From Asaccharospora irregularis DSM 2635 (GTDB taxonomy: Bacteria; Bacillota; Clostridia; Peptostreptococcales; Peptostreptococcaceae), in NCBI RefSeq assembly GCF_900129815.1, contig NZ_FQWX01000006.1:1-64000 (forward strand): a stretch of 64,000 bases of DNA, in the 5' to 3' direction. Of the stretch, positions 1-64,000 are shown one piece after another (positions within the stretch are counted from its first letter, which is position 1; every line of letters begins with the position of its first letter). A program made the translations under genes and the position numbers. Under the pieces are notes generated by a model. That model did no database searches. It was not told the origin of the DNA and saw only the letters and a program-made list of their open reading frames with translations.

Positions 1-48
1 TCAAAGTTGAATCATCCATTAGGGAGAATTTTAATAGAAAACAATTAA
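1..48 (+). CDS. possible 3' end of a gene cut by the window start
   Basis: Frame 1 is open from the first base to a TAA at 46-48 and would encode a tail ending PLGRILIENN. The PLGRIL stretch is reminiscent of chorismate-lyase-like (UbiC/DUF98) proteins, but 15 residues cannot support a family call. Another frame is also open here, so even the reading frame is uncertain. Confidence 0.25.
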   Translation, partial: SKLNHPLGRILIENN

Positions 49-176
49 AGAAATGAATTAAGATCCGATAGGATTTTATACAAATTTAAAAATTAAGAAA
101 AGTTGTTAATGTTCGTTAGATTATTAGAAAGTTTTCTATCAAATGTTACAACTACATTATACAAGGGGGGATTTGG

Positions 177-1319
177 ATGAACAATAAACTTAATTATGCG
201 CCAGGGCCATCAGAGGTGAGGGAAAACGTTAGATTAGCTAGATCTCAGAAGACTACAAATCCAGATATTGATGTTGAATTTGTAGAATTTTATAAAAATA
301 CTTGTGATAAAATGGGAAAAATAATAGATACCAAAAATGATATATACATATTGAGTGGAGAAGGTATATTGGGGCTTGAGGCAGCTTGTGCATCACTTAC
401 AGAACCGGGAGATAGGGTTCTTGTAATAGGAAATGGAATTTATGGTGATGGATTTGCGGATTTTGTTAGTATGTATGGTGGAGAAGTAGTACTTTATTCT
501 AAAGAGTATTCAAAAGGTATAGATATTGATGAATTAAGAAAATTTTTACAGAAAGATAGCAACTTTAAATATGCTACTTTAGTGCATTGTGACACTCCTA
601 CTGGAGTTTTAAATGATGTAGGTAGCTTATGTCCTATACTAAAAGAATATGGGATAATTACGGTTGTAGATTCTGTTGCTGGAATGGTTGGAGAAAAGCT
701 AAAAGTAGATGATTGGAGTATCGACATAGCCCTTGGTGGATCTCAAAAGGCAATATCTGCTCCTGCAGGACTCACAATAGTGAGTGTAAGTGATGATGCT
801 AAGAAAGTTATAAAAAACAGAAAAACAAATGTTACTGGTTTTTATTGTAATCTACTAATATGGGAAGGATATTATGAAAAGAAATATTTCCCTTATACAA
901 TGCCTATAAGTGACATAATTGGACTTGATAGAGCCTTAGATAATATATTAGATGAGGGTATAGAAAATGTTTTAGATAGGCACGAAAAAATTGCATCAGC
1001 AGTTAGAAAATCTGTTGAGGAATACGGATTAGAACTATTTTTAGAAAAAGACTACTCTAATACAGTCACAGCATTAAAAATACCTGAAAGCATAGGTGCA
1101 CTAAACCTAAGAAATCAAATATTAAATGATTATAATACGCTTATAGCAACATCTCTAGCTGAATATGAAGATAAAATACTGAGAATAGGTCATATGGGAG
1201 AAAACGCTGTTTTAAGCAAAATATTATATATATTAAATGTAGTGGATAATGGATTAAGAACTTTGGGATTTGAGGGAAAAGGGAATTTAGTAGAATTATT
1301 TAATAAATACTATATTTAA
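177..1319 (+). CDS. class V PLP-dependent aminotransferase (alanine-glyoxylate aminotransferase-like)
   Basis: 380-residue fold-type I PLP enzyme of the class V aminotransferase family (alanine-glyoxylate / serine-pyruvate / 2-aminoethylphosphonate transaminase group). The N-terminal NYAPGPSEV is the usual PGP entry motif of the group. The Schiff-base lysine is K191 in ALGGSQKAISAP, and a VVDSVAGM segment just before it supplies the conserved PLP-ring aspartate. The ATG start has an AAGGGGGG ribosome site 6 nt upstream. The amino donor and acceptor cannot be read from the sequence. The next gene, 130 bp away, is an ECF transporter S component, so a shared role with an imported metabolite is possible but unproven. 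A 16-bp repeat overlaps the stop codon. Confidence 0.8.
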   Translation: MNNKLNYAPGPSEVRENVRLARSQKTTNPDIDVEFVEFYKNTCDKMGKIIDTKNDIYILSGEGILGLEAACASLTEPGDRVLVIGNGIYGDGFADFVSMYGGEVVLYSKEYSKGIDIDELRKFLQKDSNFKYATLVHCDTPTGVLNDVGSLCPILKEYGIITVVDSVAGMVGEKLKVDDWSIDIALGGSQKAISAPAGLTIVSVSDDAKKVIKNRKTNVTGFYCNLLIWEGYYEKKYFPYTMPISDIIGLDRALDNILDEGIENVLDRHEKIASAVRKSVEEYGLELFLEKDYSNTVTALKIPESIGALNLRNQILNDYNTLIATSLAEYEDKILRIGHMGENAVLSKILYILNVVDNGLRTLGFEGKGNLVELFNKYYI

Positions 1320-1350
1320 CAAATGTTGTATTTAACAAATATTGTATTTA
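1311..1350. repeat. 16-bp tandem repeat over a stop codon
   Basis: Units start at 1311, 1327 and 1343 (partial), with core TATTTAACAAAT. The first unit contains the TAA of the aminotransferase gene, so the stop codon is duplicated downstream. Confidence 0.75.
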
Positions 1351-1382
1351 TTAATACATAGATTAGAATATTAATTGAAATT

Positions 1383-1421
1383 TTGTAGCAGTTTTCGTAT
1401 GAAAATGTAAATATACTACAA
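1383..1421 (+). promoter_or_regulatory. hairpin upstream of the ECF S-component gene
   Basis: Outer arms TTGTAG (1383-1388) and CTACAA (1416-1421) enclose inner arms TTTTC and GAAAA with a GTAT loop. It lies 30 nt before the gene. No T-run follows, so it is not an obvious terminator. It matches no riboswitch consensus that I know. Confidence 0.35.
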
Positions 1422-1451
1422 GAGATATAAATGGATTATGGGGGGGTAGAA

Positions 1452-1988
1452 ATGCAGGCAACGACAAAGCAAAAATTTACAACAAAGGATTTAGTTGAGA
1501 GCTCACTGCTTATAGCTTTAGTTTTTATAGCAACTAAATTTATCAATATAAGACTACCTATATCAATAAACGGTGGCCTTATACATTTAGGAAATGTGAT
1601 GTTATTTACATCAGCTATAGTATTTGGAAAGAGAAAAGGGGCTTTGGCCGGTGGAATAGGAATGGCATTATTCGATTTAGTATCAGGTTGGACACTATGG
1701 GCGCCTTTTACGCTAGTAGTGAGAGGTATAATGGGATATATAATAGGCAAGATAGCTTGGGCAAACAATAAAAATGGGGATAATACAATTACAAATATAA
1801 TAGCTATAATTCTAGCGGGTATATGGATGTTGGTAGGTTACTATGTAACGGAAGTTTTGTTATATGGCAACATAGTTTCACCTTTGACGTCTATCCCAGG
1901 AAATATAGTTCAAATATTAATAGGGCTTATATTAGGGGTTCCATTAGCAAAAATTCTTAAAAGATACATAAAAATAGGTGGCTGTTAA
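1452..1988 (+). CDS. ECF transporter S component (substrate-binding membrane subunit)
   Basis: About 178 residues with five or six hydrophobic helices, e.g. LVESSLLIALVFIATKF and the C-terminal VQILIGLILGVPLAKIL. This is the layout of the S subunits of energy-coupling factor vitamin transporters (family PF07155-like, with a GNVMLFTSAIVFGKRKGALAGG region). The S unit gives specificity and shares an EcfA-A'-T module encoded elsewhere. I moved the start from 1431 to the ATG at 1452 because a GGGGGG ribosome site (1441-1446) sits just before it and would lie inside the longer reading. Substrate is unknown; riboflavin, pyridoxine, HMP and queuosine-precursor carriers look alike at this level. A bidirectional terminator follows. 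Confidence 0.8.
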   Translation: MQATTKQKFTTKDLVESSLLIALVFIATKFINIRLPISINGGLIHLGNVMLFTSAIVFGKRKGALAGGIGMALFDLVSGWTLWAPFTLVVRGIMGYIIGKIAWANNKNGDNTITNIIAIILAGIWMLVGYYVTEVLLYGNIVSPLTSIPGNIVQILIGLILGVPLAKILKRYIKIGGC

Positions 1989-2016
1989 ACTATAGCATAT
2001 ATAATAGAAAAAAATA

Positions 2017-2064
2017 AAAGTACTCTACTATGTACATTTTTGTGGACTTAATAGAGTACTTTTT
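2017..2064. terminator. bidirectional terminator
   Basis: Arms AAAAGTACTCTA (2017-2028) and TAGAGTACTTTT (2052-2063) with T-rich tails on both strands. It serves the ECF gene on the plus strand and the micro-ORF/recX side on the minus strand. Confidence 0.75.
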
Positions 2065-2069
2065 AAATT

Positions 2070-2153
2070 TTACTGCATGCTGTCGTATTTGTATAGCTGA
2101 AAGGTATTGTAGATACCTAGTATTAACCCCAATACACCGATGAGTATTTTCAT
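2070..2153 (-). CDS. 27-residue membrane micro-protein
   Basis: Minus-strand ORF of 27 codons preceded by a perfect AGGAGG 8 nt before its ATG. The product is one hydrophobic helix (KILIGVLGLILGIYNTF) followed by a short polar tail LYKYDSMQ. It lies 66 nt downstream of the recX stop on the same strand and ends just before the 2017-2064 terminator. An A+T-rich stretch with TATAAT on the minus strand in the gap could be its own -10. No family is recognised. It resembles the single-helix small membrane proteins that bind larger membrane complexes; that is inference. Confidence 0.6.
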   Translation of the reverse strand: MKILIGVLGLILGIYNTFQLYKYDSMQ

Positions 2154-2219
2154 CAGAATAACCTCCTAATTTTAGCCATAAAATCTTAAAATATACTAAA
2201 TTAATTATAACATAATAAA

Positions 2220-2858
2220 CTACAAATTATACTCATCAACATCTAAAATTCTACTTAAAACTCTTTTTATTATATCGTAATTAAATCCTTTATAAGCTAA
2301 GTGCTGTGAAATTTTTTGATATATCTTTCTTTTATCATCATTTTTAACTCTTTCATATCTTTTTTTTGCCAAATACATAGCATTTTCAAATTCTTCATCA
2401 GTATCTATCTCAGAAATAGCCTCTGATATAGTTTCTCTATCAATCCCTTTATTATAAAGATTTTGTTTTATTTTATTTCTACCGCATTTATTTAGATTGA
2501 GGTTGGTGTTTACTATTTTTTGAGCTAGCAATTCATCATTTACAAAATTATATTTTCTTAGAAATTCTAACACATCTTCAATTGTATCTTCTTCAAAATC
2601 ATCTGAAAGTTTTTTTCTAATCTTGGACTCAGATTGATCTGCTTTAGATAATATATTTAAAGCTTTATTTTTTGCCTTTATAAACATTTCATTTTTAAGA
2701 ATTTCCTCTAAATCTTTTTTATCTATAATAGAACCTTTTTTTAAGTTGAAAGTAAACACAAGTTCTTTAAATATTGCCATAAAAAACTCATCATCTACAT
2801 AGATATTAACCCTATCACAATTTCTTTTTTGTGCTTCTATTTTAGTTATTATACTCAT
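2220..2858 (-). CDS. recX: RecX, regulator of RecA
   Basis: About 212 residues made of the helical three-helix repeats of RecX: an N-terminal region starting MSIITKIEAQKR, then SKADQSESKIRKKLSDDF, YNFVNDELLAQKIV and KGIDRETISEAI. RecX binds RecA filaments and limits or reverses strand exchange. I start at the second methionine (2858), not 2879, because GGAGA lies 9-10 nt before it and inside the longer reading. RecX here is not next to recA. The gene lies tail to tail with the ECF gene, with the micro-ORF between. Confidence 0.85.
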   Translation of the reverse strand: MSIITKIEAQKRNCDRVNIYVDDEFFMAIFKELVFTFNLKKGSIIDKKDLEEILKNEMFIKAKNKALNILSKADQSESKIRKKLSDDFEEDTIEDVLEFLRKYNFVNDELLAQKIVNTNLNLNKCGRNKIKQNLYNKGIDRETISEAISEIDTDEEFENAMYLAKKRYERVKNDDKRKIYQKISQHLAYKGFNYDIIKRVLSRILDVDEYNL

Positions 2859-2879
2859 TTTATTATATCTCCATTTCAT

Positions 2880-3272
2880 TTTAGTTTTAAATATATTTTA
2901 TAATCTAGTATATACATTTCAAATACATACATTTCAAAAAATCTTTAAAGATTTTAGATAGAAAATTTTTATAGTAAAAAATTGTTTTTATATAAAAATT
3001 TTATCTGTAATTATATTAACGATATTAATAGAGGATATTAGTGAAAATTATAAAAAAATTAGTTTTATTGAATTATATTTTAAGTAAATTAAGATAAATT
3101 ATAAAAAAATTACTTTAATTAAAAAATTAAGTGAAAGTATGTTAAAAAATTATTTTTTAAAGAGTTTTCGTATATTATAAATATAATTATATACTAAAAA
3201 AACAATTTATAAGCTTTAATAAATAAAAAATAATGGTACAATAATAATATAACTTGTAAAAGGAGACGCAAT
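2880..3272. other. 393-bp A+T-rich gap before nadD
   Basis: No ORF with a ribosome site was seen. It holds a partial copy of a dispersed repeat (about 2905-2975) and runs of TTATAAAAAAATTA. The nadD promoter probably lies near its right end, but I cannot assign boxes with confidence. Confidence 0.6.
2905..2975 (-). repeat. dispersed intergenic repeat, partial copy (minus orientation)
   Basis: Read on the minus strand it contains TCTATCTAAAATCTTTAAAG then TTTTTTGAAATG. The same block appears on the plus strand at 8298-8342, with an extra 3-nt insertion there. It lacks the right half seen in the copies at 8.3 kb and 34.0 kb. Confidence 0.6.
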
Positions 3273-3962
3273 ATGAAAATCGATAATCTAGTAATTATGG
3301 AAGAAAAGGAAAATAATAAAAAACTAGATGAATTTAAAAATAATAACAGTAAAATGAAAATAGGTATATTGGGAGGGACATTTGACCCTATACACTATGC
3401 TCACCTAGCAACAGCGGAGTTTATTAGAGACAAGTATAGTCTTGATAAAATATTTTTTATACCAACAGGTAATCCTCCTCATAAACTGGGAATAAAAACA
3501 GACAAATACGATAGGTATAATATGGTACTACTTGCAACCTCGAGCAATAAAAATTTTCTGGTATCAAATGTAGAAATAGAAAGAAATGAAAGGACTTATA
3601 CAATAGATACATTAAAGTATTTAAAAAAAACATACAAAAATGCAGAAATATATTTTATAACTGGTGCAGACGCCATATGTGATATTGAAAAGTGGAAAGA
3701 TGTAGAAAGTATTTTTGACTTAGCAACATTTATAGCTGCTGCAAGACCTGGAATAAACCAACTTGTGGCCCAAGAAAAAATAGAACAGCTAATAAAAAAA
3801 TATAAAGCAAATATAATAAGTGTTTATGTTCCATCCCTAGATATATCATCTACATATATAAGAGAGCAATTAAAGGATGGAAGATCAGTTAGATACTTAG
3901 TTCCTGAAACAGTGGAAAATTATTTATATAAAAACAAATTATATGAACAAGGAGATGAGTAA
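3273..3962 (+). CDS. nadD: nicotinate-nucleotide adenylyltransferase
   Basis: Makes deamido-NAD from nicotinate mononucleotide and ATP in NAD synthesis. The GGTFDPIHYAH nucleotidyltransferase motif (about residues 34-44) and the ISSTYIR motif near the C-terminus are present. The start is set by AGGAGA 7-8 nt before the ATG at 3273, which gives an unusual 27-residue hydrophilic N-terminal extension before the normal MKIGILGG start. The internal ATG at 3354 has no ribosome site. The stop abuts the yqeK start, as in the conserved nadD-yqeK-rsfS cluster of Firmicutes. Confidence 0.92.
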   Translation: MKIDNLVIMEEKENNKKLDEFKNNNSKMKIGILGGTFDPIHYAHLATAEFIRDKYSLDKIFFIPTGNPPHKLGIKTDKYDRYNMVLLATSSNKNFLVSNVEIERNERTYTIDTLKYLKKTYKNAEIYFITGADAICDIEKWKDVESIFDLATFIAAARPGINQLVAQEKIEQLIKKYKANIISVYVPSLDISSTYIREQLKDGRSVRYLVPETVENYLYKNKLYEQGDE

Positions 3963-4535
3963 ATGAATCTAGACAATATCAATAAAAAACTAAAGGAAAT
4001 GCTGACAGAGGGGAGATTTGAACACTCGCTAAATGTTGCTAAATGTGCAGAAAAATTATGTGATATATATGATTGTGACAAGGAAAAGGCTTACCTAGCG
4101 GGAATGGTTCATGATTGTGCAAAATGCTTAAATGAAAAGCAAGTAGAGGATTATGTAGAAAAATATGAAATATATCTAGATCCACTAGAAGAAAATAATC
4201 TAGCATTATCACATAGTGCAATAGGGTCATATATAGCTGAGTATGAATTAGGAATAAAGGATGAGGATATAATAAACTCAATAAAGTATCACACCACTGG
4301 AAGAGAAGAAATGAGTATATTAGAAAAAATAATATACATAGCTGATTTAATAGAAGAAGAAAGAAAATTCCCTGCAGCAGATGAACTAAGAAAATTAGCA
4401 TATGCGGGTGAGCTTGACAAGGCTATACTAACTTCATTTAACAATACATTAAAGTACGTTATTGAGAATGATGAATTAATACATACAAGAACAGTTAGTG
4501 CAAGAAATTATATGATGCAAGAAATGTCTCTATAG
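3963..4535 (+). CDS. yqeK: YqeK, HD-domain diadenosine tetraphosphate hydrolase
   Basis: 190-residue HD phosphohydrolase. Metal ligands are H21, the H50-D51 pair in GMVHDCAK, a further HSAIGSYIA histidine, and D127-type ISEE-like downstream acidic residues (IYIADLIEEER). Family members hydrolyse Ap4A symmetrically to two ADP. The ATG follows the nadD TAA directly, so the two are translationally coupled. Confidence 0.9.
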   Translation: MNLDNINKKLKEMLTEGRFEHSLNVAKCAEKLCDIYDCDKEKAYLAGMVHDCAKCLNEKQVEDYVEKYEIYLDPLEENNLALSHSAIGSYIAEYELGIKDEDIINSIKYHTTGREEMSILEKIIYIADLIEEERKFPAADELRKLAYAGELDKAILTSFNNTLKYVIENDELIHTRTVSARNYMMQEMSL

Positions 4536-4582
4536 TGGCATAATAATATTGACAAATAAAATAGCTTAAACTCTTTTGTTTA

Positions 4583-4591
4583 TGGTATAAT
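4583..4591 (+). promoter_or_regulatory. extended -10 promoter before rsfS
   Basis: TGGTATAAT (TGn-TATAAT) lies 38 nt upstream of rsfS. A TTGACA at 4549-4554 is too far away (31 nt) to be its -35. The gene may thus be transcribed separately from yqeK. Confidence 0.4.
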
Positions 4592-4628
4592 TATTAAACC
4601 TTAAAAAATAGGAAAGAGAGGAATTATT

Positions 4629-4979
4629 ATGACTATAGAAAACATGACAAAAGTAATATATGATGCAATAGATGATAAGTTAGGTGAGGATATAGCAATA
4701 CTTAACATAGGAAAGGTTTCAAGTCTATGTGATTATTTTGTTATAGCTACAGGATCTTCCCAAAGACAGGTAAAGGCTATAGCTGATAATGTTGAAGATG
4801 AGTTAACTAAACTTGGAATAGAGCCAAAAAGTAAAGAAGGGCATGGAACTCAAACATGGGTACTTCTTGATTATGGAGATGTTATGGTTCATATATTTAA
4901 CGAAGAAAATAGAGGTTTTTATAACCTAGAAAAATTATGGAAAGATGCACCTTATGTAGATGTTGACACTTTAGCATAG
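4629..4979 (+). CDS. rsfS: ribosomal silencing factor RsfS (Iojap/YbeB)
   Basis: 116 residues of the RsfS family, with the CDYFVIATGSSQRQVKAIADNV core and a GHGTQTWVLLDYGDVMVHIF segment. It binds ribosomal protein L14 on the 50S subunit and blocks subunit joining when nutrients are low. The length matches the family. Ribosome site GGAAAGAGAGG precedes the ATG. It is the last gene of the nadD-yqeK-rsfS group and is followed by the leuS leader. Confidence 0.93.
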   Translation: MTIENMTKVIYDAIDDKLGEDIAILNIGKVSSLCDYFVIATGSSQRQVKAIADNVEDELTKLGIEPKSKEGHGTQTWVLLDYGDVMVHIFNEENRGFYNLEKLWKDAPYVDVDTLA

Positions 4980-5009
4980 AAATGATAGTATAGTTAAATA
5001 TAATCTAAA

Positions 5010-5240
5010 AATTAAAATATTAAATAGACTAGAGTAGTAAAAGATTGAGTTTTACCAGAGAGCTAGTGGGTGGTGAGAACTAGCAAAATTTAACTTTGAA
5101 CTTGCTAGATTTAAATCTATTTAGCCGTAGTTGGCATAAAAACTATCTAAGAGAGCCTATTTTAGGCTAATTAGGGTGGTACCGCGAAGATTATCCTCGT
5201 CCCTAAACGTAAGTTTAGTGGGCGGGGATTTTTTAATGAA
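5010..5240 (+). promoter_or_regulatory. leucine T-box riboswitch
   Basis: tRNA-sensing leader of leuS. It has the AG-bulge/distal-loop block of stem I (AGAGAGCTAGTGGGTGGTGA), a likely specifier CTT (Leu) at 5101-5103 after TTGAA, and the T-box AGGGTGGTACCGCG at 5173-5186. The terminator uses arms 5193-5208 and 5213-5229 with a T-run. Uncharged tRNA-Leu would pair with the specifier and T-box and favour the antiterminator. A TATAAT at 4999-5004 may be its -10. The specifier assignment rests on position and on the downstream gene. Confidence 0.92.
5193..5234 (+). terminator. T-box-controlled terminator of leuS
   Basis: A 16-bp G+C-rich stem with a GTAA loop and T6 tail. Its 5' arm contains CGTCCCT, which alternatively pairs with the T-box AGGG to form the antiterminator. 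Confidence 0.9.
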
Positions 5241-5277
5241 ATTATATATACTAAAATACATCAAAGGAGGAAAATAA

Positions 5278-7698
5278 ATGAATACTTACAATCCAAATAA
5301 GGTTGAGTCCAAATGGCAACAAGCCTGGGCTGAAAATAATCAGTACAGAACTGAAACTAAAGATTCATCAAAAGAAAATTATTATGTGTTAGAAATGTTT
5401 CCATACCCATCAGGTAAAATACACATGGGTCATGTTAGAAACTATTCTATAGGTGATGTTGTTGCCAGATTTAAAAAGATGGAGGGATACAATGTACTTC
5501 ATCCAATGGGGTGGGATTCATTCGGTCTTCCAGCTGAAAATGCTGCTATAAAACACGGCATACACCCTCATAAATGGACTATGGAAAATATAGAAGATAT
5601 GAAAGGTCAATTAAAGTTACTAGGACTTAGCTATGATTGGGATAGAGAAATAGCTACTTCAACTCCAGAGTACTATAAAATGACTCAAGAAATATTCTTA
5701 AAGTTCCTAGAGCATGGACTTGCATACAAGAAGAAATCTTTTGTTAACTGGTGCCCTTCTTGTGAAACAGTTTTGGCAAATGAGCAGGTTGTCCAAGGAC
5801 AATGTGACAGATGTGACTCTGTAGTTATAAAAAAAGACTTAGAGCAGTGGTACTTCAAAACTACACACTATGCAGAAGAGTTACTTAATGACCTAGATGA
5901 ATTAGATGGTTGGCCAGATAAAGTTAAAACTATGCAAAAAAATTGGATAGGAAAAAGTGTAGGAGCAGAAATAACTTTTGATATAGAAGGAATGGATAAG
6001 TCTGTAACTGTATTTACAACTAGACCGGATACTGTTTATGGTGTTAGTTATATGGTGTTGGCCCCAGAACATGAACTAGTTAAGGAATTGGTAAAAGGTA
6101 CTGAATATGAGGCAGATGTAGATGCATTTATTAGCAAAATGCATACTATGACTGAAATAGAAAGAACTTCTACAGAAACAGAAAAAGAGGGTATGTTTAT
6201 CGGAAAGTATGTTATAAATCCTCTAAGTGGTAAAAAAGTTCCTCTATGGATAGCGAATTATGTATTAGCTGATTATGGTACTGGTGCAGTTATGGCAGTT
6301 CCAGCACATGATGAAAGAGACGAAGAGTTTGCTGGTAAGTACAACTTAGATGTAATTAAGGTTATCGATGAAGACAATAAGATGATAAACTCAGAAGAGT
6401 TTAATGGATTAGAAGTTGAAAAAGGGTTTGAGGGAATAGTAAGCAAAATAGAAGAAATGAAAATAGGAAAGAGAACAGTTAATTATAGATTGAGAGACTG
6501 GTTGCTTTCAAGACAAAGATATTGGGGATGCCCGATACCTGTAGTTTACTGTGATGATTGTGGTATAGTTCCAGTTAAACAAGAAGATTTACCTGTACTT
6601 TTACCAACAGATGTTGAGTTTACAGGAAAAGGCGAATCTCCACTTACGACTTCAAAGAAATTTATGACAACTTCTTGCCCTAAGTGTGGAAAAGAAGCTA
6701 GAAGAGAAGTCGATACTATGGATACATTTGTAGATTCTTCTTGGTATTTCCTAAGATATATAGACAATAAAAATGAAAGTGAACCATTTAAAAAAGAATT
6801 AGTTAATAAGTGGATGCCTGTAGATCAGTATATTGGTGGGGTAGAACATGCTATAATGCACTTACTTTACTCTAGATTCTTTGTAAAAGCATTTAATGAT
6901 ATGGGAATGTTAGACTTCAAAGAGCCATTCAAGAACTTACTTACTCAGGGTATGGTTCTTAAAGAAGGAACAAAAATGAGTAAATCCAAAGGAAATGTAG
7001 TTTCTCCTCTTGAGATAATAGATGAGTATGGAGCAGACACTGCTAGATTATTCGTATTGTTCGCAGCACCACCAGAAAGAGATTTAGACTGGTCAGAACA
7101 AGGTGTTGAAGGATGTTTTAGATTCTTAAACAGAGTATATAGATTGGTTGATGAATTGTCAGATATAGTTAAGTCTAACTATGAAATAGGCGAACTATCT
7201 AAAGAAGACAAGGCTATGAGATATACTATACACACTACACTTAAAAAAGTAACAGAAGATTTAAGTAATAAGTTTGGATTTAACACAGCTATATCAGCTC
7301 TTATGGAATTAATAAATGAAATGTACAAATACAAAGAATTAGAAAATAGAAATGAAGGTGTTATAAAAGAAGGTATAGAAACAATAGTAACTATACTTGC
7401 TCCATTTACACCTCATATAGGTGAAGAACTATGGGATATGATAGGAAAAGATGGAAGCGTATTTGATATAAAATGGCCTAATTATGATGAAACTGCATTA
7501 GTTAAAGATGAAGTTGAAATAGTAGTTCAAATAAATGGTAAGGTTAGAGGAAAATTAAGTATTGCTTCTAACATAAATAAAGATGAAATGGAAAGACTAG
7601 CTATAGAGGATGAAAAAATAAAAGCTTTAGTAGATGGAAAAACTATAGTTAAAGTAGTAGCAGTTCCTAAAAAATTAGTTAATATAGTTGTTAAGTAA
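5278..7698 (+). CDS. leuS: leucyl-tRNA synthetase
   Basis: 806-residue class Ia synthetase, the usual bacterial length. It charges tRNA-Leu with leucine in the cytoplasm. Signature HMGH is at residues 49-52 within [19 protein letters not shown], and KMSKS is at 566-570. The CP1 editing domain carries the [10 protein letters not shown] and AVPAHDERD motifs, and there are zinc-site cysteines (CPSCE, CDRCDS). AAAGGAGG precedes the ATG. Expression is under the T-box upstream. Confidence 0.97.
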
Positions 7699-7736
7699 AT
7701 CTTATAATATTTAATTAATATAAAATATAAACATAA

Positions 7737-7780
7737 GGGCTACACGAAATCAAGTTTATGCTAAATTTTGTTGTAGCCCA
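7737..7780 (+). terminator. probable leuS terminator
   Basis: Arms GGGCTACA (7737-7744) and TGTAGCCC (7772-7779) with a long loop. Only a short T-stretch follows, so terminator strength is uncertain. Confidence 0.45.
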
Positions 7781-7974
7781 TTTAAAACGAAAAAACCTAA
7801 ATAAATCAGGTGAATAATACTAACTAATTAAAAAAATACTGTAAAACATCTTTTTTATATTTTATAATTAATTTTAAAATTGCGAAAAAGGCTTTCCTTA
7901 TTGATTTTTATTTAGAAAAAATATAGAATAAAGTTGTTGATATGAAAAAAACGTTTTATAGGAGTGGATGAAAA

Positions 7975-8254
7975 ATGGCGAAAGTTACACTACAGGATAT
8001 AAAAGATGCTAGAGAAACTATAAAAGATATAGTTAGAACGACTGATATATTAGAAAGTAATAAGCTTAGTGCTTTGACTGGGGCAAAGGTTTTTTATAAA
8101 TGTGAGAACCTACAAAAAACAGGTTCTTTTAAAATAAGAGGAGCATGTAATAAAATAGCAAGCTGAATTAGTATTAGAAACAGTAGATCATAATCATATA
8201 GATGAGATAAGAACTGCTATAGAAGAAAAAGGATTTAAAATAGTAGAGATGTAG
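7975..8254 (+). pseudogene. threonine ammonia-lyase remnant with a central deletion
   Basis: The first 63 codons encode the N-terminus of a catabolic/biosynthetic threonine dehydratase (IlvA/TdcB), including the PLP-lysine motif KTGSFKIRGACNKIAS, then hit TGA at 8164. From 8162, one frame over, AELVLETVDHNHIDEIRTAI and the rest up to the TAG at 8252-8254 read as the C-terminal ACT-domain end of the same family. A full enzyme is about 400 residues, so roughly 300 central codons are gone and the frame is broken at the junction. The ATG and ribosome site GGAGTGG are intact, so decay looks recent. A functioning paralogue elsewhere cannot be excluded. Confidence 0.85.
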
Positions 8255-8289
8255 TAATACCAAAATGTTGAGATTTAACCTGAAGTGTA

Positions 8290-8410
8290 ATTTATAAAAA
8301 AATTTCTATCTAAAATCTTTAAAGGATAATTTTTTTGAAGTGCATATACGGAAATTATATTTATCAACAGTTTGAAAATGAATATAATTTCATATGCATT
8401 ATAAAAAAAT
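8290..8410 (+). repeat. dispersed intergenic repeat, fullest copy
   Basis: About 120 bp with partly inverted ends: TTTTTTTGAAGTGCATATAC near the left and TTTCATATGCATTATAAA at the right can fold together around AAATTATATT/AATATAATTT. A second full-length copy in minus orientation lies at 33943-34055 and a partial one at 2905-2975. It occupies the gap between the threonine ammonia-lyase remnant and ridA. Confidence 0.65.
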
Positions 8411-8513
8411 AATAAATACTATTTTAATGTTAATAATAAAAAATGTGTACAAAACTTATTGTATAGAGTTATAATAAATAATGGAAATTAATTTTTTACA
8501 AGGAGGGTTCAAT

Positions 8514-8894
8514 ATGAAACATCAAGTAATACATACAGAAAATGCACCTAAGGCTATAGGACCATACTCACAAGCGGTAAAAGCTGGAAATATGCTTTTT
8601 ATATCTGGGCAAGTTCCATTTGTACCAGAAACTATGGAAATAGTAGAAGGAGATGTTAAGGCACAAACAGCTCAATCTCTAACAAACCTTAAAGCTATAT
8701 TAGCTGAAGCAGGAGCAGATTTTTCAAATGTAGTAAAAACTACAGTTTTCATAAAAGATATGAATGAATTCGGAGCTATAAATGAAGTGTATGCTGAATT
8801 CTTCGGTGAAAATAAACCAGCAAGAGCATGTGTAGAAGTTGCAAGATTACCAAAAGATGTTAAAGTTGAGATAGAATTAATAGCTGTATTATAA
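8514..8894 (+). CDS. ridA: RidA family 2-iminobutanoate/2-iminopropanoate deaminase
   Basis: 126-residue YjgF/YER057c/UK114 trimer-forming protein. It hydrolyses reactive enamine/imine products of PLP dehydratases such as 2-aminoacrylate. Motifs [20 protein letters not shown], the active-site arginine in [13 protein letters not shown] and the C-terminal VEIELIAV are all present. I start at 8514 ([12 protein letters not shown]), since AAGGAGGG lies 7 nt upstream. It sits between a threonine dehydratase remnant and a serine dehydratase operon; both enzyme types generate its substrate class. Confidence 0.93.
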
Positions 8895-8932
8895 TATGCT
8901 TTAATTCATAAACTTTATATAGAAGGTTTAGC

Positions 8933-8970
8933 AAAAATTGGCCAACTACAGTTGGTCAATTTTTATTTTT
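8933..8970 (+). terminator. ridA terminator
   Basis: Arms AAAAATTGGCCAAC and GTTGGTCAATTTTT with a TACA loop and a T-rich tail. Confidence 0.85.
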
Positions 8971-9316
8971 GTGAAGACTTAGAAGTAATATTAATAAATA
9001 TATAAAATTAGTTTTTATTTATAATTATAAAAAAGATTATATAGATAGTTAAACTATACGAATAAATAGAGTAAATACTTTAATAAAATGGTTAGATTTT
9101 GTAAAATAATAAAAACTACTTTCAAAAAACGAATTTTTTATATATAATATTAAATATATGAGATAATAAGATATATATGTTGATTTTAAATGATTTTTTT
9201 TATATATAAATCGACATAAAAAGAGTTATTTTTTTATATCTTCTGGGTATATAAATAATAATTTGTCATCAAAAAAACAATTAAGAAGAGACACTTAAGA
9301 AAAGAGAGGGAATCTA
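8971..9316. other. A+T-rich gap before sdaAB
   Basis: About 346 bp with no credible ORF or recognised RNA. A GTTGATTT...AAATCGAC inverted repeat (about 9180-9214) is the only structure noticed. The sdaAB promoter should lie near the right end. Confidence 0.5.
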
Positions 9317-9991
9317 ATGGCTAAAGATTATAGTGTATTTGATATCGTAGGACCTAATATGATAGGACCATCTAGCTCGCATACAGCAGGAGCTGCAAGA
9401 TTAGGAAAAACTGCATCTAAAATAGCAGGAAAACCTATAAAAGAAGTTAAATTCTTGCTTCATGGTTCTTTTGCAGAAACTTACAAAGGACATGGAACAG
9501 ATAAAGCACTAGTTGGTGGTATTCTAGGATTTAATCCAGATGATTCTAGAATAAGAAATTCTTTTAATATAGCGGATGAAAGCGGTCTTACGTTTGAATT
9601 CATAAAGGCTAACTTGGGAGAAAACGAACATCCTAACACAGTAAAAATAGAAATGATTTTAGAGGATGGATCAAAGTCAACTGTCAAAGGAGCATCTATA
9701 GGTGGAGGAAATATAATACTTACAGAAATGGATGGTTTACAATTAAACTTCAATGGTTCAAAACCAGCTGTAGTATTAGAAATAAAAGATATACCTGGAG
9801 CAGTATCGTTTGTTACTGGACTTCTTGCTCATAACAATAAGAGTATAGCGACAATGTCAAACAGTAAACCTGCAGGATCAGAGTACACATTTGTTACTAT
9901 AGAAACAGATGAAAAACTAGAAAAAGACATAATAGATCAACTAAAGAAATTTGAGGTTGTAGCTAAGGTTGTAGTGTTAGACAAATTCTAA
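9317..9991 (+). CDS. sdaAB: L-serine dehydratase, iron-sulfur-dependent, beta subunit
   Basis: 224 residues. The N-terminal SDH-beta domain has the signature GPSSSHTAGAARLGK, and the ACT domain starts near residue 150 (VVLEIKDIPGAVSFVTGLL). With the alpha subunit it forms the [4Fe-4S], non-PLP enzyme that deaminates L-serine to pyruvate and ammonia in anaerobic amino-acid fermentation. GAGAGGGA precedes the ATG. The alpha gene follows after 21 nt. Confidence 0.95.
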   Translation: MAKDYSVFDIVGPNMIGPSSSHTAGAARLGKTASKIAGKPIKEVKFLLHGSFAETYKGHGTDKALVGGILGFNPDDSRIRNSFNIADESGLTFEFIKANLGENEHPNTVKIEMILEDGSKSTVKGASIGGGNIILTEMDGLQLNFNGSKPAVVLEIKDIPGAVSFVTGLLAHNNKSIATMSNSKPAGSEYTFVTIETDEKLEKDIIDQLKKFEVVAKVVVLDKF

Positions 9992-10012
9992 GAGTTAAGG
10001 AGAAATAGACAG

Positions 10013-10891
10013 ATGAAATTTAATTTTACAAGTGGAGAAGAATTATTACAAAAATGTAGAGAATTAAATCTTCCTATACATGAATTATGTATAGAAAGAG
10101 AAGTTGAACTTTCAGGCTTATCTAAAGCTGAAATCAGAGAAAAAATGAGAACTAGTTTAAATATAATGAAGTCAGCTACTGAAAAAGCTGTTGAAGAAGA
10201 TATAAAGTCAGTTGGTGGACTTATAGGTGGGGAAGCTAAAAAATTAACTTCACATAGAAATAACGGTAAAACAGTTTGTGGTAGTTTTATGAATAAAGCC
10301 TTAGCAGCGGCTATGGGTACAATGGAGGTAAACGCTTCAATGGGACTAATAGTTGCAGCTCCTACAGCTGGCTCCTGTGGTATTCTTCCAGCTGCTGTAG
10401 TAACAGTAGGAAAAGAATATGAGTTAACTGATGAAGAGATGATAGATGCTTTATTTACAGCTTCTGCAATAGGAGCTATAATAACTAGAAATGCAACAGT
10501 TGCTGGTGCTGAAGGTGGATGTCAAGCTGAAACTGGTTCTGCTGCTGCTATGGCTGCCGCTGGTGTAGTAGCTATGATGGGTGGTACTCCAGAACAATCA
10601 GTACACGCTGCATCACACTGTTTACAAAACGTTATGGGACTTGTATGTGACCCAATAGCAGGACTTGTTGAAGTTCCTTGCCAAGGTAGAAATGCTATAG
10701 GTGTTGCAAATGCATTGATATCAGCAGAATTATGTCTTGCTGGAATCCTAAATATAGTACCTTTTGATGAAACAGTTGAAGCTATGTACAAAGTAGGGAA
10801 AACTCTTCCAGAAGAGTTAAGAGAAACTGCTTTAGGTGGAATAGCTGCTACTTGTAGAGGTTGTTCTTTAACTAATAAAATATTTGGATAA
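10013..10891 (+). CDS. sdaAA: L-serine dehydratase, iron-sulfur-dependent, alpha subunit
   Basis: 292-residue catalytic subunit. It has the GSCGILPAAVVTVG motif and the cluster-binding cysteine region HCLQNVMGLVCDPIAGLVEVPCQGRN, with another cysteine near the C-terminus (TCRGCS). The open coordination site of the [4Fe-4S] cluster binds serine, which makes the enzyme oxygen-sensitive. Organised as sdaAB-sdaAA, as in many clostridia. A clear terminator follows. Confidence 0.95.
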   Translation: MKFNFTSGEELLQKCRELNLPIHELCIEREVELSGLSKAEIREKMRTSLNIMKSATEKAVEEDIKSVGGLIGGEAKKLTSHRNNGKTVCGSFMNKALAAAMGTMEVNASMGLIVAAPTAGSCGILPAAVVTVGKEYELTDEEMIDALFTASAIGAIITRNATVAGAEGGCQAETGSAAAMAAAGVVAMMGGTPEQSVHAASHCLQNVMGLVCDPIAGLVEVPCQGRNAIGVANALISAELCLAGILNIVPFDETVEAMYKVGKTLPEELRETALGGIAATCRGCSLTNKIFG

Positions 10892-10923
10892 TAAGATAGT
10901 TAAATAATAAATTTATATAATGA

Positions 10924-10960
10924 TAAAAGGGATATGTAATCGGATACATCTCCCTTTTAT
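10924..10960. terminator. bidirectional terminator
   Basis: AAAAGGGATATGT and ATACATCTCCCTTTT arms between the convergent sdaAA and D,D-carboxypeptidase genes. Confidence 0.8.
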
Positions 10961-10966
10961 TTGTTT

Positions 10967-12289
10967 TTATCTTCTTTTATTTCTTTTTATTTTCTTTCTA
11001 TTAATATCTATAACATTTTTGGATATAGATTTTCTTCTTCTAGCTTTTTTTATAAATACATAAACAACTAGTAGTACAAATACAAGCCCAATAATCAGTA
11101 TAAGTTTGATTAGGTTTATCAACAGTACATTTTCTGTTATAAAACTAAAACTACTGTTAAGATTGTTTTGAGCGATTAAATCTATGCTAGATTCAAGTTT
11201 ATTATCGGCATATACTTTTAGTGTACCAACTTTGTCACCAGTTTTTATAGGAAGTTTAATTTTATCAAGCTTTACTTTTGTAGTATATTCTGATTGAGAT
11301 GTACCGTTTGGTAGTACTACACTATAGCTGTGTTTTGGTTGATATATCAAAGTCTTTTGCTTGGTAAATAAAACATTTTTTTCATCTCGATAACTTTCTT
11401 TTTTGACTACAGTACTAGAATAGAAATTGTCAAATCCGTAGTCCAGTAAAGTACGTGAATCCGTATACAAATCATTGCCATTGGATTTAAAAACAGCAGC
11501 TATTACTCTCATATCGTTCTTTGTTGCACTAGACAATAAGCACTTACCGGCCTTATCAGTAAAACCAGTCTTTAGACCATCAACTATATCATATCTTATA
11601 TCTGTTTGTTTACCTTTATAATTTATTTTTTCGTTAGAAGTTAAAAACTTATTAGTATTTTTAAAATGTCTTTCAAATGGATACGCCTCAGTAGGGGGAT
11701 ATTTAACATATTTCATTTTAACTATCGACCTAAATGTAGGGTTACTCATGGCTTTTCTAGACATAAGTGCCATATCATAAGCTGTAGTGTAATGATTATC
11801 ATCTGGTAAACCATGAGGATTATTGAAGTGGGTATTTTGAGCACCTACTTTTTTTGCCTCAGAGTTCATAAGTTCAGCGAATTTATCGATTGATCCCGAT
11901 ACATGCTTGGCTAATACATACGCTACATCATTACAAGAATGAACCAATAGGGCATCTAACAATTCCTTTACAGTAAAGGATTCTCCGTTTCTTAGATACA
12001 TACTAGAACCTGTAATATGTGGCAAGTCTTTTATTGTTATGACTTCATTTAAATCATCAACATGCTTTATAACTAAATAAGCCGTCCATGCTTTAGTCGT
12101 TGAGGCTGGATAAAGTTTTTGGTTACCGTTTTTATTGTATAGGACTTTTCCAGTTTCATAATCCATTAAAACCGCATATTGAGCTAGTATATTAGGCTCA
12201 TTCTTATATGCAAATGAGGAGTTTGCTATTCCTAGTAAATTAGTAAATACAATAGTAAGTACTAATAAGAGTGATAAATTTCTTCTCAT
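10967..12289 (-). CDS. D-alanyl-D-alanine carboxypeptidase (PBP5/DacF type)
   Basis: 440-residue low-molecular-weight penicillin-binding protein. It carries an N-terminal signal peptide (LSLLLVLTIVFTNLLG, predicted cleavage near residue 27), then the serine acyl-enzyme domain with STTK at 63-66, SCN at 118-120 and KTG at 240-242. A beta-rich PBP5 C-terminal domain follows, and finally a membrane helix near 393-415 plus a basic tail (KKARRRKS). It trims pentapeptide side chains of peptidoglycan outside the membrane. The C-terminal anchor is a full transmembrane helix rather than the amphipathic helix of classic PBP5. Read divergently from comEA. Confidence 0.92.
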   Translation of the reverse strand: MRRNLSLLLVLTIVFTNLLGIANSSFAYKNEPNILAQYAVLMDYETGKVLYNKNGNQKLYPASTTKAWTAYLVIKHVDDLNEVITIKDLPHITGSSMYLRNGESFTVKELLDALLVHSCNDVAYVLAKHVSGSIDKFAELMNSEAKKVGAQNTHFNNPHGLPDDNHYTTAYDMALMSRKAMSNPTFRSIVKMKYVKYPPTEAYPFERHFKNTNKFLTSNEKINYKGKQTDIRYDIVDGLKTGFTDKAGKCLLSSATKNDMRVIAAVFKSNGNDLYTDSRTLLDYGFDNFYSSTVVKKESYRDEKNVLFTKQKTLIYQPKHSYSVVLPNGTSQSEYTTKVKLDKIKLPIKTGDKVGTLKVYADNKLESSIDLIAQNNLNSSFSFITENVLLINLIKLILIIGLVFVLLVVYVFIKKARRRKSISKNVIDINRKKIKRNKRR

Positions 12290-12367
12290 TGTGGACCTCC
12301 AAAATTTAAACTTATATTTTAGTATATCATATTTTTGTCAATAATGAAGAAGAGGAGTGATTTTAAG

Positions 12368-13030
12368 ATGAGAAATATGAAAAAAATAATTATATTTTCC
12401 TTAATAAGCATTCTATCGATAATATTAATAGCATATAAAGGAATGGATAATTTAAGTGAAAATGTCTATGTAGTGAGTGAAAGCGACACAAAAGAAAAAC
12501 AGTCAATTTCACAAAAACAAGACAAAGAAGATGTTAAGGACACTAATAAAGATAATAAAAACTTAAAAAATAATAAAAATTTAAAGGAAATAACTGTATA
12601 TGTAAGTGGCGAAGTTATCAATCCTGGAGTTGTAACATTAGATGTTGAAAAAAGATTATCGGATGCAGTCAATTCTTTAGGAGGAGTTACTAAAGACGCT
12701 GATTTAAATAGAGTAAATTTAGCTTTAAGATTAGAGGATGAACAACATTACATAATACCGAAAATAGGTGAGGAACTATGCATAAGCGATAATAATCAGG
12801 GAGACAGTCAAGAGTCAGGGAAAAGTGAATCAAACCAAAAGGTGAATATAAACACAGCAACAGCAAAGGAATTAGATGAATTACCTGGTATAGGAGAGGT
12901 TACTGCAGATAAAATACTAAAATATAGAGACGAAAGTGGTAAATTTAAGTCAATAGAAGAAATAAAAAATGTAAACGGTATAGGAGACAAAAAATACGAA
13001 GATTTAAGAGAACTTATATCTGTAGACTGA
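12368..13030 (+). CDS. comEA: ComEA-family DNA-binding competence protein
   Basis: About 220 residues. An N-terminal membrane anchor (KKIIIFSLISILSIILIAY) is followed by a charged linker, an SLBB domain (EITVYVSGEVINPGVVTL) and a C-terminal helix-hairpin-helix pair (VNINTATAKELDELPGIGEV, VNGIGDKKYEDL). It binds incoming double-stranded DNA outside the membrane and passes it to ComEC. I start at 12368 because GAGGAG lies 10 nt upstream; the longer TTG reading from 12335 has none. The partner comEC is 18 kb away rather than adjacent. Confidence 0.88.
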   Translation: MRNMKKIIIFSLISILSIILIAYKGMDNLSENVYVVSESDTKEKQSISQKQDKEDVKDTNKDNKNLKNNKNLKEITVYVSGEVINPGVVTLDVEKRLSDAVNSLGGVTKDADLNRVNLALRLEDEQHYIIPKIGEELCISDNNQGDSQESGKSESNQKVNINTATAKELDELPGIGEVTADKILKYRDESGKFKSIEEIKNVNGIGDKKYEDLRELISVD

Positions 13031-13118
13031 TTTAGTAATCATAAAATATATATGTTTAATATAGAGCCTCAAATATGTTATTATAAATATGTATAAGTTA
13101 CGGTAGGAGGTATCTATA

Positions 13119-14162
13119 ATGAAGACTTTTAAAAAACTTACAGAGATGACAACAGCTGGAGGATGAGCAGCCAAAATAGGACCAGAGGTTCTGGCATCAG
13201 TTTTATCTCAGCTTCCAAAAAATGAAAACACAGAAAATCTTTTAGTAGGATTAGACACTGCAGATGATGCAGCTATTTATAAATTAAATGAAGAAATGGC
13301 GCTTATTCAGACTCTAGACTTTTTTACACCGATGGTAGATGATCCTTTTATATTTGGACAGATAGCAGCGTCAAACGCACTATCAGATGTATATGCAATG
13401 GGAGGACACCCTACAGTAGCAATGAATATAGTATGTTTTCCTTCATGCCATGATATGGATGTGCTAGCTGAAATTCTAAAGGGTGGATTTGATAAGGTAA
13501 AAGAAAGTGGGGCTCTTTTAGTAGGGGGTCATACTGTTGATGATAAAGAACCAAAATACGGTCTATCAGTATCTGGAATAGTTCATCCAGATAAAGTTTT
13601 ATCAAATGCAACAGCAAAACCAGGCGATAAATTAGTAATTACTAAGCCTATAGGTGTAGGAGTATTAAATACTGCTATGAAAGAAGGATTAGTAGAAAAA
13701 CGTATTGGAGATACGGTAATCGAAGTAATGATTCACTTAAATAAATACGCAGCAAAAAGTTTTGACAAAATAGAAGTAAACTCAGTAACAGATATAACAG
13801 GATTTGGACTTTTAGGACATACCTTGGAGATGGCGAAGGCATCAGAGGTTAGTATAGAAATAGAGGCAAAAGAAGTTCCTATTTTAGAAGGAGCTATTGA
13901 GATGGCTGAAATGGGAATAATACCTGGTGGAATGTATAAAAATATGCACTATATATCAAAAGATGTAGAAGTGCTAGGAGATATAGAAACTGCAGTAGAA
14001 GATATTTTATATGATCCTCAAACATCAGGAGGGTTGCTTGTATCTGTAAAAGAAGAATTTGCAGCAGATCTTGTCAAAGATATGAAATTAAATGGATCGA
14101 TAGAAGCTAAAATAATAGGTACTGTAAAGGAAAAAGGCGAAAAATATATTACAGTTGTATAA
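13119..14162 (+). CDS. selD: selenide, water dikinase, selenocysteine-containing
   Basis: 347-residue SelD, which makes selenophosphate from selenide and ATP for Sec-tRNA synthesis. The frame opens at ATG 13119 after TAGGAGG and runs through an in-frame TGA at 13164-13166 (residue 16, in TTAGG-U-AAKIGP). This is exactly where other SelD proteins have the catalytic Cys or Sec. K19-type lysine, GLDTADDAAIY and the GGHTVDD metal/ATP motifs follow. A hairpin just after the TGA fits a bacterial SECIS. Conventional gene finders would truncate it to 13296. First gene of selDAB. Confidence 0.95.
13164..13194 (+). promoter_or_regulatory. UGA(Sec) codon and bacterial SECIS hairpin
   Basis: TGA at 13164-13166 is followed, 15 nt later, by CCAGA (13182-13186), a GGT loop and TCTGG (13190-13194). 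The spacing and guanine-containing apical loop agree with bSECIS elements bound by SelB domain IV. Confidence 0.85.
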
Positions 14163-14204
14163 GAATAATACAAAAGAACTTAAGACATATATTATGAGGA
14201 AAGA

Positions 14205-15617
14205 GTGATTATTTTGAACAAAAAGAAATTATTTGCGATGTTACCTTCAGTTGATGAGATGTTATCAGATACAAGGATAGAAGATATATTAAAAGATTAT
14301 CCAAGGAGCTTAGTACTAGAATCCATCAGAGAAGTTATAGATTCAAAAAGAAAGTTAATAGTGGGATTAGATGATGAAAAACTAGAAAAGTTTACGATAG
14401 AATTTGATGAAATAGTAGAAAGTTCACTTGAAAGCGTAAAAATAAAATACTCTCTATCTCTAAAAACGGTTGTAAATGCAACCGGAACGGTAATTCATAC
14501 AAATCTAGGAAGATCACTTCTTAGTGAAAAAATCAAAGATGATCTGTGGCATGCTGCATCTAGATATTCTAATTTAGAGTACGATTTAGAAAAAGGTGAA
14601 AGAGGTTCTAGATATTCTCACCTAACAGAAACAATAAAGAGATTAACAGGTGCAGAGGATGTTTTAGTGGTAAACAACAATGCAGCGGCAGTGCTTCTTG
14701 TACTGAGTACTATGGCAAAAGGTGGAGAGGCTATAGTTTCTCGTGGAGAGCTTGTTGAGGTAGGGGGATCTTTTAGAATACCTAGTATAATGTCTCTTAG
14801 TGGAGCTAATTTAGTTGAAGTCGGAGCAACGAATAAAACTCATCTAAAGGACTATGAACACGCTATTACAGAAGAAACAAAAGTTTTAATGAAGGTGCAC
14901 ACAAGTAACTATAGAATATTAGGCTTTACTCAAAGTATTGAAATAGAAGAACTATCAAAATTAGGCAAAAAATATGATATACCGGTAATAGAGGATCTGG
15001 GAAGTGGAGTATTTATAGACTTATCTAAATATGGATTATCATATGAGCCTACAGTACTTGACTCCATAAAACAAGGTGCAGATATAGTGACTTTTAGTGG
15101 AGATAAGATGCTAGGAGGACCTCAAGCTGGAATAATAGTAGGTAAGAAAAAATATATAGAAAAAATGAAAAAGAACCAGTTAACTAGAGCCTTAAGAGTA
15201 GACAAGCTAACAATATGTGCACTTGAGGCTACACTTAGAATGTATTTAGACGAGGATAAGGCAATTGAGGAAATCCCTTCTTTGAAGATGTTGACATACT
15301 CTATAGAAGAACTAGAAGATAAGGCGGATAAGTTATACAAAAAAATAGAAGAGTTAAATTTAGATGCCACTATAAAAATAGAAGATGGTTTTTCTCAAGT
15401 AGGTGGGGGATCGATGCCACTTGAAACCATAAAATCTAAAGTAATATCTATAACACCAAGTAATATAAATGTATCGTTATTAGAGAAGAAGTTGAGACTA
15501 AGTAAATCTCATATAATAGCTAGAGTATACGATAACAAATATATACTGGATGTTAGAACTATATTTGAAGATGAATTTGATATAATAGCAAATGAGTTAA
15601 AAAATATAAAGCTTTAA
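14205..15617 (+). CDS. selA: L-seryl-tRNA(Sec) selenium transferase
   Basis: 470-residue PLP enzyme that converts Ser-tRNA(Sec) to Sec-tRNA(Sec) with selenophosphate. Family motifs are [29 protein letters not shown] and VIEDLGSGV, with the PLP lysine K301 in [13 protein letters not shown]. The length is typical for this decameric protein. The GTG start at 14205 is favoured by GAGGAAA 5 nt upstream; a TTG at 14214 is possible. It follows selD by 42 nt and precedes selB by 13 nt, so one operon is likely. Confidence 0.96.
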
Positions 15618-15630
15618 TAGGGAGAAAAAA

Positions 15631-17514
15631 ATGAAGAACATAGTAATAGGTACAGCAGGTCATATAGATCATGGTAAAACAACTCTTATAAAAGCACTTA
15701 CAGGTAGAAATACAGACACACTAGCTGAAGAAAAATCAAGGGGAATATCAATAAACTTAGGGTTTACATACTTTGATTTATCTGATAAGAAAAGAGTAGG
15801 TATAGTGGATGTACCAGGTCATGAAAAATTTATAAAAAACATGTTAGCTGGAGCATCGGGTATTGATATAGTATTACTTGTAATAGCAGCTGATGAAGGA
15901 GTTATGCCACAGACTATTGAACATATAGATATACTAACTTTTTTAAACATAAAAAATGGAATGATAGTATTAACTAAATCAGACACTGTTGATGATGACT
16001 TTAGAGAGTTAGTAAAAGAGGATATACGAGAAAAATTAAATGGAACTTTTCTAGAAAATGCAGATATTATAGAGGTTGATTCTGTATCTAAAAAAGGTAT
16101 AGATACACTAATACAAAAAATAGACCAAATTAGTGATGAGATTGAGGGAAAAAATGAAAACTCGCCTTCTAGACTTAACATAGACAGAGTATTTTCTGTA
16201 AAAGGATTTGGAACAGTAGTTACGGGAACTTTAATAGAGGGAAAAATTAGTGTAGATGATGATTTAGTTGTTTATCCTCAAAATATAAAAACAAAAATAA
16301 GAAGTATTCAAGTTCATGGAGAAAGTGTAGATACAGCTTATGCGGGTCAAAGAACAGCAATCAATATTTCTAATGTCAAGGTTGATGAAATAGAGAGAGG
16401 AAATGTATTGGCTGCACCAGATTCTTTGGAGGAGGCTATGATGTTAGACACAAAGATTTCTCTAGTAAATCATTCAGAAAAAACATTAAAACATTGGGAT
16501 AGATTAAGATTATACCATGGAACTAGAGAAATACTGTGTAGAGCAGTTCCTTTAGATAAAGAAATGATCGAAAGTGGAGAAAGCGGTTATGTACAACTTA
16601 GGCTAGAGGAAAGTATAGTGTCCAAAAAAGGAGATGTATTTGTTTTAAGATGTTATTCTCCTATGGATACTATAGGTGGAGGTGTAATAATAGATACATC
16701 TCCTAGAAAGCATAAGCGCTTTGATGATAAAGTAATAGAAACCCTAAAGATAAAAGAAAAGGGTGAATTAAGGGATATTATAGAAGAGTATCTAAAGAGA
16801 AGCTCAAATAATTACCCTAATATAAAGGATATAATGACATACGCTGGTGAAAGTGATGATTTAGTAAAAAAATCTCTAGGCGAACTCTTAGAAAACAACA
16901 AGGTAATCATAATAAATAATATGTATCTGCATATAAGTCAATATGAAAAACTAAAAGAGAAAATAATAAACCTTTTACAAGAATACCACAAGAAGCATAG
17001 ATTGAGAAAAGGTGTACTAAAAGAAGAAGTAAGATCAAAAATAGAAAGTAAGTTTAAAACTAGAGACATGGATATTTTATTGGATAGAATATGCAGTGAG
17101 AATCTAATTAAAATAGTCGATAATTTTGTATCGTTATATGATTTTGAGGTCGTATTAAATGACAAACAAAAAGAAATATACAAAATTATAGAAAAAAGGT
17201 TAAAGGATTGCAAATCTGAGACGATACTAACAATGGGAGAGGTTTGCGATAACAATAAAAACTATCAAGAAGTCTTAGAATCTATGATAGGTGAGTCAGT
17301 AGTAAATTTAGATGACACATATGTAATGCATAAAGAGATATATATAAAGGTAAAGCAAGACCTGATAGATTATATAAACAAAAATAATGAAATAACACTA
17401 GGCGAATATAGGGATTTAATAAATTCTAGTAGAAAAAATTGTATGATTATACTAGAGAATTTTGATAGAAACAAGATAACAAAGAGAGTTGAAAACAAAA
17501 GAGTTTTATTTTAA
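15631..17514 (+). CDS. selB: selenocysteine-specific elongation factor
   Basis: 627 residues. The EF-Tu-like GTPase domain has GTAGHIDHGKTTL (7-19), VDVPGHEKFIKNM and TKSD. Beta-barrel domains follow, then about 250 residues of winged-helix repeats that bind the SECIS RNA. SelB delivers Sec-tRNA to UGA codons. GGGAG precedes the ATG. The stop codon lies inside a perfect 29-bp tandem duplication. Confidence 0.96.
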   Translation: MKNIVIGTAGHIDHGKTTLIKALTGRNTDTLAEEKSRGISINLGFTYFDLSDKKRVGIVDVPGHEKFIKNMLAGASGIDIVLLVIAADEGVMPQTIEHIDILTFLNIKNGMIVLTKSDTVDDDFRELVKEDIREKLNGTFLENADIIEVDSVSKKGIDTLIQKIDQISDEIEGKNENSPSRLNIDRVFSVKGFGTVVTGTLIEGKISVDDDLVVYPQNIKTKIRSIQVHGESVDTAYAGQRTAINISNVKVDEIERGNVLAAPDSLEEAMMLDTKISLVNHSEKTLKHWDRLRLYHGTREILCRAVPLDKEMIESGESGYVQLRLEESIVSKKGDVFVLRCYSPMDTIGGGVIIDTSPRKHKRFDDKVIETLKIKEKGELRDIIEEYLKRSSNNYPNIKDIMTYAGESDDLVKKSLGELLENNKVIIINNMYLHISQYEKLKEKIINLLQEYHKKHRLRKGVLKEEVRSKIESKFKTRDMDILLDRICSENLIKIVDNFVSLYDFEVVLNDKQKEIYKIIEKRLKDCKSETILTMGEVCDNNKNYQEVLESMIGESVVNLDDTYVMHKEIYIKVKQDLIDYINKNNEITLGEYRDLINSSRKNCMIILENFDRNKITKRVENKRVLF

Positions 17515-17548
17515 ACATAGAAAACAAAAGAGTTTTATTTTAAACATA
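17491..17548. repeat. perfect 29-bp tandem duplication over the selB stop
   Basis: Copy 1 at 17491-17519 and copy 2 at 17520-17548 are identical. Each begins GAAAACAAAAGAG and includes TTTTAAACATA. The first carries the last six codons and TAA of selB. Confidence 0.95.
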
Positions 17549-17569
17549 ATAGTATAATAAAAAAATTTT

Positions 17570-17616
17570 AAATACCAATATAGCATATACATTATATATT
17601 ATATTGGTATTTTTTT
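17570..17616 (+). terminator. selDAB operon terminator
   Basis: AAATACCAATATA and TATATTGGTATTT arms followed by a T-run. Confidence 0.85.
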
Positions 17617-17678
17617 CACTTTAGCCAGTTTATTTATAGTATAATTATTTTAAAGGTCAATAGGGGGAGAGTGTAGTA

Positions 17679-20447
17679 TTGAAGGATATGATGAAAGATG
17701 TTGAAAAAAAAGAATTATGGGATGAAAAGGTTAGTGTCTTGTGCATTCTTGGTTTTTCTATAATTTTATTACTTTTAGTAAAGGACCAGGTAAAATGCGG
17801 GGTGTTTATACATTCTACATATTCTACTTTTTTAATAGCTATGGGAATAATAGTATTCAATATAACAAACCTAAACAAAGATAGAACATCGGAGATTATA
17901 GGTCTTATATTTGGTATTACAGGGATAATGGAAGTAGCTTATATATTTAGATTAATAACATATGGTCATTATTCATATATGTTGAATAATTTGACTATAA
18001 TAATTTCAGGTGTGGTTGATATTTTCCCTATAATTGGGATTTATCTAGCATTTAGATTGAGTAAAAAAGACACTAATGTCTTTTTTGTAGTATTTAGAGT
18101 TTTGTTGGGGGTAGTAGCAGTTGTAAGTTCTATAGTATTGTCTGCAACTTTACTATCAAAGACTAGCATTACAAACTTTAGATGGGCTTTATCTTTTGAG
18201 GGAATAGTATTTATAATAAGTCTGTCTGTAATAATAATTTCGCTTACCATCTATACAAGCATTAAAAAAAATAATTATGACTTAGATGCATGTGAAAAAA
18301 AATTACTTACAAAAATATTAGTTATAACAATCATAGCGAGTTTTCCAAAATTATTACATTTTGTGATAGGTAACTTTTACCTAGAGGATCTAATAAGTCA
18401 AATAATAACAAACCTAGCAATATATTATTTATATCAATATATAATCCAAACAAATGTTAGAAAAACTTATAAAATGCTTAATGAAACAAATGAAGAGTTG
18501 CTAATAAAGACAGAAGGTTTAAAGGAAAAAAATAAAAAGTTACTTCACGAAACTAATAAGATTGGTGAACTCAAGGAAGTACTAACTATAAAAGAGAAAA
18601 AGTTACAGTCTACACTAAATGCTTCGGTCAATAGCATTGTTGTTTTCAATAATAAAAAGGAAATTACTTATGTAAATAATGCATTTAAATACTGCTTTAG
18701 TGGTGATGAGCATAAGTTAAGTTACAATATTGATGATGATTTAAAACCAAATCTTAAAAATTATGAGGACTTAATAGTAAACATAGAAAAGGTATTTGAA
18801 ACTAAAGCAAACAGCAATGAATTTATATATACAAATGATGGAAGGATATACCAAGCTATATTTGCACCATTAGTCATAAATCAGGATATACAAGGGGCAT
18901 TATGTATATTAATAGACAAAGCTAAGAAAAAAGAATTCGAAGAAAAGATAATTGAAGCAAATCAAAGGTACGAAAGTTTTCTAGAAAGTATTGGAGATGG
19001 TATAGTAGTTCTTGAAGGTGAAAAAAGGGTGTATGTAAATAAAGCATGCAAGGATATATTTAAACAGGATATTGACAGCATAAATTTTAGTGAAAATTGC
19101 GACAAAAATAATGTCGAGAGTGAGTATATCGTAAATGGAGAAAAAATATATGTAGAAAAGAGATTTTCTAGATACACTAAAAATGGTAAAAATAAAACAA
19201 TAATTGTAATAAGGGATATAACTAGTAGAAAAAAAGCACAGATGAAGCTAAAAGACAGCCAAAAATCATATGCGAGATTTATAGATATTCTTCCAGATGG
19301 TATATGCTTAATAGATAAAGAACTAAATATATATTATGCAAATAAATCTCTTTTGGATATGTTAGAGATAAGTTCTATAAAGGATATAAAAAATACAAAT
19401 GTAAAAAACATAATAAATCTAACGCTTGAAGAAAAGGACGTATTTGATAAAAATATGATGGAGGTTTTAGAAAAAAACAGGTATATATATCTTCTTGAAC
19501 ATGAGTTTGTAGCGACGACAAATAAAAAAGTACAAGTAGAAGTCAACGCTTTGCCTTTTAGTATTGAAAATAACAAGTATATAATGCTTATTACCAAAGA
19601 CTTAACGCATAAAAAGACATCTGAGATGGCTGAAAAAGAACTACTAGAGAGACTCAAGACAGATAAGATAAAGACCGAATTTTTTGCTAATATGTCTCAT
19701 GAATTAAAAACACCGCTTAATGTTATATCAAGTTCAAATCAGCTGGTGGACTCATTTTATAAAAGCGGAAAAATTGAAGACTTCAACAGCAACGTTAAAT
19801 CTCATATAGAACTAGTTAGACAAAGTTCATATAGATTACAAAGGCTAATAAATAATATTATAGACTTAACAAAAATGGAGTCTGGATTTTATAACTTAAA
19901 ACTGGACAAACATAATATTGTTGAAGTAATAGAGGATTTAATTGGATATGTAACTGATTATACAGCAAGAAAGGATATAGACTTAATATTTGATACAGAA
20001 CTAGAAGAAATATATGTATATATAGATAAACAGGAAATTGAAAGAGTAATGTTAAACTTACTATCAAATTGTATCAAGTTCACTGAAAATGGTGGTAATA
20101 TATACTTGAATATATATACAAAAGATCAAGAAGTATGTATAAGTGTAAAGGACAATGGCGTTGGGATTCCTAAGAATAAACTAGAGTTAATATTTGAAGA
20201 ATTTGCCCAAGTAGATAAAACCCTTTCTAGAAATACAGAAGGAAGTGGTATAGGTCTTACGATAGTGAAAAATCTAGTGGAATTGCATGGTGGAAATATA
20301 AAAGTAATAAGTAAGGTTAATGTAGGGACAGAGTTTATAATAAGTATTCCTATCAAAAACTTAAACTATGAGGATTGCCAACAAAATAAGGGTATATACA
20401 ACATTGAAGAAAAGGTTAAAATTGAATTTTCTGACATATACTATTAA
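17679..20447 (+). CDS. orphan sensor histidine kinase with membrane sensor and PAS domains
   Basis: 922 residues. Seven or eight N-terminal membrane helices (about residues 12-260, MASE3-like) are followed by a coiled coil and three PAS-like modules (near 310, 430 and 535, e.g. FLESIGDGIVVLEGEKRVYVN). The HisKA has the phospho-acceptor H674 in FFANMSHELKTPLN, and the HATPase has an N box (NLLSNCIKFTENGG) and G boxes (VKDNGVGIP, GSGIGLTIV). The TTG start is backed by AGGGGGAG 9 nt upstream. No response regulator is adjacent. Such orphan kinases in clostridia often feed Spo0A; here that is inference. Confidence 0.9.
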   Translation: MKDMMKDVEKKELWDEKVSVLCILGFSIILLLLVKDQVKCGVFIHSTYSTFLIAMGIIVFNITNLNKDRTSEIIGLIFGITGIMEVAYIFRLITYGHYSYMLNNLTIIISGVVDIFPIIGIYLAFRLSKKDTNVFFVVFRVLLGVVAVVSSIVLSATLLSKTSITNFRWALSFEGIVFIISLSVIIISLTIYTSIKKNNYDLDACEKKLLTKILVITIIASFPKLLHFVIGNFYLEDLISQIITNLAIYYLYQYIIQTNVRKTYKMLNETNEELLIKTEGLKEKNKKLLHETNKIGELKEVLTIKEKKLQSTLNASVNSIVVFNNKKEITYVNNAFKYCFSGDEHKLSYNIDDDLKPNLKNYEDLIVNIEKVFETKANSNEFIYTNDGRIYQAIFAPLVINQDIQGALCILIDKAKKKEFEEKIIEANQRYESFLESIGDGIVVLEGEKRVYVNKACKDIFKQDIDSINFSENCDKNNVESEYIVNGEKIYVEKRFSRYTKNGKNKTIIVIRDITSRKKAQMKLKDSQKSYARFIDILPDGICLIDKELNIYYANKSLLDMLEISSIKDIKNTNVKNIINLTLEEKDVFDKNMMEVLEKNRYIYLLEHEFVATTNKKVQVEVNALPFSIENNKYIMLITKDLTHKKTSEMAEKELLERLKTDKIKTEFFANMSHELKTPLNVISSSNQLVDSFYKSGKIEDFNSNVKSHIELVRQSSYRLQRLINNIIDLTKMESGFYNLKLDKHNIVEVIEDLIGYVTDYTARKDIDLIFDTELEEIYVYIDKQEIERVMLNLLSNCIKFTENGGNIYLNIYTKDQEVCISVKDNGVGIPKNKLELIFEEFAQVDKTLSRNTEGSGIGLTIVKNLVELHGGNIKVISKVNVGTEFIISIPIKNLNYEDCQQNKGIYNIEEKVKIEFSDIYY

Positions 20448-20461
20448 AATGGGAGATAATG

Positions 20462-23257
20462 ATGAGTGATTTGGATTTTAGAAAATGTGTAAAATCTAGA
20501 GTAGTCTATACTTTCTATACACTAGTTTCTTTGTTTTTTTTAATTTTAATGTATGAAAATAAAGGAATTTATAAGTGGACCCTAAATAGTGTAAATTTTA
20601 TATTAAGTATCATTATAATATTTTCTATTGTAAGTACAGAAAAACAGGAATATGAATCTACATGCTACATAGAACTTGGGTGTATTATATCGAGTTTGTT
20701 GATAACTGGTAGTTTGTTTATAGGAAAAGATTTTATAAGTTTTCATAAGATGCTTATGGTTTCGGGAATTGTAGAGGTATTATCCTTTGGTATAAATATA
20801 AATTACCTGAACAAAGGGAAAAAGTATAGTTCTAGAGAAATAACTAAATACTTTATAAAAATATTTTTGCTATGTATTATATTGTTTGCATTAGACTTTA
20901 AGGCGGAGTTAATAAGTATTAACAAAATAACTATTCATATAGCAGATTTAGTTTTGGTTTTAGTCTTAGCTTATTTAATTTACAACTTAAAAGCATTTAA
21001 AAAAAATGATGATATAGGAAACTCTAAATTTCTGGTTATAAAGAGAATTATGAAGATAAAAATTTTAAGTTTTATAACTATATTAGTCTTTCCTAAGATC
21101 GGACATGACGGTAAGTATATGCATATACTTATAGAATGGTTATCCTTGCTACAAATATATTTAATATACAAAATAATAATATATGCAAGAATGATCAATC
21201 CTTATATACGCATAAAACAAATAAATGAAGTGATAAAGGACCAAGAAAATATTGAACAAGATAAAAATATTATATTAAAAAATATAAAAGATGTACAGTA
21301 TGAAATAAAAGAAGAAGTTAAATATAAAGAAGGATATCTAAATTCAATATTTTCATGCAGTGTCAATGGATGCATAATATTTGGAGAAAAAAAAGAAATA
21401 GTATATGTAAATAGCGCTTTTAAAAAGATAGTAGGATCAAAGGGAGATGCCATAGAAGATATCCTAGAAGCTATAAATAAAAATATTGTAGATAAAGACG
21501 ATTTCTTAAACTGTTTAATAGATTCATACAATGAAAAGGTTGTATCGGAAAAAGAAATATTGACTAGGGATAATGGAATTTACAGGTGTACATATATACC
21601 ACAGATTCAAGAAAAAGAATGTGTATGTATTTTTGATGATATTACCAAAGAAAAAGAGATATTAAACAATTTAATAGCACTAAATGAAGAGTACGAAGAT
21701 TTAATAATTAATATAAAGAGTCCTGTATTTATAGCTGATGAAAACAATAACATAATAAAGAGCAGTAAATCTTATGAAAGCATATTTGACTCGGAGTATT
21801 GTGATGTGGATGAAGAAAAATTTATAAATGAAGTAGTACATATTGACTATAGAGACAAATACAGACAAGTTTCCGAGATAAATAAAAGAGCAAAGTCAAA
21901 TGATGAGTTATATAATGAAGGATTTTTTAGGTATGCCATAGTAAATGGGGACGGCCAGACAATTTGGTTGGAATCAAATACTACTGTCTATTATGATGAA
22001 GGCAGAAAATATAATATAATGAGTTATAGCGATATAACTAAATATATAGAGGCCATAGATTACCTGAAAAAGACAGAGAGTATGTATATAGCACTTTTGG
22101 ATAGTATACCAGAGGGAATATACATGGAGGATTTAGATACTAATAAGTATATATTTATTAATAAAAAGTTTAAGGATATGTTTAGTATAGACCCTGATAT
22201 AAACGTAGATGATCTTGGGATATGTAGGAAGGATTTAATGAAAGCTCATCCAGACTCTCAGGAGTTGATAGATAAGGAAATCTCCATAGTTAGGAAAAAT
22301 AAAGTGTTTAATTATGCCAATATCAAATATATAGATAAGAACAACAACATAATAAACACTAGAGCAGCTAGTATACCTTTTAAATTTAAAAATAAAACGC
22401 TTAAACTCACTATAATAAAAGACATGAAAGACATAAAAAAATTAGAAATGTTGAGAAAGAAGATATATGAACGGGAACAAAAAGACAACCTAAAAATGGA
22501 GTTTTTTATTAGTATGTCTCATGAACTTAAAACTCCTTTAAATCTTATATTTACAAGTGCTCAGTTATTAGAGACATTAATCAAAAAGGGAAAAATAACT
22601 GATAAATCCAAGTGTATACATAAGCATGTAGCCTTAGTAAAATCAAATACATTTAGGCTGATAAAAATAATAGAAAACCTAATAGAACTCACTAAGATGG
22701 AGTCGGGTTTTTATAAAGTTAAGCTTGAGGAAAAAGATATTGTATCTCTTATAGAAGATATGGTCATGTCTTTAGTTAGTTATGCTGACAATAAAGGGAT
22801 AAAATTAATATTTGATACTGATATAGAAGAACTATTTATGATGGTAGATGTAAATGCTATAGAAATAATAATTCTAAATATCCTATCTAACTCGATTAAG
22901 TTTACAAATACGAACGGTCACATATATGTGGATTTAATGTATATCAATAGTAAAGTAAATATAATAATAAGAGACACAGGAATTGGTATCCCAGAGAATA
23001 AGATAGGTTTTATATTTGATAGATTCAATGATGTAAATAAAGATTTCGCAGGAAATATGCAGGGAAGTGGAATAGGTTTATCTATGGTAAAATCTATGGC
23101 AAATCTTATAGGGGCCGATATAAGGGTTGAAAGTGAGGTTGGATATGGAACTAAATTTACTATAACTCTTGACATTAAAACCCCTAAGAAGTCTAAATAT
23201 ATAGATGAAAATGATATTATGCCAAAAATAGAAAAACTTATTATCGATATAGATTAG
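20462..23257 (+). CDS. second orphan sensor histidine kinase, paralogue of the previous gene
   Basis: 931 residues with the same plan as its neighbour: N-terminal multi-helix membrane sensor (about 1-250), coiled coil, PAS modules (for example SIFSCSVNGCIIFGEKKEIVYVNSAF shortened here as SVNGCIIFGEKKEIVYV), HisKA with H687 in FFISMSHELKTPLN, and HATPase with NILSNSIKFTN, IRDTGIGIPENK and GSGIGLSMV. I prefer the second ATG (20462), which is 6 nt after GGGAG. It begins 14 nt after the first kinase stop, so the pair is co-transcribed. Divergence in the sensor and PAS regions suggests different inputs to a shared target. Confidence 0.9.
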   Translation: MSDLDFRKCVKSRVVYTFYTLVSLFFLILMYENKGIYKWTLNSVNFILSIIIIFSIVSTEKQEYESTCYIELGCIISSLLITGSLFIGKDFISFHKMLMVSGIVEVLSFGININYLNKGKKYSSREITKYFIKIFLLCIILFALDFKAELISINKITIHIADLVLVLVLAYLIYNLKAFKKNDDIGNSKFLVIKRIMKIKILSFITILVFPKIGHDGKYMHILIEWLSLLQIYLIYKIIIYARMINPYIRIKQINEVIKDQENIEQDKNIILKNIKDVQYEIKEEVKYKEGYLNSIFSCSVNGCIIFGEKKEIVYVNSAFKKIVGSKGDAIEDILEAINKNIVDKDDFLNCLIDSYNEKVVSEKEILTRDNGIYRCTYIPQIQEKECVCIFDDITKEKEILNNLIALNEEYEDLIINIKSPVFIADENNNIIKSSKSYESIFDSEYCDVDEEKFINEVVHIDYRDKYRQVSEINKRAKSNDELYNEGFFRYAIVNGDGQTIWLESNTTVYYDEGRKYNIMSYSDITKYIEAIDYLKKTESMYIALLDSIPEGIYMEDLDTNKYIFINKKFKDMFSIDPDINVDDLGICRKDLMKAHPDSQELIDKEISIVRKNKVFNYANIKYIDKNNNIINTRAASIPFKFKNKTLKLTIIKDMKDIKKLEMLRKKIYEREQKDNLKMEFFISMSHELKTPLNLIFTSAQLLETLIKKGKITDKSKCIHKHVALVKSNTFRLIKIIENLIELTKMESGFYKVKLEEKDIVSLIEDMVMSLVSYADNKGIKLIFDTDIEELFMMVDVNAIEIIILNILSNSIKFTNTNGHIYVDLMYINSKVNIIIRDTGIGIPENKIGFIFDRFNDVNKDFAGNMQGSGIGLSMVKSMANLIGADIRVESEVGYGTKFTITLDIKTPKKSKYIDENDIMPKIEKLIIDID

Positions 23258-23258
23258 A

Positions 23259-23300
23259 AAAACTAGGAATTGTATGAATTCATGCAATTCCTAGTTTTTT
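23259..23300. terminator. bidirectional terminator
   Basis: Near-perfect palindrome, arms AACTAGGAATTG and CAATTCCTAGTT with an ATGAATTCAT centre, and T/A runs on both sides. It separates the convergent kinase and apbE genes. Confidence 0.9.
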
Positions 23301-24346
23301 TAATTGGCTATATAAAAATTATCATCAGTAAGATCGAAGCTATTTTTAATATTATTAGTAAGATATATTTTGTTGTCCTTTGTTATAAATATGGCATCTA
23401 CATTTTCTATACCCTCAATCATTTTTAGTCCCTCATCAAGTCCAAGTCCAAATGCGGAAGTTGATAGGGCGTCACAGTTTATAGATTTATCAGAAATAAT
23501 TGTCACGCTATTTAGTTCGTTTTCAAAAGGATAACCATTAAAAGGGTTGATCATATGATGATATATTTTATTATTTTTCTTTATATATCTTTCATACACA
23601 CCAGATGTAACTATTGATTTATTGGATACCTCTATGTTACCTATAGAATTTCCTCTAGAAAGTTGGGGATCTTGAATTCCAACCCTAAAAGGTTCGTTAT
23701 TATTTTTAAATCCAAGTGTATATATATTACCACCTAGGCTTAGAATAGCACTATCTACACCGTTTGATTTAAGGTATATTGCAAGCTTATCAGCCGCGTA
23801 CCCTTTTGCAATTGCTCCTAAATCTATTTTCATACCAGCCCTAGCTAGTTTGACAGAACAATTATTTTTATCTAAGACAATATCTTTATAATCGATTAGA
23901 TTTAAAATATTATCTATTTCACTTTTTGAAGGAACTTTTGCACTATCCGTTCCAATGCCCCATAAATTAGACATAGGTCCTATTGTCACATCAAAATTAC
24001 CTTTTGAAAGTTTTGAATACTTAATAGATGCTTCAATTACTGTAAAAGTATCTTTTGAGACTTTGACAAAATTTTTACCAGCATTTTCATTTATTTTTGA
24101 AACATCGCTCCCAGGGATATGTACACTCATTTTATTATCAATATCTCTTAGAATTTTATCGCAGTTATCTAAGACTTTCTCTCCAGCAGATTTTTTGAAA
24201 TCAAGTAATGTAATCTCGCTTACAGTCCCTAAAGAATAGAAAGTTTTAGATTGCTCAGGAACTTTGCTATAAGTTCTGAAAAAACCTAAGAAAATTAGGC
24301 ACAAAATAATTATAGTAAAAACTAATATTGGTTTTTTCTTGTTCAT
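23300..24346 (-). CDS. apbE: FAD:protein FMN transferase (ApbE family)
   Basis: 348 residues with an N-terminal membrane anchor (PILVFTIIILCLIFLGFF; no clear lipobox). The ApbE flavin-binding core includes FDVTIGPMSNLWG, KIDLGAIAKGYAADK, SLGGNIYTLG, HHMINPFNGYP and CDALSTSAFGLG. The enzyme attaches FMN to threonines of exported flavoproteins such as Rnf/Nqr subunits or FMN-binding domain proteins. It is divergent from a NusG-II protein, an association common next to flavin-based redox genes. No target protein is encoded in this window. Confidence 0.93.
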   Translation of the reverse strand: MNKKKPILVFTIIILCLIFLGFFRTYSKVPEQSKTFYSLGTVSEITLLDFKKSAGEKVLDNCDKILRDIDNKMSVHIPGSDVSKINENAGKNFVKVSKDTFTVIEASIKYSKLSKGNFDVTIGPMSNLWGIGTDSAKVPSKSEIDNILNLIDYKDIVLDKNNCSVKLARAGMKIDLGAIAKGYAADKLAIYLKSNGVDSAILSLGGNIYTLGFKNNNEPFRVGIQDPQLSRGNSIGNIEVSNKSIVTSGVYERYIKKNNKIYHHMINPFNGYPFENELNSVTIISDKSINCDALSTSAFGLGLDEGLKMIEGIENVDAIFITKDNKIYLTNNIKNSFDLTDDNFYIAN

Positions 24347-24365
24347 AATGCTTCCTCCGCTAAAC

Positions 24366-24389
24366 TATGTTATATTTAATTATAACATA
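24366..24389. promoter_or_regulatory. palindromic site in the apbE / NusG-II divergent promoter region
   Basis: TATGTTATA (24366-24374) and TATAACATA (24381-24389) are perfect inverted arms around 6 nt. On the minus strand the centre also contains TATAAT, so the site overlaps a probable -10. It could be an operator or overlapping divergent -10 boxes. Confidence 0.4.
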
Positions 24390-24423
24390 ATTTAATATAG
24401 GTCGGATTAATGGAGGTTATAAA

Positions 24424-24792
24424 ATGCAGAAAAAAGACTTAAAACTTATTATAGTAGTATTAGTCGCTATCTTGGGTTTTTATTTAGTAAATTTAATCGT
24501 AAACTCTAAAAAAGGTACCAGTGTAGAGGTTTATGTAAATAATAAATTATATAAGGCTATTGATATTAATGATGAAGTAGAATTTAAGATAAAAGGTAAA
24601 AATGGGTATAATATAGTTAGGGTACATGACAAAGGGGTTGAAATGGTAGAAGCATCTTGCCCAGATAAAGTCTGTGTTCATACGGGTTTTATAAACAAAC
24701 CGAGTCAAAGTATAGTTTGTATACCAAATAAAGTAACTATAAAAATAAAAACTGATAAAAAAGATAGTCATGAAGATATAATATCTCAGTAA
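24424..24792 (+). CDS. NusG domain II-containing membrane-anchored protein
   Basis: 122 residues. An N-terminal membrane anchor (LKLIIVVLVAILGFYLVNLIV) is followed by an extracytoplasmic NusG-II (PF07009) beta domain with the paired cysteines SCPDKVCVHTG. This family often neighbours ApbE and heptaprenyl-type or Rnf genes in Firmicutes. Its biochemical role is not settled. GGAGG precedes the ATG by 7 nt. Confidence 0.85.
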   Translation: MQKKDLKLIIVVLVAILGFYLVNLIVNSKKGTSVEVYVNNKLYKAIDINDEVEFKIKGKNGYNIVRVHDKGVEMVEASCPDKVCVHTGFINKPSQSIVCIPNKVTIKIKTDKKDSHEDIISQ

Positions 24793-24825
24793 AGATTATA
24801 AAAATAAATTAGAGTAGGTGATAAT

Positions 24826-25509
24826 ATGGTTAGTTTAGGAAATGATTGGGATGAGTTGCTAAAAGGTGAGTTTGAGAAGAAATACTATATAAATCTCAGA
24901 AAGTTTCTTATAGATGAATATAAATCTAGCACTGTTTTTCCGGACATGTACAATATATTTTCGGCATTAAAATATACATCTTATAAGGATACTAAAATTC
25001 TTATTTTGGGTCAAGATCCATATCATGGAGATGGACAGGCACATGGCTTAGCATTTTCAGTTAAGCCAAATGTCAAAATACCACCATCACTTCTTAATAT
25101 TTACAAAGAATTAAAACAGGATATTGGATGTTTTATACCAAATAACGGATACCTTGTACCTTGGGCAGAACAAGGGGTGCTTTTATTAAATACTGCTTTA
25201 ACTGTCAGGGCCCACGAAGCTAACTCACATAGAAATAAAGGATGGGAAACATTTACAGATAAAATTATATCAATATTAAATGATAGAGAAGACCCTGTTA
25301 TATTTGTACTATGGGGCAATAATGCTAAGAAAAAGATGGAACTTATAGATAAAAATAGACACTATATATTGTATGCTCCACACCCAAGTCCCCTATCAGC
25401 ATCCAGAGGATTTTTTGGTTGTAAGCACTTTTCAAAAATAAACGAGATCCTCCTAGATTTAGATAAAAAAACTATTGATTGGCAAATACCAAATATAACA
25501 GAATTGTAA
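24826..25509 (+). CDS. ung: uracil-DNA glycosylase, family 1
   Basis: 227 residues. The catalytic motif GQDPYHG (62-68, general base D64) and the DNA-intercalation motif HPSPLSA near residue 187 define family 1 UNG. It excises uracil from DNA to start base-excision repair. The length is typical. AGGTGAT precedes the ATG. It follows the NusG-II gene by 33 nt and ends at a terminator. Confidence 0.97.
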
Positions 25510-25516
25510 CAATAAT

Positions 25517-25562
25517 AAAATGTGCTTAACTAGTTGAAAATACTAGATATGCACATTTTTTG
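25517..25562 (+). terminator. ung terminator
   Basis: AAAATGTGC and GCACATTTTT arms with inner ACTAGT/ACTAG pairing and a T-rich tail. Confidence 0.85.
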
Positions 25563-25574
25563 TTTTTTGTCAAT

Positions 25575-25603
25575 TTGACAGATGGTTTTGAAATAGTTAC
25601 AAT
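25575..25603 (+). promoter_or_regulatory. sigma-A type promoter of the G5/3D gene
   Basis: TTGACA (25575-25580), 17-nt spacer, TACAAT (25598-25603). Confidence 0.75.
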
Positions 25604-25682
25604 ATTGTTACGGAAAAATGGGGAAAACATCACTCTAAAGTTTAGATATAGTTTTGAATAATATTAGGAGGAAAAAAAGAAT

Positions 25683-26522
25683 ATGAATTTAAAAGACAAA
25701 AACATAAAAAAGGTCTCGGCCCTGGTTGGCCTATTATCAGTTGGATTTTTATCATGTGGATACTTTGTATTAGACAAAGATGTTACGTTAATAAATAAGG
25801 GTAAAGAAGAAGTTGTATCTACACACAAGTTAAATGTAGAGGACTTTTTAGAGGAACAAGGTGTTAGTTATGATGGAAACGATATAATTAATGTAGGTTT
25901 AAATGATAAATTATCAGATGGAATGAAGATAGAAGTAATAGAAGTGAGAGAAGAGACGGTAAAAAAATCTGAAGAGATTCCATTTGAGGTAAGTGTTGAA
26001 GAAGATAGTAGTCTATTAAAGGGAACTACTGAAGTAGAAAAAGAAGGAAAAAAAGGAACGAAGGAATTAACTTATAAGAGAACTTATCATAATGGGAAAA
26101 AAGTAGATGAAAAGTTTGTAAAAGAAGTTGTACTAGAAAATCCTGTTGGGAAAGTTGTAAAAAAGGGAACTAAAGTAGAGTTAGTAGCTAGTGTTTCAAG
26201 GGGAACAAGTACAAGAAGCAAATCAACTACATCTCAATCTTCAACTGATAAAAGAGGAAGACATATGAGTGTTGTAGCTACTGCGTATAGTGGAGACTCT
26301 ATAACATCTACAGGTACTAAACCAAGATGGGGAGTTATAGCGGTTGACCCTAGTGTTATACCGTATGGAACAAAGGTTTATATACCACAGTTTAATAAAA
26401 CTTTTATAGCAGAAGACTGTGGAGGAGCCATAAAAGGAAATAAAATAGATATATTCATGGAAGACTCATCAAAAGTACCTGGTTGGGGAAGAAGAACTAT
26501 AGATATATATATAGTTTCGTAG
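25683..26522 (+). CDS. exported G5 and 3D domain cell-wall protein (YabE-like)
   Basis: 279 residues. An N-terminal signal/anchor (VSALVGLLSVGFLSCGYFVL) precedes a DUF348 ubiquitin-like repeat, a G5 domain around residues 85-160, a Ser/Thr linker and a C-terminal 3D domain (about 195-279). The 3D aspartates are visible in AVDPSVIPYG and AEDCGGAIKGNKIDIF. 3D/double-psi barrel proteins of this type are resuscitation-factor-like peptidoglycan lytic transglycosylases. AGGAGG precedes the ATG. Single gene with its own promoter, ended by an 18-bp inverted repeat. Confidence 0.87.
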   Translation: MNLKDKNIKKVSALVGLLSVGFLSCGYFVLDKDVTLINKGKEEVVSTHKLNVEDFLEEQGVSYDGNDIINVGLNDKLSDGMKIEVIEVREETVKKSEEIPFEVSVEEDSSLLKGTTEVEKEGKKGTKELTYKRTYHNGKKVDEKFVKEVVLENPVGKVVKKGTKVELVASVSRGTSTRSKSTTSQSSTDKRGRHMSVVATAYSGDSITSTGTKPRWGVIAVDPSVIPYGTKVYIPQFNKTFIAEDCGGAIKGNKIDIFMEDSSKVPGWGRRTIDIYIVS

Positions 26523-26562
26523 TATTCTATTAAACCATAAAAAATATATAAGATTAAAATAA

Positions 26563-26606
26563 AAATAGTTTTTTTCTATACGATTGTGTATAGAAAAAAA
26601 CTATTT
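26563..26606. terminator. 18-bp perfect inverted repeat, probable terminator
   Basis: AAATAGTTTTTTTCTATA and its exact complement flank an 8-nt loop. There is no T-run after it on the plus strand; a T-rich tail exists on the minus strand. Confidence 0.55.
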
Positions 26607-26643
26607 GAAATTTAAGGTAATATTAAATCTATCTATAAAGTTG

Positions 26644-26672
26644 TTGCAAATTGTTAAATGATGTGATATTAT
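26644..26672 (+). promoter_or_regulatory. promoter of tRNA-Sec
   Basis: TTGCAA (26644-26649), 17-nt spacer, TATTAT (26667-26672), about 30 nt before the tRNA. Confidence 0.65.
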
Positions 26673-26701
26673 AAAAAAGTACTATATAAAGAAAATTATA
26701 T

Positions 26702-26798
26702 GGGGGTGGATGGGTGCTGGTGTGCCCTCTAGTCTTCAAAACTAGTATGAGGGGTTAGGAGCTTCTTAGGTGGGTTCGATTCCCACGCACTCCCGCCA
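26702..26798 (+). tRNA. selC: tRNA-Sec (anticodon TCA)
   Basis: 97-nt tRNA. The acceptor is GGGGGTG/CACTCCC (one G-T wobble) with encoded GCCA end. The anticodon arm CTAGT-CTTCAAA-ACTAG has TCA at 26736-26738. There is a long variable arm (about 26746-26769) and a T arm GTGGG-TTCGATT-CCCAC. Size, long variable arm and UCA anticodon identify the UGA-decoding selenocysteine tRNA used with SelA/SelB encoded 9 kb upstream. Confidence 0.96.
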
Positions 26799-26801
26799 AT
26801 A

Positions 26802-26839
26802 CGTAAAAAATGAACTTTTATAAGTTCTTTTTTTTTACG
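26802..26839 (+). terminator. tRNA-Sec terminator
   Basis: CGTAAAAAATGAACTT and AAGTTC with a T9 run within the 3' arm. Confidence 0.85.
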
Positions 26840-26973
26840 GTAAACAGATAATAGAGCCAAAATTATTTTTAAGTTATAATAGTTATAATTTCGTATAAAA
26901 TAAACTTACCCTATAGATAAATAGTGGGTTAAGTGTCTTATATTAATTAAGAAGATATTTAAAGGAGAATATA

Positions 26974-27687
26974 ATGGGAAAAAATTTTACGACGAGAACA
27001 GGACTTATAATAGGACAAGAAGCCTTAGATAAATTAAACAGCTCTAATGTCATAATATTTGGAGTCGGTGGTGTAGGTAGTTTTGCAGCTGAAGCATTGG
27101 CTAGGGCTGGAATTGGCAATATTACTATAGTAGACTTTGACACTGTAGATATAACCAATATAAACAGGCAGATTCCTGCATTACACTCGACAGTAGGTAA
27201 GTATAAAGTTGATGTTATGGAAGAAAGAATCTTGGATATAAACCCAGATATAAATATAAAGAAGGTAAAAAATTTATACAATAAGGATACAAGTGAGAGT
27301 ATACTAATTGAGAATTACGACTATGTTATAGATGCTATAGATATGGTTACATCAAAAATACATTTGATAGAGACTTGTAAGTCTAAAGGGCTAAGAATAA
27401 TAAGCTCTATGGGTATGGGAAACAAGTTAGATCCAACAAAAATTGTAGTTACAGATATACACAAGACTAACACCTGCCCTCTTGCTAAGGTTATGAGAAA
27501 AGAGCTAAGAGATAGAAAGATAAAAAAATTAAAAGTAGTTTATTCTACTGAGCAACCAGTGGAATTAAAAGAAAAGATTTTAAGTGGTAAAAAGGTTACT
27601 CCAGGAAGTATATCTTTTGTACCGTCTGTTGGTGGGCTTATAATAGCATCTGAGGTAGTTAGAGATCTGATAGGTGAACAAGATTAG
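26974..27687 (+). CDS. tcdA: tRNA threonylcarbamoyladenosine dehydratase
   Basis: 237-residue ThiF/E1-like enzyme (CsdL/YgdL). It converts t6A37 of tRNAs to cyclic ct6A using ATP. The nucleotide loop GVGGVGSF (30-37), IVDFDTVDITNINRQ and an SSMGMGNKLDP segment are present, and Cys in NTCPLAKVMRKELR occupies the family position. AAAGGAG precedes the ATG. mtaB, acting on the same t6A37 base, lies 21 kb away. Confidence 0.92.
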   Translation: MGKNFTTRTGLIIGQEALDKLNSSNVIIFGVGGVGSFAAEALARAGIGNITIVDFDTVDITNINRQIPALHSTVGKYKVDVMEERILDINPDINIKKVKNLYNKDTSESILIENYDYVIDAIDMVTSKIHLIETCKSKGLRIISSMGMGNKLDPTKIVVTDIHKTNTCPLAKVMRKELRDRKIKKLKVVYSTEQPVELKEKILSGKKVTPGSISFVPSVGGLIIASEVVRDLIGEQD

Positions 27688-27703
27688 AAAAACAGAGTGA
27701 AAT

Positions 27704-27757
27704 CATAAAAATAGAGTAAAATTATACATTTACAGTATATTTTACTCTATTTTTATG
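27704..27757. terminator. bidirectional terminator
   Basis: CATAAAAATAGAGTAAAAT and ATTTTACTCTATTTTTATG arms between convergent tcdA and the hydrolase lipoprotein gene. Confidence 0.85.
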
Positions 27758-27758
27758 A

Positions 27759-28613
27759 TTATTGATGCTTATAGTTCTTTTTGGTAAAGATAGTTTGTCC
27801 ATCGCTAAAAAAAACTATATCACCTATCTGATCGGTTCTATAAGTCAACACAGAGTGTTTAGATAGATTTTCTAAAGTTTGTTTGTGAGGATGTCCGTAT
27901 GAGTTTTTATAGCCGCAGGATATAGCTGCTACATCGGGAGAAGTTTCTTTTATAAATTCATCTGTAGTTGATGAATTACTACCGTGGTGCCCTACTTTTA
28001 AAAAGTCCACATAATCTAAATCAAATGAATTTATGATATCTGACTCGTTTTCTTCTTCTGCATCTCCAGTAAACAAAAATGAATTTTGATTGAAATCTAA
28101 TGTGAATACTATAGAATTTAAATTATTATCTCCTTGTATATATGATGGGCTGAGTACATTAATATCTATATTTTTTTCAATATTAATATTGTCTCCTTTA
28201 TATAGATACTCTGGTGTAAGTTTTTTTGAATTGCATGAATTTACAAGGTTTATGTAAGACTCGCTATCTACAGATTGTTCTGGCATATATATTGATTTTA
28301 CACTGAAGTTTTCAACGATATAATCAAGACTACCTATATGATCAGTGTCTGGGTGGGTTGCTATTATGATATCTAATGATTTGACCTTTTTTCTTTTCAA
28401 GTAGTTTTTGACTATATGCTGTGCATCTTCATCACCGCCATCTACTAATATATTTTTTTTGTTGGGAGTTTGTATCAAAATGCTATCGCCTTGTCCTACA
28501 TCTATTATATGTATAGATAATAGGTGATCTTTGTTACAACCAGTTAAAAATGATATTATAATTATTATTGATAAAAAAACTTTTTTTTTCAACTTAAAAA
28601 TCTCTCCGTTCAT
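27759..28613 (-). CDS. ComEC/Rec2-type metallo-beta-lactamase-fold lipoprotein
   Basis: 284 residues. A lipoprotein signal peptide (VFLSIIIIISFLTGC, lipid-modified Cys at 26) is followed by a metallo-beta-lactamase fold like the C-terminal domain of ComEC: HIIDVGQGDSILI, the metal motif THPDTDHIGS (HxDxDH-type), LFTGDAEEE, KVGHHGSNSS and SYGHPH. ComEC's such domain is proposed to degrade the non-transported DNA strand. Here it is free-standing, anchored outside the cell, while comEC at 31.1 kb lacks it. Functional pairing is inference. Confidence 0.88.
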   Translation of the reverse strand: MNGEIFKLKKKVFLSIIIIISFLTGCNKDHLLSIHIIDVGQGDSILIQTPNKKNILVDGGDEDAQHIVKNYLKRKKVKSLDIIIATHPDTDHIGSLDYIVENFSVKSIYMPEQSVDSESYINLVNSCNSKKLTPEYLYKGDNINIEKNIDINVLSPSYIQGDNNLNSIVFTLDFNQNSFLFTGDAEEENESDIINSFDLDYVDFLKVGHHGSNSSTTDEFIKETSPDVAAISCGYKNSYGHPHKQTLENLSKHSVLTYRTDQIGDIVFFSDGQTIFTKKNYKHQ

Positions 28614-28626
28614 TTATATGTTTATA

Positions 28627-28690
28627 TAAGGAAAATATGGGGAATATAAAATATGTTTACCTAAGGAAAATATGGGTAATATAAAATAAG
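28627..28690. repeat. 35-bp imperfect tandem repeat
   Basis: Two copies starting at 28627 and 28662, core TAAGGAAAATATGGG then AATATAAAATA. They lie just upstream of the lipoprotein gene start (minus strand). Confidence 0.8.
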
Positions 28691-28891
28691 TGGAGTATAA
28701 TTATAAAATTGGATTATACTACATTAGTATTTTAAACAACAAATAAATATTTAATCAATAAAAATAGATTTTAAATAAATATTTAATACTTAAATATAAT
28801 ATTGGGTAGAAGGTTTGATTTTGGTATGTAATCGATAAGGTATTACTGATTTATCAAAACATATGACGGTAATTAATGATAGGAGGATATT

Positions 28892-29797
28892 ATGCTTTTC
28901 AAAAATATTGACATAAATTCAAAAAAGGAGCTAGATCCATATTTTGATATGGTAGATTATGAGGCCTGTGAGTACTGCTTTACCACCTTATATATGTGGC
29001 AACATGTTTACAAAACAGGATATTATATAGGGGATGACTTTGCTGTTTTAGTTGGTGAGTATGAGGGAAATAGTTTCTCTATACTACCGCTTGCTACTAA
29101 GGAAAGATTGCCAGAGGTAATTGATTTTGTTATAGATTATTTTAAAAACATCAACAAAAAGGTATACTTAAGAGGTATTACTAAGGAAATCATAGATGTT
29201 CTAAATGAAACACATCCAGGTAAATTTGAGTATATAGAGGAAAGAGATTTATTTGATTATATATATGATGCAGAAAGTTTGAGAACTTTAGCCGGTAGGA
29301 AAAACCAGAAAAAAAGAAACCATATAAACTATTTTCTAAAAGAGTATGATGGAAGATTTGAATACAAGCTATTAGATAAGGAAAACTTTGATGAATGTTT
29401 AAAATTGATGAAGGATTGGACAATTAACAAGGAAGAACACGATAGTTTCGATGAAGGAATGGATGATGAACTTGTTGCTATAAAAAAAATATTCAATAAT
29501 TATGATATATTAAAAGATAGAGTAAAAGTATTTGGGATATATATAGATGGAAAATTAGAAGCATTTTCCATAGGTGAATTTTTAAATGAAAATATGGCAC
29601 TAATTCATATAGAAAAGGCAAATCCAGAAATAAGAGGGCTTTATCCTCTTATAAATCAACAGTTTTTAGTAAAAGAATTTGCAGATGTTGAATTTGTAAA
29701 TAGAGAGGAAGACTTAGGAATAGAAGGTCTTAGAAAGGCAAAACTTTCTTATCATCCATGTAGATTCGTTGAAAAATATACTGTTAGGGGGTTATAG
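28892..29797 (+). CDS. DUF2156 family protein (GNAT-like acyltransferase fold)
   Basis: 301 residues matching the DUF2156 family, related to the aminoacyl-phosphatidylglycerol synthase C-terminal domain (double GNAT fold). Typical features are CEYCFTTLYMWQHVY near the N-terminus, KKRNHINYFLKEY in the middle and LYPLINQQFLVKEF plus a late YHP(C)RFVEKY end. The substrate is unknown. GGAGG lies 7 nt before the ATG. The next gene, an Eis-like acetyltransferase, starts 2 nt after the stop, so they form one unit. Confidence 0.85.
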   Translation: MLFKNIDINSKKELDPYFDMVDYEACEYCFTTLYMWQHVYKTGYYIGDDFAVLVGEYEGNSFSILPLATKERLPEVIDFVIDYFKNINKKVYLRGITKEIIDVLNETHPGKFEYIEERDLFDYIYDAESLRTLAGRKNQKKRNHINYFLKEYDGRFEYKLLDKENFDECLKLMKDWTINKEEHDSFDEGMDDELVAIKKIFNNYDILKDRVKVFGIYIDGKLEAFSIGEFLNENMALIHIEKANPEIRGLYPLINQQFLVKEFADVEFVNREEDLGIEGLRKAKLSYHPCRFVEKYTVRGL

Positions 29798-29798
29798 G

Positions 29799-30965
29799 GT
29801 GAAGATAAGATATGCTAAAGAAAAAGATACGAAGACTATAAAGGAAATATGGAAATACTGTTTTAATGATACGCCTGTATTTATGGACTATTATTTTAAG
29901 CATAAGTACAGTAGAGGAAACACTGTTGTGGTAAATGAAGACGATGAAATTGTTTCATCCCTACAGCTAAATCAGTACAAAATAAACTTGAACAATAAAG
30001 TTTATGATACATCCTATGTAGTTGGGGTATCAACTTTTCCTGAGGTAAGAGGAAGAGGATATATGAAACATATAATGGAATTTACCCTAGAAGAATTGTA
30101 TAAAAAAGGTCAGTTGGTGTCTATATTAATGCCTATAGATTATAGGCTTTATAGAAGGTATGGTTATGAGCATTGTTACGACCAACTTGAATACAATATT
30201 GATATAAATGATTTAGGAAAATTAAAGATAAGTGGGAGAATGCACAAGGTAAATGATTCTCATATAGGTAGTTTGATAGATATACACAATGAGTTTCTAA
30301 AAAATGTAAATGGAAATGTGCTTAGAGATGAAGAGTATTATAAAGTTTTGTTTGAAGAGATAAAAAGTGAAGGTGGACATATTTATATTCACGAAGATAA
30401 AGGATACGAAGGATATATTATATACTTTTTAAATGGGGATAATATGTTTGTAAGAGAGTTGTATTACAAAAACATGAATTCTCTAAAGTCTATGATGAAG
30501 TTTATATACAATCACAACACTCAATTAAAAACAGTTACAATAACATCTCCATTAGATGATAAGATAAGATTTACACTAGAAAATCCTAAGACTACTGATG
30601 TAAAAATAAAACCTTTTATGATGGGCAGAATAATAAATTTAAAAGGATACCTTGAAAGCTTAGATGTTCCGAAAGAGTTAAATGCATCTATCAACATATG
30701 TATAGAAGATAATTTTATAAATGAAAATGACGGTGTATTTAAAATTGAAATTCGAGATGGTAAGGTATTAGTTAACAAAGTTGAGGGGAAAAGTGATATT
30801 TCTTTTAATATAAATACATTTACTCAGCTGGCATTTTCTTATATAGATATCGAAGAAGCTTTGTTTTTAAACAATATATGTATAGATGATATAAAACAAG
30901 ATGTTATTGATTTACTAAAGTCTATATTTACAAAAAAGGTTAACTATATAAATGAATACGTATAA
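29799..30965 (+). CDS. Eis-like GNAT N-acetyltransferase with SCP2-type C-terminal domain
   Basis: About 388 residues. The N-terminal GNAT domain has the acetyl-CoA loop VRGRGYMKHIMEF, a second GNAT-like repeat follows, and a C-terminal sterol-carrier (SCP2-like) domain starts around 290 (INICIEDNFINENDGVFKIEI). This is the Eis/YkkB-type architecture, which acetylates amines. I choose the GTG at 29799 with AGGGGG 7-8 nt upstream; the longer TTG reading overlaps the preceding gene and has no ribosome site. Substrate unknown. Confidence 0.85.
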   Translation: MKIRYAKEKDTKTIKEIWKYCFNDTPVFMDYYFKHKYSRGNTVVVNEDDEIVSSLQLNQYKINLNNKVYDTSYVVGVSTFPEVRGRGYMKHIMEFTLEELYKKGQLVSILMPIDYRLYRRYGYEHCYDQLEYNIDINDLGKLKISGRMHKVNDSHIGSLIDIHNEFLKNVNGNVLRDEEYYKVLFEEIKSEGGHIYIHEDKGYEGYIIYFLNGDNMFVRELYYKNMNSLKSMMKFIYNHNTQLKTVTITSPLDDKIRFTLENPKTTDVKIKPFMMGRIINLKGYLESLDVPKELNASINICIEDNFINENDGVFKIEIRDGKVLVNKVEGKSDISFNINTFTQLAFSYIDIEEALFLNNICIDDIKQDVIDLLKSIFTKKVNYINEYV

Positions 30966-30988
30966 ACGTCTAAAATAAAATACACTTT

Positions 30989-31033
30989 AAACATGGAGAA
31001 TAATTTTTTTGAAATTATTCTCCATGTTTTTTT
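30989..31033 (+). terminator. terminator
   Basis: 18-bp perfect stem, AAACATGGAGAATAATTT and complement, with a T-run. Ends the DUF2156/Eis-like unit. Confidence 0.92.
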
Positions 31034-31112
31034 ATGCTTTTTTATGATTTGATTAAAAAATCATCATTTGAAAATAATGTATATAAAGGATATCTTAAAA
31101 ATAGGAGGAAAA

Positions 31113-32378
31113 ATGAGAAGACCACTGCTAGGAGTATTTGTTATTTTAATATTTCTTACATTTATATATACAGAAAAGAAGCCATTAGAAGGCTCGTTTG
31201 ATAATGAAGTAGTAATGATAGAGGGAATTGTCAAAAATAAAATTGAAAAGAAAGTGTATGATGAGTATGAAGTAGACAAATTTTTAGTGAGAGACTATAC
31301 GAGAAGGAAAAAGTTAGAAATAGGAGATAAACTCAGCATTCAGGGGAAATTTAAAAGCTTAGATAAAATGAAGTATGAAGATTTTGACTATGGAAGATAT
31401 ATAAAAAGTAGGGGATATAATGGTATAATATATATACAGAAGTATGATATAATAGGAAGTAATTTTATATATAGATACCTTGGAAATATAAAAGTATATT
31501 TAAGAGAGACGTATAGATATTTATATAAAAATAATTCTGATTTTATTAATTCGATACTATTAGGAGAAAAAGAAAACTTAACGGATGAAGAAAAAGATAT
31601 GTTTCAAAGAACTGGAACTAGCCATATTATTGCTATATCTGGGCTTCATACGGGGATACTCTGTGTGTTGATAACATTTGTAATAGGTGGAATTAATAGA
31701 TTCTATAAGCTTGTAGTTTTGTTTATTTTTATATTTTTGTATTGTATAATGGTGGGTGGATCACCATCGATTGTTAGATCTATAGCTTTTATAACAGTTC
31801 TCTACTTGTCAGTATTTTTTGACAAAAAAAGGGATGGTATGTCGACCTTATCACTAATAGGTACATTTTTGGTTCTAGACAATCCCTACATTATATACAG
31901 TATAAGCTTTCAATTATCTTTTCTTTCAACGATGTCTATAATATATTTTTATACATACATAAATAATATAATAAAAGTAAAATTAATTTCAGTAACTTTG
32001 TCAGCAAATATATTAACATTACCAATAATGTATTATAATTTTAAAGGGATATCTTTGATATCAATTATTAGTAATATGATAGTAGTTCCATTTATAGGAA
32101 TTATAATCTATTTAAGTATAGTAAGTGTAATGTTATTTAAAATAAATATAGAAATATCAAAATTTGTAGCTTATTTAAACAAGACAATAATTAATAGTAT
32201 ATATTTTTTGTTAAACAAAACAAGTGATTTGAACTTTGCTTATGTTGAGATAGAAGAACCATGTAAGTATTATGTATTTATATACTACATATTAATATTT
32301 TTATATATGATCTACAAAGAATTGAGTGTTATTAAGGAGCAAGAAAATGGATTACAGGGATATTATAAAGAATATTAA
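31113..32378 (+). CDS. comEC: ComEC/Rec2 DNA-uptake channel, lacking the hydrolase domain
   Basis: About 421 residues. An N-terminal helix (LLGVFVILIFLTFIY), a DUF4131/OB-like extracellular region and the competence domain follow: FINSILLGEKENLTDEEKDMF, the signature GTSHIIAISGLHTGIL, and some eight to ten membrane helices up to residue 410. It forms the channel that takes up single-stranded DNA. Typical ComEC is 700-800 residues with a C-terminal metallo-beta-lactamase domain; that part is absent, and holA begins within the last 32 nt. AGGAGG sits 4 nt before the ATG at 31113. Confidence 0.9.
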   Translation: MRRPLLGVFVILIFLTFIYTEKKPLEGSFDNEVVMIEGIVKNKIEKKVYDEYEVDKFLVRDYTRRKKLEIGDKLSIQGKFKSLDKMKYEDFDYGRYIKSRGYNGIIYIQKYDIIGSNFIYRYLGNIKVYLRETYRYLYKNNSDFINSILLGEKENLTDEEKDMFQRTGTSHIIAISGLHTGILCVLITFVIGGINRFYKLVVLFIFIFLYCIMVGGSPSIVRSIAFITVLYLSVFFDKKRDGMSTLSLIGTFLVLDNPYIIYSISFQLSFLSTMSIIYFYTYINNIIKVKLISVTLSANILTLPIMYYNFKGISLISIISNMIVVPFIGIIIYLSIVSVMLFKINIEISKFVAYLNKTIINSIYFLLNKTSDLNFAYVEIEEPCKYYVFIYYILIFLYMIYKELSVIKEQENGLQGYYKEY

Positions 32379-33381
32379 GGAAAAAAAACTAGAAAAGATG
32401 TATCTTTTCTATGGACAAGAATTCTATCTTATTGATAATGCGATAAACCTGTTTAAAGAGAGTTTAAACGACACTATGATAGATTTCAACCTAGAGGTTA
32501 TAGATGGGCAGGAAACAGTACTGGATAAGGTTATAAGCTCTATAGAGACACTTCCATTTATGGATGAAAAGAAAATAGTAATAATAAAGGACTTTGAACT
32601 TCTAAAAGGCAAGAAAAAGAATTTTAGTGATAGCGATGAAAAATATCTTATAAGTCATTTGGATAATACTCCAGATACTACTGTATTAGTATTTGTTGTG
32701 TATGGAGAAATAGACAAGAGAAAGTCTTTAGTCAAGAAAATCCAAAAAAATGGACTAGTATTTAATTGTGCTAAGTTGTCTGATATGGATTTATTTAAAT
32801 GGGTAAAAAAAAGATTTGCTCTAAATGAAGTTTTTATAGAAAATTCAGAGATAATGCACTTTATAGAAGTACAAGGATATAAAGACAAAAGTAGTGAAAA
32901 GACTTTAGTTGATTTAGAAAATGAAATAAAGAAAATAAGCGATTTTGTTGGAAAACAAAATAAAGTCACTAAATATTTTATAGATAAATTATCACAAAAC
33001 AAAGTAGAAAATGATATTTTTAAGCTTATAGATTATATAGGACAGAGACAAGTATCAGGTGCAATGAAAATACTAAACGATATGTTGCAAGAAGGAGAAT
33101 CTGTTTTTGGGATATTTTCAATGATTGCTAGACAGTTTAGAATTATTATGCAGGTTAGACAACTACAACTACAAGGGTACTCGAGGCAATCTATAGCAGA
33201 AAAATTAAAAATGAATGCATATGTAGTAGGCAAGGCACTTAATCAGGCTAATAATTTTTCGGATGAAATTATAATAGATATACTAAATTTTATAATAGAG
33301 AGTGACTATAAAATAAAAAATGGATTGATAAAAGAGAACTTAGCTGTAGAAATATTGGTGAGTAAGTACTGCAAAAGATAG
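32347..33381 (+). CDS. holA: DNA polymerase III delta subunit
   Basis: About 344 residues of the HolA/YqeN family: an N-terminal AAA+-like region without functional Walker motif (KMYLFYGQEFYLIDNAI, VIIKDFELL), then a helical clamp-loader domain (NDIFKLIDYIGQRQVSGAM, SMIARQFRIIMQVRQL). Delta opens the sliding clamp. The ATG at 32347 has AAGGAG 7 nt upstream and overlaps comEC by 32 nt. The comEC-holA-rpsT order matches B. subtilis. Confidence 0.93.
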   Translation: MDYRDIIKNIKEKKLEKMYLFYGQEFYLIDNAINLFKESLNDTMIDFNLEVIDGQETVLDKVISSIETLPFMDEKKIVIIKDFELLKGKKKNFSDSDEKYLISHLDNTPDTTVLVFVVYGEIDKRKSLVKKIQKNGLVFNCAKLSDMDLFKWVKKRFALNEVFIENSEIMHFIEVQGYKDKSSEKTLVDLENEIKKISDFVGKQNKVTKYFIDKLSQNKVENDIFKLIDYIGQRQVSGAMKILNDMLQEGESVFGIFSMIARQFRIIMQVRQLQLQGYSRQSIAEKLKMNAYVVGKALNQANNFSDEIIIDILNFIIESDYKIKNGLIKENLAVEILVSKYCKR

Positions 33382-33413
33382 TAGAGAAGTTATAAAAACA
33401 ATAAAAAATGATG

Positions 33414-33466
33414 AATTTCAATAAAAATTAATAAAATTAAATAAATTTCAATAAAAATTAATAAAA
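33414..33466. repeat. 30-bp tandem repeat downstream of holA
   Basis: AATTTCAATAAAAATTAATA... repeats at 33414 and 33444 (second copy partial), just before the terminator. Confidence 0.8.
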
Positions 33467-33475
33467 GTTTTTAAT

Positions 33476-33516
33476 AAAAAATCTTAGTAGAGATAATTCT
33501 ATACTAAGATTTTTTG
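33476..33516 (+). terminator. holA terminator
   Basis: AAAAATCTTAGTA and TACTAAGATTTTTT arms. Confidence 0.85.
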
Positions 33517-33530
33517 GTTATTTTGAAACA

Positions 33531-33556
33531 ATAAAAAACCCTTGAAAACAAGGGTT
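33531..33556 (-). terminator. rpsT terminator
   Basis: AACCCTTG-AAAA-CAAGGGTT with a T-run on the minus strand, 30 nt after the rpsT stop. Confidence 0.85.
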
Positions 33557-33587
33557 ATTATCTCTTTTAAGTAAAATAAACGGTTAA

Positions 33588-33854
33588 TTAAGCGTTCATT
33601 CCGTTTAATTTTTGAGCTAATTTAGCTACTTTTCTAGCTGCAGCGTTCTTGTGTATAGTTCCTTTAGAAGCTACTTGGTATATTCTCTTCTGAGCGTATT
33701 GGAATTTAGCAACGGCCTCTTCTTTATTTCCAGCTACAACAGCTTCTTCGAATCTTCTTATAGCAGTTTTTATTTGAGATTTTCTAGCTCTGTTTAAAGC
33801 AGTTTTTTTCTCAATAACGCTTATTCTTTTCTTAGCTGATTTTATGTTTGCCAC
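33588..33854 (-). CDS. rpsT: 30S ribosomal protein S20
   Basis: 88 residues starting MANIKSAKKRISVIEKKTAL, a small basic helical protein that binds 16S rRNA. The start is the GTG at 33854, which gives the canonical N-terminus and leaves AAGGGGG 8 nt upstream. The GTG at 33863 would overlap its own ribosome site. Monocistronic and transcribed opposite to the flanking holA and gpr. Confidence 0.97.
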   Translation of the reverse strand: MANIKSAKKRISVIEKKTALNRARKSQIKTAIRRFEEAVVAGNKEEAVAKFQYAQKRIYQVASKGTIHKNAAARKVAKLAQKLNGMNA

Positions 33855-33863
33855 CGTGTTCAC

Positions 33864-34227
33864 CCCCTTGTGTATTTTTTATTATATTCATCGTCAACAT
33901 ATTAGATTTTATCAGAAATAAATCTAAAAATCAAGGATAATTATTTATAATGCATATGAAATTATATTCTCTATAATTTCATCAATAAATATAATTTATG
34001 TACATGCATTTTAAAAAAATTCATCCTTAATAAAAATTTAAGGAAGATTTTTTATAACTTTATAATATCTTATTCTTTTTGACTTTTAAGATTATAACCT
34101 ATATAAAAATAATTTACAAGATTAAAGTTAAATATTCAAAAACTCGTAAAATTATATTTTTTTGTTATAAAATACTAAAATCTGTTAAAACTTATAGATA
34201 CCATTTAGTTTATGTTTGGAGGTTAAT
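33864..34227. other. gap between divergent rpsT and gpr
   Basis: 364 bp without ORFs. It contains a copy of the dispersed repeat (33943-34055) and a T-rich stretch before gpr. gpr promoters are normally sigma-G dependent, but I could not identify convincing boxes. Confidence 0.5.
33943..34055 (-). repeat. dispersed intergenic repeat, second full copy (minus orientation)
   Basis: Read on the minus strand it runs from TTATAAAAAATC through AAGGATGAATTTTTTTAAAA to AATATAATTTCATATGCATT and ATAAA. The final 26 nt match the copy at 8.4 kb exactly. Spacing is similar to that copy, so this is a defined element of about 115-120 bp. Confidence 0.65.
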
Positions 34228-35187
34228 ATGAACAATAATATAAGAACAGATTTAGCATTAGAAGCAAGAGAGATATACGAGGAAAGTGAAAAGAATAGTA
34301 ATATTCCGGGTGTTGAGATGGAAACTAAGGAATTAGAAAATTGCATAGTAACAAAAGTTGAGATTATAGATGAAAAAGGATCAGAAATAATGGGCAAAGG
34401 AATAGGCAAGTATGTGACACTAGAAAGCAACTTAATGAAATTCGACGATGATGAGTCTAGAGAACAGATAATAAAATATCTAAAAGATGAGCTGGTCGAG
34501 ATATTTGGAACAGATAAGACCAAAAAGACACTAGTTATAGGCCTTGGGAATTGGAATATAACATCTGATGCCTTAGGACCAAAATCAGTATCAAAAACTC
34601 TGGTGACTAGACATATATTCAAAAATTATAACAAAGACTATGACGATGACTTTACAGAGGTTGCAGGTTTAAGTCCAGGGGTTATGGGGATTACAGGTAT
34701 AGAAACAAGTGAAATTGTCAAATCTATTGTAGACAAGATAAAACCAGATAGGGTTGTAGCAATAGATGCATTGGCCTCTAGAAAAATGGAAAGGGTAAAT
34801 GCGACTATACAAATCTCTACTGCAGGGATATCTCCAGGAGGTGGAGTAGGAAACAAAAGAAAAGCTTTAAATAAAGATTACTTAGGAGTGGATGTTGTAG
34901 CTATAGGGGTACCGACTGTTGTAGATGCAGCTACTTTAGCAAATGACGTTTTAGACTTAGCAATTGACAACCTAATTTCCCAATCAGAAGAAACGGAAAG
35001 TTTTTATAATGTTTTAAAACAACTTAAAGAAGAAGAAAAATATTTATTAATAAAGGATTCGCTAGATCCATATGATAAAAACTTAATAGTAACACCGAAA
35101 GATATCGATGATACTATTGAAAATTTATCAATAATAATAAGTGAAGGTTTAAATAGATCTTTACATCCGGGTAGGGACAGTGAATAA
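34228..35187 (+). CDS. gpr: spore germination protease GPR
   Basis: 319 residues of the GPR zymogen family, which degrades small acid-soluble spore proteins at germination. The N-terminal propeptide precedes RTDLALEAREIY, the autoprocessing-region motif. The core has LVIGLGNWNITSDALGPK, GLSPGVMGITGIET, VVAIDALASRKMERVNATIQ and GVGNKRKAL. I start at 34228, 6 nt after GGAGG. It heads gpr-spoIIP as in Bacillus and marks the organism as a spore-former. Confidence 0.96.
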   Translation: MNNNIRTDLALEAREIYEESEKNSNIPGVEMETKELENCIVTKVEIIDEKGSEIMGKGIGKYVTLESNLMKFDDDESREQIIKYLKDELVEIFGTDKTKKTLVIGLGNWNITSDALGPKSVSKTLVTRHIFKNYNKDYDDDFTEVAGLSPGVMGITGIETSEIVKSIVDKIKPDRVVAIDALASRKMERVNATIQISTAGISPGGGVGNKRKALNKDYLGVDVVAIGVPTVVDAATLANDVLDLAIDNLISQSEETESFYNVLKQLKEEEKYLLIKDSLDPYDKNLIVTPKDIDDTIENLSIIISEGLNRSLHPGRDSE

Positions 35188-35198
35188 GGAGGAGAAAT

Positions 35199-36176
35199 AT
35201 GTTAAAAAAATACATTAGTATAGTGACTATTGTATGTATGTTAGTTTGTATTTTACCAAGTAAATCTTACTCTATGGACAAGGATAATTTTATTAAGTTT
35301 TTGATAAATTCATCTTATCCAGAGGTAGATAATGATAAAAAAGACAACAATCAAGATAATGATAAAGATCCTAACAAAAACAAAGATGCTAACGAAAATA
35401 CTGAAGTTTTAAAGTCGAATAAAAATGAAAAAAATAAAAATGAATATATAAAGGTTCATGTAGGAGAAGAAAATATTCCTAATATAGCCTCAAATTACAG
35501 TGTCGAACAATCTAAATCAGAGTACAAAGATGACATAAGAGTGACTAGGGAAAAACCTAGACTGCTTATATACCATACTCATGGTTGTGAAACATACTCT
35601 AATTCACCAGAAGGGAACTATCACTCTAGAGATAAGAAGAACTCTGTTATGGAGGTAGGTAGACTACTAACAGATCAGCTAACTAACAAAGGATGGGGCG
35701 TAATACATACAACTAAATACCATGATTACCCATCATACAATAACTCATATGCAAGTAGTCTAAAGACGATACAAAATATAGTTAGTCAAAACAACAGCAT
35801 TGATATAGCTATAGACCTTCACAGAGATGCTAGGGATGTATCAGATCCTAAAATAAAAGAAATAGATCATAAAAAATATACTACTACTATAAATGGAGAA
35901 AGAGTAGCTAAATTTTTCCTTGTGGTTGGTGGTAAAAATGAAAATGCAGATCAAATAAGAAAATTAGCACATGATATAACTAAATTTGGACAAAAGAAAT
36001 ACCCAGGTTTAGTTTGTGAGGTTATAGAAAAAGATTATGCAAAGTTTAATCAGTTTGTTGCCAAGAATCATATGCTTATAGAAGTAGGTAACAATGCTAC
36101 AAGTATTGAAGAGTCAAAAGCTACTACAAAGTATATAGCAGAAATATTAGATGAGTACTTCATGCAAAATGAATAG
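35199..36176 (+). CDS. spoIIP: stage II sporulation protein P
   Basis: 325 residues. A signal/anchor (YISIVTIVCMLVCILP), an Asn/Lys/Asp-rich linker (about 40-90) and the SpoIIP amidase-endopeptidase domain with LLIYHTHGCETYSN, DIAIDLHRDA and HMLIEVGNNATS (metal and catalytic His/Glu). With SpoIID and SpoIIM it strips septal peptidoglycan during engulfment. Starts 11 nt after gpr with AGGAGG. Confidence 0.95.
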   Translation: MLKKYISIVTIVCMLVCILPSKSYSMDKDNFIKFLINSSYPEVDNDKKDNNQDNDKDPNKNKDANENTEVLKSNKNEKNKNEYIKVHVGEENIPNIASNYSVEQSKSEYKDDIRVTREKPRLLIYHTHGCETYSNSPEGNYHSRDKKNSVMEVGRLLTDQLTNKGWGVIHTTKYHDYPSYNNSYASSLKTIQNIVSQNNSIDIAIDLHRDARDVSDPKIKEIDHKKYTTTINGERVAKFFLVVGGKNENADQIRKLAHDITKFGQKKYPGLVCEVIEKDYAKFNQFVAKNHMLIEVGNNATSIEESKATTKYIAEILDEYFMQNE

Positions 36177-36196
36177 ACTATCAATAGGTGACTACA

Positions 36197-36505
36197 ATGA
36201 GTCGACTAGATAAGCTAGAGAAGAGAAATTCTAAAAAAAGAAAATACAAATATATATTAAGAGTAATCTTTATATTTGTTATGATAATAAACACAATGTT
36301 ATGTGCGTTTGTAGTAGATAGAAGGGCTAACTCTATGCTTGGAAAGAATCAGTACAAAATAGAAGAGGTTTTTAAAAGTGTAGAGCCATCTATGAAAAAG
36401 GGATTAGATGAAGTAGGAAAAGCTACAAGTAAAATATTAAACAAAGATAATATTGAAAAGATTGAAGATAATATTAAAAAGATAAAAGAGAGCTTTACAA
36501 AATAA
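36197..36505 (+). CDS. small membrane protein in the YqxA position
   Basis: 102 residues: basic N-terminus, one membrane helix (YILRVIFIFVMIINTMLCAFVV), then a helical extracytoplasmic tail rich in Lys/Glu. I start at the ATG 36197, as AGGTG lies 7 nt upstream. It sits between spoIIP and lepA, where B. subtilis has yqxA, but I cannot confirm homology by eye. Role in sporulation is suggested by context only. Confidence 0.7.
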   Translation: MSRLDKLEKRNSKKRKYKYILRVIFIFVMIINTMLCAFVVDRRANSMLGKNQYKIEEVFKSVEPSMKKGLDEVGKATSKILNKDNIEKIEDNIKKIKESFTK

Positions 36506-36510
36506 CATAA

Positions 36511-36564
36511 AAAATAATAGGGGTTATCTATTACAAGTAATATTGTAATAGAAACCCCTATTTT
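36511..36564 (+). terminator. terminator after the gpr-spoIIP unit
   Basis: Long hairpin, AAAATAATAGGGGTT and AACCCCTATTTT with inner TCTATTACAA/TTGTAATAGA pairing. Confidence 0.8.
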
Positions 36565-36591
36565 AAGGTTAGACAAAATACTTGCTTCGTT

Positions 36592-36647
36592 TTATAGGCA
36601 AAACATATTATAGGTAAAACACAAAACTTATAGATAAAATACAAAAC
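36592..36647. repeat. short tandem repeat upstream of lepA
   Basis: Three imperfect units beginning TTATAG at 36592, 36608 and 36628 (TTATAGGTAAAACACAAAAC type). Confidence 0.65.
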
Positions 36648-36746
36648 TAGTAAAAAAAGTCTACCTATTAAAATAACTATTGTTTACATAAATGGCTATA
36701 TATTATAAAATAATAGCTATGATAATAATAAAAAGGAGGAAAACAG

Positions 36747-38552
36747 GTGGGCAATAAACAAAGCAGAACCAGAAATTTTAGTATAATAGCACATATAGAC
36801 CACGGAAAGTCTACCTTGGCCGATAGATTAATACAAAAGACAGGACTTGTCAGTGAAAGAGAAATGAAGGAACAGTTATTAGATAATATGGATTTGGAAA
36901 GAGAAAGAGGAATAACTATAAAACTTCAAAATATAAGACTAGTATACAAGGCTAAGGATGGAGAAGAATATTATTTAAATTTAATAGATACACCGGGACA
37001 TGTGGATTTCAACTATGAAGTTTCTAGAAGTTTGGCGGCATGTGAGGGAGCTTTACTAGTTGTAGATGCTGCCCAAGGTGTTGAAGCTCAAACACTAGCG
37101 AATGTGTATTTAGCAATAGATCAGGACTTAGAGATTTTACCGGTTATAAACAAGATAGACCTTCCAAGTGCAAGACCGGATGAAATTAAAAGTGAAATTG
37201 AAGATATAATAGGTCTTGACGCAAGTGAAGCTCCACTTATATCTGCAAAAAGCGGGATAAATATAGAAGATGTATTAGAGGATATAGTTAAAAATGTACC
37301 TGCTCCAACGGGAGATAGTGAGGCTCCTCTAAAAGCACTTATATTTGACTCTTATTATGATGCTTACAAGGGTGTTGTAGCATATGTTAGAGTGTTCGAA
37401 GGAACAGTAAAAAAGGGTATGACAATAAAGATGATGAATACCAACAAAAAATTTGAAGTAACTGAAGTTGGTGTTATGGCACCAGGGCAACTAGAACTTA
37501 GTGAATTAGCAGCAGGAGATGTCGGATATATAGCAGCAAGTATAAAAGATATAAGAAGTTGTCAGGTTGGAGATACAATCACTGATGCTGATAATCCAAC
37601 AAAAGATGCAATGCCAGGGTATAAAAAAGCCACTCCTATGGTTTATTGTGGAATATATCCAGGAGAAGGAGAAAAGTATGAGAACGTAAGGGATGCTCTT
37701 GAAAAATTACAAGTAAATGATGCTTCTCTTGAGTTTGAAGCTGAGACTTCAGCAGCACTAGGATTTGGATTTAGATGTGGATTTTTAGGGCTTTTACATA
37801 TGGAAATTATCCAAGAGCGACTAGAAAGAGAATTTAATCTAGATATTATAACAACTGCACCATCTGTTATATATAGAGTAACTAAAAATGATGGTGAAGT
37901 ATTAATGATACAGAACCCTGCAAATCTACCAGAAACAACAGAGATAAATATGATAGAAGAACCTATTGTAAAAGGTGATATAATCGTTCCTAAGGACTAT
38001 GTAGGAGTTGTAATGGAACTTTGTCAGGAAAGACGTGGAAACATGTTAAATATGGAGTATATAGATGATAGAAGGGTTATGCTACACTATGATCTTCCAC
38101 TTAATGAAGTTGTGTATGACTTTTTCGATGCATTAAAATCAAGAACTAGAGGATATGGTTCACTAGATTATGAAGTAAAAGGATATGTTCCATCTAAGCT
38201 AGTAAAACTTGATGTATTAATAAACAAAGAACAGGTAGATGCACTTAGTTTCATAGTACACGAAAGCCGTGCATTCCCAAGAGGAAAAGCTATGTGTGAG
38301 AAATTAAAAGGTGAGATACCTAGACACCAATTCGCAGTTCCAATACAAGCTGCTGTTGGAAATAAGATAGTTGCTAGAGAGACTATTAGCGCACTAAGAA
38401 AAGACGTTCTTGCTAAGTGTTATGGAGGAGATATATCTCGTAAGAAGAAACTTCTTGAAAAACAAAAAGAAGGAAAGAAACGTATGAGACAAATAGGTTC
38501 AGTAGAAGTTCCTCAAAAGGCATTTATGTCTGTTTTAAAATTAGACGAATAA
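36747..38552 (+). CDS. lepA: elongation factor 4 (back-translocating GTPase)
   Basis: 601 residues, the usual LepA length. G1 is [14 protein letters not shown] (15-28), with DTPGHVDF and NKIDLPSA further on, plus EF-G-like domains and the LepA C-terminal domain ([22 protein letters not shown]). The GTG start follows AGGAGG by 7 nt. It acts on stalled or mis-translocated ribosomes. Confidence 0.97.
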
Positions 38553-38560
38553 TAATTTAA

Positions 38561-38603
38561 AGTAGCCATAGGAGGTATTAAAAATACATCTTATGGCTAT
38601 TTA
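38561..38603 (+). terminator. lepA terminator
   Basis: TAGCCATA and TATGGCTA arms around a GGTATT/AATAC inner stem, with a modest T-rich tail. Confidence 0.65.
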
Positions 38604-38654
38604 TAACTTACAACAGGTTAATTTAGCAATAAAATAAAAGGAAGATGATAATAA

Positions 38655-39866
38655 TTGTTTAATATAAATATACCTACAAAGGTAGAAACTATAATTGAAT
38701 GTTTGGAATTAAACGGATATGAGGCGTATATAGTCGGAGGATGCGTAAGAGATAGTTTGCTTGGAAAAATACCAAACGACTGGGATATAACAACTAACGC
38801 AACACCTAATGAAATAATTAATATATTTGAAAAGACTATTCCAACAGGAATAAAGCACGGAACAGTAACTGTATTGGTGGATAATATCCCATTTGAGGTC
38901 ACAACATATAGAATAGACGGTGAATATAGCGATGGAAGGCACCCTGATTCGGTAAAGTTCACAGAGAGTATAAATAAAGACTTGTCTAGAAGAGATTTCA
39001 CGATAAATGCTATGGCCTATAACCCCAAAAAAGGGGTTGTAGATATTTTTGATGGGTGCAAAGATCTAGATAAAAAACTAATAAGGTGTGTAGGAAATCC
39101 ATCTATTAGGTTTGAAGAAGACGCCCTGAGAATGTTAAGGGCTATTAGATTTTCAGCTCAATTAAACTTTACTATTGAAGAAACTACAATAAATAGTATA
39201 AAAGAAAAGAGTCCCTTAATAAAAGAAGTATCTATAGAAAGGATACAATCGGAAATAAACAAAATATTATTATTTGACTCATCAAAGTTATATCTACTAA
39301 AAAAAGTTGGATTATTAGAGTATATAATTCCAGAGATATGTGATGATTTAAGCGAGATACTTATTTTTACAAATAATATTGAAAGCAATCTCCATCTAAA
39401 ACTTACTATGTTATTTAGAAATATGTCATTAGATAGTACTCACTATGTTCTAAGAAGATTAAGATATGATAACAAGACAATAAATAGAGTTTTAATATTA
39501 TCAAAATACAGAGACTATAATATAGAACTAGATAGAATATCTATAAAAAGAATCTTAAATAAGCTGGGAGATTTAACTTTATTTGAAGATTTAATTAAGC
39601 TAAAGATGGCTAATTTATCAAACGAAGATCCAGAAACACTAAACTTATTAAATATCCAAAAAAGGGCAAACATTATAATACAACAAAAAGAATGTTTCCT
39701 GATAAAGGATTTGGCTCTAAATGGAAAAGATTTGATTTCGATTGGAGTAAATAGAGGAAGAGAGATAGGAGAAACACTAGATAAATTATTGGAAATTGTT
39801 ATAGAAAATCCAGAACTAAATAATAAGGATGAGTTAAATAAAATTGTGTTAGAGATGATAAATTAA
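38655..39866 (+). CDS. cca: CCA tRNA nucleotidyltransferase
   Basis: 403 residues, class II CCA-adding enzyme. Motif A is GGCVRDSLLG followed by DWDITTNATP; RRDFTINAMAY and EEDALRMLRAIRFSAQL are the RNA-binding/motif D-E region. TTG start, with AAAGGAAG about 11 nt upstream. It repairs or builds the 3' CCA of tRNAs. Not part of the B. subtilis arrangement at this point, so it is an insertion between lepA and hemW. Confidence 0.93.
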   Translation: MFNINIPTKVETIIECLELNGYEAYIVGGCVRDSLLGKIPNDWDITTNATPNEIINIFEKTIPTGIKHGTVTVLVDNIPFEVTTYRIDGEYSDGRHPDSVKFTESINKDLSRRDFTINAMAYNPKKGVVDIFDGCKDLDKKLIRCVGNPSIRFEEDALRMLRAIRFSAQLNFTIEETTINSIKEKSPLIKEVSIERIQSEINKILLFDSSKLYLLKKVGLLEYIIPEICDDLSEILIFTNNIESNLHLKLTMLFRNMSLDSTHYVLRRLRYDNKTINRVLILSKYRDYNIELDRISIKRILNKLGDLTLFEDLIKLKMANLSNEDPETLNLLNIQKRANIIIQQKECFLIKDLALNGKDLISIGVNRGREIGETLDKLLEIVIENPELNNKDELNKIVLEMIN

Positions 39867-39893
39867 AGGTAAATATCTATAGGAGGTGATTTT

Positions 39894-41051
39894 ATGCTAG
39901 GACTTTATATACATGTTCCGTTTTGTGTAAAAAAATGTAACTACTGTGATTTTAATTCGTATAAGATGGATAAAGCTTCAAAGAAAACATACATAGAAAA
40001 TCTAAAAAAAGAGATGAAGCTTTATAAAGAAAAATTAAGAGAAGTGGACAAAGAAAAAGTCGGACAGGAAAATACTATAACAAGTGTGTTTTTGGGTGGA
40101 GGTACGCCAAGTATACTTAGTAGTGATGAAATAGTAGAGATATTTAAATCTATAAGAGAGTGTTTTAATATAGACAAGGATGCGGAGATAACAATGGAAT
40201 GTAACCCAGGAACTTTGAACATAGAAAAATTAAAAACTATGAAATCAGTTGGAGTAAATAGATTAAGCATTGGACTTCAAGCTGTTCAAGATTACCATTT
40301 AAAATATATAGGAAGAATACATACTTATAGTGAATTTGAAAAAAACTACAAAGAGGCAATTGATGTTGGATTTAAAAATATAAATATAGATTTAATGTAT
40401 TGCCTTCCAAATCAAAGAGAAGAGGAATGGAAAGAAACACTACAAAAAGTTATTGGTTTAAATCCTACACATATATCTGCGTACTCTCTTATACTAGAAG
40501 AGGGAACAGAACTCTATAATATGTACGAAAGAAATGAATTTGAACTTATAGATGAAGATAAAGATATTGAAATGTACAATTACACAATTAATTATCTAAA
40601 ATCAAAGGGTTATAATCAATATGAGATATCCAACTACTCAAAAAAGGGGTATGAATGTAAACACAACATATTATATTGGAAGTGCAAGCATTATATAGGA
40701 GTTGGTCCAGGAGCTTCTGGTTATATATACAATGAAAGATATAACAATGAAGAAACATTACAAAGTTATCACGATAAACTATCCAAAAATGAACTTCCCA
40801 TAAAAACTAACGAAAATCTTGATACAAAAGATAAGATAGAAGAAAAAATATTTATGGGACTTAGAATGAATGAAGGGATAAAATTCGATGACTTTAAAAA
40901 AGAATTCAATATAGACTTTAAAAGTAAATATAATAAAAAAATAGAAGAATTAGTACTAAGAGAGCTAATAAAAGAAAGCGAATTAGGTATAGAGCTAACT
41001 CAAAGAGGAAGAGAAATATCAAATAGTGTATTTATTGAATTTATAGATTAA
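39894..41051 (+). CDS. hemW: HemW, radical SAM heme chaperone
   Basis: 385 residues. The radical SAM cluster motif CVKKCNYCDF (CxxxCxxC) near residue 10 and the GGGTPSILS motif are present, with a C-terminal HemN-type domain. The cysteine pattern and length fit HemW (heme insertion) rather than true coproporphyrinogen dehydrogenase HemN. AGGAGGTGAT precedes the ATG. Confidence 0.9.
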   Translation: MLGLYIHVPFCVKKCNYCDFNSYKMDKASKKTYIENLKKEMKLYKEKLREVDKEKVGQENTITSVFLGGGTPSILSSDEIVEIFKSIRECFNIDKDAEITMECNPGTLNIEKLKTMKSVGVNRLSIGLQAVQDYHLKYIGRIHTYSEFEKNYKEAIDVGFKNINIDLMYCLPNQREEEWKETLQKVIGLNPTHISAYSLILEEGTELYNMYERNEFELIDEDKDIEMYNYTINYLKSKGYNQYEISNYSKKGYECKHNILYWKCKHYIGVGPGASGYIYNERYNNEETLQSYHDKLSKNELPIKTNENLDTKDKIEEKIFMGLRMNEGIKFDDFKKEFNIDFKSKYNKKIEELVLRELIKESELGIELTQRGREISNSVFIEFID

Positions 41052-41061
41052 CATAAAACTG

Positions 41062-41092
41062 TTGACAAAATATATTTATAATGATATATAAT
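41062..41092 (+). promoter_or_regulatory. promoter of the hrcA-grpE-dnaK operon
   Basis: TTGACA at 41062-41067; -10 at TATATA (41085-41090, 17-nt spacer) or TATAAT (41087-41092, 19-nt spacer). It lies directly upstream of CIRCE. Confidence 0.75.
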
Positions 41093-41106
41093 ATATATAA
41101 TCTTTT

Positions 41107-41133
41107 TTAGCACTCGGATATAGTGAGTGATAA
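41107..41133 (+). promoter_or_regulatory. CIRCE operator (HrcA-binding site)
   Basis: TTAGCACTC-N9-GAGTGATAA. The CIRCE consensus is TTAGCACTC-N9-GAGTGCTAA, so one base differs in the right arm. It is positioned just after the promoter and 20 nt before hrcA, which implies autorepression relieved by heat shock. Confidence 0.95.
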
Positions 41134-41152
41134 CAGCTAGGAGGTATTACCT

Positions 41153-42172
41153 ATGGAGTTGAATGATAGAAAACTAAGTATCCTCGAAGCTATAGTTAAA
41201 GATTATATAGAAACCGCTGAGGCTATAGGCTCTAGAACAATATCTAAAAAACATAATTTAGGAGTTAGTGCTGCTACTATAAGAAATGAAATGGCGGATC
41301 TTGAAGAGTTAGGATATCTTATACAACCGCATACATCTGCTGGTAGGGTTCCATCTGAAAAAGGTTATAAGCTATATGTAGATTTACTTATGAGTAAGAG
41401 TGAATTAACAGACAATGAAAAAAGTCTTATTGAACAATGTATAAACAACAATGTAACTCATATAAAAGACTTAATTCACGAAACTTCTAAGCTGTTATCT
41501 CAACTTACTAACTACACAACAGTAGCAGTTACAAAAAGCGTAGCGAATCAAATCATCATAAGACATATACAATTAGTTGGTATTGGTGATAATAAGGTTT
41601 TGCTAATAGTAGTAAGCGACAAAGGTGATATAAAGAATGCAGACCTTTGTACTAATGTTTATTTAGATCAATCTAAGCTGAATTTAATTTCTGATAATCT
41701 TACAAGAAAACTTTCGGGAAAGGCTATAACAGACTTAGATGATAAATTAATTGCATTTATAAAATATGAGATAAGTGAATATTCGACATTTATAGACCAA
41801 CTTCTCGATGCATTGAATCTGAATATGGCACAGGAAGAATTATCACTATCTTTAAGTGGAGCTACCAATATATTTAGTTATCCCGAATTTAATGATGTCC
41901 TAAAGGCTAGATCGTTTTTAACTATGTTAGAAGAAAAAGAAGTAGTAGCCAACATGATTAAGTCTAAGGGAATCCAAAAGGAAAACATAAATATAACAAT
42001 TGGAAGTGACAATGATTGTGAAATAGCTCAAGATTGCAGTATAGTTACAGCAACATATAATATTGACAAAGAACTTGTCGGTCGTATAAGTTTTATAGGG
42101 CCAACAAGAATGGATTACTCTAAGGTTTATTCAGTTGTTAATTATATGAGCTTATTGATAAATAAAAAATAG
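41153..42172 (+). CDS. hrcA: heat-inducible transcriptional repressor HrcA
   Basis: 339 residues. The N-terminal winged helix (IEVTAEAIGSRTISKKHNLG-type region at 20-45; ATIRNEMADLEELGYL) and GAF-like core end with YSKVYSVVNYMS. It binds CIRCE and needs GroE to stay active. Ribosome site AGGAGG. Confidence 0.96.
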   Translation: MELNDRKLSILEAIVKDYIETAEAIGSRTISKKHNLGVSAATIRNEMADLEELGYLIQPHTSAGRVPSEKGYKLYVDLLMSKSELTDNEKSLIEQCINNNVTHIKDLIHETSKLLSQLTNYTTVAVTKSVANQIIIRHIQLVGIGDNKVLLIVVSDKGDIKNADLCTNVYLDQSKLNLISDNLTRKLSGKAITDLDDKLIAFIKYEISEYSTFIDQLLDALNLNMAQEELSLSLSGATNIFSYPEFNDVLKARSFLTMLEEKEVVANMIKSKGIQKENINITIGSDNDCEIAQDCSIVTATYNIDKELVGRISFIGPTRMDYSKVYSVVNYMSLLINKK

Positions 42173-42189
42173 ACAAGGGGTGTAATATC

Positions 42190-42774
42190 TTGGATGAAAA
42201 AAATATACATCAGGAAGAAAAGGAAGATTTAATTAACGAAGATATGGGAAAAGAAGAATTAGAAAAAGAAGAGTTAGAAGAAAATACTAAGGAAAACACT
42301 AAACAAGATAATGTAGAAGATATTAATTCTAGATTAGAGGAAAAAAAAATAAAAGAGGAATTAGATCAGATGAATGATCAATACCTTAGACTTCAAGCAG
42401 AATATACAAACTATAGAAGAAGAACACAACAAGAAAAAGAAACTATAGGTATGTATGCAAATGAAAAAATAATGCAAGAATTAATATTGGTTATAGACAA
42501 CATGGAGAGAGCATTGGAATCTTTTGAAGATAAAGAAGATGCTATGTACAAAGGTGTGGACCTTGTTTACAAGCAACTAAAAGACACTCTTGAGAAAAAT
42601 GGACTAGAGGAAATAGAAGCTGAAAATCAAGAGTTTGATCCTAACCTACATCTAGCAGTAATGCAAGAGAGCGTAGAAGGGGTAGAGCCAAACAAAGTTA
42701 CAATGGTTCTTCAAAAAGGATACAAATTAGGAAATAAAGTGATTAGAGCTACAATGGTTAAAGTTTCTTGTTAA
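42190..42774 (+). CDS. grpE: nucleotide exchange factor GrpE
   Basis: 194 residues. A long acidic coiled-coil N-terminus (about 1-75) leads into the GrpE core: QYLRLQAEYTNYRRRTQQEK, NMERALES, and the beta domain VLQKGYKLGNKVIRATMVKV. It releases ADP from DnaK. TTG start at 42190 with AGGGGTG 8 nt upstream. Second gene of the CIRCE operon. Confidence 0.95.
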   Translation: MDEKNIHQEEKEDLINEDMGKEELEKEELEENTKENTKQDNVEDINSRLEEKKIKEELDQMNDQYLRLQAEYTNYRRRTQQEKETIGMYANEKIMQELILVIDNMERALESFEDKEDAMYKGVDLVYKQLKDTLEKNGLEEIEAENQEFDPNLHLAVMQESVEGVEPNKVTMVLQKGYKLGNKVIRATMVKVSC

Positions 42775-42840
42775 TAAATACAAGAATAAAATTTAATTAA
42801 GTCAATAGTAATGTATATTTTAGAATTAAGATAAATTTTA

Positions 42841-42877
42841 AAGTATATATTAATTAAAAAAAGTATATATTAATTAA
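42841..42877. repeat. 20-bp tandem repeat upstream of dnaK
   Basis: AAGTATATATTAATTAA occurs at 42841 and again at 42861. Confidence 0.75.
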
Positions 42878-42931
42878 TATAAAATCAAATTTAGAAAATA
42901 AATATATAATTACTTAAGGAGGATATTTATC

Positions 42932-44758
42932 ATGGGAAAAGTAATAGGAATAGATTTAGGAACAACTAACTCATGTGTTGCTGTTTTAGAAGGTGGAGAA
43001 CCACAAATAATAGCAAACACAGAAGGTATGAGAACTACTCCATCAGTAGTAGCATTTACAAAGGATGGAGAAAGAATAGTAGGTGAACCAGCTAAGAGAC
43101 AAGCTGTTACAAATGCGGATAGAACAATAACTTCTATAAAGACTCATATGGGTACAGATTATAAAGTAGATATAGATGGAAAATCATATACACCACAAGA
43201 AATATCAGCAATAATTTTACAAAAATTAAAATCAGATGCTGAAAGTTACTTAGGTCAATCTGTTACAGAAGCTGTTATAACAGTTCCAGCTTACTTTACA
43301 GATGCTCAAAGACAAGCTACTAAAGATGCAGGTAGAATAGCAGGACTTGATGTTAAGAGAATAATAAATGAGCCAACTGCAGCTGCTCTTGCTTATGGTA
43401 TGGATAAACTAGACCAAGAAAAGAAAATATTAGTATTTGACTTAGGTGGAGGAACTTTCGACGTATCTATTCTTGAAATAGGAGATGGAACTTTCGAAGT
43501 TTTAGCTACTGCAGGTAACAATAGATTAGGTGGAGATGATTTTGACCAAATAGTAATAGATTACTTAGCAGACGAATTCAAAAAAACTGAAGGTGTTGAC
43601 TTAAGAAATGATAAAATGGCTCTTCAAAGATTAAAAGAAGCTGCTGAAAAGGCTAAAAAAGAATTATCATCAACAATGAGTTCAAACATAAACTTACCTT
43701 TCATAACGGCTACAGCTGAAGGACCAAAACACTTAAACATAGATTTATCAAGAGCTAAATTTGAAGAATTAACAGAAGGTTTAGTAGAAAAAACTATGGA
43801 ACCAACTAAGAGAGCCCTACAAGATGCAGGACTTTCTACATCAGAAATAGATGATGTTTTATTAGTAGGTGGTTCTACAAGAATACCAGCAGTTCAAGAA
43901 GCAGTTAAAAAATTCATAGGTAAAGATCCTCACAAAGGTATAAATCCAGATGAATGTGTTGCAGCAGGTGCTTGTATACAAGCTGGTGTATTAACAGGTG
44001 AAGTAAACGACTTATTATTACTTGACGTTACTCCATTATCTTTAGGAATAGAAACTATGGGTAATGTAATGACAAAAATAATAGAAAGAAATACTACAAT
44101 ACCAACTAAAAAATCTCAAGTATTCTCTACAGCTGCAGACAACCAAACAGCTGTTGATATACACGTTCTTCAAGGTGAAAGAAGTATGTCTTATGACAAT
44201 ACAACTTTAGGAAGATTCCAATTAACAGATATACCACCAGCACCAAGAGGAGTACCTCAAATAGAAGTTACTTTTGATATAGATGCTAATGGTATAGTTC
44301 ACGTTACTGCTAAGGACTTAGGAACAGGAAAAGAACAAAAGGTAACTATAACTTCAGGAACAAACCTTTCTGAAGAAGAAATAGAGAAAAAAGTAAAAGA
44401 AGCTGAAATGAATGCAGAAGCTGACAAGAAAAAGAAAGAAAAGATAGAAGCTTTAAACCAAGCTGAATCAACTATATACCAAACTGAAAAAACTTTAAAT
44501 GAACTTGGAGACAAAGTTAGTGCAGATGATAAATCAGCAATAGAAGCTGCTATAGCAGATCTAAAAGCTATAAAAGATAAAGAAGATTCTACAGCAGAAG
44601 AAATCAAAAAAGCTATGGATGAGTTAATGAACAAATTCCATAAGATATCTGAGCAAATGTATCAACAAGCAGGAGCTCAAGGGGAACCACAACAAGAACA
44701 ACCTAAAGATGATAATGTAGTAGATGCAGATTTTACAGAAGTAAAAGAAGATAAATAA
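42932..44758 (+). CDS. dnaK: chaperone DnaK (Hsp70)
   Basis: 608 residues. ATPase motifs are [14 protein letters not shown] (N-terminus), [14 protein letters not shown] and [11 protein letters not shown]. The substrate-binding domain starts near 380 ([13 protein letters not shown]), followed by a helical lid and an acidic Gln-rich tail. Codon choice is cleaner than in neighbours, as expected for a highly expressed gene. AGGAGG precedes the ATG. Confidence 0.98.
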
Positions 44759-44791
44759 ATTTCAACCGATTTAGAATATGAAATAATAAAT

Positions 44792-44829
44792 AATAGCTTG
44801 TAGTTTGGTATTCTACAAGCTATTGTTTT
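44792..44829 (+). terminator. terminator between dnaK and dnaJ
   Basis: 12-bp perfect stem, AATAGCTTGTAG / CTACAAGCTATT, then GTTTTG. It may be partial, lowering dnaJ relative to dnaK. Confidence 0.7.
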
Positions 44830-44859
44830 GTAAAGTAAAGTGAAGGCAGGTGACAAGCA

Positions 44860-46005
44860 TTGAGTACAAAAAGAGATTATTATGAATCTTTAGGTGTAAG
44901 TAAAGAGGCAGATGCTTCAGAAATAAAAAAGGCATATAGAAAACTAGCCATGAAGTACCATCCAGACAGAAACCCTGGAGACAAGGAAGCAGAAGAAAAG
45001 TTCAAAGAGATAAGTGAAGCATATGAAGTATTATCAGATGAAACTAAAAGAAGAAACTACGACCAATTTGGCCACGATGGAGTAAATGGTCAAGGCTTTG
45101 GCGGTTTCGGAGGACAGGGCCAAGGTTTCGGTGGATTTGAAGATATGTTTGGAGATATATTTGGCGATATGTTTGGGGGAGGCTTTGGAAGCTCAAGAGT
45201 GAGAAGAAGAGGACCACAACGTGGAGCAGATATAAGACAGAGCATAACTATAACTTTTGAAGAAGCAGCCTTTGGTAAAAAGGCATCTATAAAGGTCAAT
45301 AGAAGTGAAGAATGTGAAGCATGTAATGGAACAGGAGCAAAGCCTAGAACATCTAAAAAAACTTGCCCTACTTGTAACGGAACAGGAGAGGTTAGATCAG
45401 TTCAAAGAACTCCTTTTGGTAATATAGCAAGCTCAAGAACATGTGGCGAATGTGATGGAACAGGTGAAGTAATAGAGACTCCATGTAGCAAGTGTCATGG
45501 AAGAGGAAATAATAGAAAAGTAAAAACAATAGAAGTCGATATACCAGCAGGTATAGACGATGGACAAATGATAAAACTTTCTGGTCAAGGTGAAGTAGGA
45601 GAAAAAGGTGCCCCAAGAGGAGATTTATATATAATAGTAAATGTAAAGCCACATACTCTATTTACTAGAGAAGGAAATGATATTCACTTTGAAATGCCTA
45701 TAACATTTGTTCAAGCAGCACTAGGGGACGAAATAGAAGTTCCTACTTTGGATGGAAAAGTTCAATACAAAATTCCAGAAGGAACACAAACAGGAACAGT
45801 ATTTAGATTAAAAGAAAAAGGAATACCTCGTCTAAGAGGAAACTCTAGAGGAGATCAATACGTAAAAGTAACAGTAGAAATACCTAAAAAATTAAACGAC
45901 AAACAAAAAGATTTACTAAGAGAATTCGCAAAAGAGTGCGGAACGGATGTGCATGAAAGAAAAAAGAGCTTTGGGCAAAAACTAGAAAATTTTTTCAAAA
46001 AATAA
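44860..46005 (+). CDS. dnaJ: chaperone DnaJ (Hsp40)
   Basis: 381 residues. J domain with HPD in KYHPDRNPG, a Gly/Phe-rich linker (about 75-110), four zinc-binding CxxCxGxG repeats ([32 protein letters not shown]) and the C-terminal substrate domain. It delivers clients to DnaK and stimulates its ATPase. TTG start after AGGTGAC. Confidence 0.97.
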
Positions 46006-46070
46006 TAAACTTATTTAAAAAATAAATTATAAGAAGTAAATATAACATTAGATTTAATAAATATACTTTA

Positions 46071-46111
46071 AAAAATATTACTGGGGGCTATACTCCAGTA
46101 ATATTTTTTTG
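46071..46111 (+). terminator. dnaJ terminator
   Basis: AAATATTACTGG and CCAGTAATATTT with T7 tail. Confidence 0.9.
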
Positions 46112-46173
46112 TAACCTATAACTAATCGATTATAATTAAGAAAAAGTATTTTTTTATTGATAAAATTAATCCT

Positions 46174-46261
46174 AGAGAAGGGTAGGTGAAGATATAAGTC
46201 TTACCGACATTGCAGCTTGACTGTCTGGAGGAAGACTTATATCGAACCGACCCGAAGCTCT
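46174..46261 (+). ncRNA. candidate structured RNA of unknown family
   Basis: A rod-like fold of 88 nt. From the base: AGAG/CTCT, loop AA/GAAG, GGGT/ACCC, single A/G mismatch, GGT/ACC, loop GAA/GA, then a perfect 12-bp helix GATATAAGTCTT/AAGACTTATATC (46191-46202 with 46232-46243). The tip is CC-GACA/TGTC-GG with a purine-containing loop. It is much more G+C-rich than the flanks and lies between a terminator and a separate promoter. Strand is assumed from the neighbours. Purine-rich internal loops suggest a protein- or ligand-binding RNA; no known riboswitch or SRP/6S motif was found. Confidence 0.5.
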
Positions 46262-46294
46262 GATTTAATTTACTATAAAACATAATATTACTTA

Positions 46295-46303
46295 TGATAT
46301 AAT
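46295..46303 (+). promoter_or_regulatory. extended -10 promoter of prmA
   Basis: TGATATAAT fits TGn-TATAAT, 45 nt before the prmA start and downstream of the hairpin. Confidence 0.55.
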
Positions 46304-46347
46304 AGAGGTTATGGAAAATATCAAAACCAAAGAAAGGAAGATTACAT

Positions 46348-47289
46348 ATGAAATGGATTGAAGTAACTATAAAGACTACAACAGAAGCTGTAGAAGCTAT
46401 AACAAATATATTAGATGAATTAAGAACTGGAGGAGTAATGATAGAAGACCCTAAAGATTTTCTATTTCAAAAAAAGAATGAATTAGATTGGGATTACGTA
46501 GAAGAAGAAGTTTTTAACAAGAGTGGACAAGACGGAGTTCTTATAAAAACGTATATATCAGAAGAAAGAAATGTAGTAGAAGTTGTAGAAAATATAAAAC
46601 ACAGAGTTTTATCATTAAGAGACTTTGGTATAGATATAGGGGAAGGTAGTGTATCTTTAGGCCAAGTAAACGAGTCAGATTGGGCTAATGAATGGAAAAA
46701 ATACTACAAACCTACAAAAATAGGACAAAGAATAGTAGTAAAACCTACTTGGGAAGATTATAAGCGTGAAAACGGAGAATTAATAATAGAGCTTGACCCA
46801 GGGATGGCATTTGGTACGGGAACTCATGAAACTACATCTATGTGTATAAGAGAGCTAGAAAAATATGTAAATGCGGATTCTAAAGTATTTGATATAGGTT
46901 GTGGTAGTGGAATACTTGCAATAGCAGCAGCTAAATTAGGGGCAAAAGAAGTATTGGCGGTAGATTTAGACGAAGTAGCCGTAAAAGTATCAAAAGAAAA
47001 TGTAGAAGAAAACAATGTATCGGACTCAGTTGAAGTTCGTCATGGAAACTTAATGGATGTAGTAAAAGACAGAGCGGACGTTGTTGTAGCTAATATAATA
47101 GCTGACATAATAAAAATACTTGCAAAAGACGTTCATAATTTTATGAAAAAAGATGCTGTATTTATATCATCAGGAATAATACTTGATAAAGTAGAGGAAG
47201 TAAAAGAAAGCTTAATAGAAAACGGATTTGAAATAATAGATATCAAAAAACTTGGTGAATGGTCAGCAATAGTTTCTAAGCTTAAGTAG
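46348..47289 (+). CDS. prmA: ribosomal protein L11 methyltransferase
   Basis: 313 residues. The N-terminal substrate-recognition region (WIEVTIKTTTEAVEAITNIL) is followed by a SAM-dependent methyltransferase fold: LDPGMAFGTGTHETT, VFDIGCGSGILAIAAAKLGA and the NIIADII motif. It trimethylates L11. It follows dnaJ as in B. subtilis (yqeT). AAGGAAG precedes the ATG. Confidence 0.95.
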   Translation: MKWIEVTIKTTTEAVEAITNILDELRTGGVMIEDPKDFLFQKKNELDWDYVEEEVFNKSGQDGVLIKTYISEERNVVEVVENIKHRVLSLRDFGIDIGEGSVSLGQVNESDWANEWKKYYKPTKIGQRIVVKPTWEDYKRENGELIIELDPGMAFGTGTHETTSMCIRELEKYVNADSKVFDIGCGSGILAIAAAKLGAKEVLAVDLDEVAVKVSKENVEENNVSDSVEVRHGNLMDVVKDRADVVVANIIADIIKILAKDVHNFMKKDAVFISSGIILDKVEEVKESLIENGFEIIDIKKLGEWSAIVSKLK

Positions 47290-47297
47290 GTGATGAT

Positions 47298-48050
47298 ATG
47301 GATAGATTTTTCGTTGAAAAAAATAATATAAATCTAGAAAATAATACATGTATTATAGAAGGAGAAGATGTAAAACATATCTCAAAAGTATTAAGATGCA
47401 AAATTGGAGAAAAGCTTGAAATATGTGATAAAGAAAACGGTGAATATATAGCTGAAATTATCGGTATAGACAAAAACACAGTGAATTTAAATATATTGGA
47501 AAAAGTAAATATAAATAGAGAATCCAATTTAAAAGTAAAATTATATCAGGGACTTCCTAAAGGCCCTAAAATGGAAATGATACTTCAAAAACTTACAGAA
47601 GTAGGAGTAGACGAAATAATATTAGTACAAACCAAAAGAAGTGTAGCAAAAGTAGATGACAAAAAGGAAGACAAAAAATTTGAACGCTGGGAAAGAATAA
47701 TATACGAGGCGGCAAAACAAAGTAAAAGAGGAAAAATTCCAAAATTAAGAGGGGTTTTGAGTTTCGATGAAGCTTTAGAGGATATGAGACATAATGATAT
47801 GAATATATGCCCTTATGAAAACGAAAAAACGACCTCAATTAAAAAATCAATAAAGAATGTAAGTATAAATAATATAGGTATATTCATAGGACCAGAGGGT
47901 GGCTTTGCAGAAGAAGAAATAGAAAAAGTTCAGCAAATTGGAGCTAATATAGTTTCATTAGGTCATAGAATCCTAAGAACAGAGACAGCATCAGTTATCT
48001 CTACATCTATAGTATTGTATGAACTAAGTGACTTAGGAGGAGATGAATAA
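47298..48050 (+). CDS. rsmE: 16S rRNA m3U1498 methyltransferase
   Basis: 250 residues of the SPOUT family. N-terminal PUA-like domain (EGEDVKHISKVLRCKIGEK), QGLPKGPKMEMILQKLTEVGV, and C-terminal knot motifs IGPEGGFAEEEI and LGHRILRTETA. It methylates U1498 of 16S rRNA. Starts 8 nt after prmA with AGGTGAT. Confidence 0.95.
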   Translation: MDRFFVEKNNINLENNTCIIEGEDVKHISKVLRCKIGEKLEICDKENGEYIAEIIGIDKNTVNLNILEKVNINRESNLKVKLYQGLPKGPKMEMILQKLTEVGVDEIILVQTKRSVAKVDDKKEDKKFERWERIIYEAAKQSKRGKIPKLRGVLSFDEALEDMRHNDMNICPYENEKTTSIKKSIKNVSINNIGIFIGPEGGFAEEEIEKVQQIGANIVSLGHRILRTETASVISTSIVLYELSDLGGDE

Positions 48051-48051
48051 A

Positions 48052-49350
48052 GTGAAAAAGGTAGCCTTTTACACTCTAGGATGTAAAGTAAATCAATATG
48101 AAACAGAAGCGATGCTTGAATTATTCGAAAAAGATGGATACGAGCAAGTAGATAGTGAAGAATACGCAGATGTCTATGTTATAAATACATGTACAGTAAC
48201 ACATATGAGTGATAGAAAATCACGTCAATATATAAGAAGGGTTAAGAGAAAAAACCCAGATGCAGTAATAGCAGTTGTAGGATGCTATTCACAAGTATCA
48301 CCAGAAGAAATACTAGAAATAGAAGAAGTAAATCTAGTAATGGGAACTAACGATAGAAGAAAGATAGTAGAAGAAGTAAAAAAAATAGATGCAACAAAAA
48401 AAGCTAGTACAGTTGACGATATAATGAAAGTCAAAGCATTTGAAGAAATAGAAATAAGTCAAACCAATGGAAAAACAAGAGCATTTATGAAAATTCAGGA
48501 TGGGTGCGATAGATATTGCACATACTGCATAATTCCATATGCTAGAGGAAGAGTTAGAAGTAGAGATTTAGATAGTATAATTTCAGAAGTTGAAAAATTA
48601 GTTGATAATGGATACAAGGAAGTCGTATTAACAGGTATACACATAGCATCATATGGAAAAGATTTAAGAGATAGTGAAATTAAATTACTAGATATAATAA
48701 AAGAAATAAACAAGGTAGAAGGAATAGAAAGAATAAGACTTAGTTCAGTAGAGCCAATTTTATTTACAGACGAATTTGTAAGTGAAGTATCAAAAATGAA
48801 AAAAGTTTGTCCTCACTACCATTTATCTTTACAAAGTGGTTGTGATGAAACACTAAAGAGAATGAATAGAAGATACACAACACAGGAGTACAAGCAAATA
48901 GTTGATAGGCTAAGAGAAAATATACCTAATGTGGCAATAACTACAGATGTAATAGTAGGTTTTCCTGGGGAAACTAATGAAGAATTCCAAAAAACATATG
49001 AATTCTTAAAGGAGATAGAGCTTTCGCAAATGCATATATTTAAATATTCTCCAAGAAAAGGTACTCCAGCTGCTACTATGGAAAATCAAGTAGACCCTCA
49101 AATGAAACATTTTAGAAGTGAAAAACTTATAAATCTAGCCAAGGAAAACTTTAATAAATTTACAAATAAATTTATAGGCCAAGATTTAGAAGTATTATTT
49201 GAACAAAATATAGGAAATAATAGATACGAGGGACTAACACCGAATTATATAAGAGTTGTTGTAGAAAGCGACAAAGATATAAGAGGAGAAATAAAAAAAG
49301 TAAAAATAAATGGAATAAAAGATGAATATGTAGAAGGAATTTTGGTGTAA
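48052..49350 (+). CDS. mtaB: tRNA t6A37 methylthiotransferase MtaB
   Basis: About 432 residues. The N-terminal UPF0004 domain has cysteines (TLGCKVNQYE, NTCTVTHMSDRK), the radical SAM centre is CDRYCTYCIIPYARGRVRSR, and a TRAM domain lies at the C-terminus. It converts t6A37 to ms2t6A in tRNAs. I prefer the GTG at 48052, since AGGAGG ends only 2 nt before the ATG at 48043. Coupled to rsmE. Confidence 0.93.
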   Translation: MKKVAFYTLGCKVNQYETEAMLELFEKDGYEQVDSEEYADVYVINTCTVTHMSDRKSRQYIRRVKRKNPDAVIAVVGCYSQVSPEEILEIEEVNLVMGTNDRRKIVEEVKKIDATKKASTVDDIMKVKAFEEIEISQTNGKTRAFMKIQDGCDRYCTYCIIPYARGRVRSRDLDSIISEVEKLVDNGYKEVVLTGIHIASYGKDLRDSEIKLLDIIKEINKVEGIERIRLSSVEPILFTDEFVSEVSKMKKVCPHYHLSLQSGCDETLKRMNRRYTTQEYKQIVDRLRENIPNVAITTDVIVGFPGETNEEFQKTYEFLKEIELSQMHIFKYSPRKGTPAATMENQVDPQMKHFRSEKLINLAKENFNKFTNKFIGQDLEVLFEQNIGNNRYEGLTPNYIRVVVESDKDIRGEIKKVKINGIKDEYVEGILV

Positions 49351-49392
49351 TATGTAGAAATAAATACTTCTATGATAGAGGGGGTGTATTAA

Positions 49393-49761
49393 ATGAATTG
49401 TATATTCTGTAAAATAATAAATGGTGAGATACCATCTAATAAAGTATATGAAGATGACAAGGTATTGGCATTTAATGACATAAATCCAGTTGCTCCATAC
49501 CATATACTAGTTATACCAAAAAAACACTATGACAGCATAATAGATGTTCCAGAAGAAGATATGGAGATCATAGGCTATATGCATAATGTCATAAATAAAA
49601 TAGCTAAAGAACAAGGATTTGATAAGGCTGGGTTTAGAATTATCAATAACTGTGGAGAAGATGGTGGACAAGAAGTAAAACATATTCACTACCATGTTTT
49701 AGCAGGAAAGAAGCTTCCATTATATGAAGCACAACAAATATATGAAGCACAACAAAAATAA
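49393..49761 (+). CDS. hinT: HIT-family purine nucleoside phosphoramidase
   Basis: 122 residues. Zinc-like Cys motif CIFCKIINGEIPS and the histidine triad HIHYHVLAG near residue 97. Hydrolyses AMP-lysine/aminoacyl-adenylates. The C-terminus YEAQQIYEAQQK arises from an in-frame 18-bp tandem duplication just before the stop; the normal protein would end after one copy. Confidence 0.93.
   Translation: MNCIFCKIINGEIPSNKVYEDDKVLAFNDINPVAPYHILVIPKKHYDSIIDVPEEDMEIIGYMHNVINKIAKEQGFDKAGFRIINNCGEDGGQEVKHIHYHVLAGKKLPLYEAQQIYEAQQK
49723..49758. repeat. 18-bp tandem duplication at the hinT 3' end
   Basis: TATGAAGCACAACAAATA (49723-49740) and TATGAAGCACAACAAAAA (49741-49758), 17 of 18 identical, in frame. 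Confidence 0.95.
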
Positions 49762-49800
49762 TTTTTAATTAAAAGTTAAGTTGCATATTGATAAAAATAC

Positions 49801-49829
49801 TTGATAAAAGTAAAAATTTAGTTTATAAT
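49801..49829 (+). promoter_or_regulatory. promoter of rpsU
   Basis: TTGATA (49801-49806), 17-nt spacer, TATAAT (49824-49829). It leaves a leader of about 85 nt containing small hairpins. Confidence 0.8.
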
Positions 49830-49919
49830 AAACAAAGTGTTAGGTTGTAATGCATATTATGCAAAAGAACATAGTTACAGTCCCAGCATAATTGCGCTAT
49901 CGGAGGGAGGGAAAAAGAA

Positions 49920-50099
49920 ATGTCAGAAGTAAGAGTAAGAGAGAATGAAACATTAGACAGCGCTTTAAGAAGATTTAAGCGTCAATGTGCTATGTCTGGC
50001 ATCATGTCAGAGGTTAGAAAAAGAGAGCACTATGATAAGCCAAGCGTTAAGCGTAAGAAAAAAGCTGAAGCAGCAAGAAGAAAAAACGCTAAAAAATAG
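49920..50099 (+). CDS. rpsU: 30S ribosomal protein S21
   Basis: 59-residue basic protein [20 protein letters not shown] with a Lys/Arg-rich C-terminus ([16 protein letters not shown]). Too short for many gene finders, but the GGAGGGAGGG ribosome site and a good promoter support it. S21 helps initiation on structured mRNAs. Followed at 26 nt by yqeY, as in other Firmicutes. Confidence 0.96.
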
Positions 50100-50125
50100 T
50101 AAAAAATAATAAAGAGGTGAGGGGA

Positions 50126-50569
50126 ATGTCCCTTAAAGCAAAGTTACAAGAAGATCTAAAATCTTCTATGAAAAACAAAGATACAGTCAAAAAATCTGTA
50201 GTAACTTTGATAAGAGCTTCAATCAAGCAGCATGAGGTAGATAACAGAGTTGAACTTGATGATGATGCTATTATAGATATTATATCTAAGCAACTAAAGC
50301 AACGTAGAGATGCTTTAGACGAGTTCAAAAAAGCTGATAGAGAAGACTTAGTGAGTGAAACAGAAGCTGAAATCGAAGTTTTAAAAGAGTACCTACCTCA
50401 GCAATTAAGCGAAGAAGAATTAAATCAAATTGTAAAAGATACTATATCTGAAGTAGAAGCTACTTCAATGAAGGATATGGGAAAAATTATGTCAGCTATA
50501 AAACCTAAGATAAAAGGAAGAGCTGATGGAAAACTTGTAAATGAGTTAGTTAAGAAAAACTTACAATAG
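50126..50569 (+). CDS. yqeY: GatB/YqeY domain protein
   Basis: 147 residues, the stand-alone YqeY form of the GatB tail domain: SLKAKLQEDLKSSMKNKD, VVTLIRASIKQHEVD, LKEYLPQQLSEEEL and KDMGKIMSAIKPKIKGRADG. Likely tRNA-binding; no amidase core. Start chosen at ATG 50126, with GAGGTGA upstream. Confidence 0.93.
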   Translation: MSLKAKLQEDLKSSMKNKDTVKKSVVTLIRASIKQHEVDNRVELDDDAIIDIISKQLKQRRDALDEFKKADREDLVSETEAEIEVLKEYLPQQLSEEELNQIVKDTISEVEATSMKDMGKIMSAIKPKIKGRADGKLVNELVKKNLQ

Positions 50570-50577
50570 ATTAATAC

Positions 50578-50605
50578 AGCCTAGAGAGAATTCTCTAGGC
50601 TTTTT
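50578..50605 (+). terminator. rpsU-yqeY terminator
   Basis: AGCCTAGAGA/TCTCTAGGCT hairpin and T5. Confidence 0.93.
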
Positions 50606-50686
50606 ATAATATAAAAAAATGTATTCATAAAAATTCACCCTTGTACATATTTATGAATTAAACAATAAGTTAAAGGGGGAAAAATT

Positions 50687-51184
50687 TTGATTATATCCAT
50701 AAAAGAAGTCAAGAAATTTATTATATCGATATTTATACCGTTGGCGCTGGGTTTTTCTAGTAGTTTTCTAGCTGGGGCAATATCGGGCGGAGATATTTCT
50801 ACATATTATTCTCAGCTAATAAAGCCGAGCTTTGCACCACCTAGTGCGGTTTTTGGTATAGTCTGGACGATATTATACATACTAATGGGTATTTCTGCCT
50901 ATAAAATTATGAGCAAAGGGTATGAACGACCTAAAGTTAGAGATGCTATGTTTTATTATTGGTTACAATTGATTTTAAATTTCATATGGAGTATACTGTT
51001 CTTTGGATTTGATTTGAAATTTACAGCATTGATTGACTTAATTTTAATAATAATATTTGTTATAATTATGATTGTAAGATTTGCGAAAATAGATAAGAAA
51101 GCAGCCTATATGAACATACCATATCTAATTTGGCTGTTTTATGCATTAGTTTTAAACTACCTAATCTGGATTATCAATAAATAA
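50687..51184 (+). CDS. tspO: TspO/MBR family tryptophan-rich sensory membrane protein
   Basis: 165 residues with five membrane helices. Family motifs are the SFLAGAIS loop, LIKPSFAPPSAVFGIVWTILY (the P-F-W core), YWLQLILNFIWSILFFG and the C-terminal YLIWLFYALVLNYLIW. TspO binds porphyrins/tetrapyrroles; the role in anaerobes is unclear. TTG start with AAGGGGG upstream. Confidence 0.93.
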   Translation: MIISIKEVKKFIISIFIPLALGFSSSFLAGAISGGDISTYYSQLIKPSFAPPSAVFGIVWTILYILMGISAYKIMSKGYERPKVRDAMFYYWLQLILNFIWSILFFGFDLKFTALIDLILIIIFVIIMIVRFAKIDKKAAYMNIPYLIWLFYALVLNYLIWIINK

Positions 51185-51259
51185 CCCTCTACCTTTAATA
51201 ATATCATAATAATGTTAAAATAAATAGACTGTTAAATGCTATTATTTTCCTATATAATT

Positions 51260-51303
51260 ATATTAATTTAAATATAAGTTACAAGCTGTATTTAAATTAA
51301 TAT
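51260..51303. promoter_or_regulatory. 15-bp perfect inverted repeat upstream of hpf
   Basis: ATATTAATTTAAATA (51260-51274) and its exact complement TATTTAAATTAATAT (51289-51303) with 14 nt between, 62 nt before the hpf start. Either an operator or an RNA hairpin in the leader. Confidence 0.5.
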
Positions 51304-51365
51304 CAATACTATTAATTTCATATATTTATATATTGTGGTTAATAGGCTTGAAGGGAGAGGTTATT

Positions 51366-51902
51366 ATGCAATTAATATTATCTGGGAAGCAGATTAGACT
51401 AACTGAAGGAATAAAAGGATACATAGATGAAAAGTTGAGTAGGTTAGAAAAATACCTTAATCCTGATTCAGAAGTTAAAGTTACAGTGAGCGCAAGAAAA
51501 GATAGACAAAAAGTAGAGGTAACTATAATACCTATAAGTGGTCCTATCATAAGAGCAGAGGAAGTTCAAGATGACTTATATACAGCTATAGATATGGTGT
51601 ATGATAAATTGAACAGACAAATAGTTAGATATAAAGATAGAGTAAAAGATAGATCCCAAGGTGGAAAGAGTATAAGATTTGAAGGTATAGAACAAGACAA
51701 CGAAGAAGTAAATGAAGAAACAGATATAGTTATAGAGAGAAGAAAGAAATTTAACGTAAAACCAATGAGTGAAGAAGAAGCAATTCTTCAAATGGAACTG
51801 ATTGGACACGGGTTCTATATGTTTAGAAATCAAGACACAGATGAAATAAACTTAGTATATAAGAGAAGATCAGGCGGATACGGACTGATAGAACAAGAAT
51901 AG
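51366..51902 (+). CDS. hpf: ribosome hibernation promoting factor, long form
   Basis: 178 residues. An N-terminal S30AE domain (MQLILSGKQIRLTEGIKGYI, DLYTAIDMVYDKLNRQIVRYK), a linker, and a C-terminal dimerisation domain (FNVKPMSEEEAILQMELIGH, INLVYKRRSGGYGLIE). The long form makes 100S ribosome dimers in stationary phase. Start set at the ATG 51366, with GGGAGAGG 5 nt upstream; the upstream reading is not supported. Confidence 0.95.
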   Translation: MQLILSGKQIRLTEGIKGYIDEKLSRLEKYLNPDSEVKVTVSARKDRQKVEVTIIPISGPIIRAEEVQDDLYTAIDMVYDKLNRQIVRYKDRVKDRSQGGKSIRFEGIEQDNEEVNEETDIVIERRKKFNVKPMSEEEAILQMELIGHGFYMFRNQDTDEINLVYKRRSGGYGLIEQE

Positions 51903-51940
51903 ATACTACATTAAAATAATTTGAAAATAAAATATAACTA

Positions 51941-51985
51941 AAAAGGGAATGTATCCTCACTCAGAGGTATACATTCCCTTTTTAT
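51941..51985. terminator. bidirectional terminator
   Basis: AAAAGGGAATGTAT and ATACATTCCCTTTTT with CCTC/GAGG inner pairs, between hpf and the convergent unknown gene. Confidence 0.9.
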
Positions 51986-52004
51986 AATGCATAGAAATTT
52001 TTTA

Positions 52005-52976
52005 TTAGAACAATATAGACAATTCCTCTATATAAGATAGCACTGTATTTATAGTTATAAAAAGACTTTTGCCTGGGCTAGGCTTTCCGAAATTATCTAA
52101 AAAATTATATTTAAACTTATAGCTTTCGGTAGAATCTTTATATGTTGATGTTATTAAATAATTTTTATCCATAGAAAGAAAATTAAAAATATGTTCAAAC
52201 TTTGATTTTAAGTAAGAGTTACAGAAATCAACCGCCTCCTCTTTTGATAGAGGTGTAGGGTTTAGGGATTCTGACTCTATATACTGGTAAATATTAAATA
52301 TTTTTGCATTAAAATCATATATCCTAACCTTAAATATTCTGTCGTTAGATCTGAAATAGTACTGATAAAATTTATTGGCAGGATTTTTATCGAAAAACAC
52401 CTCATATGATTCATCAGATATAATTTTTTCTATTAAATTAAAATCGAAAATAAATCCAATACTCTCTATACACACTTGTCTATAGTACCTGGTATGAGTA
52501 CTGTCTATTGGTTGAAATGATTCCTCGGGTAATGATTTGGTTAAAATATCGTGAAATTTAAATTGCTGAGAAATAGGAGTTCTAAATGAATGCCCGTATA
52601 ATAAACAATAAATTGAAGAAAAAAATCCAAAATAACTATCGATTAGTCTATTTATTACTTGAGAATAAGAAAAATAAAATGAAAAATTTCTCAAATCATA
52701 GAGGTAATCCAGTACATCAGAAATATATTTAAGCAATAAATTTATCTGCCTATCATGATTTTTATCAATTTTTATTGATTTTGTATTACTAAGTACTAGC
52801 ACATCTTTGTTCAAATTTTCATATAAATAACAGATAATTTTAATATTTTTTAAATTCTCAGACCTTATTTTAGGCAGGAACTTAAAATGATTATAGGAAT
52901 TTGATTTCATTAATGCATTAAGTAGAAAGTCTATACATATACATTTTTGAACCAAATTCACAAAAGTATTTTTCAA
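52005..52976 (-). CDS. hypothetical protein, no recognised family
   Basis: 323 residues. Unusually rich in Phe, Tyr, Asn and Ser, with no signal peptide and no clear membrane helix; the most hydrophobic stretch is FGFFSSIYCLLYG near 120. The last 80 residues (PLSKEEAVDFCNSYLKSKFE) are faintly like PepSY/YpeB repeats, but too weakly to name. TTG start with AAAGGATG 9 nt upstream. It is divergent from yqfC-yqfD and convergent with hpf, an insertion in an otherwise conserved sporulation block. Confidence 0.7.
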   Translation of the reverse strand: MKNTFVNLVQKCICIDFLLNALMKSNSYNHFKFLPKIRSENLKNIKIICYLYENLNKDVLVLSNTKSIKIDKNHDRQINLLLKYISDVLDYLYDLRNFSFYFSYSQVINRLIDSYFGFFSSIYCLLYGHSFRTPISQQFKFHDILTKSLPEESFQPIDSTHTRYYRQVCIESIGFIFDFNLIEKIISDESYEVFFDKNPANKFYQYYFRSNDRIFKVRIYDFNAKIFNIYQYIESESLNPTPLSKEEAVDFCNSYLKSKFEHIFNFLSMDKNYLITSTYKDSTESYKFKYNFLDNFGKPSPGKSLFITINTVLSYIEELSILF

Positions 52977-53127
52977 GTGAGATCATCCTTTCAAATAGAG
53001 TTTTACGAAATATTATATAAGCATTTTATTCTAAATGCATAAATAAGTTTCCGTTTATACAAGCTAAATCACTAAAACAGTAATTTAAGAAAAATAAGAA
53101 CATAAAATATAACAAGGAGGTATGTAT

Positions 53128-53364
53128 ATGTTAGATATATCAGCAGATTTACAGGTAAACCAGCCTACTGTCACACTTATAGGGAATGAGTTTATTAGCA
53201 TAGAAAATTATTTGTCTGTATTAGCATATGATGTTGTTTTGATAAAAGTGAAAACAAAACTAAATACAGTAAAAATATGTGGAGATAAACTTTCAATAAA
53301 ATATATAACTGATAGCGATATAGGGATAAAAGGAATTATACATAGTGTGGAATATATAGATTAG
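53128..53364 (+). CDS. yqfC: sporulation protein YqfC (YabP family)
   Basis: 78-residue YabP/YqfC protein: MLDISADLQVNQPTVTLIGN, ENYLSVLAYDVVLIKV and GIIHSVEYI. In Bacillus it is sigma-E controlled and belongs to the mother-cell programme. The ATG at 53128 is 7 nt after AAGGAGG (the ATG at 53122 is too close). Followed by yqfD after 12 nt. Confidence 0.93.
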   Translation: MLDISADLQVNQPTVTLIGNEFISIENYLSVLAYDVVLIKVKTKLNTVKICGDKLSIKYITDSDIGIKGIIHSVEYID

Positions 53365-53376
53365 GAGGAGGTACAT

Positions 53377-54675
53377 TTGATAAGTTATATAAGGGGTTAC
53401 TACGTTATCCTTGTAGAAGGTATTGGCATAGAACAATTTATAAATCACCTTATAAAAAACGGGATAGATGTTTATAATGTAACTAAAATAAACAATTCTA
53501 AGATGCAATTTTGTATAGACAGAAAGGATCTTAAGAGACTAAAGAGTGTCTATAGAGGAAATAAATTTGAAATCACAGTCAAGCAAAAAACTGGAATACC
53601 GTTTGTCTTAAAAAGAATATACAAGCATAAGGGAATGTGGATATGCGCAGTTATTTCCTTAATGTTACTTATGACAATGTCACAATTTGTGACAGATATA
53701 TACATACAATCTCCAGAAGGAATAAAAAAAGAAGAACTTAGAAAAGAGTTATACTCAGTAGGACTAAAGCCAGGGGTTTATAAAAAGGATATAGACAGAA
53801 AAGAAATTAGAGACTATATAATGTCAAAATTTGATGAGGTAGCATATGTATCCATAAACGTAAAAGGGACTAATATTTTTGTTACTATAACCAAGAAAGC
53901 AGAAACCCTAAAATCTAGCGAAGAATCTAATTATTGTAATATAATAGCTACAAAAAATGGTATAATAGAAAAGGTAATTCCAAGAAGTGGAAATCAAGTT
54001 GTGGAAAAAGGAGATATAATTCAAAAGGGAGATGTTCTTCTAAATGGGTCCAATACAAAGGCAATACCAGAGGTATGGGCAAGTACCTTTTATGAGTGCA
54101 AAAAAAGTGCAAATTACATAGACACTAAAAAAGAGAAAACAGGAGAAAGTAAAAAAATATATACCATAAGTTTCTACGATAAAAACTTTACAATAAGGAG
54201 AAACATAAAGTATAAAGACTATATTATTGAAAATAAAAATCGCAAAGTCTCATTTGGTAATTATACTTTCCCGGTTCAGGTGAAGGAGAGCACTTTTTAT
54301 GAGACAAAAAATATAAAAATAAAAAAGGATAGAGAACAACTCAAAAAAGAACTATCAAAAAAGGTTTTAAAAGAATTAGAATATACTATACCTCCTTCTG
54401 CAAGAATAATAGATGTAAAACATGACTACAAAGTTAATAAAAATATGTTAGAATATTTAATAACAGTACAAACTAGCGAAAATATAGCCAAGGTTTATCC
54501 ATTAAGTAAATCAGAGGCAGAACAAATAATAATTGAACAACAAAAAAAATCAGAAGAGGAAGAAATGCCATCTAATCCTGAAAAAAGACCTATAAATGAC
54601 ATAAGAAACGATTTTGAGGATAAAAATAAAGATAAGGACAAAGAAGACAAAAAAGATGATAAGTCTCAAAATTAG
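53377..54675 (+). CDS. yqfD: sporulation protein YqfD
   Basis: 432 residues. An N-terminal domain (VILVEGIGIEQFINHLIKNG) precedes a membrane helix (GMWICAVISLMLLMTMSQFV), FtsQ/POTRA-like repeats and an NGIIEKVIPRSGNQVV barrel-like segment, ending in a long acidic/basic tail. YqfD is the stage IV sporulation protein of coat/cortex morphogenesis in this operon. TTG start with AGGAGGAGG upstream. Confidence 0.93.
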   Translation: MISYIRGYYVILVEGIGIEQFINHLIKNGIDVYNVTKINNSKMQFCIDRKDLKRLKSVYRGNKFEITVKQKTGIPFVLKRIYKHKGMWICAVISLMLLMTMSQFVTDIYIQSPEGIKKEELRKELYSVGLKPGVYKKDIDRKEIRDYIMSKFDEVAYVSINVKGTNIFVTITKKAETLKSSEESNYCNIIATKNGIIEKVIPRSGNQVVEKGDIIQKGDVLLNGSNTKAIPEVWASTFYECKKSANYIDTKKEKTGESKKIYTISFYDKNFTIRRNIKYKDYIIENKNRKVSFGNYTFPVQVKESTFYETKNIKIKKDREQLKKELSKKVLKELEYTIPPSARIIDVKHDYKVNKNMLEYLITVQTSENIAKVYPLSKSEAEQIIIEQQKKSEEEEMPSNPEKRPINDIRNDFEDKNKDKDKEDKKDDKSQN

Positions 54676-54705
54676 AGTTGTAAAACCTAAGGAGGAAAAT
54701 TAAAG

Positions 54706-55725
54706 TTGATAATTCAAAAAAAATTTATAATATCAGAACCTAAGTTTGAAAGAGAGTTATTTGGAAATTTTGATGAAAATGTCAAGTTAATAGAAGAAAC
54801 ATTAAATATAGATGTAATACTAAGAGAAGGTAATATTGTTTTGATGGGAGAAGAAAAAAACGTTGACTCTGCACTTAAGCTGATGAATGAGTTACATCAA
54901 ACAGTTTTAAATGGAAAGAGTTTAGACAAACAAAGTATATCTTATTCCCTATCTTTACTTCTTGAGGGAAGCGAGCAAAAGATAAAAGAGTTGGAGGATA
55001 CGATTGTAATCACCCAAAAAGGAAAGGCTGTTCAACCTAAAACTCTAGGTCAAAAAGAATATATAAACCTTATAAAAAATAATGATATAACATTTGGAAT
55101 TGGTCCTGCAGGTACAGGAAAGACATATCTAGCAGTTGCAATGGCAGTCAAAGCATTTAAAAGGGATGAGGTAAGTAGAATAATACTTACTAGACCAGCA
55201 GTAGAAGCGGGAGAGAGTCTAGGGTTCTTACCAGGTGATTTAAAAGATAAAGTAGACCCATATTTAAGACCTCTATACGATGCCTTATTTGAAATGCTAG
55301 GTCCAGATAAGTTTAATAAATATTTAGAAAGAGGTACAATAGAAGTAGCACCTCTTGCATTTATGAGAGGGAGAACTCTAGATAATGCATTTATAATACT
55401 GGATGAAGCTCAAAATACAACTCCAGAACAAATGAAGATGTTCTTGACTAGACTAGGATTTGGATCCAAAGCTGTAGTAACTGGAGATATAACACAAACA
55501 GACCTGCCAGACAAAAGAAAAAGCGGTCTTGTTCAAGCTACAGAGATTCTTAAGTCAGTAGAAGGAATAGGAACAATGATACTAACTGAAAGAGATGTTG
55601 TTAGACACGAGCTAGTCCAAAGAATAATAAGAGCTTACGAAAAATTTGATAAAAAAGAAGAATTTAAAAAAGTACAAAAACAAGAGAAAAAACAAGATAG
55701 AAAATATCAACAATATAAAAAGTAG
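54706..55725 (+). CDS. phoH: PhoH family ATPase
   Basis: 339 residues. N-terminal KH-like region, then the PhoH domain with Walker A GPAGTGKT (about 133-140), TRPAVEAGESLGFLPGDL and Walker B FIILDEAQNTTPEQMK. Associated with RNA metabolism and neighbours ybeY in most bacteria. TTG start after AGGAGG; the C-terminus is a Lys/Gln-rich tail. Confidence 0.95.
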   Translation: MIIQKKFIISEPKFERELFGNFDENVKLIEETLNIDVILREGNIVLMGEEKNVDSALKLMNELHQTVLNGKSLDKQSISYSLSLLLEGSEQKIKELEDTIVITQKGKAVQPKTLGQKEYINLIKNNDITFGIGPAGTGKTYLAVAMAVKAFKRDEVSRIILTRPAVEAGESLGFLPGDLKDKVDPYLRPLYDALFEMLGPDKFNKYLERGTIEVAPLAFMRGRTLDNAFIILDEAQNTTPEQMKMFLTRLGFGSKAVVTGDITQTDLPDKRKSGLVQATEILKSVEGIGTMILTERDVVRHELVQRIIRAYEKFDKKEEFKKVQKQEKKQDRKYQQYKK

Positions 55726-55736
55726 GTGTAATAGAT

Positions 55737-56195
55737 ATGGAAATTATATTAGACGATAGACAAGACAAAATAAGTGTAAGTGAGGAACTAATAGATAAAA
55801 TAAAGGACATAATACTTGAATGTTTAGACTACGAGGGATATGACTATAGCTACGAGGTAAGTTTGTCTTTTGTAGACAACAAAGAAATCCAAGAATTAAA
55901 TAGAGAGTTTAGAGGTATAGATAGGGCAACTGATGTTTTATCATTTCCTCTTTTAACTGATGAATTTGATATAGAACTAGAAGAAGAATCTCTTGGAGAT
56001 ATAGTAATATCTCTTGAAAGGGCTTTAGAACAAAGTTTAGAGTATGACCATAGCTTTGAGAGAGAAGTATGTTTTTTAGTATGCCATAGTATGTTCCATC
56101 TTTTGGGGTATGATCATGATACAGATGAAAATACAAAAGAGATGAGAGAGAAAGAGGAATATATACTAAATAAGTTAAACATAACAAGGGAGTAA
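55737..56195 (+). CDS. ybeY: endoribonuclease YbeY (rRNA maturation)
   Basis: 152 residues. Zinc site H117, H121, H127 in CHSMFHLLGYDHDTDE, and the RATDVLSFPL motif. Acts in 16S rRNA 3'-end maturation and 70S quality control. It follows phoH directly; B. subtilis has pgpH (yqfF) between them, missing here. Confidence 0.95.
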   Translation: MEIILDDRQDKISVSEELIDKIKDIILECLDYEGYDYSYEVSLSFVDNKEIQELNREFRGIDRATDVLSFPLLTDEFDIELEEESLGDIVISLERALEQSLEYDHSFEREVCFLVCHSMFHLLGYDHDTDENTKEMREKEEYILNKLNITRE

Positions 56196-56200
56196 GTTTT

Positions 56201-56920
56201 ATGAAACCAGGAAAAACTCGCCAAGGTATAATTCAGGCATTTAATGCAGCCATTGAAGGTATTTTATATACGTTTAAGTTTGAACGAAATATGAAGATAC
56301 ACTATTTGTTATCAGTAGTGGTTCTTATAGTAAGTTTGTTTTTTGATTTATCAAAATCGGAAATGATAATGTTATTGATGTCCATAAGTTTGGTAGTGAT
56401 TTCAGAGATGTTTAATACTGCTATAGAAAAAACTGTAGATATGATAACTGACGAATACCATGTATTAGCGAAGATAGCAAAGGATGTTGCCGCGGGTGGT
56501 GTTTTAGTTGCTGCCTTAAATTCAGTTGTGGTTGGATATATATTATTTTATGATAAACTAACAGAGCTATCAGTGAAGTTGATTTATACAATCAGACAAT
56601 CAGAACTACATATAACTTTAATATGCATAGTGTTAGTATTGATAGCAGTAGTTGTGGTAAAGGCGCTTACTTCTACAGGTACACCACTAAAGGGTGGTAT
56701 GCCAAGCGGTCATGCGGCACTAGCATTTGCAATAGCAACATCTATAACACTTATGACAGAAAGGGTAGTGGCATCTACACTAGCATACATAATGGCAGTT
56801 TTGGTGGCTCAAAGTAGGATAGAGGGGAAAATACATACGTTTTGGGAAACTGTGGCAGGGGCACTACTCGGTGCATTGATAGCTATATTGGTTTTCCAAG
56901 TAGGAGCATTTTACAGCTAA
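56201..56920 (+). CDS. fused diacylglycerol/undecaprenol kinase and PAP2 phosphatase
   Basis: 239 residues in two halves. Residues 1-120 are DgkA-like (FERNMKIHYLLS, EMFNTAIEKTVDMITDEYH and AKDVAAGGVLVAA, three membrane helices). Residues 130-239 are a PAP2 phosphatase module with the motif GMPSGHAALAFA, but the partner motif is reduced to SRIEGKIHTFWETVAGALLG. The first half would phosphorylate a lipid alcohol and the second remove a lipid phosphate, pointing to undecaprenyl-phosphate recycling. Sits in the dgkA slot of the supercluster. Confidence 0.9.
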   Translation: MKPGKTRQGIIQAFNAAIEGILYTFKFERNMKIHYLLSVVVLIVSLFFDLSKSEMIMLLMSISLVVISEMFNTAIEKTVDMITDEYHVLAKIAKDVAAGGVLVAALNSVVVGYILFYDKLTELSVKLIYTIRQSELHITLICIVLVLIAVVVVKALTSTGTPLKGGMPSGHAALAFAIATSITLMTERVVASTLAYIMAVLVAQSRIEGKIHTFWETVAGALLGALIAILVFQVGAFYS

Positions 56921-56948
56921 AAAGAAGTCGTACTGACTTCTTTTTTTT
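56919..56948 (+). terminator. terminator
   Basis: AAAAAGAAGTC/GACTTCTTTTT hairpin overlapping the end of the DgkA-PAP2 gene. Confidence 0.88.
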
Positions 56949-57141
56949 ACCCTTAATACAGAGTAAATTTAGAAAAACACTTGCATATAAAAAAATAAAG
57001 TATTAAAATATTATATTAAGAATTTTGTGTTATAATGAAAGGTACTAGATTAAAATACTAATAAAAAAAGTATAAAACAAGAATATTTCTGGTCAAATAT
57101 TTATAATATATTTTTAAATGGCAAAACAGTAGGAGGAAAAT

Positions 57142-57552
57142 ATGAATAATATAGAATTATTAAAGATAGCAGAAGAAGCGAGAAAAAATGCATATGTACC
57201 CTATTCAAAATTTAGAGTTGGTGCAGCTCTTTTAACAAAAAGCGGAAAAGTTTATAGTGGATGCAACATAGAATGTGCTTCTATTGGAGGAACCAACTGC
57301 GGTGAGAGAACTGCACTTTTTAAGGCTATATCTGAAGGTGAAAAGGAAATCGATGCAATAGCTATATCAAGTGATAATTCAGAAAAAGACGAACCTACAT
57401 ATCCATGTGGAATATGCAGACAGGTTATAATAGAATTTGGTAAAGATATAAGGATAATAACAGGATGGTCACAAGGAAAAATATACGAGACAACAATGAA
57501 AGATTTATTGCCAAACTATTTTTCTGGATGTGATTTCATAGAAAATAAATAA
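57142..57552 (+). CDS. cdd: cytidine deaminase
   Basis: 136 residues. Zinc motifs TNCGERTALFKA and YPCGICRQVIIEFG, with substrate region PYSKFRVGAALL. Deaminates cytidine/deoxycytidine in pyrimidine salvage. GGAGGAAAAT precedes the ATG. Its place between dgkA and era is conserved. Confidence 0.96.
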   Translation: MNNIELLKIAEEARKNAYVPYSKFRVGAALLTKSGKVYSGCNIECASIGGTNCGERTALFKAISEGEKEIDAIAISSDNSEKDEPTYPCGICRQVIIEFGKDIRIITGWSQGKIYETTMKDLLPNYFSGCDFIENK

Positions 57553-57600
57553 TATTTGATAGAAAAAATAATTACAAAAGAATAGATTAGGAGAAAATGA

Positions 57601-58494
57601 ATGTTCAAATCAGGATTTGTTAGCATAGTAGGTAGACCAAATGTAGGTAAATCTACACTTATGAATAATGTAGTTGGAGAAAAAATTGCTATAATGAGCG
57701 ATAAGCCACAAACTACAAGAAATACAATACAGGCAGTTTATACAGATGATGAAACACAGATAGTGTTTTTAGATACACCGGGAATCCATAAACCTAAAAA
57801 TAAGCTGGGAGAGTTTATGGTAAAGGCGGCTACAGATGCATTTAAAAATGTTGATTTAGTGTTATTTGTAGTTGATGATTCAAAAAAAATCGGACCAGGA
57901 GACAAAAAAATCATAGAAGATCTAAAAACAATAAAAACTCCTGTAATATTAGTTATAAATAAAATAGATCAATTAGAGCAAAAAGATGAATTATTTGATA
58001 TAATAAAAATGTACGATGCTGAAGGATTATTTAAAGAGATAGTACCAATATCAGCGCTAAAAGGAAAAAATACAAATAGCTTAATGAAGGCAATAAGAGG
58101 CTATTTAGAAGAAGGACCAAAATACTTCCCTGATTATATGATTACTGATCAACCAGAAAGAGTGTTAATATCAGAACTAATCAGAGAAAAGGTTCTTCAC
58201 TATGTTCACGATGAAGTTCCTCACGGTGTTGCAGTAGAAATAGAAAAGATGAAATCTAGAAAAGACAAAGAAATTGTCGATGTTTCTGCCGTAATATATT
58301 GCGAGAGAAGTTCTCATAAAGGAATAATAATAGGAAAAAATGGAAGAAAGCTAAAAGGTATAGGAAAATCAGCGAGAGAAGATATAGAATTACTTTTAGG
58401 CTCTCAAATAAATCTTCAGTTGTGGGTTAAAGTCAAAGAGAACTGGAGAAATTTACAAAATTATATAAATAATTTTGGATATAATGATAAATAA
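57601..58494 (+). CDS. era: GTPase Era
   Basis: 297 residues. G1 is GRPNVGKST (11-19), G3 is DTPGIHKP, G4 is NKID, and a C-terminal KH domain has GIIIGKNGRKLKGIG. It binds the 3' end of 16S rRNA in 30S assembly. The usual length; AGGAGA precedes the ATG. Confidence 0.97.
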   Translation: MFKSGFVSIVGRPNVGKSTLMNNVVGEKIAIMSDKPQTTRNTIQAVYTDDETQIVFLDTPGIHKPKNKLGEFMVKAATDAFKNVDLVLFVVDDSKKIGPGDKKIIEDLKTIKTPVILVINKIDQLEQKDELFDIIKMYDAEGLFKEIVPISALKGKNTNSLMKAIRGYLEEGPKYFPDYMITDQPERVLISELIREKVLHYVHDEVPHGVAVEIEKMKSRKDKEIVDVSAVIYCERSSHKGIIIGKNGRKLKGIGKSAREDIELLLGSQINLQLWVKVKENWRNLQNYINNFGYNDK

Positions 58495-58505
58495 AGGTGG
58501 ATTAT

Positions 58506-59885
58506 ATGGATAGGAAACAGGATGCTTCGAAAGATTTATTATGTGAAGTCAAGGTATTAATTGATAACAATAGAGTATTGGAGTTAAGAGAATTAATAGA
58601 GGAATATCATATAATAGATATATTTGATATAATGGAAAACTTGGATGAAGATATGAAAATACAATTGTTTGAGGTTCTTCCATTGGATATGGCGGCCTCT
58701 ATATTAGAAGAGAGCGGACCGGAATTTTTCAGTAGCATATTATCAAACATAGATATAGAACACAGAAAAAACATATTAGAGCTAATGTCTCTGGATGATA
58801 TGGCGGACATATTGAGTCAACTAGAAGATGAAGAAAGAGAAAAGGTAATGGACCTTCTTAGTCAAGAAGATGCTGATTCTGTAAAAGAGCTGTTGGTTTA
58901 CGAAGAAGAATCTTCTGGAGGTATAATGACTACTGGGTACATATCCATAAACAAAGATATGACAGCAAAAGAAGCTATAGAACATATGAGATCTGAGGCA
59001 GAAGAAGCTGAAACAATCTACTATATATACGTAGTAGATAATGAAGAAAGATTAGTAGGAGTTTTGTCTCTAAGAGAATTAATAGTTTCTAGAGATTCAA
59101 ATATTGTTGGAGATTTAATGAGCGAAAATATAATTTCTGTCTATGTAGATGAAGATAGAGAAGAAGCAGTTAGACTAGTTTCTAAGTATAATTTAATAGC
59201 AATACCAGTAATAGATAGACAAGACAAATTAAAAGGAATAATAACAGTAGATGACATAATAGATGTAATGGAAGAAGAAGCCACAGAAGATATGTACAAA
59301 TTCGCTGGGAGTTCTGAACACGAAAGAGAAGTTGTAGAAAAGGTAAATCCTACCCTAAAAGAACAGTTGCTGTCCTCATTAAGGGGAAGACTTCCATGGC
59401 TTATAATAACTTTAGTTGGAGGGTTATTATCGACGATAATACTTTCTAACCTAGACTATATAATGAACCATGCCTATGTATCGCTAGTATTTTTTATACC
59501 GGTGGTTATAGGAATGGGAGGAAATATAGGAACTCAATCATCAGCACTTACAGTAATGGCACTTTCCAATAAGGACTTGGATTATAATAATGTTATAAGA
59601 GAGGGTATAGTTGGAATAGTTACAGGTATTATATGTAGCGCAGTTGTAGGTCTTATGATATTTATGTTTATAAAAGATATAGATATAGTTTTGATAGTTT
59701 CAATATCTCTTTTAATAAATATGATAGTAGGAGCAACTATAGGTTCATTTATGCCGGTATTATTTAAAAGATTAGACGTAGATCCGTCTATAATTTCAGC
59801 ACCAGTTATCTCTACTTTGCTTGATATAACTGGGGTTACGGTGTATTTCTTAATCGCTACTATATTATTGTCAAAAATTGCTTAG
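58506..59885 (+). CDS. mgtE: magnesium transporter MgtE
   Basis: About 459 residues. Cytoplasmic N domain (about 10-130, MgtE superhelix with EDADSVKELLVYEEESSGG), two CBS modules to about 270, then five membrane helices from GRLPWLIITLVGGLLSTIIL. Gated by intracellular Mg2+. I choose the ATG 58506, with AAAGGTGG 5-6 nt upstream. Only 11 nt from era. Confidence 0.95.
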   Translation: MDRKQDASKDLLCEVKVLIDNNRVLELRELIEEYHIIDIFDIMENLDEDMKIQLFEVLPLDMAASILEESGPEFFSSILSNIDIEHRKNILELMSLDDMADILSQLEDEEREKVMDLLSQEDADSVKELLVYEEESSGGIMTTGYISINKDMTAKEAIEHMRSEAEEAETIYYIYVVDNEERLVGVLSLRELIVSRDSNIVGDLMSENIISVYVDEDREEAVRLVSKYNLIAIPVIDRQDKLKGIITVDDIIDVMEEEATEDMYKFAGSSEHEREVVEKVNPTLKEQLLSSLRGRLPWLIITLVGGLLSTIILSNLDYIMNHAYVSLVFFIPVVIGMGGNIGTQSSALTVMALSNKDLDYNNVIREGIVGIVTGIICSAVVGLMIFMFIKDIDIVLIVSISLLINMIVGATIGSFMPVLFKRLDVDPSIISAPVISTLLDITGVTVYFLIATILLSKIA

Positions 59886-59903
59886 CAAGTTTATGTATTA
59901 TTT

Positions 59904-59952
59904 ACCCTCTTCTTACTAAAAATATAAGTATAACCGTAAGAAGGGGGTTTTT
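59904..59952 (+). terminator. hairpin/terminator overlapping the yqzL ribosome site
   Basis: A 13-bp stem (59904-59916 with 59936-59948, one G-T pair) and TTTTT tail. Its 3' arm AAGGGGG is also the Shine-Dalgarno of yqzL, 9 nt before that ATG. Confidence 0.75.
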
Positions 59953-59956
59953 AAAA

Positions 59957-60115
59957 ATGAACAATTTATGTTGGGAAGTTTTTAAAAAAACGGGCAATAT
60001 AGAAGCCTATCTGTATTTACGTGATTGTGAAAACTTACATGAAGAAACGACTGAATATATGAGGGAGATAGATATACACGATGATAATTTTGAACACCCA
60101 GGGGATTGTACTTAA
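59957..60115 (+). CDS. yqzL: YqzL-like small protein
   Basis: 52-residue ORF, start [20 protein letters not shown], resembling the YqzL family (LxWxVFxxTGNIxxYLL) that precedes recO in Bacillus. Not in standard ORF length cutoffs. Its stop overlaps recO by 35 nt, so they are coupled. Function is unknown. Confidence 0.85.
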
Positions 60116-60854
60116 AAGCGTAAGGTACAAAGAAAACGATGTTATTTTGACCCTATTTACTAGAAAGTTAGGAAAGGTTGCTGCAATAGCAAAAGGAGCT
60201 AAGAGAAACAAAAGCGCTTTGCTTTCATCGGCACAAATTTTTGCATATGGCAACTATACCCTAAAAAGAAATGGAAATATGTACAGGGTTACTCAAAGTG
60301 ATATCATAAAAAGTTTTTACGATATATCCTATGATATAGAGGCATTTTCATACGCTACATATATTACAAAACTAGTAGAGGGAGCTACTCTTGAAAATCA
60401 AACCAACAACAGATTATTTGTACTACTTGCACAGACACTTTATTTGTACACTCAAGAGAGCACAGACAAAATGTTTATAACAGCAGCTTTTGAATTGAAA
60501 TTTTTAGATTATATAGGTTTTAGGCCCGTAGTTAGAGTTTGTAGTAATTGTAGCAGTAAAGATTTAAATGGCTCTACTTTTAATATATATGAAGGTGGAA
60601 TACTATGTAGCAAATGTAGTCAAAATTTTGAAGGTAATCTAAAAATTGATTTAACAACTATAAAGCTTATGGAATATATAATAAATAATGATATACTTGC
60701 ATGTAGCAAAGCAAAGGTATCAAAATATCTAGTATATGAACTTTCTAATATACTTCAAAAGTATTTGAAAGTTTATGTTGATAATATTGATTTAAAAGCA
60801 TTATATTTTCTAAAAAGTATACAAAATGATAAGGGAGTTGAAAAGGATGAGTAA
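60081..60854 (+). CDS. recO: DNA repair protein RecO
   Basis: 257 residues. An N-terminal OB fold ([20 protein letters not shown]) and a C-terminal zinc-finger region with CSNCSSKD and CSKC pairs. It loads RecA onto SSB-coated DNA with RecF/RecR. The ATG 60081 has only a distant GAGGGA; TTG at 60090 is an alternative. It lies inside the end of yqzL. Confidence 0.93.
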
Positions 60855-61440
60855 TATAACTATTGAGAAAGTAGACGCAGTATTTGAAAGAATCCCAAGT
60901 GCTAGTTATGCAGAGGCAAAGGAAGCTCTTATACAATGCGATGGAGATGTAGTGGAAGCGGTTGTATTTCTAGAATCTAAGAAAAATACATCAAAAACTA
61001 AACAAGCTAAGCAAACAGTGGAAGATGTGTTTGGAAAAGATGGAGAAAAGGTAAAAGATCAACTAAAAGAACTTATCAGAAAAAGCAGTGTGATAAGAGT
61101 TATAGTTGAGAAAAATGACAAGGTAATAATAAATATACCACTTACAGTAGGAGTGGTAGGACTAGCACTAACACCTATAGTTACATTAGTAGGTCTATCA
61201 GCAGCTGTACTAAGTAAATACCGTATAAAAGTTCAAAACGAAGATGATGGTTCAGTTGTTGACTTAGGAGAACTAAACGAAGAAAAACTTAACACATTAA
61301 AAAGCATGCTTACAAATGCAGCAAAAGATGTAAAAGATTCAGTAGTAGACAAAAAATCAGATGACAAAGACATAACTGATGAACTTATGAAAGAATTTGA
61401 TAAGATGGATTCAGAAGACAAAAAAGATGAAAATAAATAA
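60847..61440 (+). CDS. UBA-like and DUF4342 domain protein
   Basis: 197 residues from the ATG 60847 (overlaps recO by 8 nt). The N-terminal UBA/EF-Ts-like fold is [26 protein letters not shown] central beta/hydrophobic section ([28 protein letters not shown]) matches DUF4342, and a charged helical tail ends the protein. No enzymatic motif is seen. Role unknown; DUF4342 proteins are common in clostridia. Confidence 0.85.
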
Positions 61441-61456
61441 TATTAGAAAATAGTTT

Positions 61457-61488
61457 AAAAAGCCCTTTGTTTTTACGAAGGGCTTTTT
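61457..61488 (+). terminator. terminator
   Basis: AAAAAGCCCTT/AAGGGCTTTTT hairpin ending the recO-DUF4342 unit. Confidence 0.93.
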
Positions 61489-61511
61489 ATATATCCTAAA
61501 TTAAAACACGT

Positions 61512-61592
61512 AAATTAGATAAAAAGAGATATAAACTTATTTATGAGATCAAAAAAATGGTTTATAACATCTCTAATTTGAATATTTTTTTT
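61512..61592 (+). terminator. second hairpin with T8 run
   Basis: AAATT, AGAGAT and ATAAAC pair with GTTTAT, ATCTCT and AATTT around a long loop, followed by T8. It lies upstream of a TATAAT near 61615, so it may be a back-up terminator rather than a glyQ attenuator. Confidence 0.4.
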
Positions 61593-61774
61593 ACATTAAC
61601 ACTAAAATTGATATATAATAGATTAATATAAACAACTACTAAATACATATTTATTTTCTAATTGACTATTAAATACAAGATATGGTCAAAATATAATTAA
61701 CAAAACATAATTTATTATGAGTATTAAATTAAATATAGGATATGTATTAAATTAATAAATCAGGAGGAATTATC

Positions 61775-62653
61775 ATGAATTTTCAAGAGATGATACTAAC
61801 ATTGCAAGCCTATTGGGCCAAGCAAGGTTGTATAATGATGCAACCCTACGATGTTGAAAAGGGTGCAGGAACAATGAACCCTAACACACTTCTAAGATCA
61901 CTAGGTCCTGAACCATGGAAAGTTTGTTATGTAGAGCCATCTAGAAGACCGGCAGATGGTAGATATGGTGAAAACCCAAATAGATTATATCAACATCACC
62001 AATTCCAAGTTATTTTAAAACCATCACCAGAAAATATCCAGGAGCTATACCTAGGAAGTTTAAAAGAAATAGGAATTGATCCTATGGAACATGACATAAG
62101 ATTCGTTGAAGACAACTGGGAATCAACTACTGTTGGAGCTTGGGGTCTTGGATGGGAAGTATGGTTAGATGGAATGGAAGTAACACAATTTACATATTTC
62201 CAACAAGTTGGAGGAATAGAGTGCGAACTTGAAACAGGAGAAATAACTTACGGGCTAGAAAGATTAGCCATGTATATACAAGAAGTTAATAGCGTTTATG
62301 ATTTAAAATGGAATGATGAAATAACTTACGGAGATGTATTTAAAATGGCTGAGTACGAAAACTCAGTATATGCATTTGAAGAATGTGATGCACAAATGTT
62401 ATTTAACTTATTTGATGTATATGAAAAAGAAGCACTAAAGCTTATGGAAAAAGGTCTTGTAGTGCCTTCATATGACTATGTATTAAAGTGTTCTCATACA
62501 TTCAACACTCTAGATGCTAGAGGAGCTATAGGAGTTAGTCAGAGAGCTTCATTTATAGGTAGAGTAAGAAACATGGCAAGAACAGTTTCAAACATATATG
62601 TAAAACAAAGGGAAGAAATGGGATTCCCTCTTTTAAAGGAAGGTGAGAAATAA
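61775..62653 (+). CDS. glyQ: glycyl-tRNA synthetase alpha chain
   Basis: 292 residues, class II catalytic subunit. [41 protein letters not shown] and [19 protein letters not shown] are family hallmarks. With GlyS it forms an alpha2beta2 enzyme. AGGAGGAA precedes the ATG. Stop and glyS start overlap by 1 nt (TAATG). Confidence 0.97.
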
Positions 62654-64000
62654 TGAAAAACTACCTTTTATTTGAAATAGGTGTAGAAGAATTACCATCA
62701 AGATTCGTTAATAGCACTTTAGAACAGATAAAAAATAATCTAAACAAAATGTTAAAAGAAAATAGAATAACATTTAATGATATACAAACATATGGAACAC
62801 CGAGAAGATTGACTTTTATAATTAATGAAATAAGCGAAAAACAAGAAAATTTAGAAGAAGAAGTAAAAGGTCCTTCAAAAAAGATAGCACTAGATGCAGA
62901 TGGAAACTTCACTAAACCAGCACTAGGATTTATGAAAAGCAAAGGACTTAAAGAAGACGATGTATGTTTCAAAACTGTAGGCAAAGATGAGTACATATTC
63001 GGAACAATAAGACAAGAAGGAAAACAGACTAGCGAAGTATTAAAAGAAATATTACCAGAAACAGTAAAAGCTGTTACTTTCCCAAAAGCTATGCGTTGGG
63101 GAGGAAAAAACATCAGATTTGCTAGACCAATAAGATGGATATTAACATTATTAAATGATAGTGTACTTGAAATTGACTTAGAAGGAATAAAATCTTCTAA
63201 TATAACTAAAGGGCATAGATTCTTAGGAGAAAAAGAATTTAGCGTAAACTCTTTAGAAGATTACCTAGAAAAACTAGAAAAAAATTACGTAATCTTAGAT
63301 CAAAATAAAAGAAAAGATATGATAAAAAATCAATGTATAGAAGTAGCAAATTCACTAGGTGGAGAAGTTGAGTTTGAAGATGATTTATTAGAAGAAATAA
63401 CTCATTTAGTAGAATACCCAACTGCTTTTTATGGGGAATTCGATCCTGACTATGTGAAGCTTCCAAAAGAAGTTGTAACAACTCCTATGCAACAGCATCA
63501 AAGATATTTCCCTGTAGTAAAGAATGGTAAGTTACTACCTAACTTCATAGCAGTTAGAAACGGAGATAAATACAAAATAGACAACGTTAAAGCTGGGAAT
63601 GAAAAAGTTTTAGAAGCTAGACTAGCAGATGCATTATTCTTCTACAAAGAAGATACCAAAAAAAGTTTAGAAAGTTATATAGAAAAGCTAAAAAGCGTTG
63701 TATTCCAGGCAAAACTTGGAACAGTATACGAAAAAACTTTAAGAATAGAAAAATTAAGTCTAGATATACTCAACATGTTGGGATTATCTAGTGAAAGTGA
63801 TGATGCCAAAAGAGCTGCCAAATTATCAAAAGCTGATTTAGTTACAGGGATGGTATTTGAATTTACTGAACTTCAAGGTATCATGGGAAGAGAATACGCT
63901 AAAGTTAGCGGAGAAAATGAAGCTGTAAGTGATGCTATATTTGAACACTACTTACCTAGATTTTCTGGAGATATACTTCCAAAAACAAATATAGGTATAG
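62653..64000 (+). CDS. glyS: glycyl-tRNA synthetase beta chain, truncated by the window end
   Basis: Open from ATG 62653 to the last base, 449 full codons of about 690. N-terminus YLLFEIGVEELPSRFVN, then TYGTPRRLTFIINEI, PKAMRWGGKNIRFARPIRW and TTPMQQHQRYFPVV are typical GlyS segments; YFPVV is followed by NFIAVRNGD and KVLEARLADALFFYKED. AAGGTGAG within glyQ serves as ribosome site. Confidence 0.97.
   Translation, partial: MKNYLLFEIGVEELPSRFVNSTLEQIKNNLNKMLKENRITFNDIQTYGTPRRLTFIINEISEKQENLEEEVKGPSKKIALDADGNFTKPALGFMKSKGLKEDDVCFKTVGKDEYIFGTIRQEGKQTSEVLKEILPETVKAVTFPKAMRWGGKNIRFARPIRWILTLLNDSVLEIDLEGIKSSNITKGHRFLGEKEFSVNSLEDYLEKLEKNYVILDQNKRKDMIKNQCIEVANSLGGEVEFEDDLLEEITHLVEYPTAFYGEFDPDYVKLPKEVVTTPMQQHQRYFPVVKNGKLLPNFIAVRNGDKYKIDNVKAGNEKVLEARLADALFFYKEDTKKSLESYIEKLKSVVFQAKLGTVYEKTLRIEKLSLDILNMLGLSSESDDAKRAAKLSKADLVTGMVFEFTELQGIMGREYAKVSGENEAVSDAIFEHYLPRFSGDILPKTNIGI

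Follow-up and report, generated by a model that had tools for sequence, protein, structure and literature searches.

The repeat at position 8290 of the window (the whole 64-kb stretch of Asaccharospora irregularis DSM 2635 DNA analysed here) belongs to a real and widespread family of structured, non-autonomous and probably mobile repeats. We consider it likely that the unit is a non-coding mobile DNA element of ~107 bp, read as a folded single strand and inserted 3' of TTAT or TTTAT with a preference for terminators. Broadly speaking it resembles a MITE, but it lacks terminal inverted repeats and a known parent, and a REP/RAYT identity is not supported. Its copies in the window are given below, with matches to two covariance models, R1 (from 13 copies) and R2 (from 48 diverse copies).

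8294 to 8400, minus strand (the canonical strand): copy 1, a 107 bp unit; R1 match 8293-8409, E 7.9e-18; ends set from the family-wide alignment and from filled and empty sites
8401 to 8409, minus strand: left flank of copy 1, a T-run ending TTTAT, read as target and not as element
8338 to 8400, minus strand: hairpin 1 of copy 1, with a lower stem, an A/T-rich upper stem and a loop containing TGTTGATAA
8294 to 8336, minus strand: hairpin 2 of copy 1, terminator-like, its A-run pairing with the right-end T-run, ending TTTTTTTAT
33949 to 34055, plus strand: copy 2, a 107 bp unit of a divergent subfamily; R2 E 7.4e-7, R1 E 3.7e-10
33941 to 33948, plus strand: TTATTTAT, the flank to the left of copy 2, taken to be target sequence
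2902 to 2972, plus strand: degenerate partial copy with hairpin 2 and the right end TTTTTAT kept, hairpin 1 mostly lost and the left end uncertain; BLAST match 2924-2970, E 2.5e-7; R1 match 2893-2974, E 0.011; no R2 match

The first-pass annotation had reported three copies near these positions, in differing orientations and in intergenic gaps, and this description was borne out. R1, run on the window with filters off, recovered all three, the second as 33940-34057 on the plus strand and the third as a partial match, and R2 with default filters found the 8.3 kb and 33.9 kb copies and not the 2.9 kb copy. BLAST with 8288-8412 as query against the window returned the 33.9 kb copy at E 2.8e-19, in addition to the 2.9 kb copy, which retains hairpin 2 but little of hairpin 1. 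Each of the three copies is located in a gap; the neighbouring genes tested encode RecX, a cytidylyltransferase-like protein, leucyl-tRNA synthetase, RidA/L-PSP, DNA polymerase III delta and a germination protease. Folding compared with shuffles gave z-scores for the two strands of -5.5/-3.0 for 8288-8418, -3.7/-3.5 for the 33.9 kb copy and -1.8/-3.1 for the 2.9 kb copy. The annotation had also raised the prospect that A+T composition alone explains the likeness; since the best of 100 dinucleotide shuffles reached 1.05e-5 against the window (3.65e-5 against 62 own-genome loci), the similarity of the three copies is not due to composition. At E<=1e-3, 8/100 shuffles matched own-genome loci and 5/100 matched the window, so weak matches in this A+T-rich host genome need care. 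Reading by eye of 8100-8255 of the window, beside copy 1, showed what look like the remains of a threonine-dehydratase-type gene that has lost its middle part.

Further copies genome-wide, which the annotation had anticipated, far outnumber the three. In blastn against the own genome (a 2.62 Mb assembly of 76 contigs) the 8290 copy gave 78 pieces, 49 of them at E<=1e-6, corresponding to 40 distinct places, while none of 100 dinucleotide shuffles reached 1e-5. With R1 the same genome yielded 47 matches at E<=1, a figure that counts some hairpins on both strands. Decay forms recur there: some copies have lost the tip of hairpin 1, some begin within hairpin 1 and some consist of the left half alone (L016, L017, L019, L021, L027; L018, L022; L028-L030). 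Among the own genome and 60 relatives, the repeat is present at E<=1e-6 in 16/61 genomes and 12/43 genera, and R2 at E<=1e-4 detected it in 12/291 genomes drawn from the class Clostridia, belonging to five families. The single-contig Intestinibacter bartlettii genome (G008) alone has 44 matches at E<=0.01. Among the matches listed from a pattern scan of named genomes, the hosts are I. bartlettii, Alkalithermobacter paradoxus, Alkalithermobacter thermoalcaliphilus, Tepidibacter and Anaerovirgula, and further Thermohalobacter, Caloranaerobacter, Maledivibacter, Ca. Petromonas and MAGs. A profile search of 253 fetched loci gave 312 matches, reduced to 196 on removing overlaps and identical repeats of a place and to 193 after a further check; 147/193 are near full length. 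Carriage by phages or plasmids was considered and rejected, with no blastn match to the repeat in phages and plasmids and no match to its exact pattern in viral contigs.

On the canonical strand the unit is bounded by AAYRNATAGG and TTTTTTAT and comprises two hairpins in series. AAYRNATAGG is followed by an A/T-rich upper stem, the loop, TTTCCGT and the lower 3' arm, and then by RTTTCA, an A-run and the hairpin-2 pairing with the right T-run. Hairpin 1 (~63 nt) is thus separated by the short RTTTCA joint from hairpin 2 (~43 nt), in which a T-run with a final AT forms the 3' arm. Both structures are conserved through sequence change. Hairpin 1 pairs in 92.4% of cells, as against 26.7-63.4% for slid versions, and has 43 double-change cells against a shuffle mean of 12.3, with 0/500 shuffles as high; its pairs 12/75 and 13/74 depart from standard pairing in 17 and 16 rows out of 48, usually with G.A beside A.G. 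Hairpin 2 shows matched changes such as AAAGAAATCT/AGATTTCTTT and AACAAAGGCT/AGCCTTTGTT, with no fold in one of 48 rows (L196) and a different fold in five (L208, L185, L156, L073, L113). The inner site ATAGG/CCGT of hairpin 1 is conserved across the family, and the distant families, read from 40 of 70 class-wide places (11/70 being in the own genome) with L350 omitted as cut by a contig end and out of register, keep ATAGG, CCGT and TTTCA with both arms of both hairpins rewritten. Such compensatory changes fit RNA and single-stranded DNA alike and do not separate the two. The form of hairpin 2 suggests terminator-like activity. Rfam (4227 models) gave no match over the copies when the window was scanned at gathering threshold, and nothing near a gathering score in nine element loci at E<=1, where the best overlap was L20_leader with 25.4 against 58.7 bits.

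The two ends of the unit differ in origin. The right T-run bears the complement of a G/C-broken A-run in 25/28 copies; of the left T-runs in these 28, 18 consist of T throughout and 4 are interrupted by C or G. The right T-run is therefore encoded by the element and the left is mostly target, the target providing the TTTAT-type T-run that precedes the left end. In 139 copies, the bases that come next beyond the right T-run are A (83%), T (71%) and A (60%) and then fall to background, consistent with an end at ...TTTTTTAT.

These features bear on the reading closest to the first-pass proposal, a classical MITE, that is, an internally deleted derivative of a DDE insertion sequence moved via terminal inverted repeats with target-site duplication. 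Size, copy number and dispersal fit it, the repeat being short, non-coding and present in many intergenic copies, and the arms of hairpin 1 would resemble terminal inverted repeats if hairpin 2 were ignored. However, most copies are near full length and have hairpin 2, the T-run on the right does not duplicate the one on the left, and AAYRNATAGG and AGNCTTTTTTAT, the two conserved ends, do not form an inverted repeat. Among the loci examined we also saw no longer element with the same ends and found no autonomous relative. We therefore regard a classical MITE as unlikely. The 'inverted ends that could fold' of the annotation do contain inverted repeats that fold, but as two internal hairpins and not as the terminal repeats of one element. 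Its 'MITE or REP-like' label stands as regards MITE-like spread (dozens of dispersed copies, filled and empty sites between relatives, tandems) and is not supported for REP in the strict sense, with no GTAG/CGTC tag seen and no Y1/RAYT match in element-rich genomes.

Empty sites in relatives, which the annotation had suggested looking for, were found, although flank-joined searches yielded few informative pairs. Between two genes of Tepidibacter (L117) and in A. paradoxus (L151), members of different genera, the empty site reads AACTTATAAAATGG and the filled site ATATTTAT-element-AATAGGGTG. Within Intestinibacter, L235 and L173 give GAATTATACGC for the empty and TATTTTAT-element-ACACTAAA for the filled state, with a further indel adjoining the site. 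A G008 copy (L354 9691-9808) compared with the congeneric genome G029 gives AAATTTCCTTAT/AAACAAATTATA empty and AGATTTCTTTAT-element-AAGTAAATTATAG filled, and at a fourth G008 site G029 has TTTAT beside the same right flank and other DNA beyond. L178/L097 carry two head-to-tail copies joined at a common TTTTTTAT, and L206 a single copy. Filled sites thus have TTTAT on both sides and empty sites a single TTAT/TTTAT. All filled, empty and tandem sites fit insertion 3' of TTAT/TTTAT, and since the right T-run is encoded by the element, a classical target-site duplication is unneeded to explain them. A short TTTAT duplication at insertion is possible, as the pairs are few and partly diverged.

Other repeats were seen at some of these loci. 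In three I. bartlettii copies (L193, L253, L354:1289-1423), a REP-like hairpin of TTAGCACTTGGCGTAGCAAGTGCGATA type interrupts the element where its two hairpins meet. A second small, T-run-bordered repeat, GAGCAACGGA..TCGTTGGYGACATGA..GAATTTTTAT, occurs in Tepidibacter, Alkalithermobacter, I. bartlettii and G031 (L125, L187, L083, L087, L148, L167, L179, L188), and in some instances it is fused to a module resembling hairpin 1 or sits within the element, between its two hairpins. Five copies in G138 (L341-L345) have a common upstream flank, ..atagcacgaaatgttatccgCTG, so the element there is apparently part of a larger repeated unit. Of the 16S genes of G005 (Alkalithermobacter, C. paradoxum; L366-L373), 9/12 are ~100 nt longer than the other three. 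The inserts read near the 5' end are heterogeneous intervening sequences, as reported for this organism in the part of PMC4859166 consulted; we rejected them as forms of the element, since none of those read matches it.

The T-runs entered by the element are associated with hairpins on one side only. In the 30 nt before the left T-run, 59/128 copies have MFE<=-5, compared with 3-7% of windows further upstream or past the right end. Against T-run-matched intergenic sites (T-run sites outside ORFs of at least 80 aa), upstream hairpins with MFE<=-8 occur at 43/125 left ends where 16.6 are expected, and with MFE<=-5 at 57/125 where 24.5 are expected. When the control is instead every T-run+AT site in the loci with a matching run length, 6.9 are expected at MFE<=-8; the resulting six-fold excess is overstated, and because restriction to intergenic sites lowers it to 2.6-fold, part of it reflects a bias towards T-runs between genes. 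Over and above this bias, T-runs preceded by a hairpin are genuinely preferred, by ~2.6-fold. No strong upstream hairpin is present at 68/125 left ends at the -5 cut, nor at window copy 1 (-1.9), and in the distant families MFE<=-8 precedes the T-run in 11/39 readable copies. From the 147 near-full copies, 128 entered the MFE windows and 134 the T-run-matched controls (125 with a T-run of at least 3), those omitted being too close to a locus end or without TATA at the left end; the copies are related, and these counts are not of independent events. A replication-strand bias was also considered. If replication starts at dnaA and ends on the far side of the chromosome, 26/38 full-length G008 copies (38 of the 44 matches, opposite-strand and weaker ones left out) have their canonical strand as the leading strand; we draw no conclusion from this, because gene orientation alone would give about the same in such bacteria.

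Insertion 3' of a motif that recurs at the right end, with hairpins near both ends, fits the logic of IS200/IS605 elements, which have folded ends, insert 3' of a short motif without duplication and carry the same motif at the right end. In this alternative, which would also embrace REP/RAYT and their palindromic derivatives, single-stranded DNA is moved by a Y1 HUH transposase cutting 3' of TTAT/TTTAT at both ends. The enzyme does not follow the repeat, however. A search of 61 genomes for Y1_Tnp (PF01797) gave no match in the complete, element-rich G008, nor in G026, G005, G007, G028, G034 or G012, and only a 70-aa fragment in the own genome (G000), and the Y1 matches in 40/61 genomes are unrelated to the presence of the repeat. 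Y2_Tnp, searched in the same number, appeared in G008 as one broken match and had none in G000, G029, G026, G005, G007, G028, G014 or G034. The hairpins of the Clostridia repeat also differ in abutting its ends, and the family alignment (A2) has no invariant GTAG/CGTC at the hairpin foot, where the REP tag lies according to the text consulted of PMC3733652. Movement of this type is in our judgement quite unlikely.

RVT_1 (PF00078), again in 61 genomes, had no match in G000, G008, G029, G005, G007 or G028, and in G026 reached only 7.7e-4, below the cut-off. None of these three enzymes is present in all element-rich genomes, and we rejected each as the resident mover; the matching transposase that the annotation had proposed seeking was not found with Y1_Tnp and Y2_Tnp in the 61 genomes. 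The set searched comprised Y1_Tnp, Y2_Tnp and RVT_1.

The repeat might alternatively not be mobile now, but be a conserved RNA or a DNA-binding element, for example one for termination or 3' processing or a DnaA-binding repeat, that was copied by recombination and is kept by selection. The compensatory hairpin changes agree with this, and so does the hairpin-1 loop, whose 9-mer TGTGGATAA (exact in 67/148 copies, with at most one mismatch in 107/148) is the complement of the canonical DnaA box TTATCCACA, itself present around dnaA in G000, G008 and G026. However, copies stand at unrelated loci and sites are filled or empty between congeners, which makes a static element very unlikely, and we keep the DnaA box only as a rival idea because the distant families have a different, CTTAA-type loop. 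Least probable of all is RNA-mediated spread by retro-insertion behind terminators, which has the target class and orientation rule of group IIC introns (as given in the sections used of PMC3898094 and PMC8919778) and would suit a structured, RNA-like element ending in a U-run, but is opposed by the RVT_1 results and by the lack of a group II intron match in the Rfam scans.

We postulate instead that the mobile ~107 bp DNA element would be recognised as a folded single strand, of DNA rather than RNA, by an enzyme that is encoded elsewhere and acts in trans. Insertion would take place just 3' of TTAT/TTTAT at the end of a T-run, preferably one following a hairpin (an intrinsic terminator) and in one orientation relative to it. 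Because hairpin 2 with its T-run and AT looks like a terminator, each copy would bring a fresh target at its own right end, and this would account for the head-to-tail pairs with a common TTTTTTAT. More tentatively, we raise the possibility of a Clostridia-wide family of gene-less mobile elements that finds intrinsic terminators with the help of neither reverse transcriptase nor HUH transposase. A recombinase of the host, or one acting in trans, would recognise the folded single strands, and the terminator-like hairpin end would renew the target of the element. The interest lies mainly in a targeting rule that is fairly clear and a mover that is not. Small structured repeats are common and their movers rarely known. 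Here the TTTAT rule, the terminator-like end and a complete genome that lacks the usual movers leave fewer mechanisms to consider and allow them to be tested. In Peptostreptococcales and related Clostridia, dozens of such copies downstream of genes could affect termination and 3' ends as well as genome rearrangement.

We found no earlier description of this family in the open-access literature searched, which largely leaves out subscription journals. The repeat families Clop-1 and Clot-1 of C. perfringens and C. tetani, named in the part consulted of PMC2267715, are set beside it by name only and not by sequence. BOX, RUP and SPRITE of S. pneumoniae are likewise small structured repeats, SPRITE being terminator-like, that cluster and insert in one another according to the sections used of PMC10969869, but they belong to other hosts and are compared by description. 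By analogy, the closest known systems would be bcr1-bcr3 for TTTAT and group IIC introns for terminator targeting. The bcr repeats of B. cereus (BCR group A) are also short (100-400 bp), structured, non-coding, intergenic and of high copy number, and TTTAT stands at both borders of the Clostridia repeat too, although they are described as restricted to the B. cereus group and the likeness drawn here is one of description. They may move by a process like site-specific recombination tied to TTTAT, as suggested in the text consulted of PMC6542083, a text in which the word 'terminator' is absent. In the accounts drawn on above, group IIC (bacterial class C) introns enter immediately downstream of rho-independent terminators with a single orientation, and a DNA hairpin is one determinant of recognition. 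Insertion behind intrinsic terminators is found here as a partial preference, whereas the repeat has only 107 bp and its own terminator-like hairpin at the right end. Our hypothesis would thereby link the TTTAT-bordered bcr repeats of Bacillus with the terminator-seeking of group IIC introns.

Follow-up and report, generated by a model that had tools for sequence, protein, structure and literature searches.

The hairpin between dnaJ and prmA of Asaccharospora irregularis is one copy of a dispersed palindromic repeat family, probably a spreading DNA hairpin rather than a small RNA gene

The dnaJ-prmA locus

The window, which is the whole stretch of 64,000 nucleotides from Asaccharospora irregularis DSM 2635 that was analysed, contains a hairpin of 88 nt between dnaJ and prmA (Table 1). 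This hairpin folds as a single rod with an MFE of -38.6 kcal/mol, compared to -18.4 ± 2.9 for 200 dinucleotide shuffles, none of which equals it (z -6.9), in agreement with the one long helix and perfect 12-bp core that a sequence-only reading of this DNA had described. The complementary strand of the same segment also folds, more weakly (-31.9, z -5.2). The purine-rich internal loops described earlier are present, the termini read AGAG/CTCT, and the G+C content of 47% stands apart from that of the flanks (17% upstream and 21% downstream), as had been remarked. The sequence-only reading recognised no riboswitch, SRP, 6S, or ribozyme signature and proposed an Rfam search; indeed, none of the 4227 models matches the hairpin above its gathering threshold, nor at E-values up to 10. 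Elsewhere in the window, the Rfam scan located a selenocysteine tRNA gene (26702-26794) and a T-box leader (5015-5207).

The location of the hairpin, after the dnaJ terminator and ahead of the prmA -10, supports the earlier view that it is neither a leader of prmA nor a terminator. In the window copy the hairpin is followed by GATTTAATTTACTAT, which has no T-run, and the intrinsic-terminator test called no terminator there. The prmA promoter is conserved in relatives that lack the element. The dnaJ-prmA gaps of related genomes had been suggested as a place to look for conservation, and in none of 29 such loci (some of them not cut to the exact gap by our script) did the model search find a convincing element. 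We therefore rejected a conserved dnaJ-prmA feature, which is absent in the relatives examined. The proposal of a stand-alone small RNA at this site is not supported either, since the hairpin is a dispersed, multi-copy repeat that is missing from the gaps of the relatives.

Table 1 Features of the dnaJ-prmA intergenic region, in window coordinates.
Feature	Position	Strand	Basis
dnaJ intrinsic terminator, distinct from the element	46074-46110	+	Inverted repeat AATATTACTGG/CCAGTAATATT followed by TTTTT; terminators at the same place in relatives
Outer 5' arm, which may repeat the prmA promoter side imperfectly and in inverted form	46129-46173	.	Extension of the inverted repeat in an anchored test (0 of 300 shuffles); alignment
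Hairpin element (family member), core-sense strand	46174-46261	+	Fold z -6.9; covariance-model score 103 bits; other copies in the genome with 88% identity
Perfect 12-bp stem, 5' side GATATAAGTCTT	46191-46202	+	Fold; covarying stem
Conserved core CCGACA-TTGCAGCTTGACTGTC-TGGAGG (tandem G.A/G.A internal loop and apical hairpin)	46204-46231	+	Columns (nearly) invariant in 16 copies; sole part common to 24 copies of one relative
Perfect 12-bp stem, 3' side AAGACTTATATC	46232-46243	+	Fold; covarying stem
Outer 3' arm, probably the native side, containing the prmA -10	46262-46306	.	Same extension test; promoter conserved in relatives without the element
prmA extended -10 TATGATATAAT	46293-46303	+	Read from sequence; same motif in G020, G017, G082, G013, and others

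A repeat family of the Peptostreptococcaceae

The dnaJ-prmA hairpin is one copy of a dispersed palindromic repeat family found only in Peptostreptococcaceae. A BLAST search of the region against its own genome returned other copies that are up to 88% identical over 85-88 nt, and a covariance model built from 16 complete copies (R1) detects about 36 family members in this genome, either single or in arrays. Matches to R1 occur in 18 of 71 Peptostreptococcaceae genomes, with 14-27 copies each in G063 (27 copies), G020, G058, G059, and G060. A broader model (R2) matches 9 of 198 genomes of the order, every one in Peptostreptococcaceae, and no genome outside this family in a class sample of 291, with the proviso that a limited number of candidates was scored per genome in these two scans, so that weak copies may have escaped. 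The plasmids, phages, and viral contigs that were searched gave no family match, and carriage by a phage or plasmid was rejected on this ground. Among the open-licence papers searched, none describes the family, which is likely a new kind of genome repeat, held by one bacterial family.

Three nearly identical units with an exact spacing of 222 bp are located before a uvrD/pcrA-like helicase gene in the A. irregularis genome (L040:6932-7463). On contig C21 of the same genome, at least 13 units surround secA2-like and cell-wall-binding, S-layer-type genes (L039:5643-10546), with an N assembly gap inside the array. Another array (L043:6509-7216) separates a T-box leader, with its terminator, from the start of valS.

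Anatomy and genomic position of the copies

The core common to the copies consists of S-C-GA-CA, an apical hairpin of variable length, and UG-GA-G-S, and its short paired blocks are separated by tandem G.A mismatches. Outside of this core, pairing in the stem is kept while the letters change: 91% of the cells are in standard pairs over 64 distinct rows, 22 of the 24 stem pairs have changed on both sides, and the covariation score reaches 0.475, compared to 0.165 when shuffled and at most 0.08 when slid. The covariation that the sequence-only reading had proposed to look for is thus strong in the arms across copies. Purines make up 77% of the unpaired bases within the core-strand stem, and in 75 of 93 copies this strand gives a better fold than its complement.

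Positions relative to genes were counted using simple ORFs as gene calls. In four relatives, a gene points at the 3' side of the core in 55 of 64 copies, typically ending a few tens of nucleotides away, and only two of these copies lack a gene end on either side. Where the context is co-directional, the core strand runs antisense to the gene it abuts in 27 cases and sense in 7. The window copy, flanked by the dnaJ terminator and the prmA promoter, differs in its setting from the copies of the relatives, and copies in its own genome are found before, after, and between genes. How the copies are oriented relative to the replication fork seemed suggestive on visual inspection, but was not used, as the positions of the origins were unverified and the signal is confounded with gene orientation.

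Many copies in relatives directly follow a stop codon, and the palindrome is often outlined like a giant terminator with a T-run. Such an outline could come from ordinary long intrinsic terminators that share a tip by chance. Nevertheless, a distinct dnaJ terminator precedes the window copy and no T-run follows it, the core is also conserved at positions that are not terminators, and chance leaves a common core of 20-28 nt across genera unexplained; we find this possibility hardly credible.

A structured RNA, either at the 3' end of mRNAs or stand-alone, is another way to read these copies. A protein would then bind the core, with its tandem sheared G.A pairs, and affect termination or stability. 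The invariant core and the strong covariation are consistent with such an RNA, as are the better folding of the core strand, the proximity of gene 3' ends in nearly all of the relatives' copies examined, and the T-runs that often end the outer arms in relatives. However, the better-folding strand is mostly antisense to the abutting co-directional gene, the copies in the own genome are scattered before, after, and between genes, and single changes that break a pair are not depleted (see below). In addition, G.T pairs number 73 and A.C mismatches 96 on the better-folding strand, in a test of low power in which terminator-like stems give only 48 versus 35. We consider a structured RNA quite improbable. 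From the earlier proposal of a stand-alone small RNA or a protein-binding element, a conserved and covarying hairpin with no Rfam relative holds, and it is possible that a protein binds the invariant core, whereas the stand-alone RNA gene is not supported.

Arms as inverted copies of local sequence

The 24 copies in G063 (genus Peptacetobacter) have little in common beyond the core, with about 0.1 bit or less per position past 20 nt, while their inverted repeats reach 60-115 nt. In about a dozen of these copies, the inverted repeat reaches the gene on the 3' side of the core and takes in 7-52 nt of its coding end; these genes include EngB/YsxC (39 nt), HprK (52 nt), RuvB (37 nt), and FeoB. The coding ends of EngB, HprK, and RuvB are found again, in inverted form, across the core. 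The end of EngB in G064 and G022 matches that of G063 and is followed by a short, ordinary terminator, with no element; the native sequence is therefore that of the gene side, and the copy is the far arm. One arm is thus an inverted copy of local sequence in G063, which is what is expected from a quasipalindrome made by template switching. Only G063 shows this reach into coding ends clearly; it is weaker in the other genomes. In G020 and G059, 20-30 nt of arm per side are common to the copies, and in the own genome the inner arms are partly common, as in an ordinary repeat.

Because the arms in G063 are private, inverted copies of local sequence, template switching in DNA explains the covariation at least in part, and the covariation is no proof of an RNA. 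Strong covariation, which is usually regarded as the best evidence for a functional RNA, here has at least in part another origin. We favour, with moderate confidence, a dispersed family of fold-back DNA hairpins in which template switching during replication would write the arms and homogenise them; the family is probably a spreading DNA hairpin rather than a small RNA gene.

The extent of 88 nt initially given for the window copy is correct for the rod itself, but the palindrome continues for about 45 nt on both sides, to approximately 46129-46306 (score 14 compared to 4.2 ± 3.4, 0 of 300 shuffles), with modest identity between the outer arms in this AT-rich sequence. As relatives have the same prmA -10, which lies within the 3' arm, we infer that the native arm is the one on the prmA side, and the 5' outer arm may therefore repeat the promoter side of prmA in inverted form. 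Inverted copying of local sequence is only suggested at this copy. In the own genome, 3 of 12 complete copies extend significantly past 88 nt (p ≤ 0.02), and the evidence for folding back is therefore mainly that of G063.

Joint evolution of the arms and turnover of sites

Between orthologous hairpins of G058 and G059, we observe 9 double changes in 423 stem pairs, all of which keep the pairing, whereas 0.4 would be expected from independent changes, a 23-fold excess. Such an excess of paired, multi-base changes between close relatives is also expected from template-switch quasipalindromes. Single changes amount to 27, compared to 25 expected from the flanks, which are about 97% identical and give a neutral divergence from a small sample (296 sites, 9 differences); 18 of these single changes break a pair. 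Selection on pairing should deplete the pair-breaking single changes, and they are not depleted; arm-to-arm copying explains both the double and the single changes.

The sites themselves turn over. At a site between convergent genes, G061 and G062 are empty and have plain hairpins. One orthologous comparison opposes one copy to three copies, and at one orthologous site the whole hairpin differs, even if the flanking genes are 97% identical. Among closely related strains, no new insertion event was seen, which we counted against the fold-back explanation.

Bacterial MITEs, such as ERIC, Correia/NEMIS, and RUP, are palindromic repeats of 100-200 bp found near gene ends, which can fold as RNA or DNA and which share terminal inverted repeats and sequence. 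A MITE-like origin would have a transposase insert the core and inner arms together, preferentially at terminators, with the differences between arms resulting from later drift with compensation. The empty sites fit this origin, the arm sequence common to copies in G020 and G059 also does, and the tandem arrays, together with the site with one versus three copies, indicate amplification. Nevertheless, the outer arms of this family, unlike those of MITEs, are copies of local sequence. The arms in G063 are private to each copy and run into coding ends, and no terminal inverted repeat is common to all copies; in G020 and G059 the arms are partly common. Moreover, G063 is rich in copies while having neither a Y1 transposase nor a reverse transcriptase. 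We regard this origin as unlikely.

Comparison with known systems and possible mode of spread

REP/REPIN and the GTAG- or CGTC-tagged palindromes (PMC3733652, PMC3116915) are similar to this family in being small, dispersed palindromes, mostly extragenic, and single or clustered, and a dedicated transposase is likewise missing from the CGTC group. REPs are 20-40 bp long, with a common stem and a GTAG/CGTC tag at the end, whereas in this family the tip alone is common and the private arms can reach about 100 nt. The text of the REP palindrome survey contains neither Firmicutes nor Clostridi- as a word. We rejected a REP/RAYT system, as the hairpin of 88 nt or more has AGAG/CTCT termini with no GTAG/CGTC end, and an intact Y1 (HUH) transposase was found neither in G000 (only a 60-aa remnant) nor in G063 (none). 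G020 has an intact Y1 transposase.

Quasipalindromes and template-switch hairpins (PMC8794818, PMC7202029) share with the family arms that are made, extended, and homogenised in one step, as well as paired, multi-base changes. Template switching creates hairpins and maintains or homogenises them, and in E. coli it was reported to be more common on the leading strand (PMC8794818, PMC7202029). Known quasipalindromes arise at chance palindromes, whereas here a conserved, repeated core is located at the apex of dozens of them. The repetitive hairpin-forming elements of sponge mitochondria (PMC2800124) are likewise structurally similar, sequence-divergent hairpins that invade intergenic regions; the present family differs by its location in a bacterial chromosome, its conserved core, and its inverted copies of gene ends.

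Among the enzymes looked for, none emerged that would mobilise the family, which is a further point against the fold-back explanation. No RVT_1 match was found in G000, G063, and G020, three of the richest genomes, and mobilisation by a resident reverse transcriptase (retron, group II intron, or DGR) was therefore rejected, although mobilisation by an enzyme since lost is possible. Loss of the palindrome nuclease was rejected as the cause of persistence: SbcD is found in G000, G063, G059, and G020, so the palindromes of the copy-rich genomes checked do not persist for lack of it.

We infer that the core is mobile and that template switching is the cause of the arms. The spreading unit would be the short core hairpin SCGACA...UGGAGS, joined in some genomes by arm sequence of up to about 30 nt, and it would settle mostly beside gene 3' ends. 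The hairpin would then provoke fold-back template switching in replication, with the nascent strand turning at the core and recopying the arm just made. An inverted copy of the neighbouring sequence would be written in this way, for instance of a terminator, of a coding end even, or, in the window copy, of the prmA promoter side. The palindrome would thereby be lengthened, and its arms would later be kept matched. As a more tentative extension, which we find possible but doubtful, the hairpin might spread by itself, the core serving as a snap-back primer and each landing writing the adjacent gene end or promoter in inverted form, which would yield private arms and propagation with no resident, dedicated transposase. 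No enzyme is visible for the core, yet its roughly 25 nt occupy tens of sites per genome, including conserved gene ends, and these provide dozens of independent sites for measuring template switching in bacteria.

Other small repeated features accompany some of the copies. One of two orthologous copies (L163 and L105) has a GCGA-rich insert of 38 nt in its apical loop, and GCGA/GACGAAGTCGC fragments are found beside another element in the flanks of L104 and L137. These GCGA-type fragments are possibly a second small repeat family. In the arrays L042:10724-11065, L043:6798-7215, and L044:6490-6711, the 5' units stop close to the core or right at it, and a full 3' arm is present in the last unit alone, with another small hairpin (GACGCAGATAA...TTATCCAGCG) ahead.
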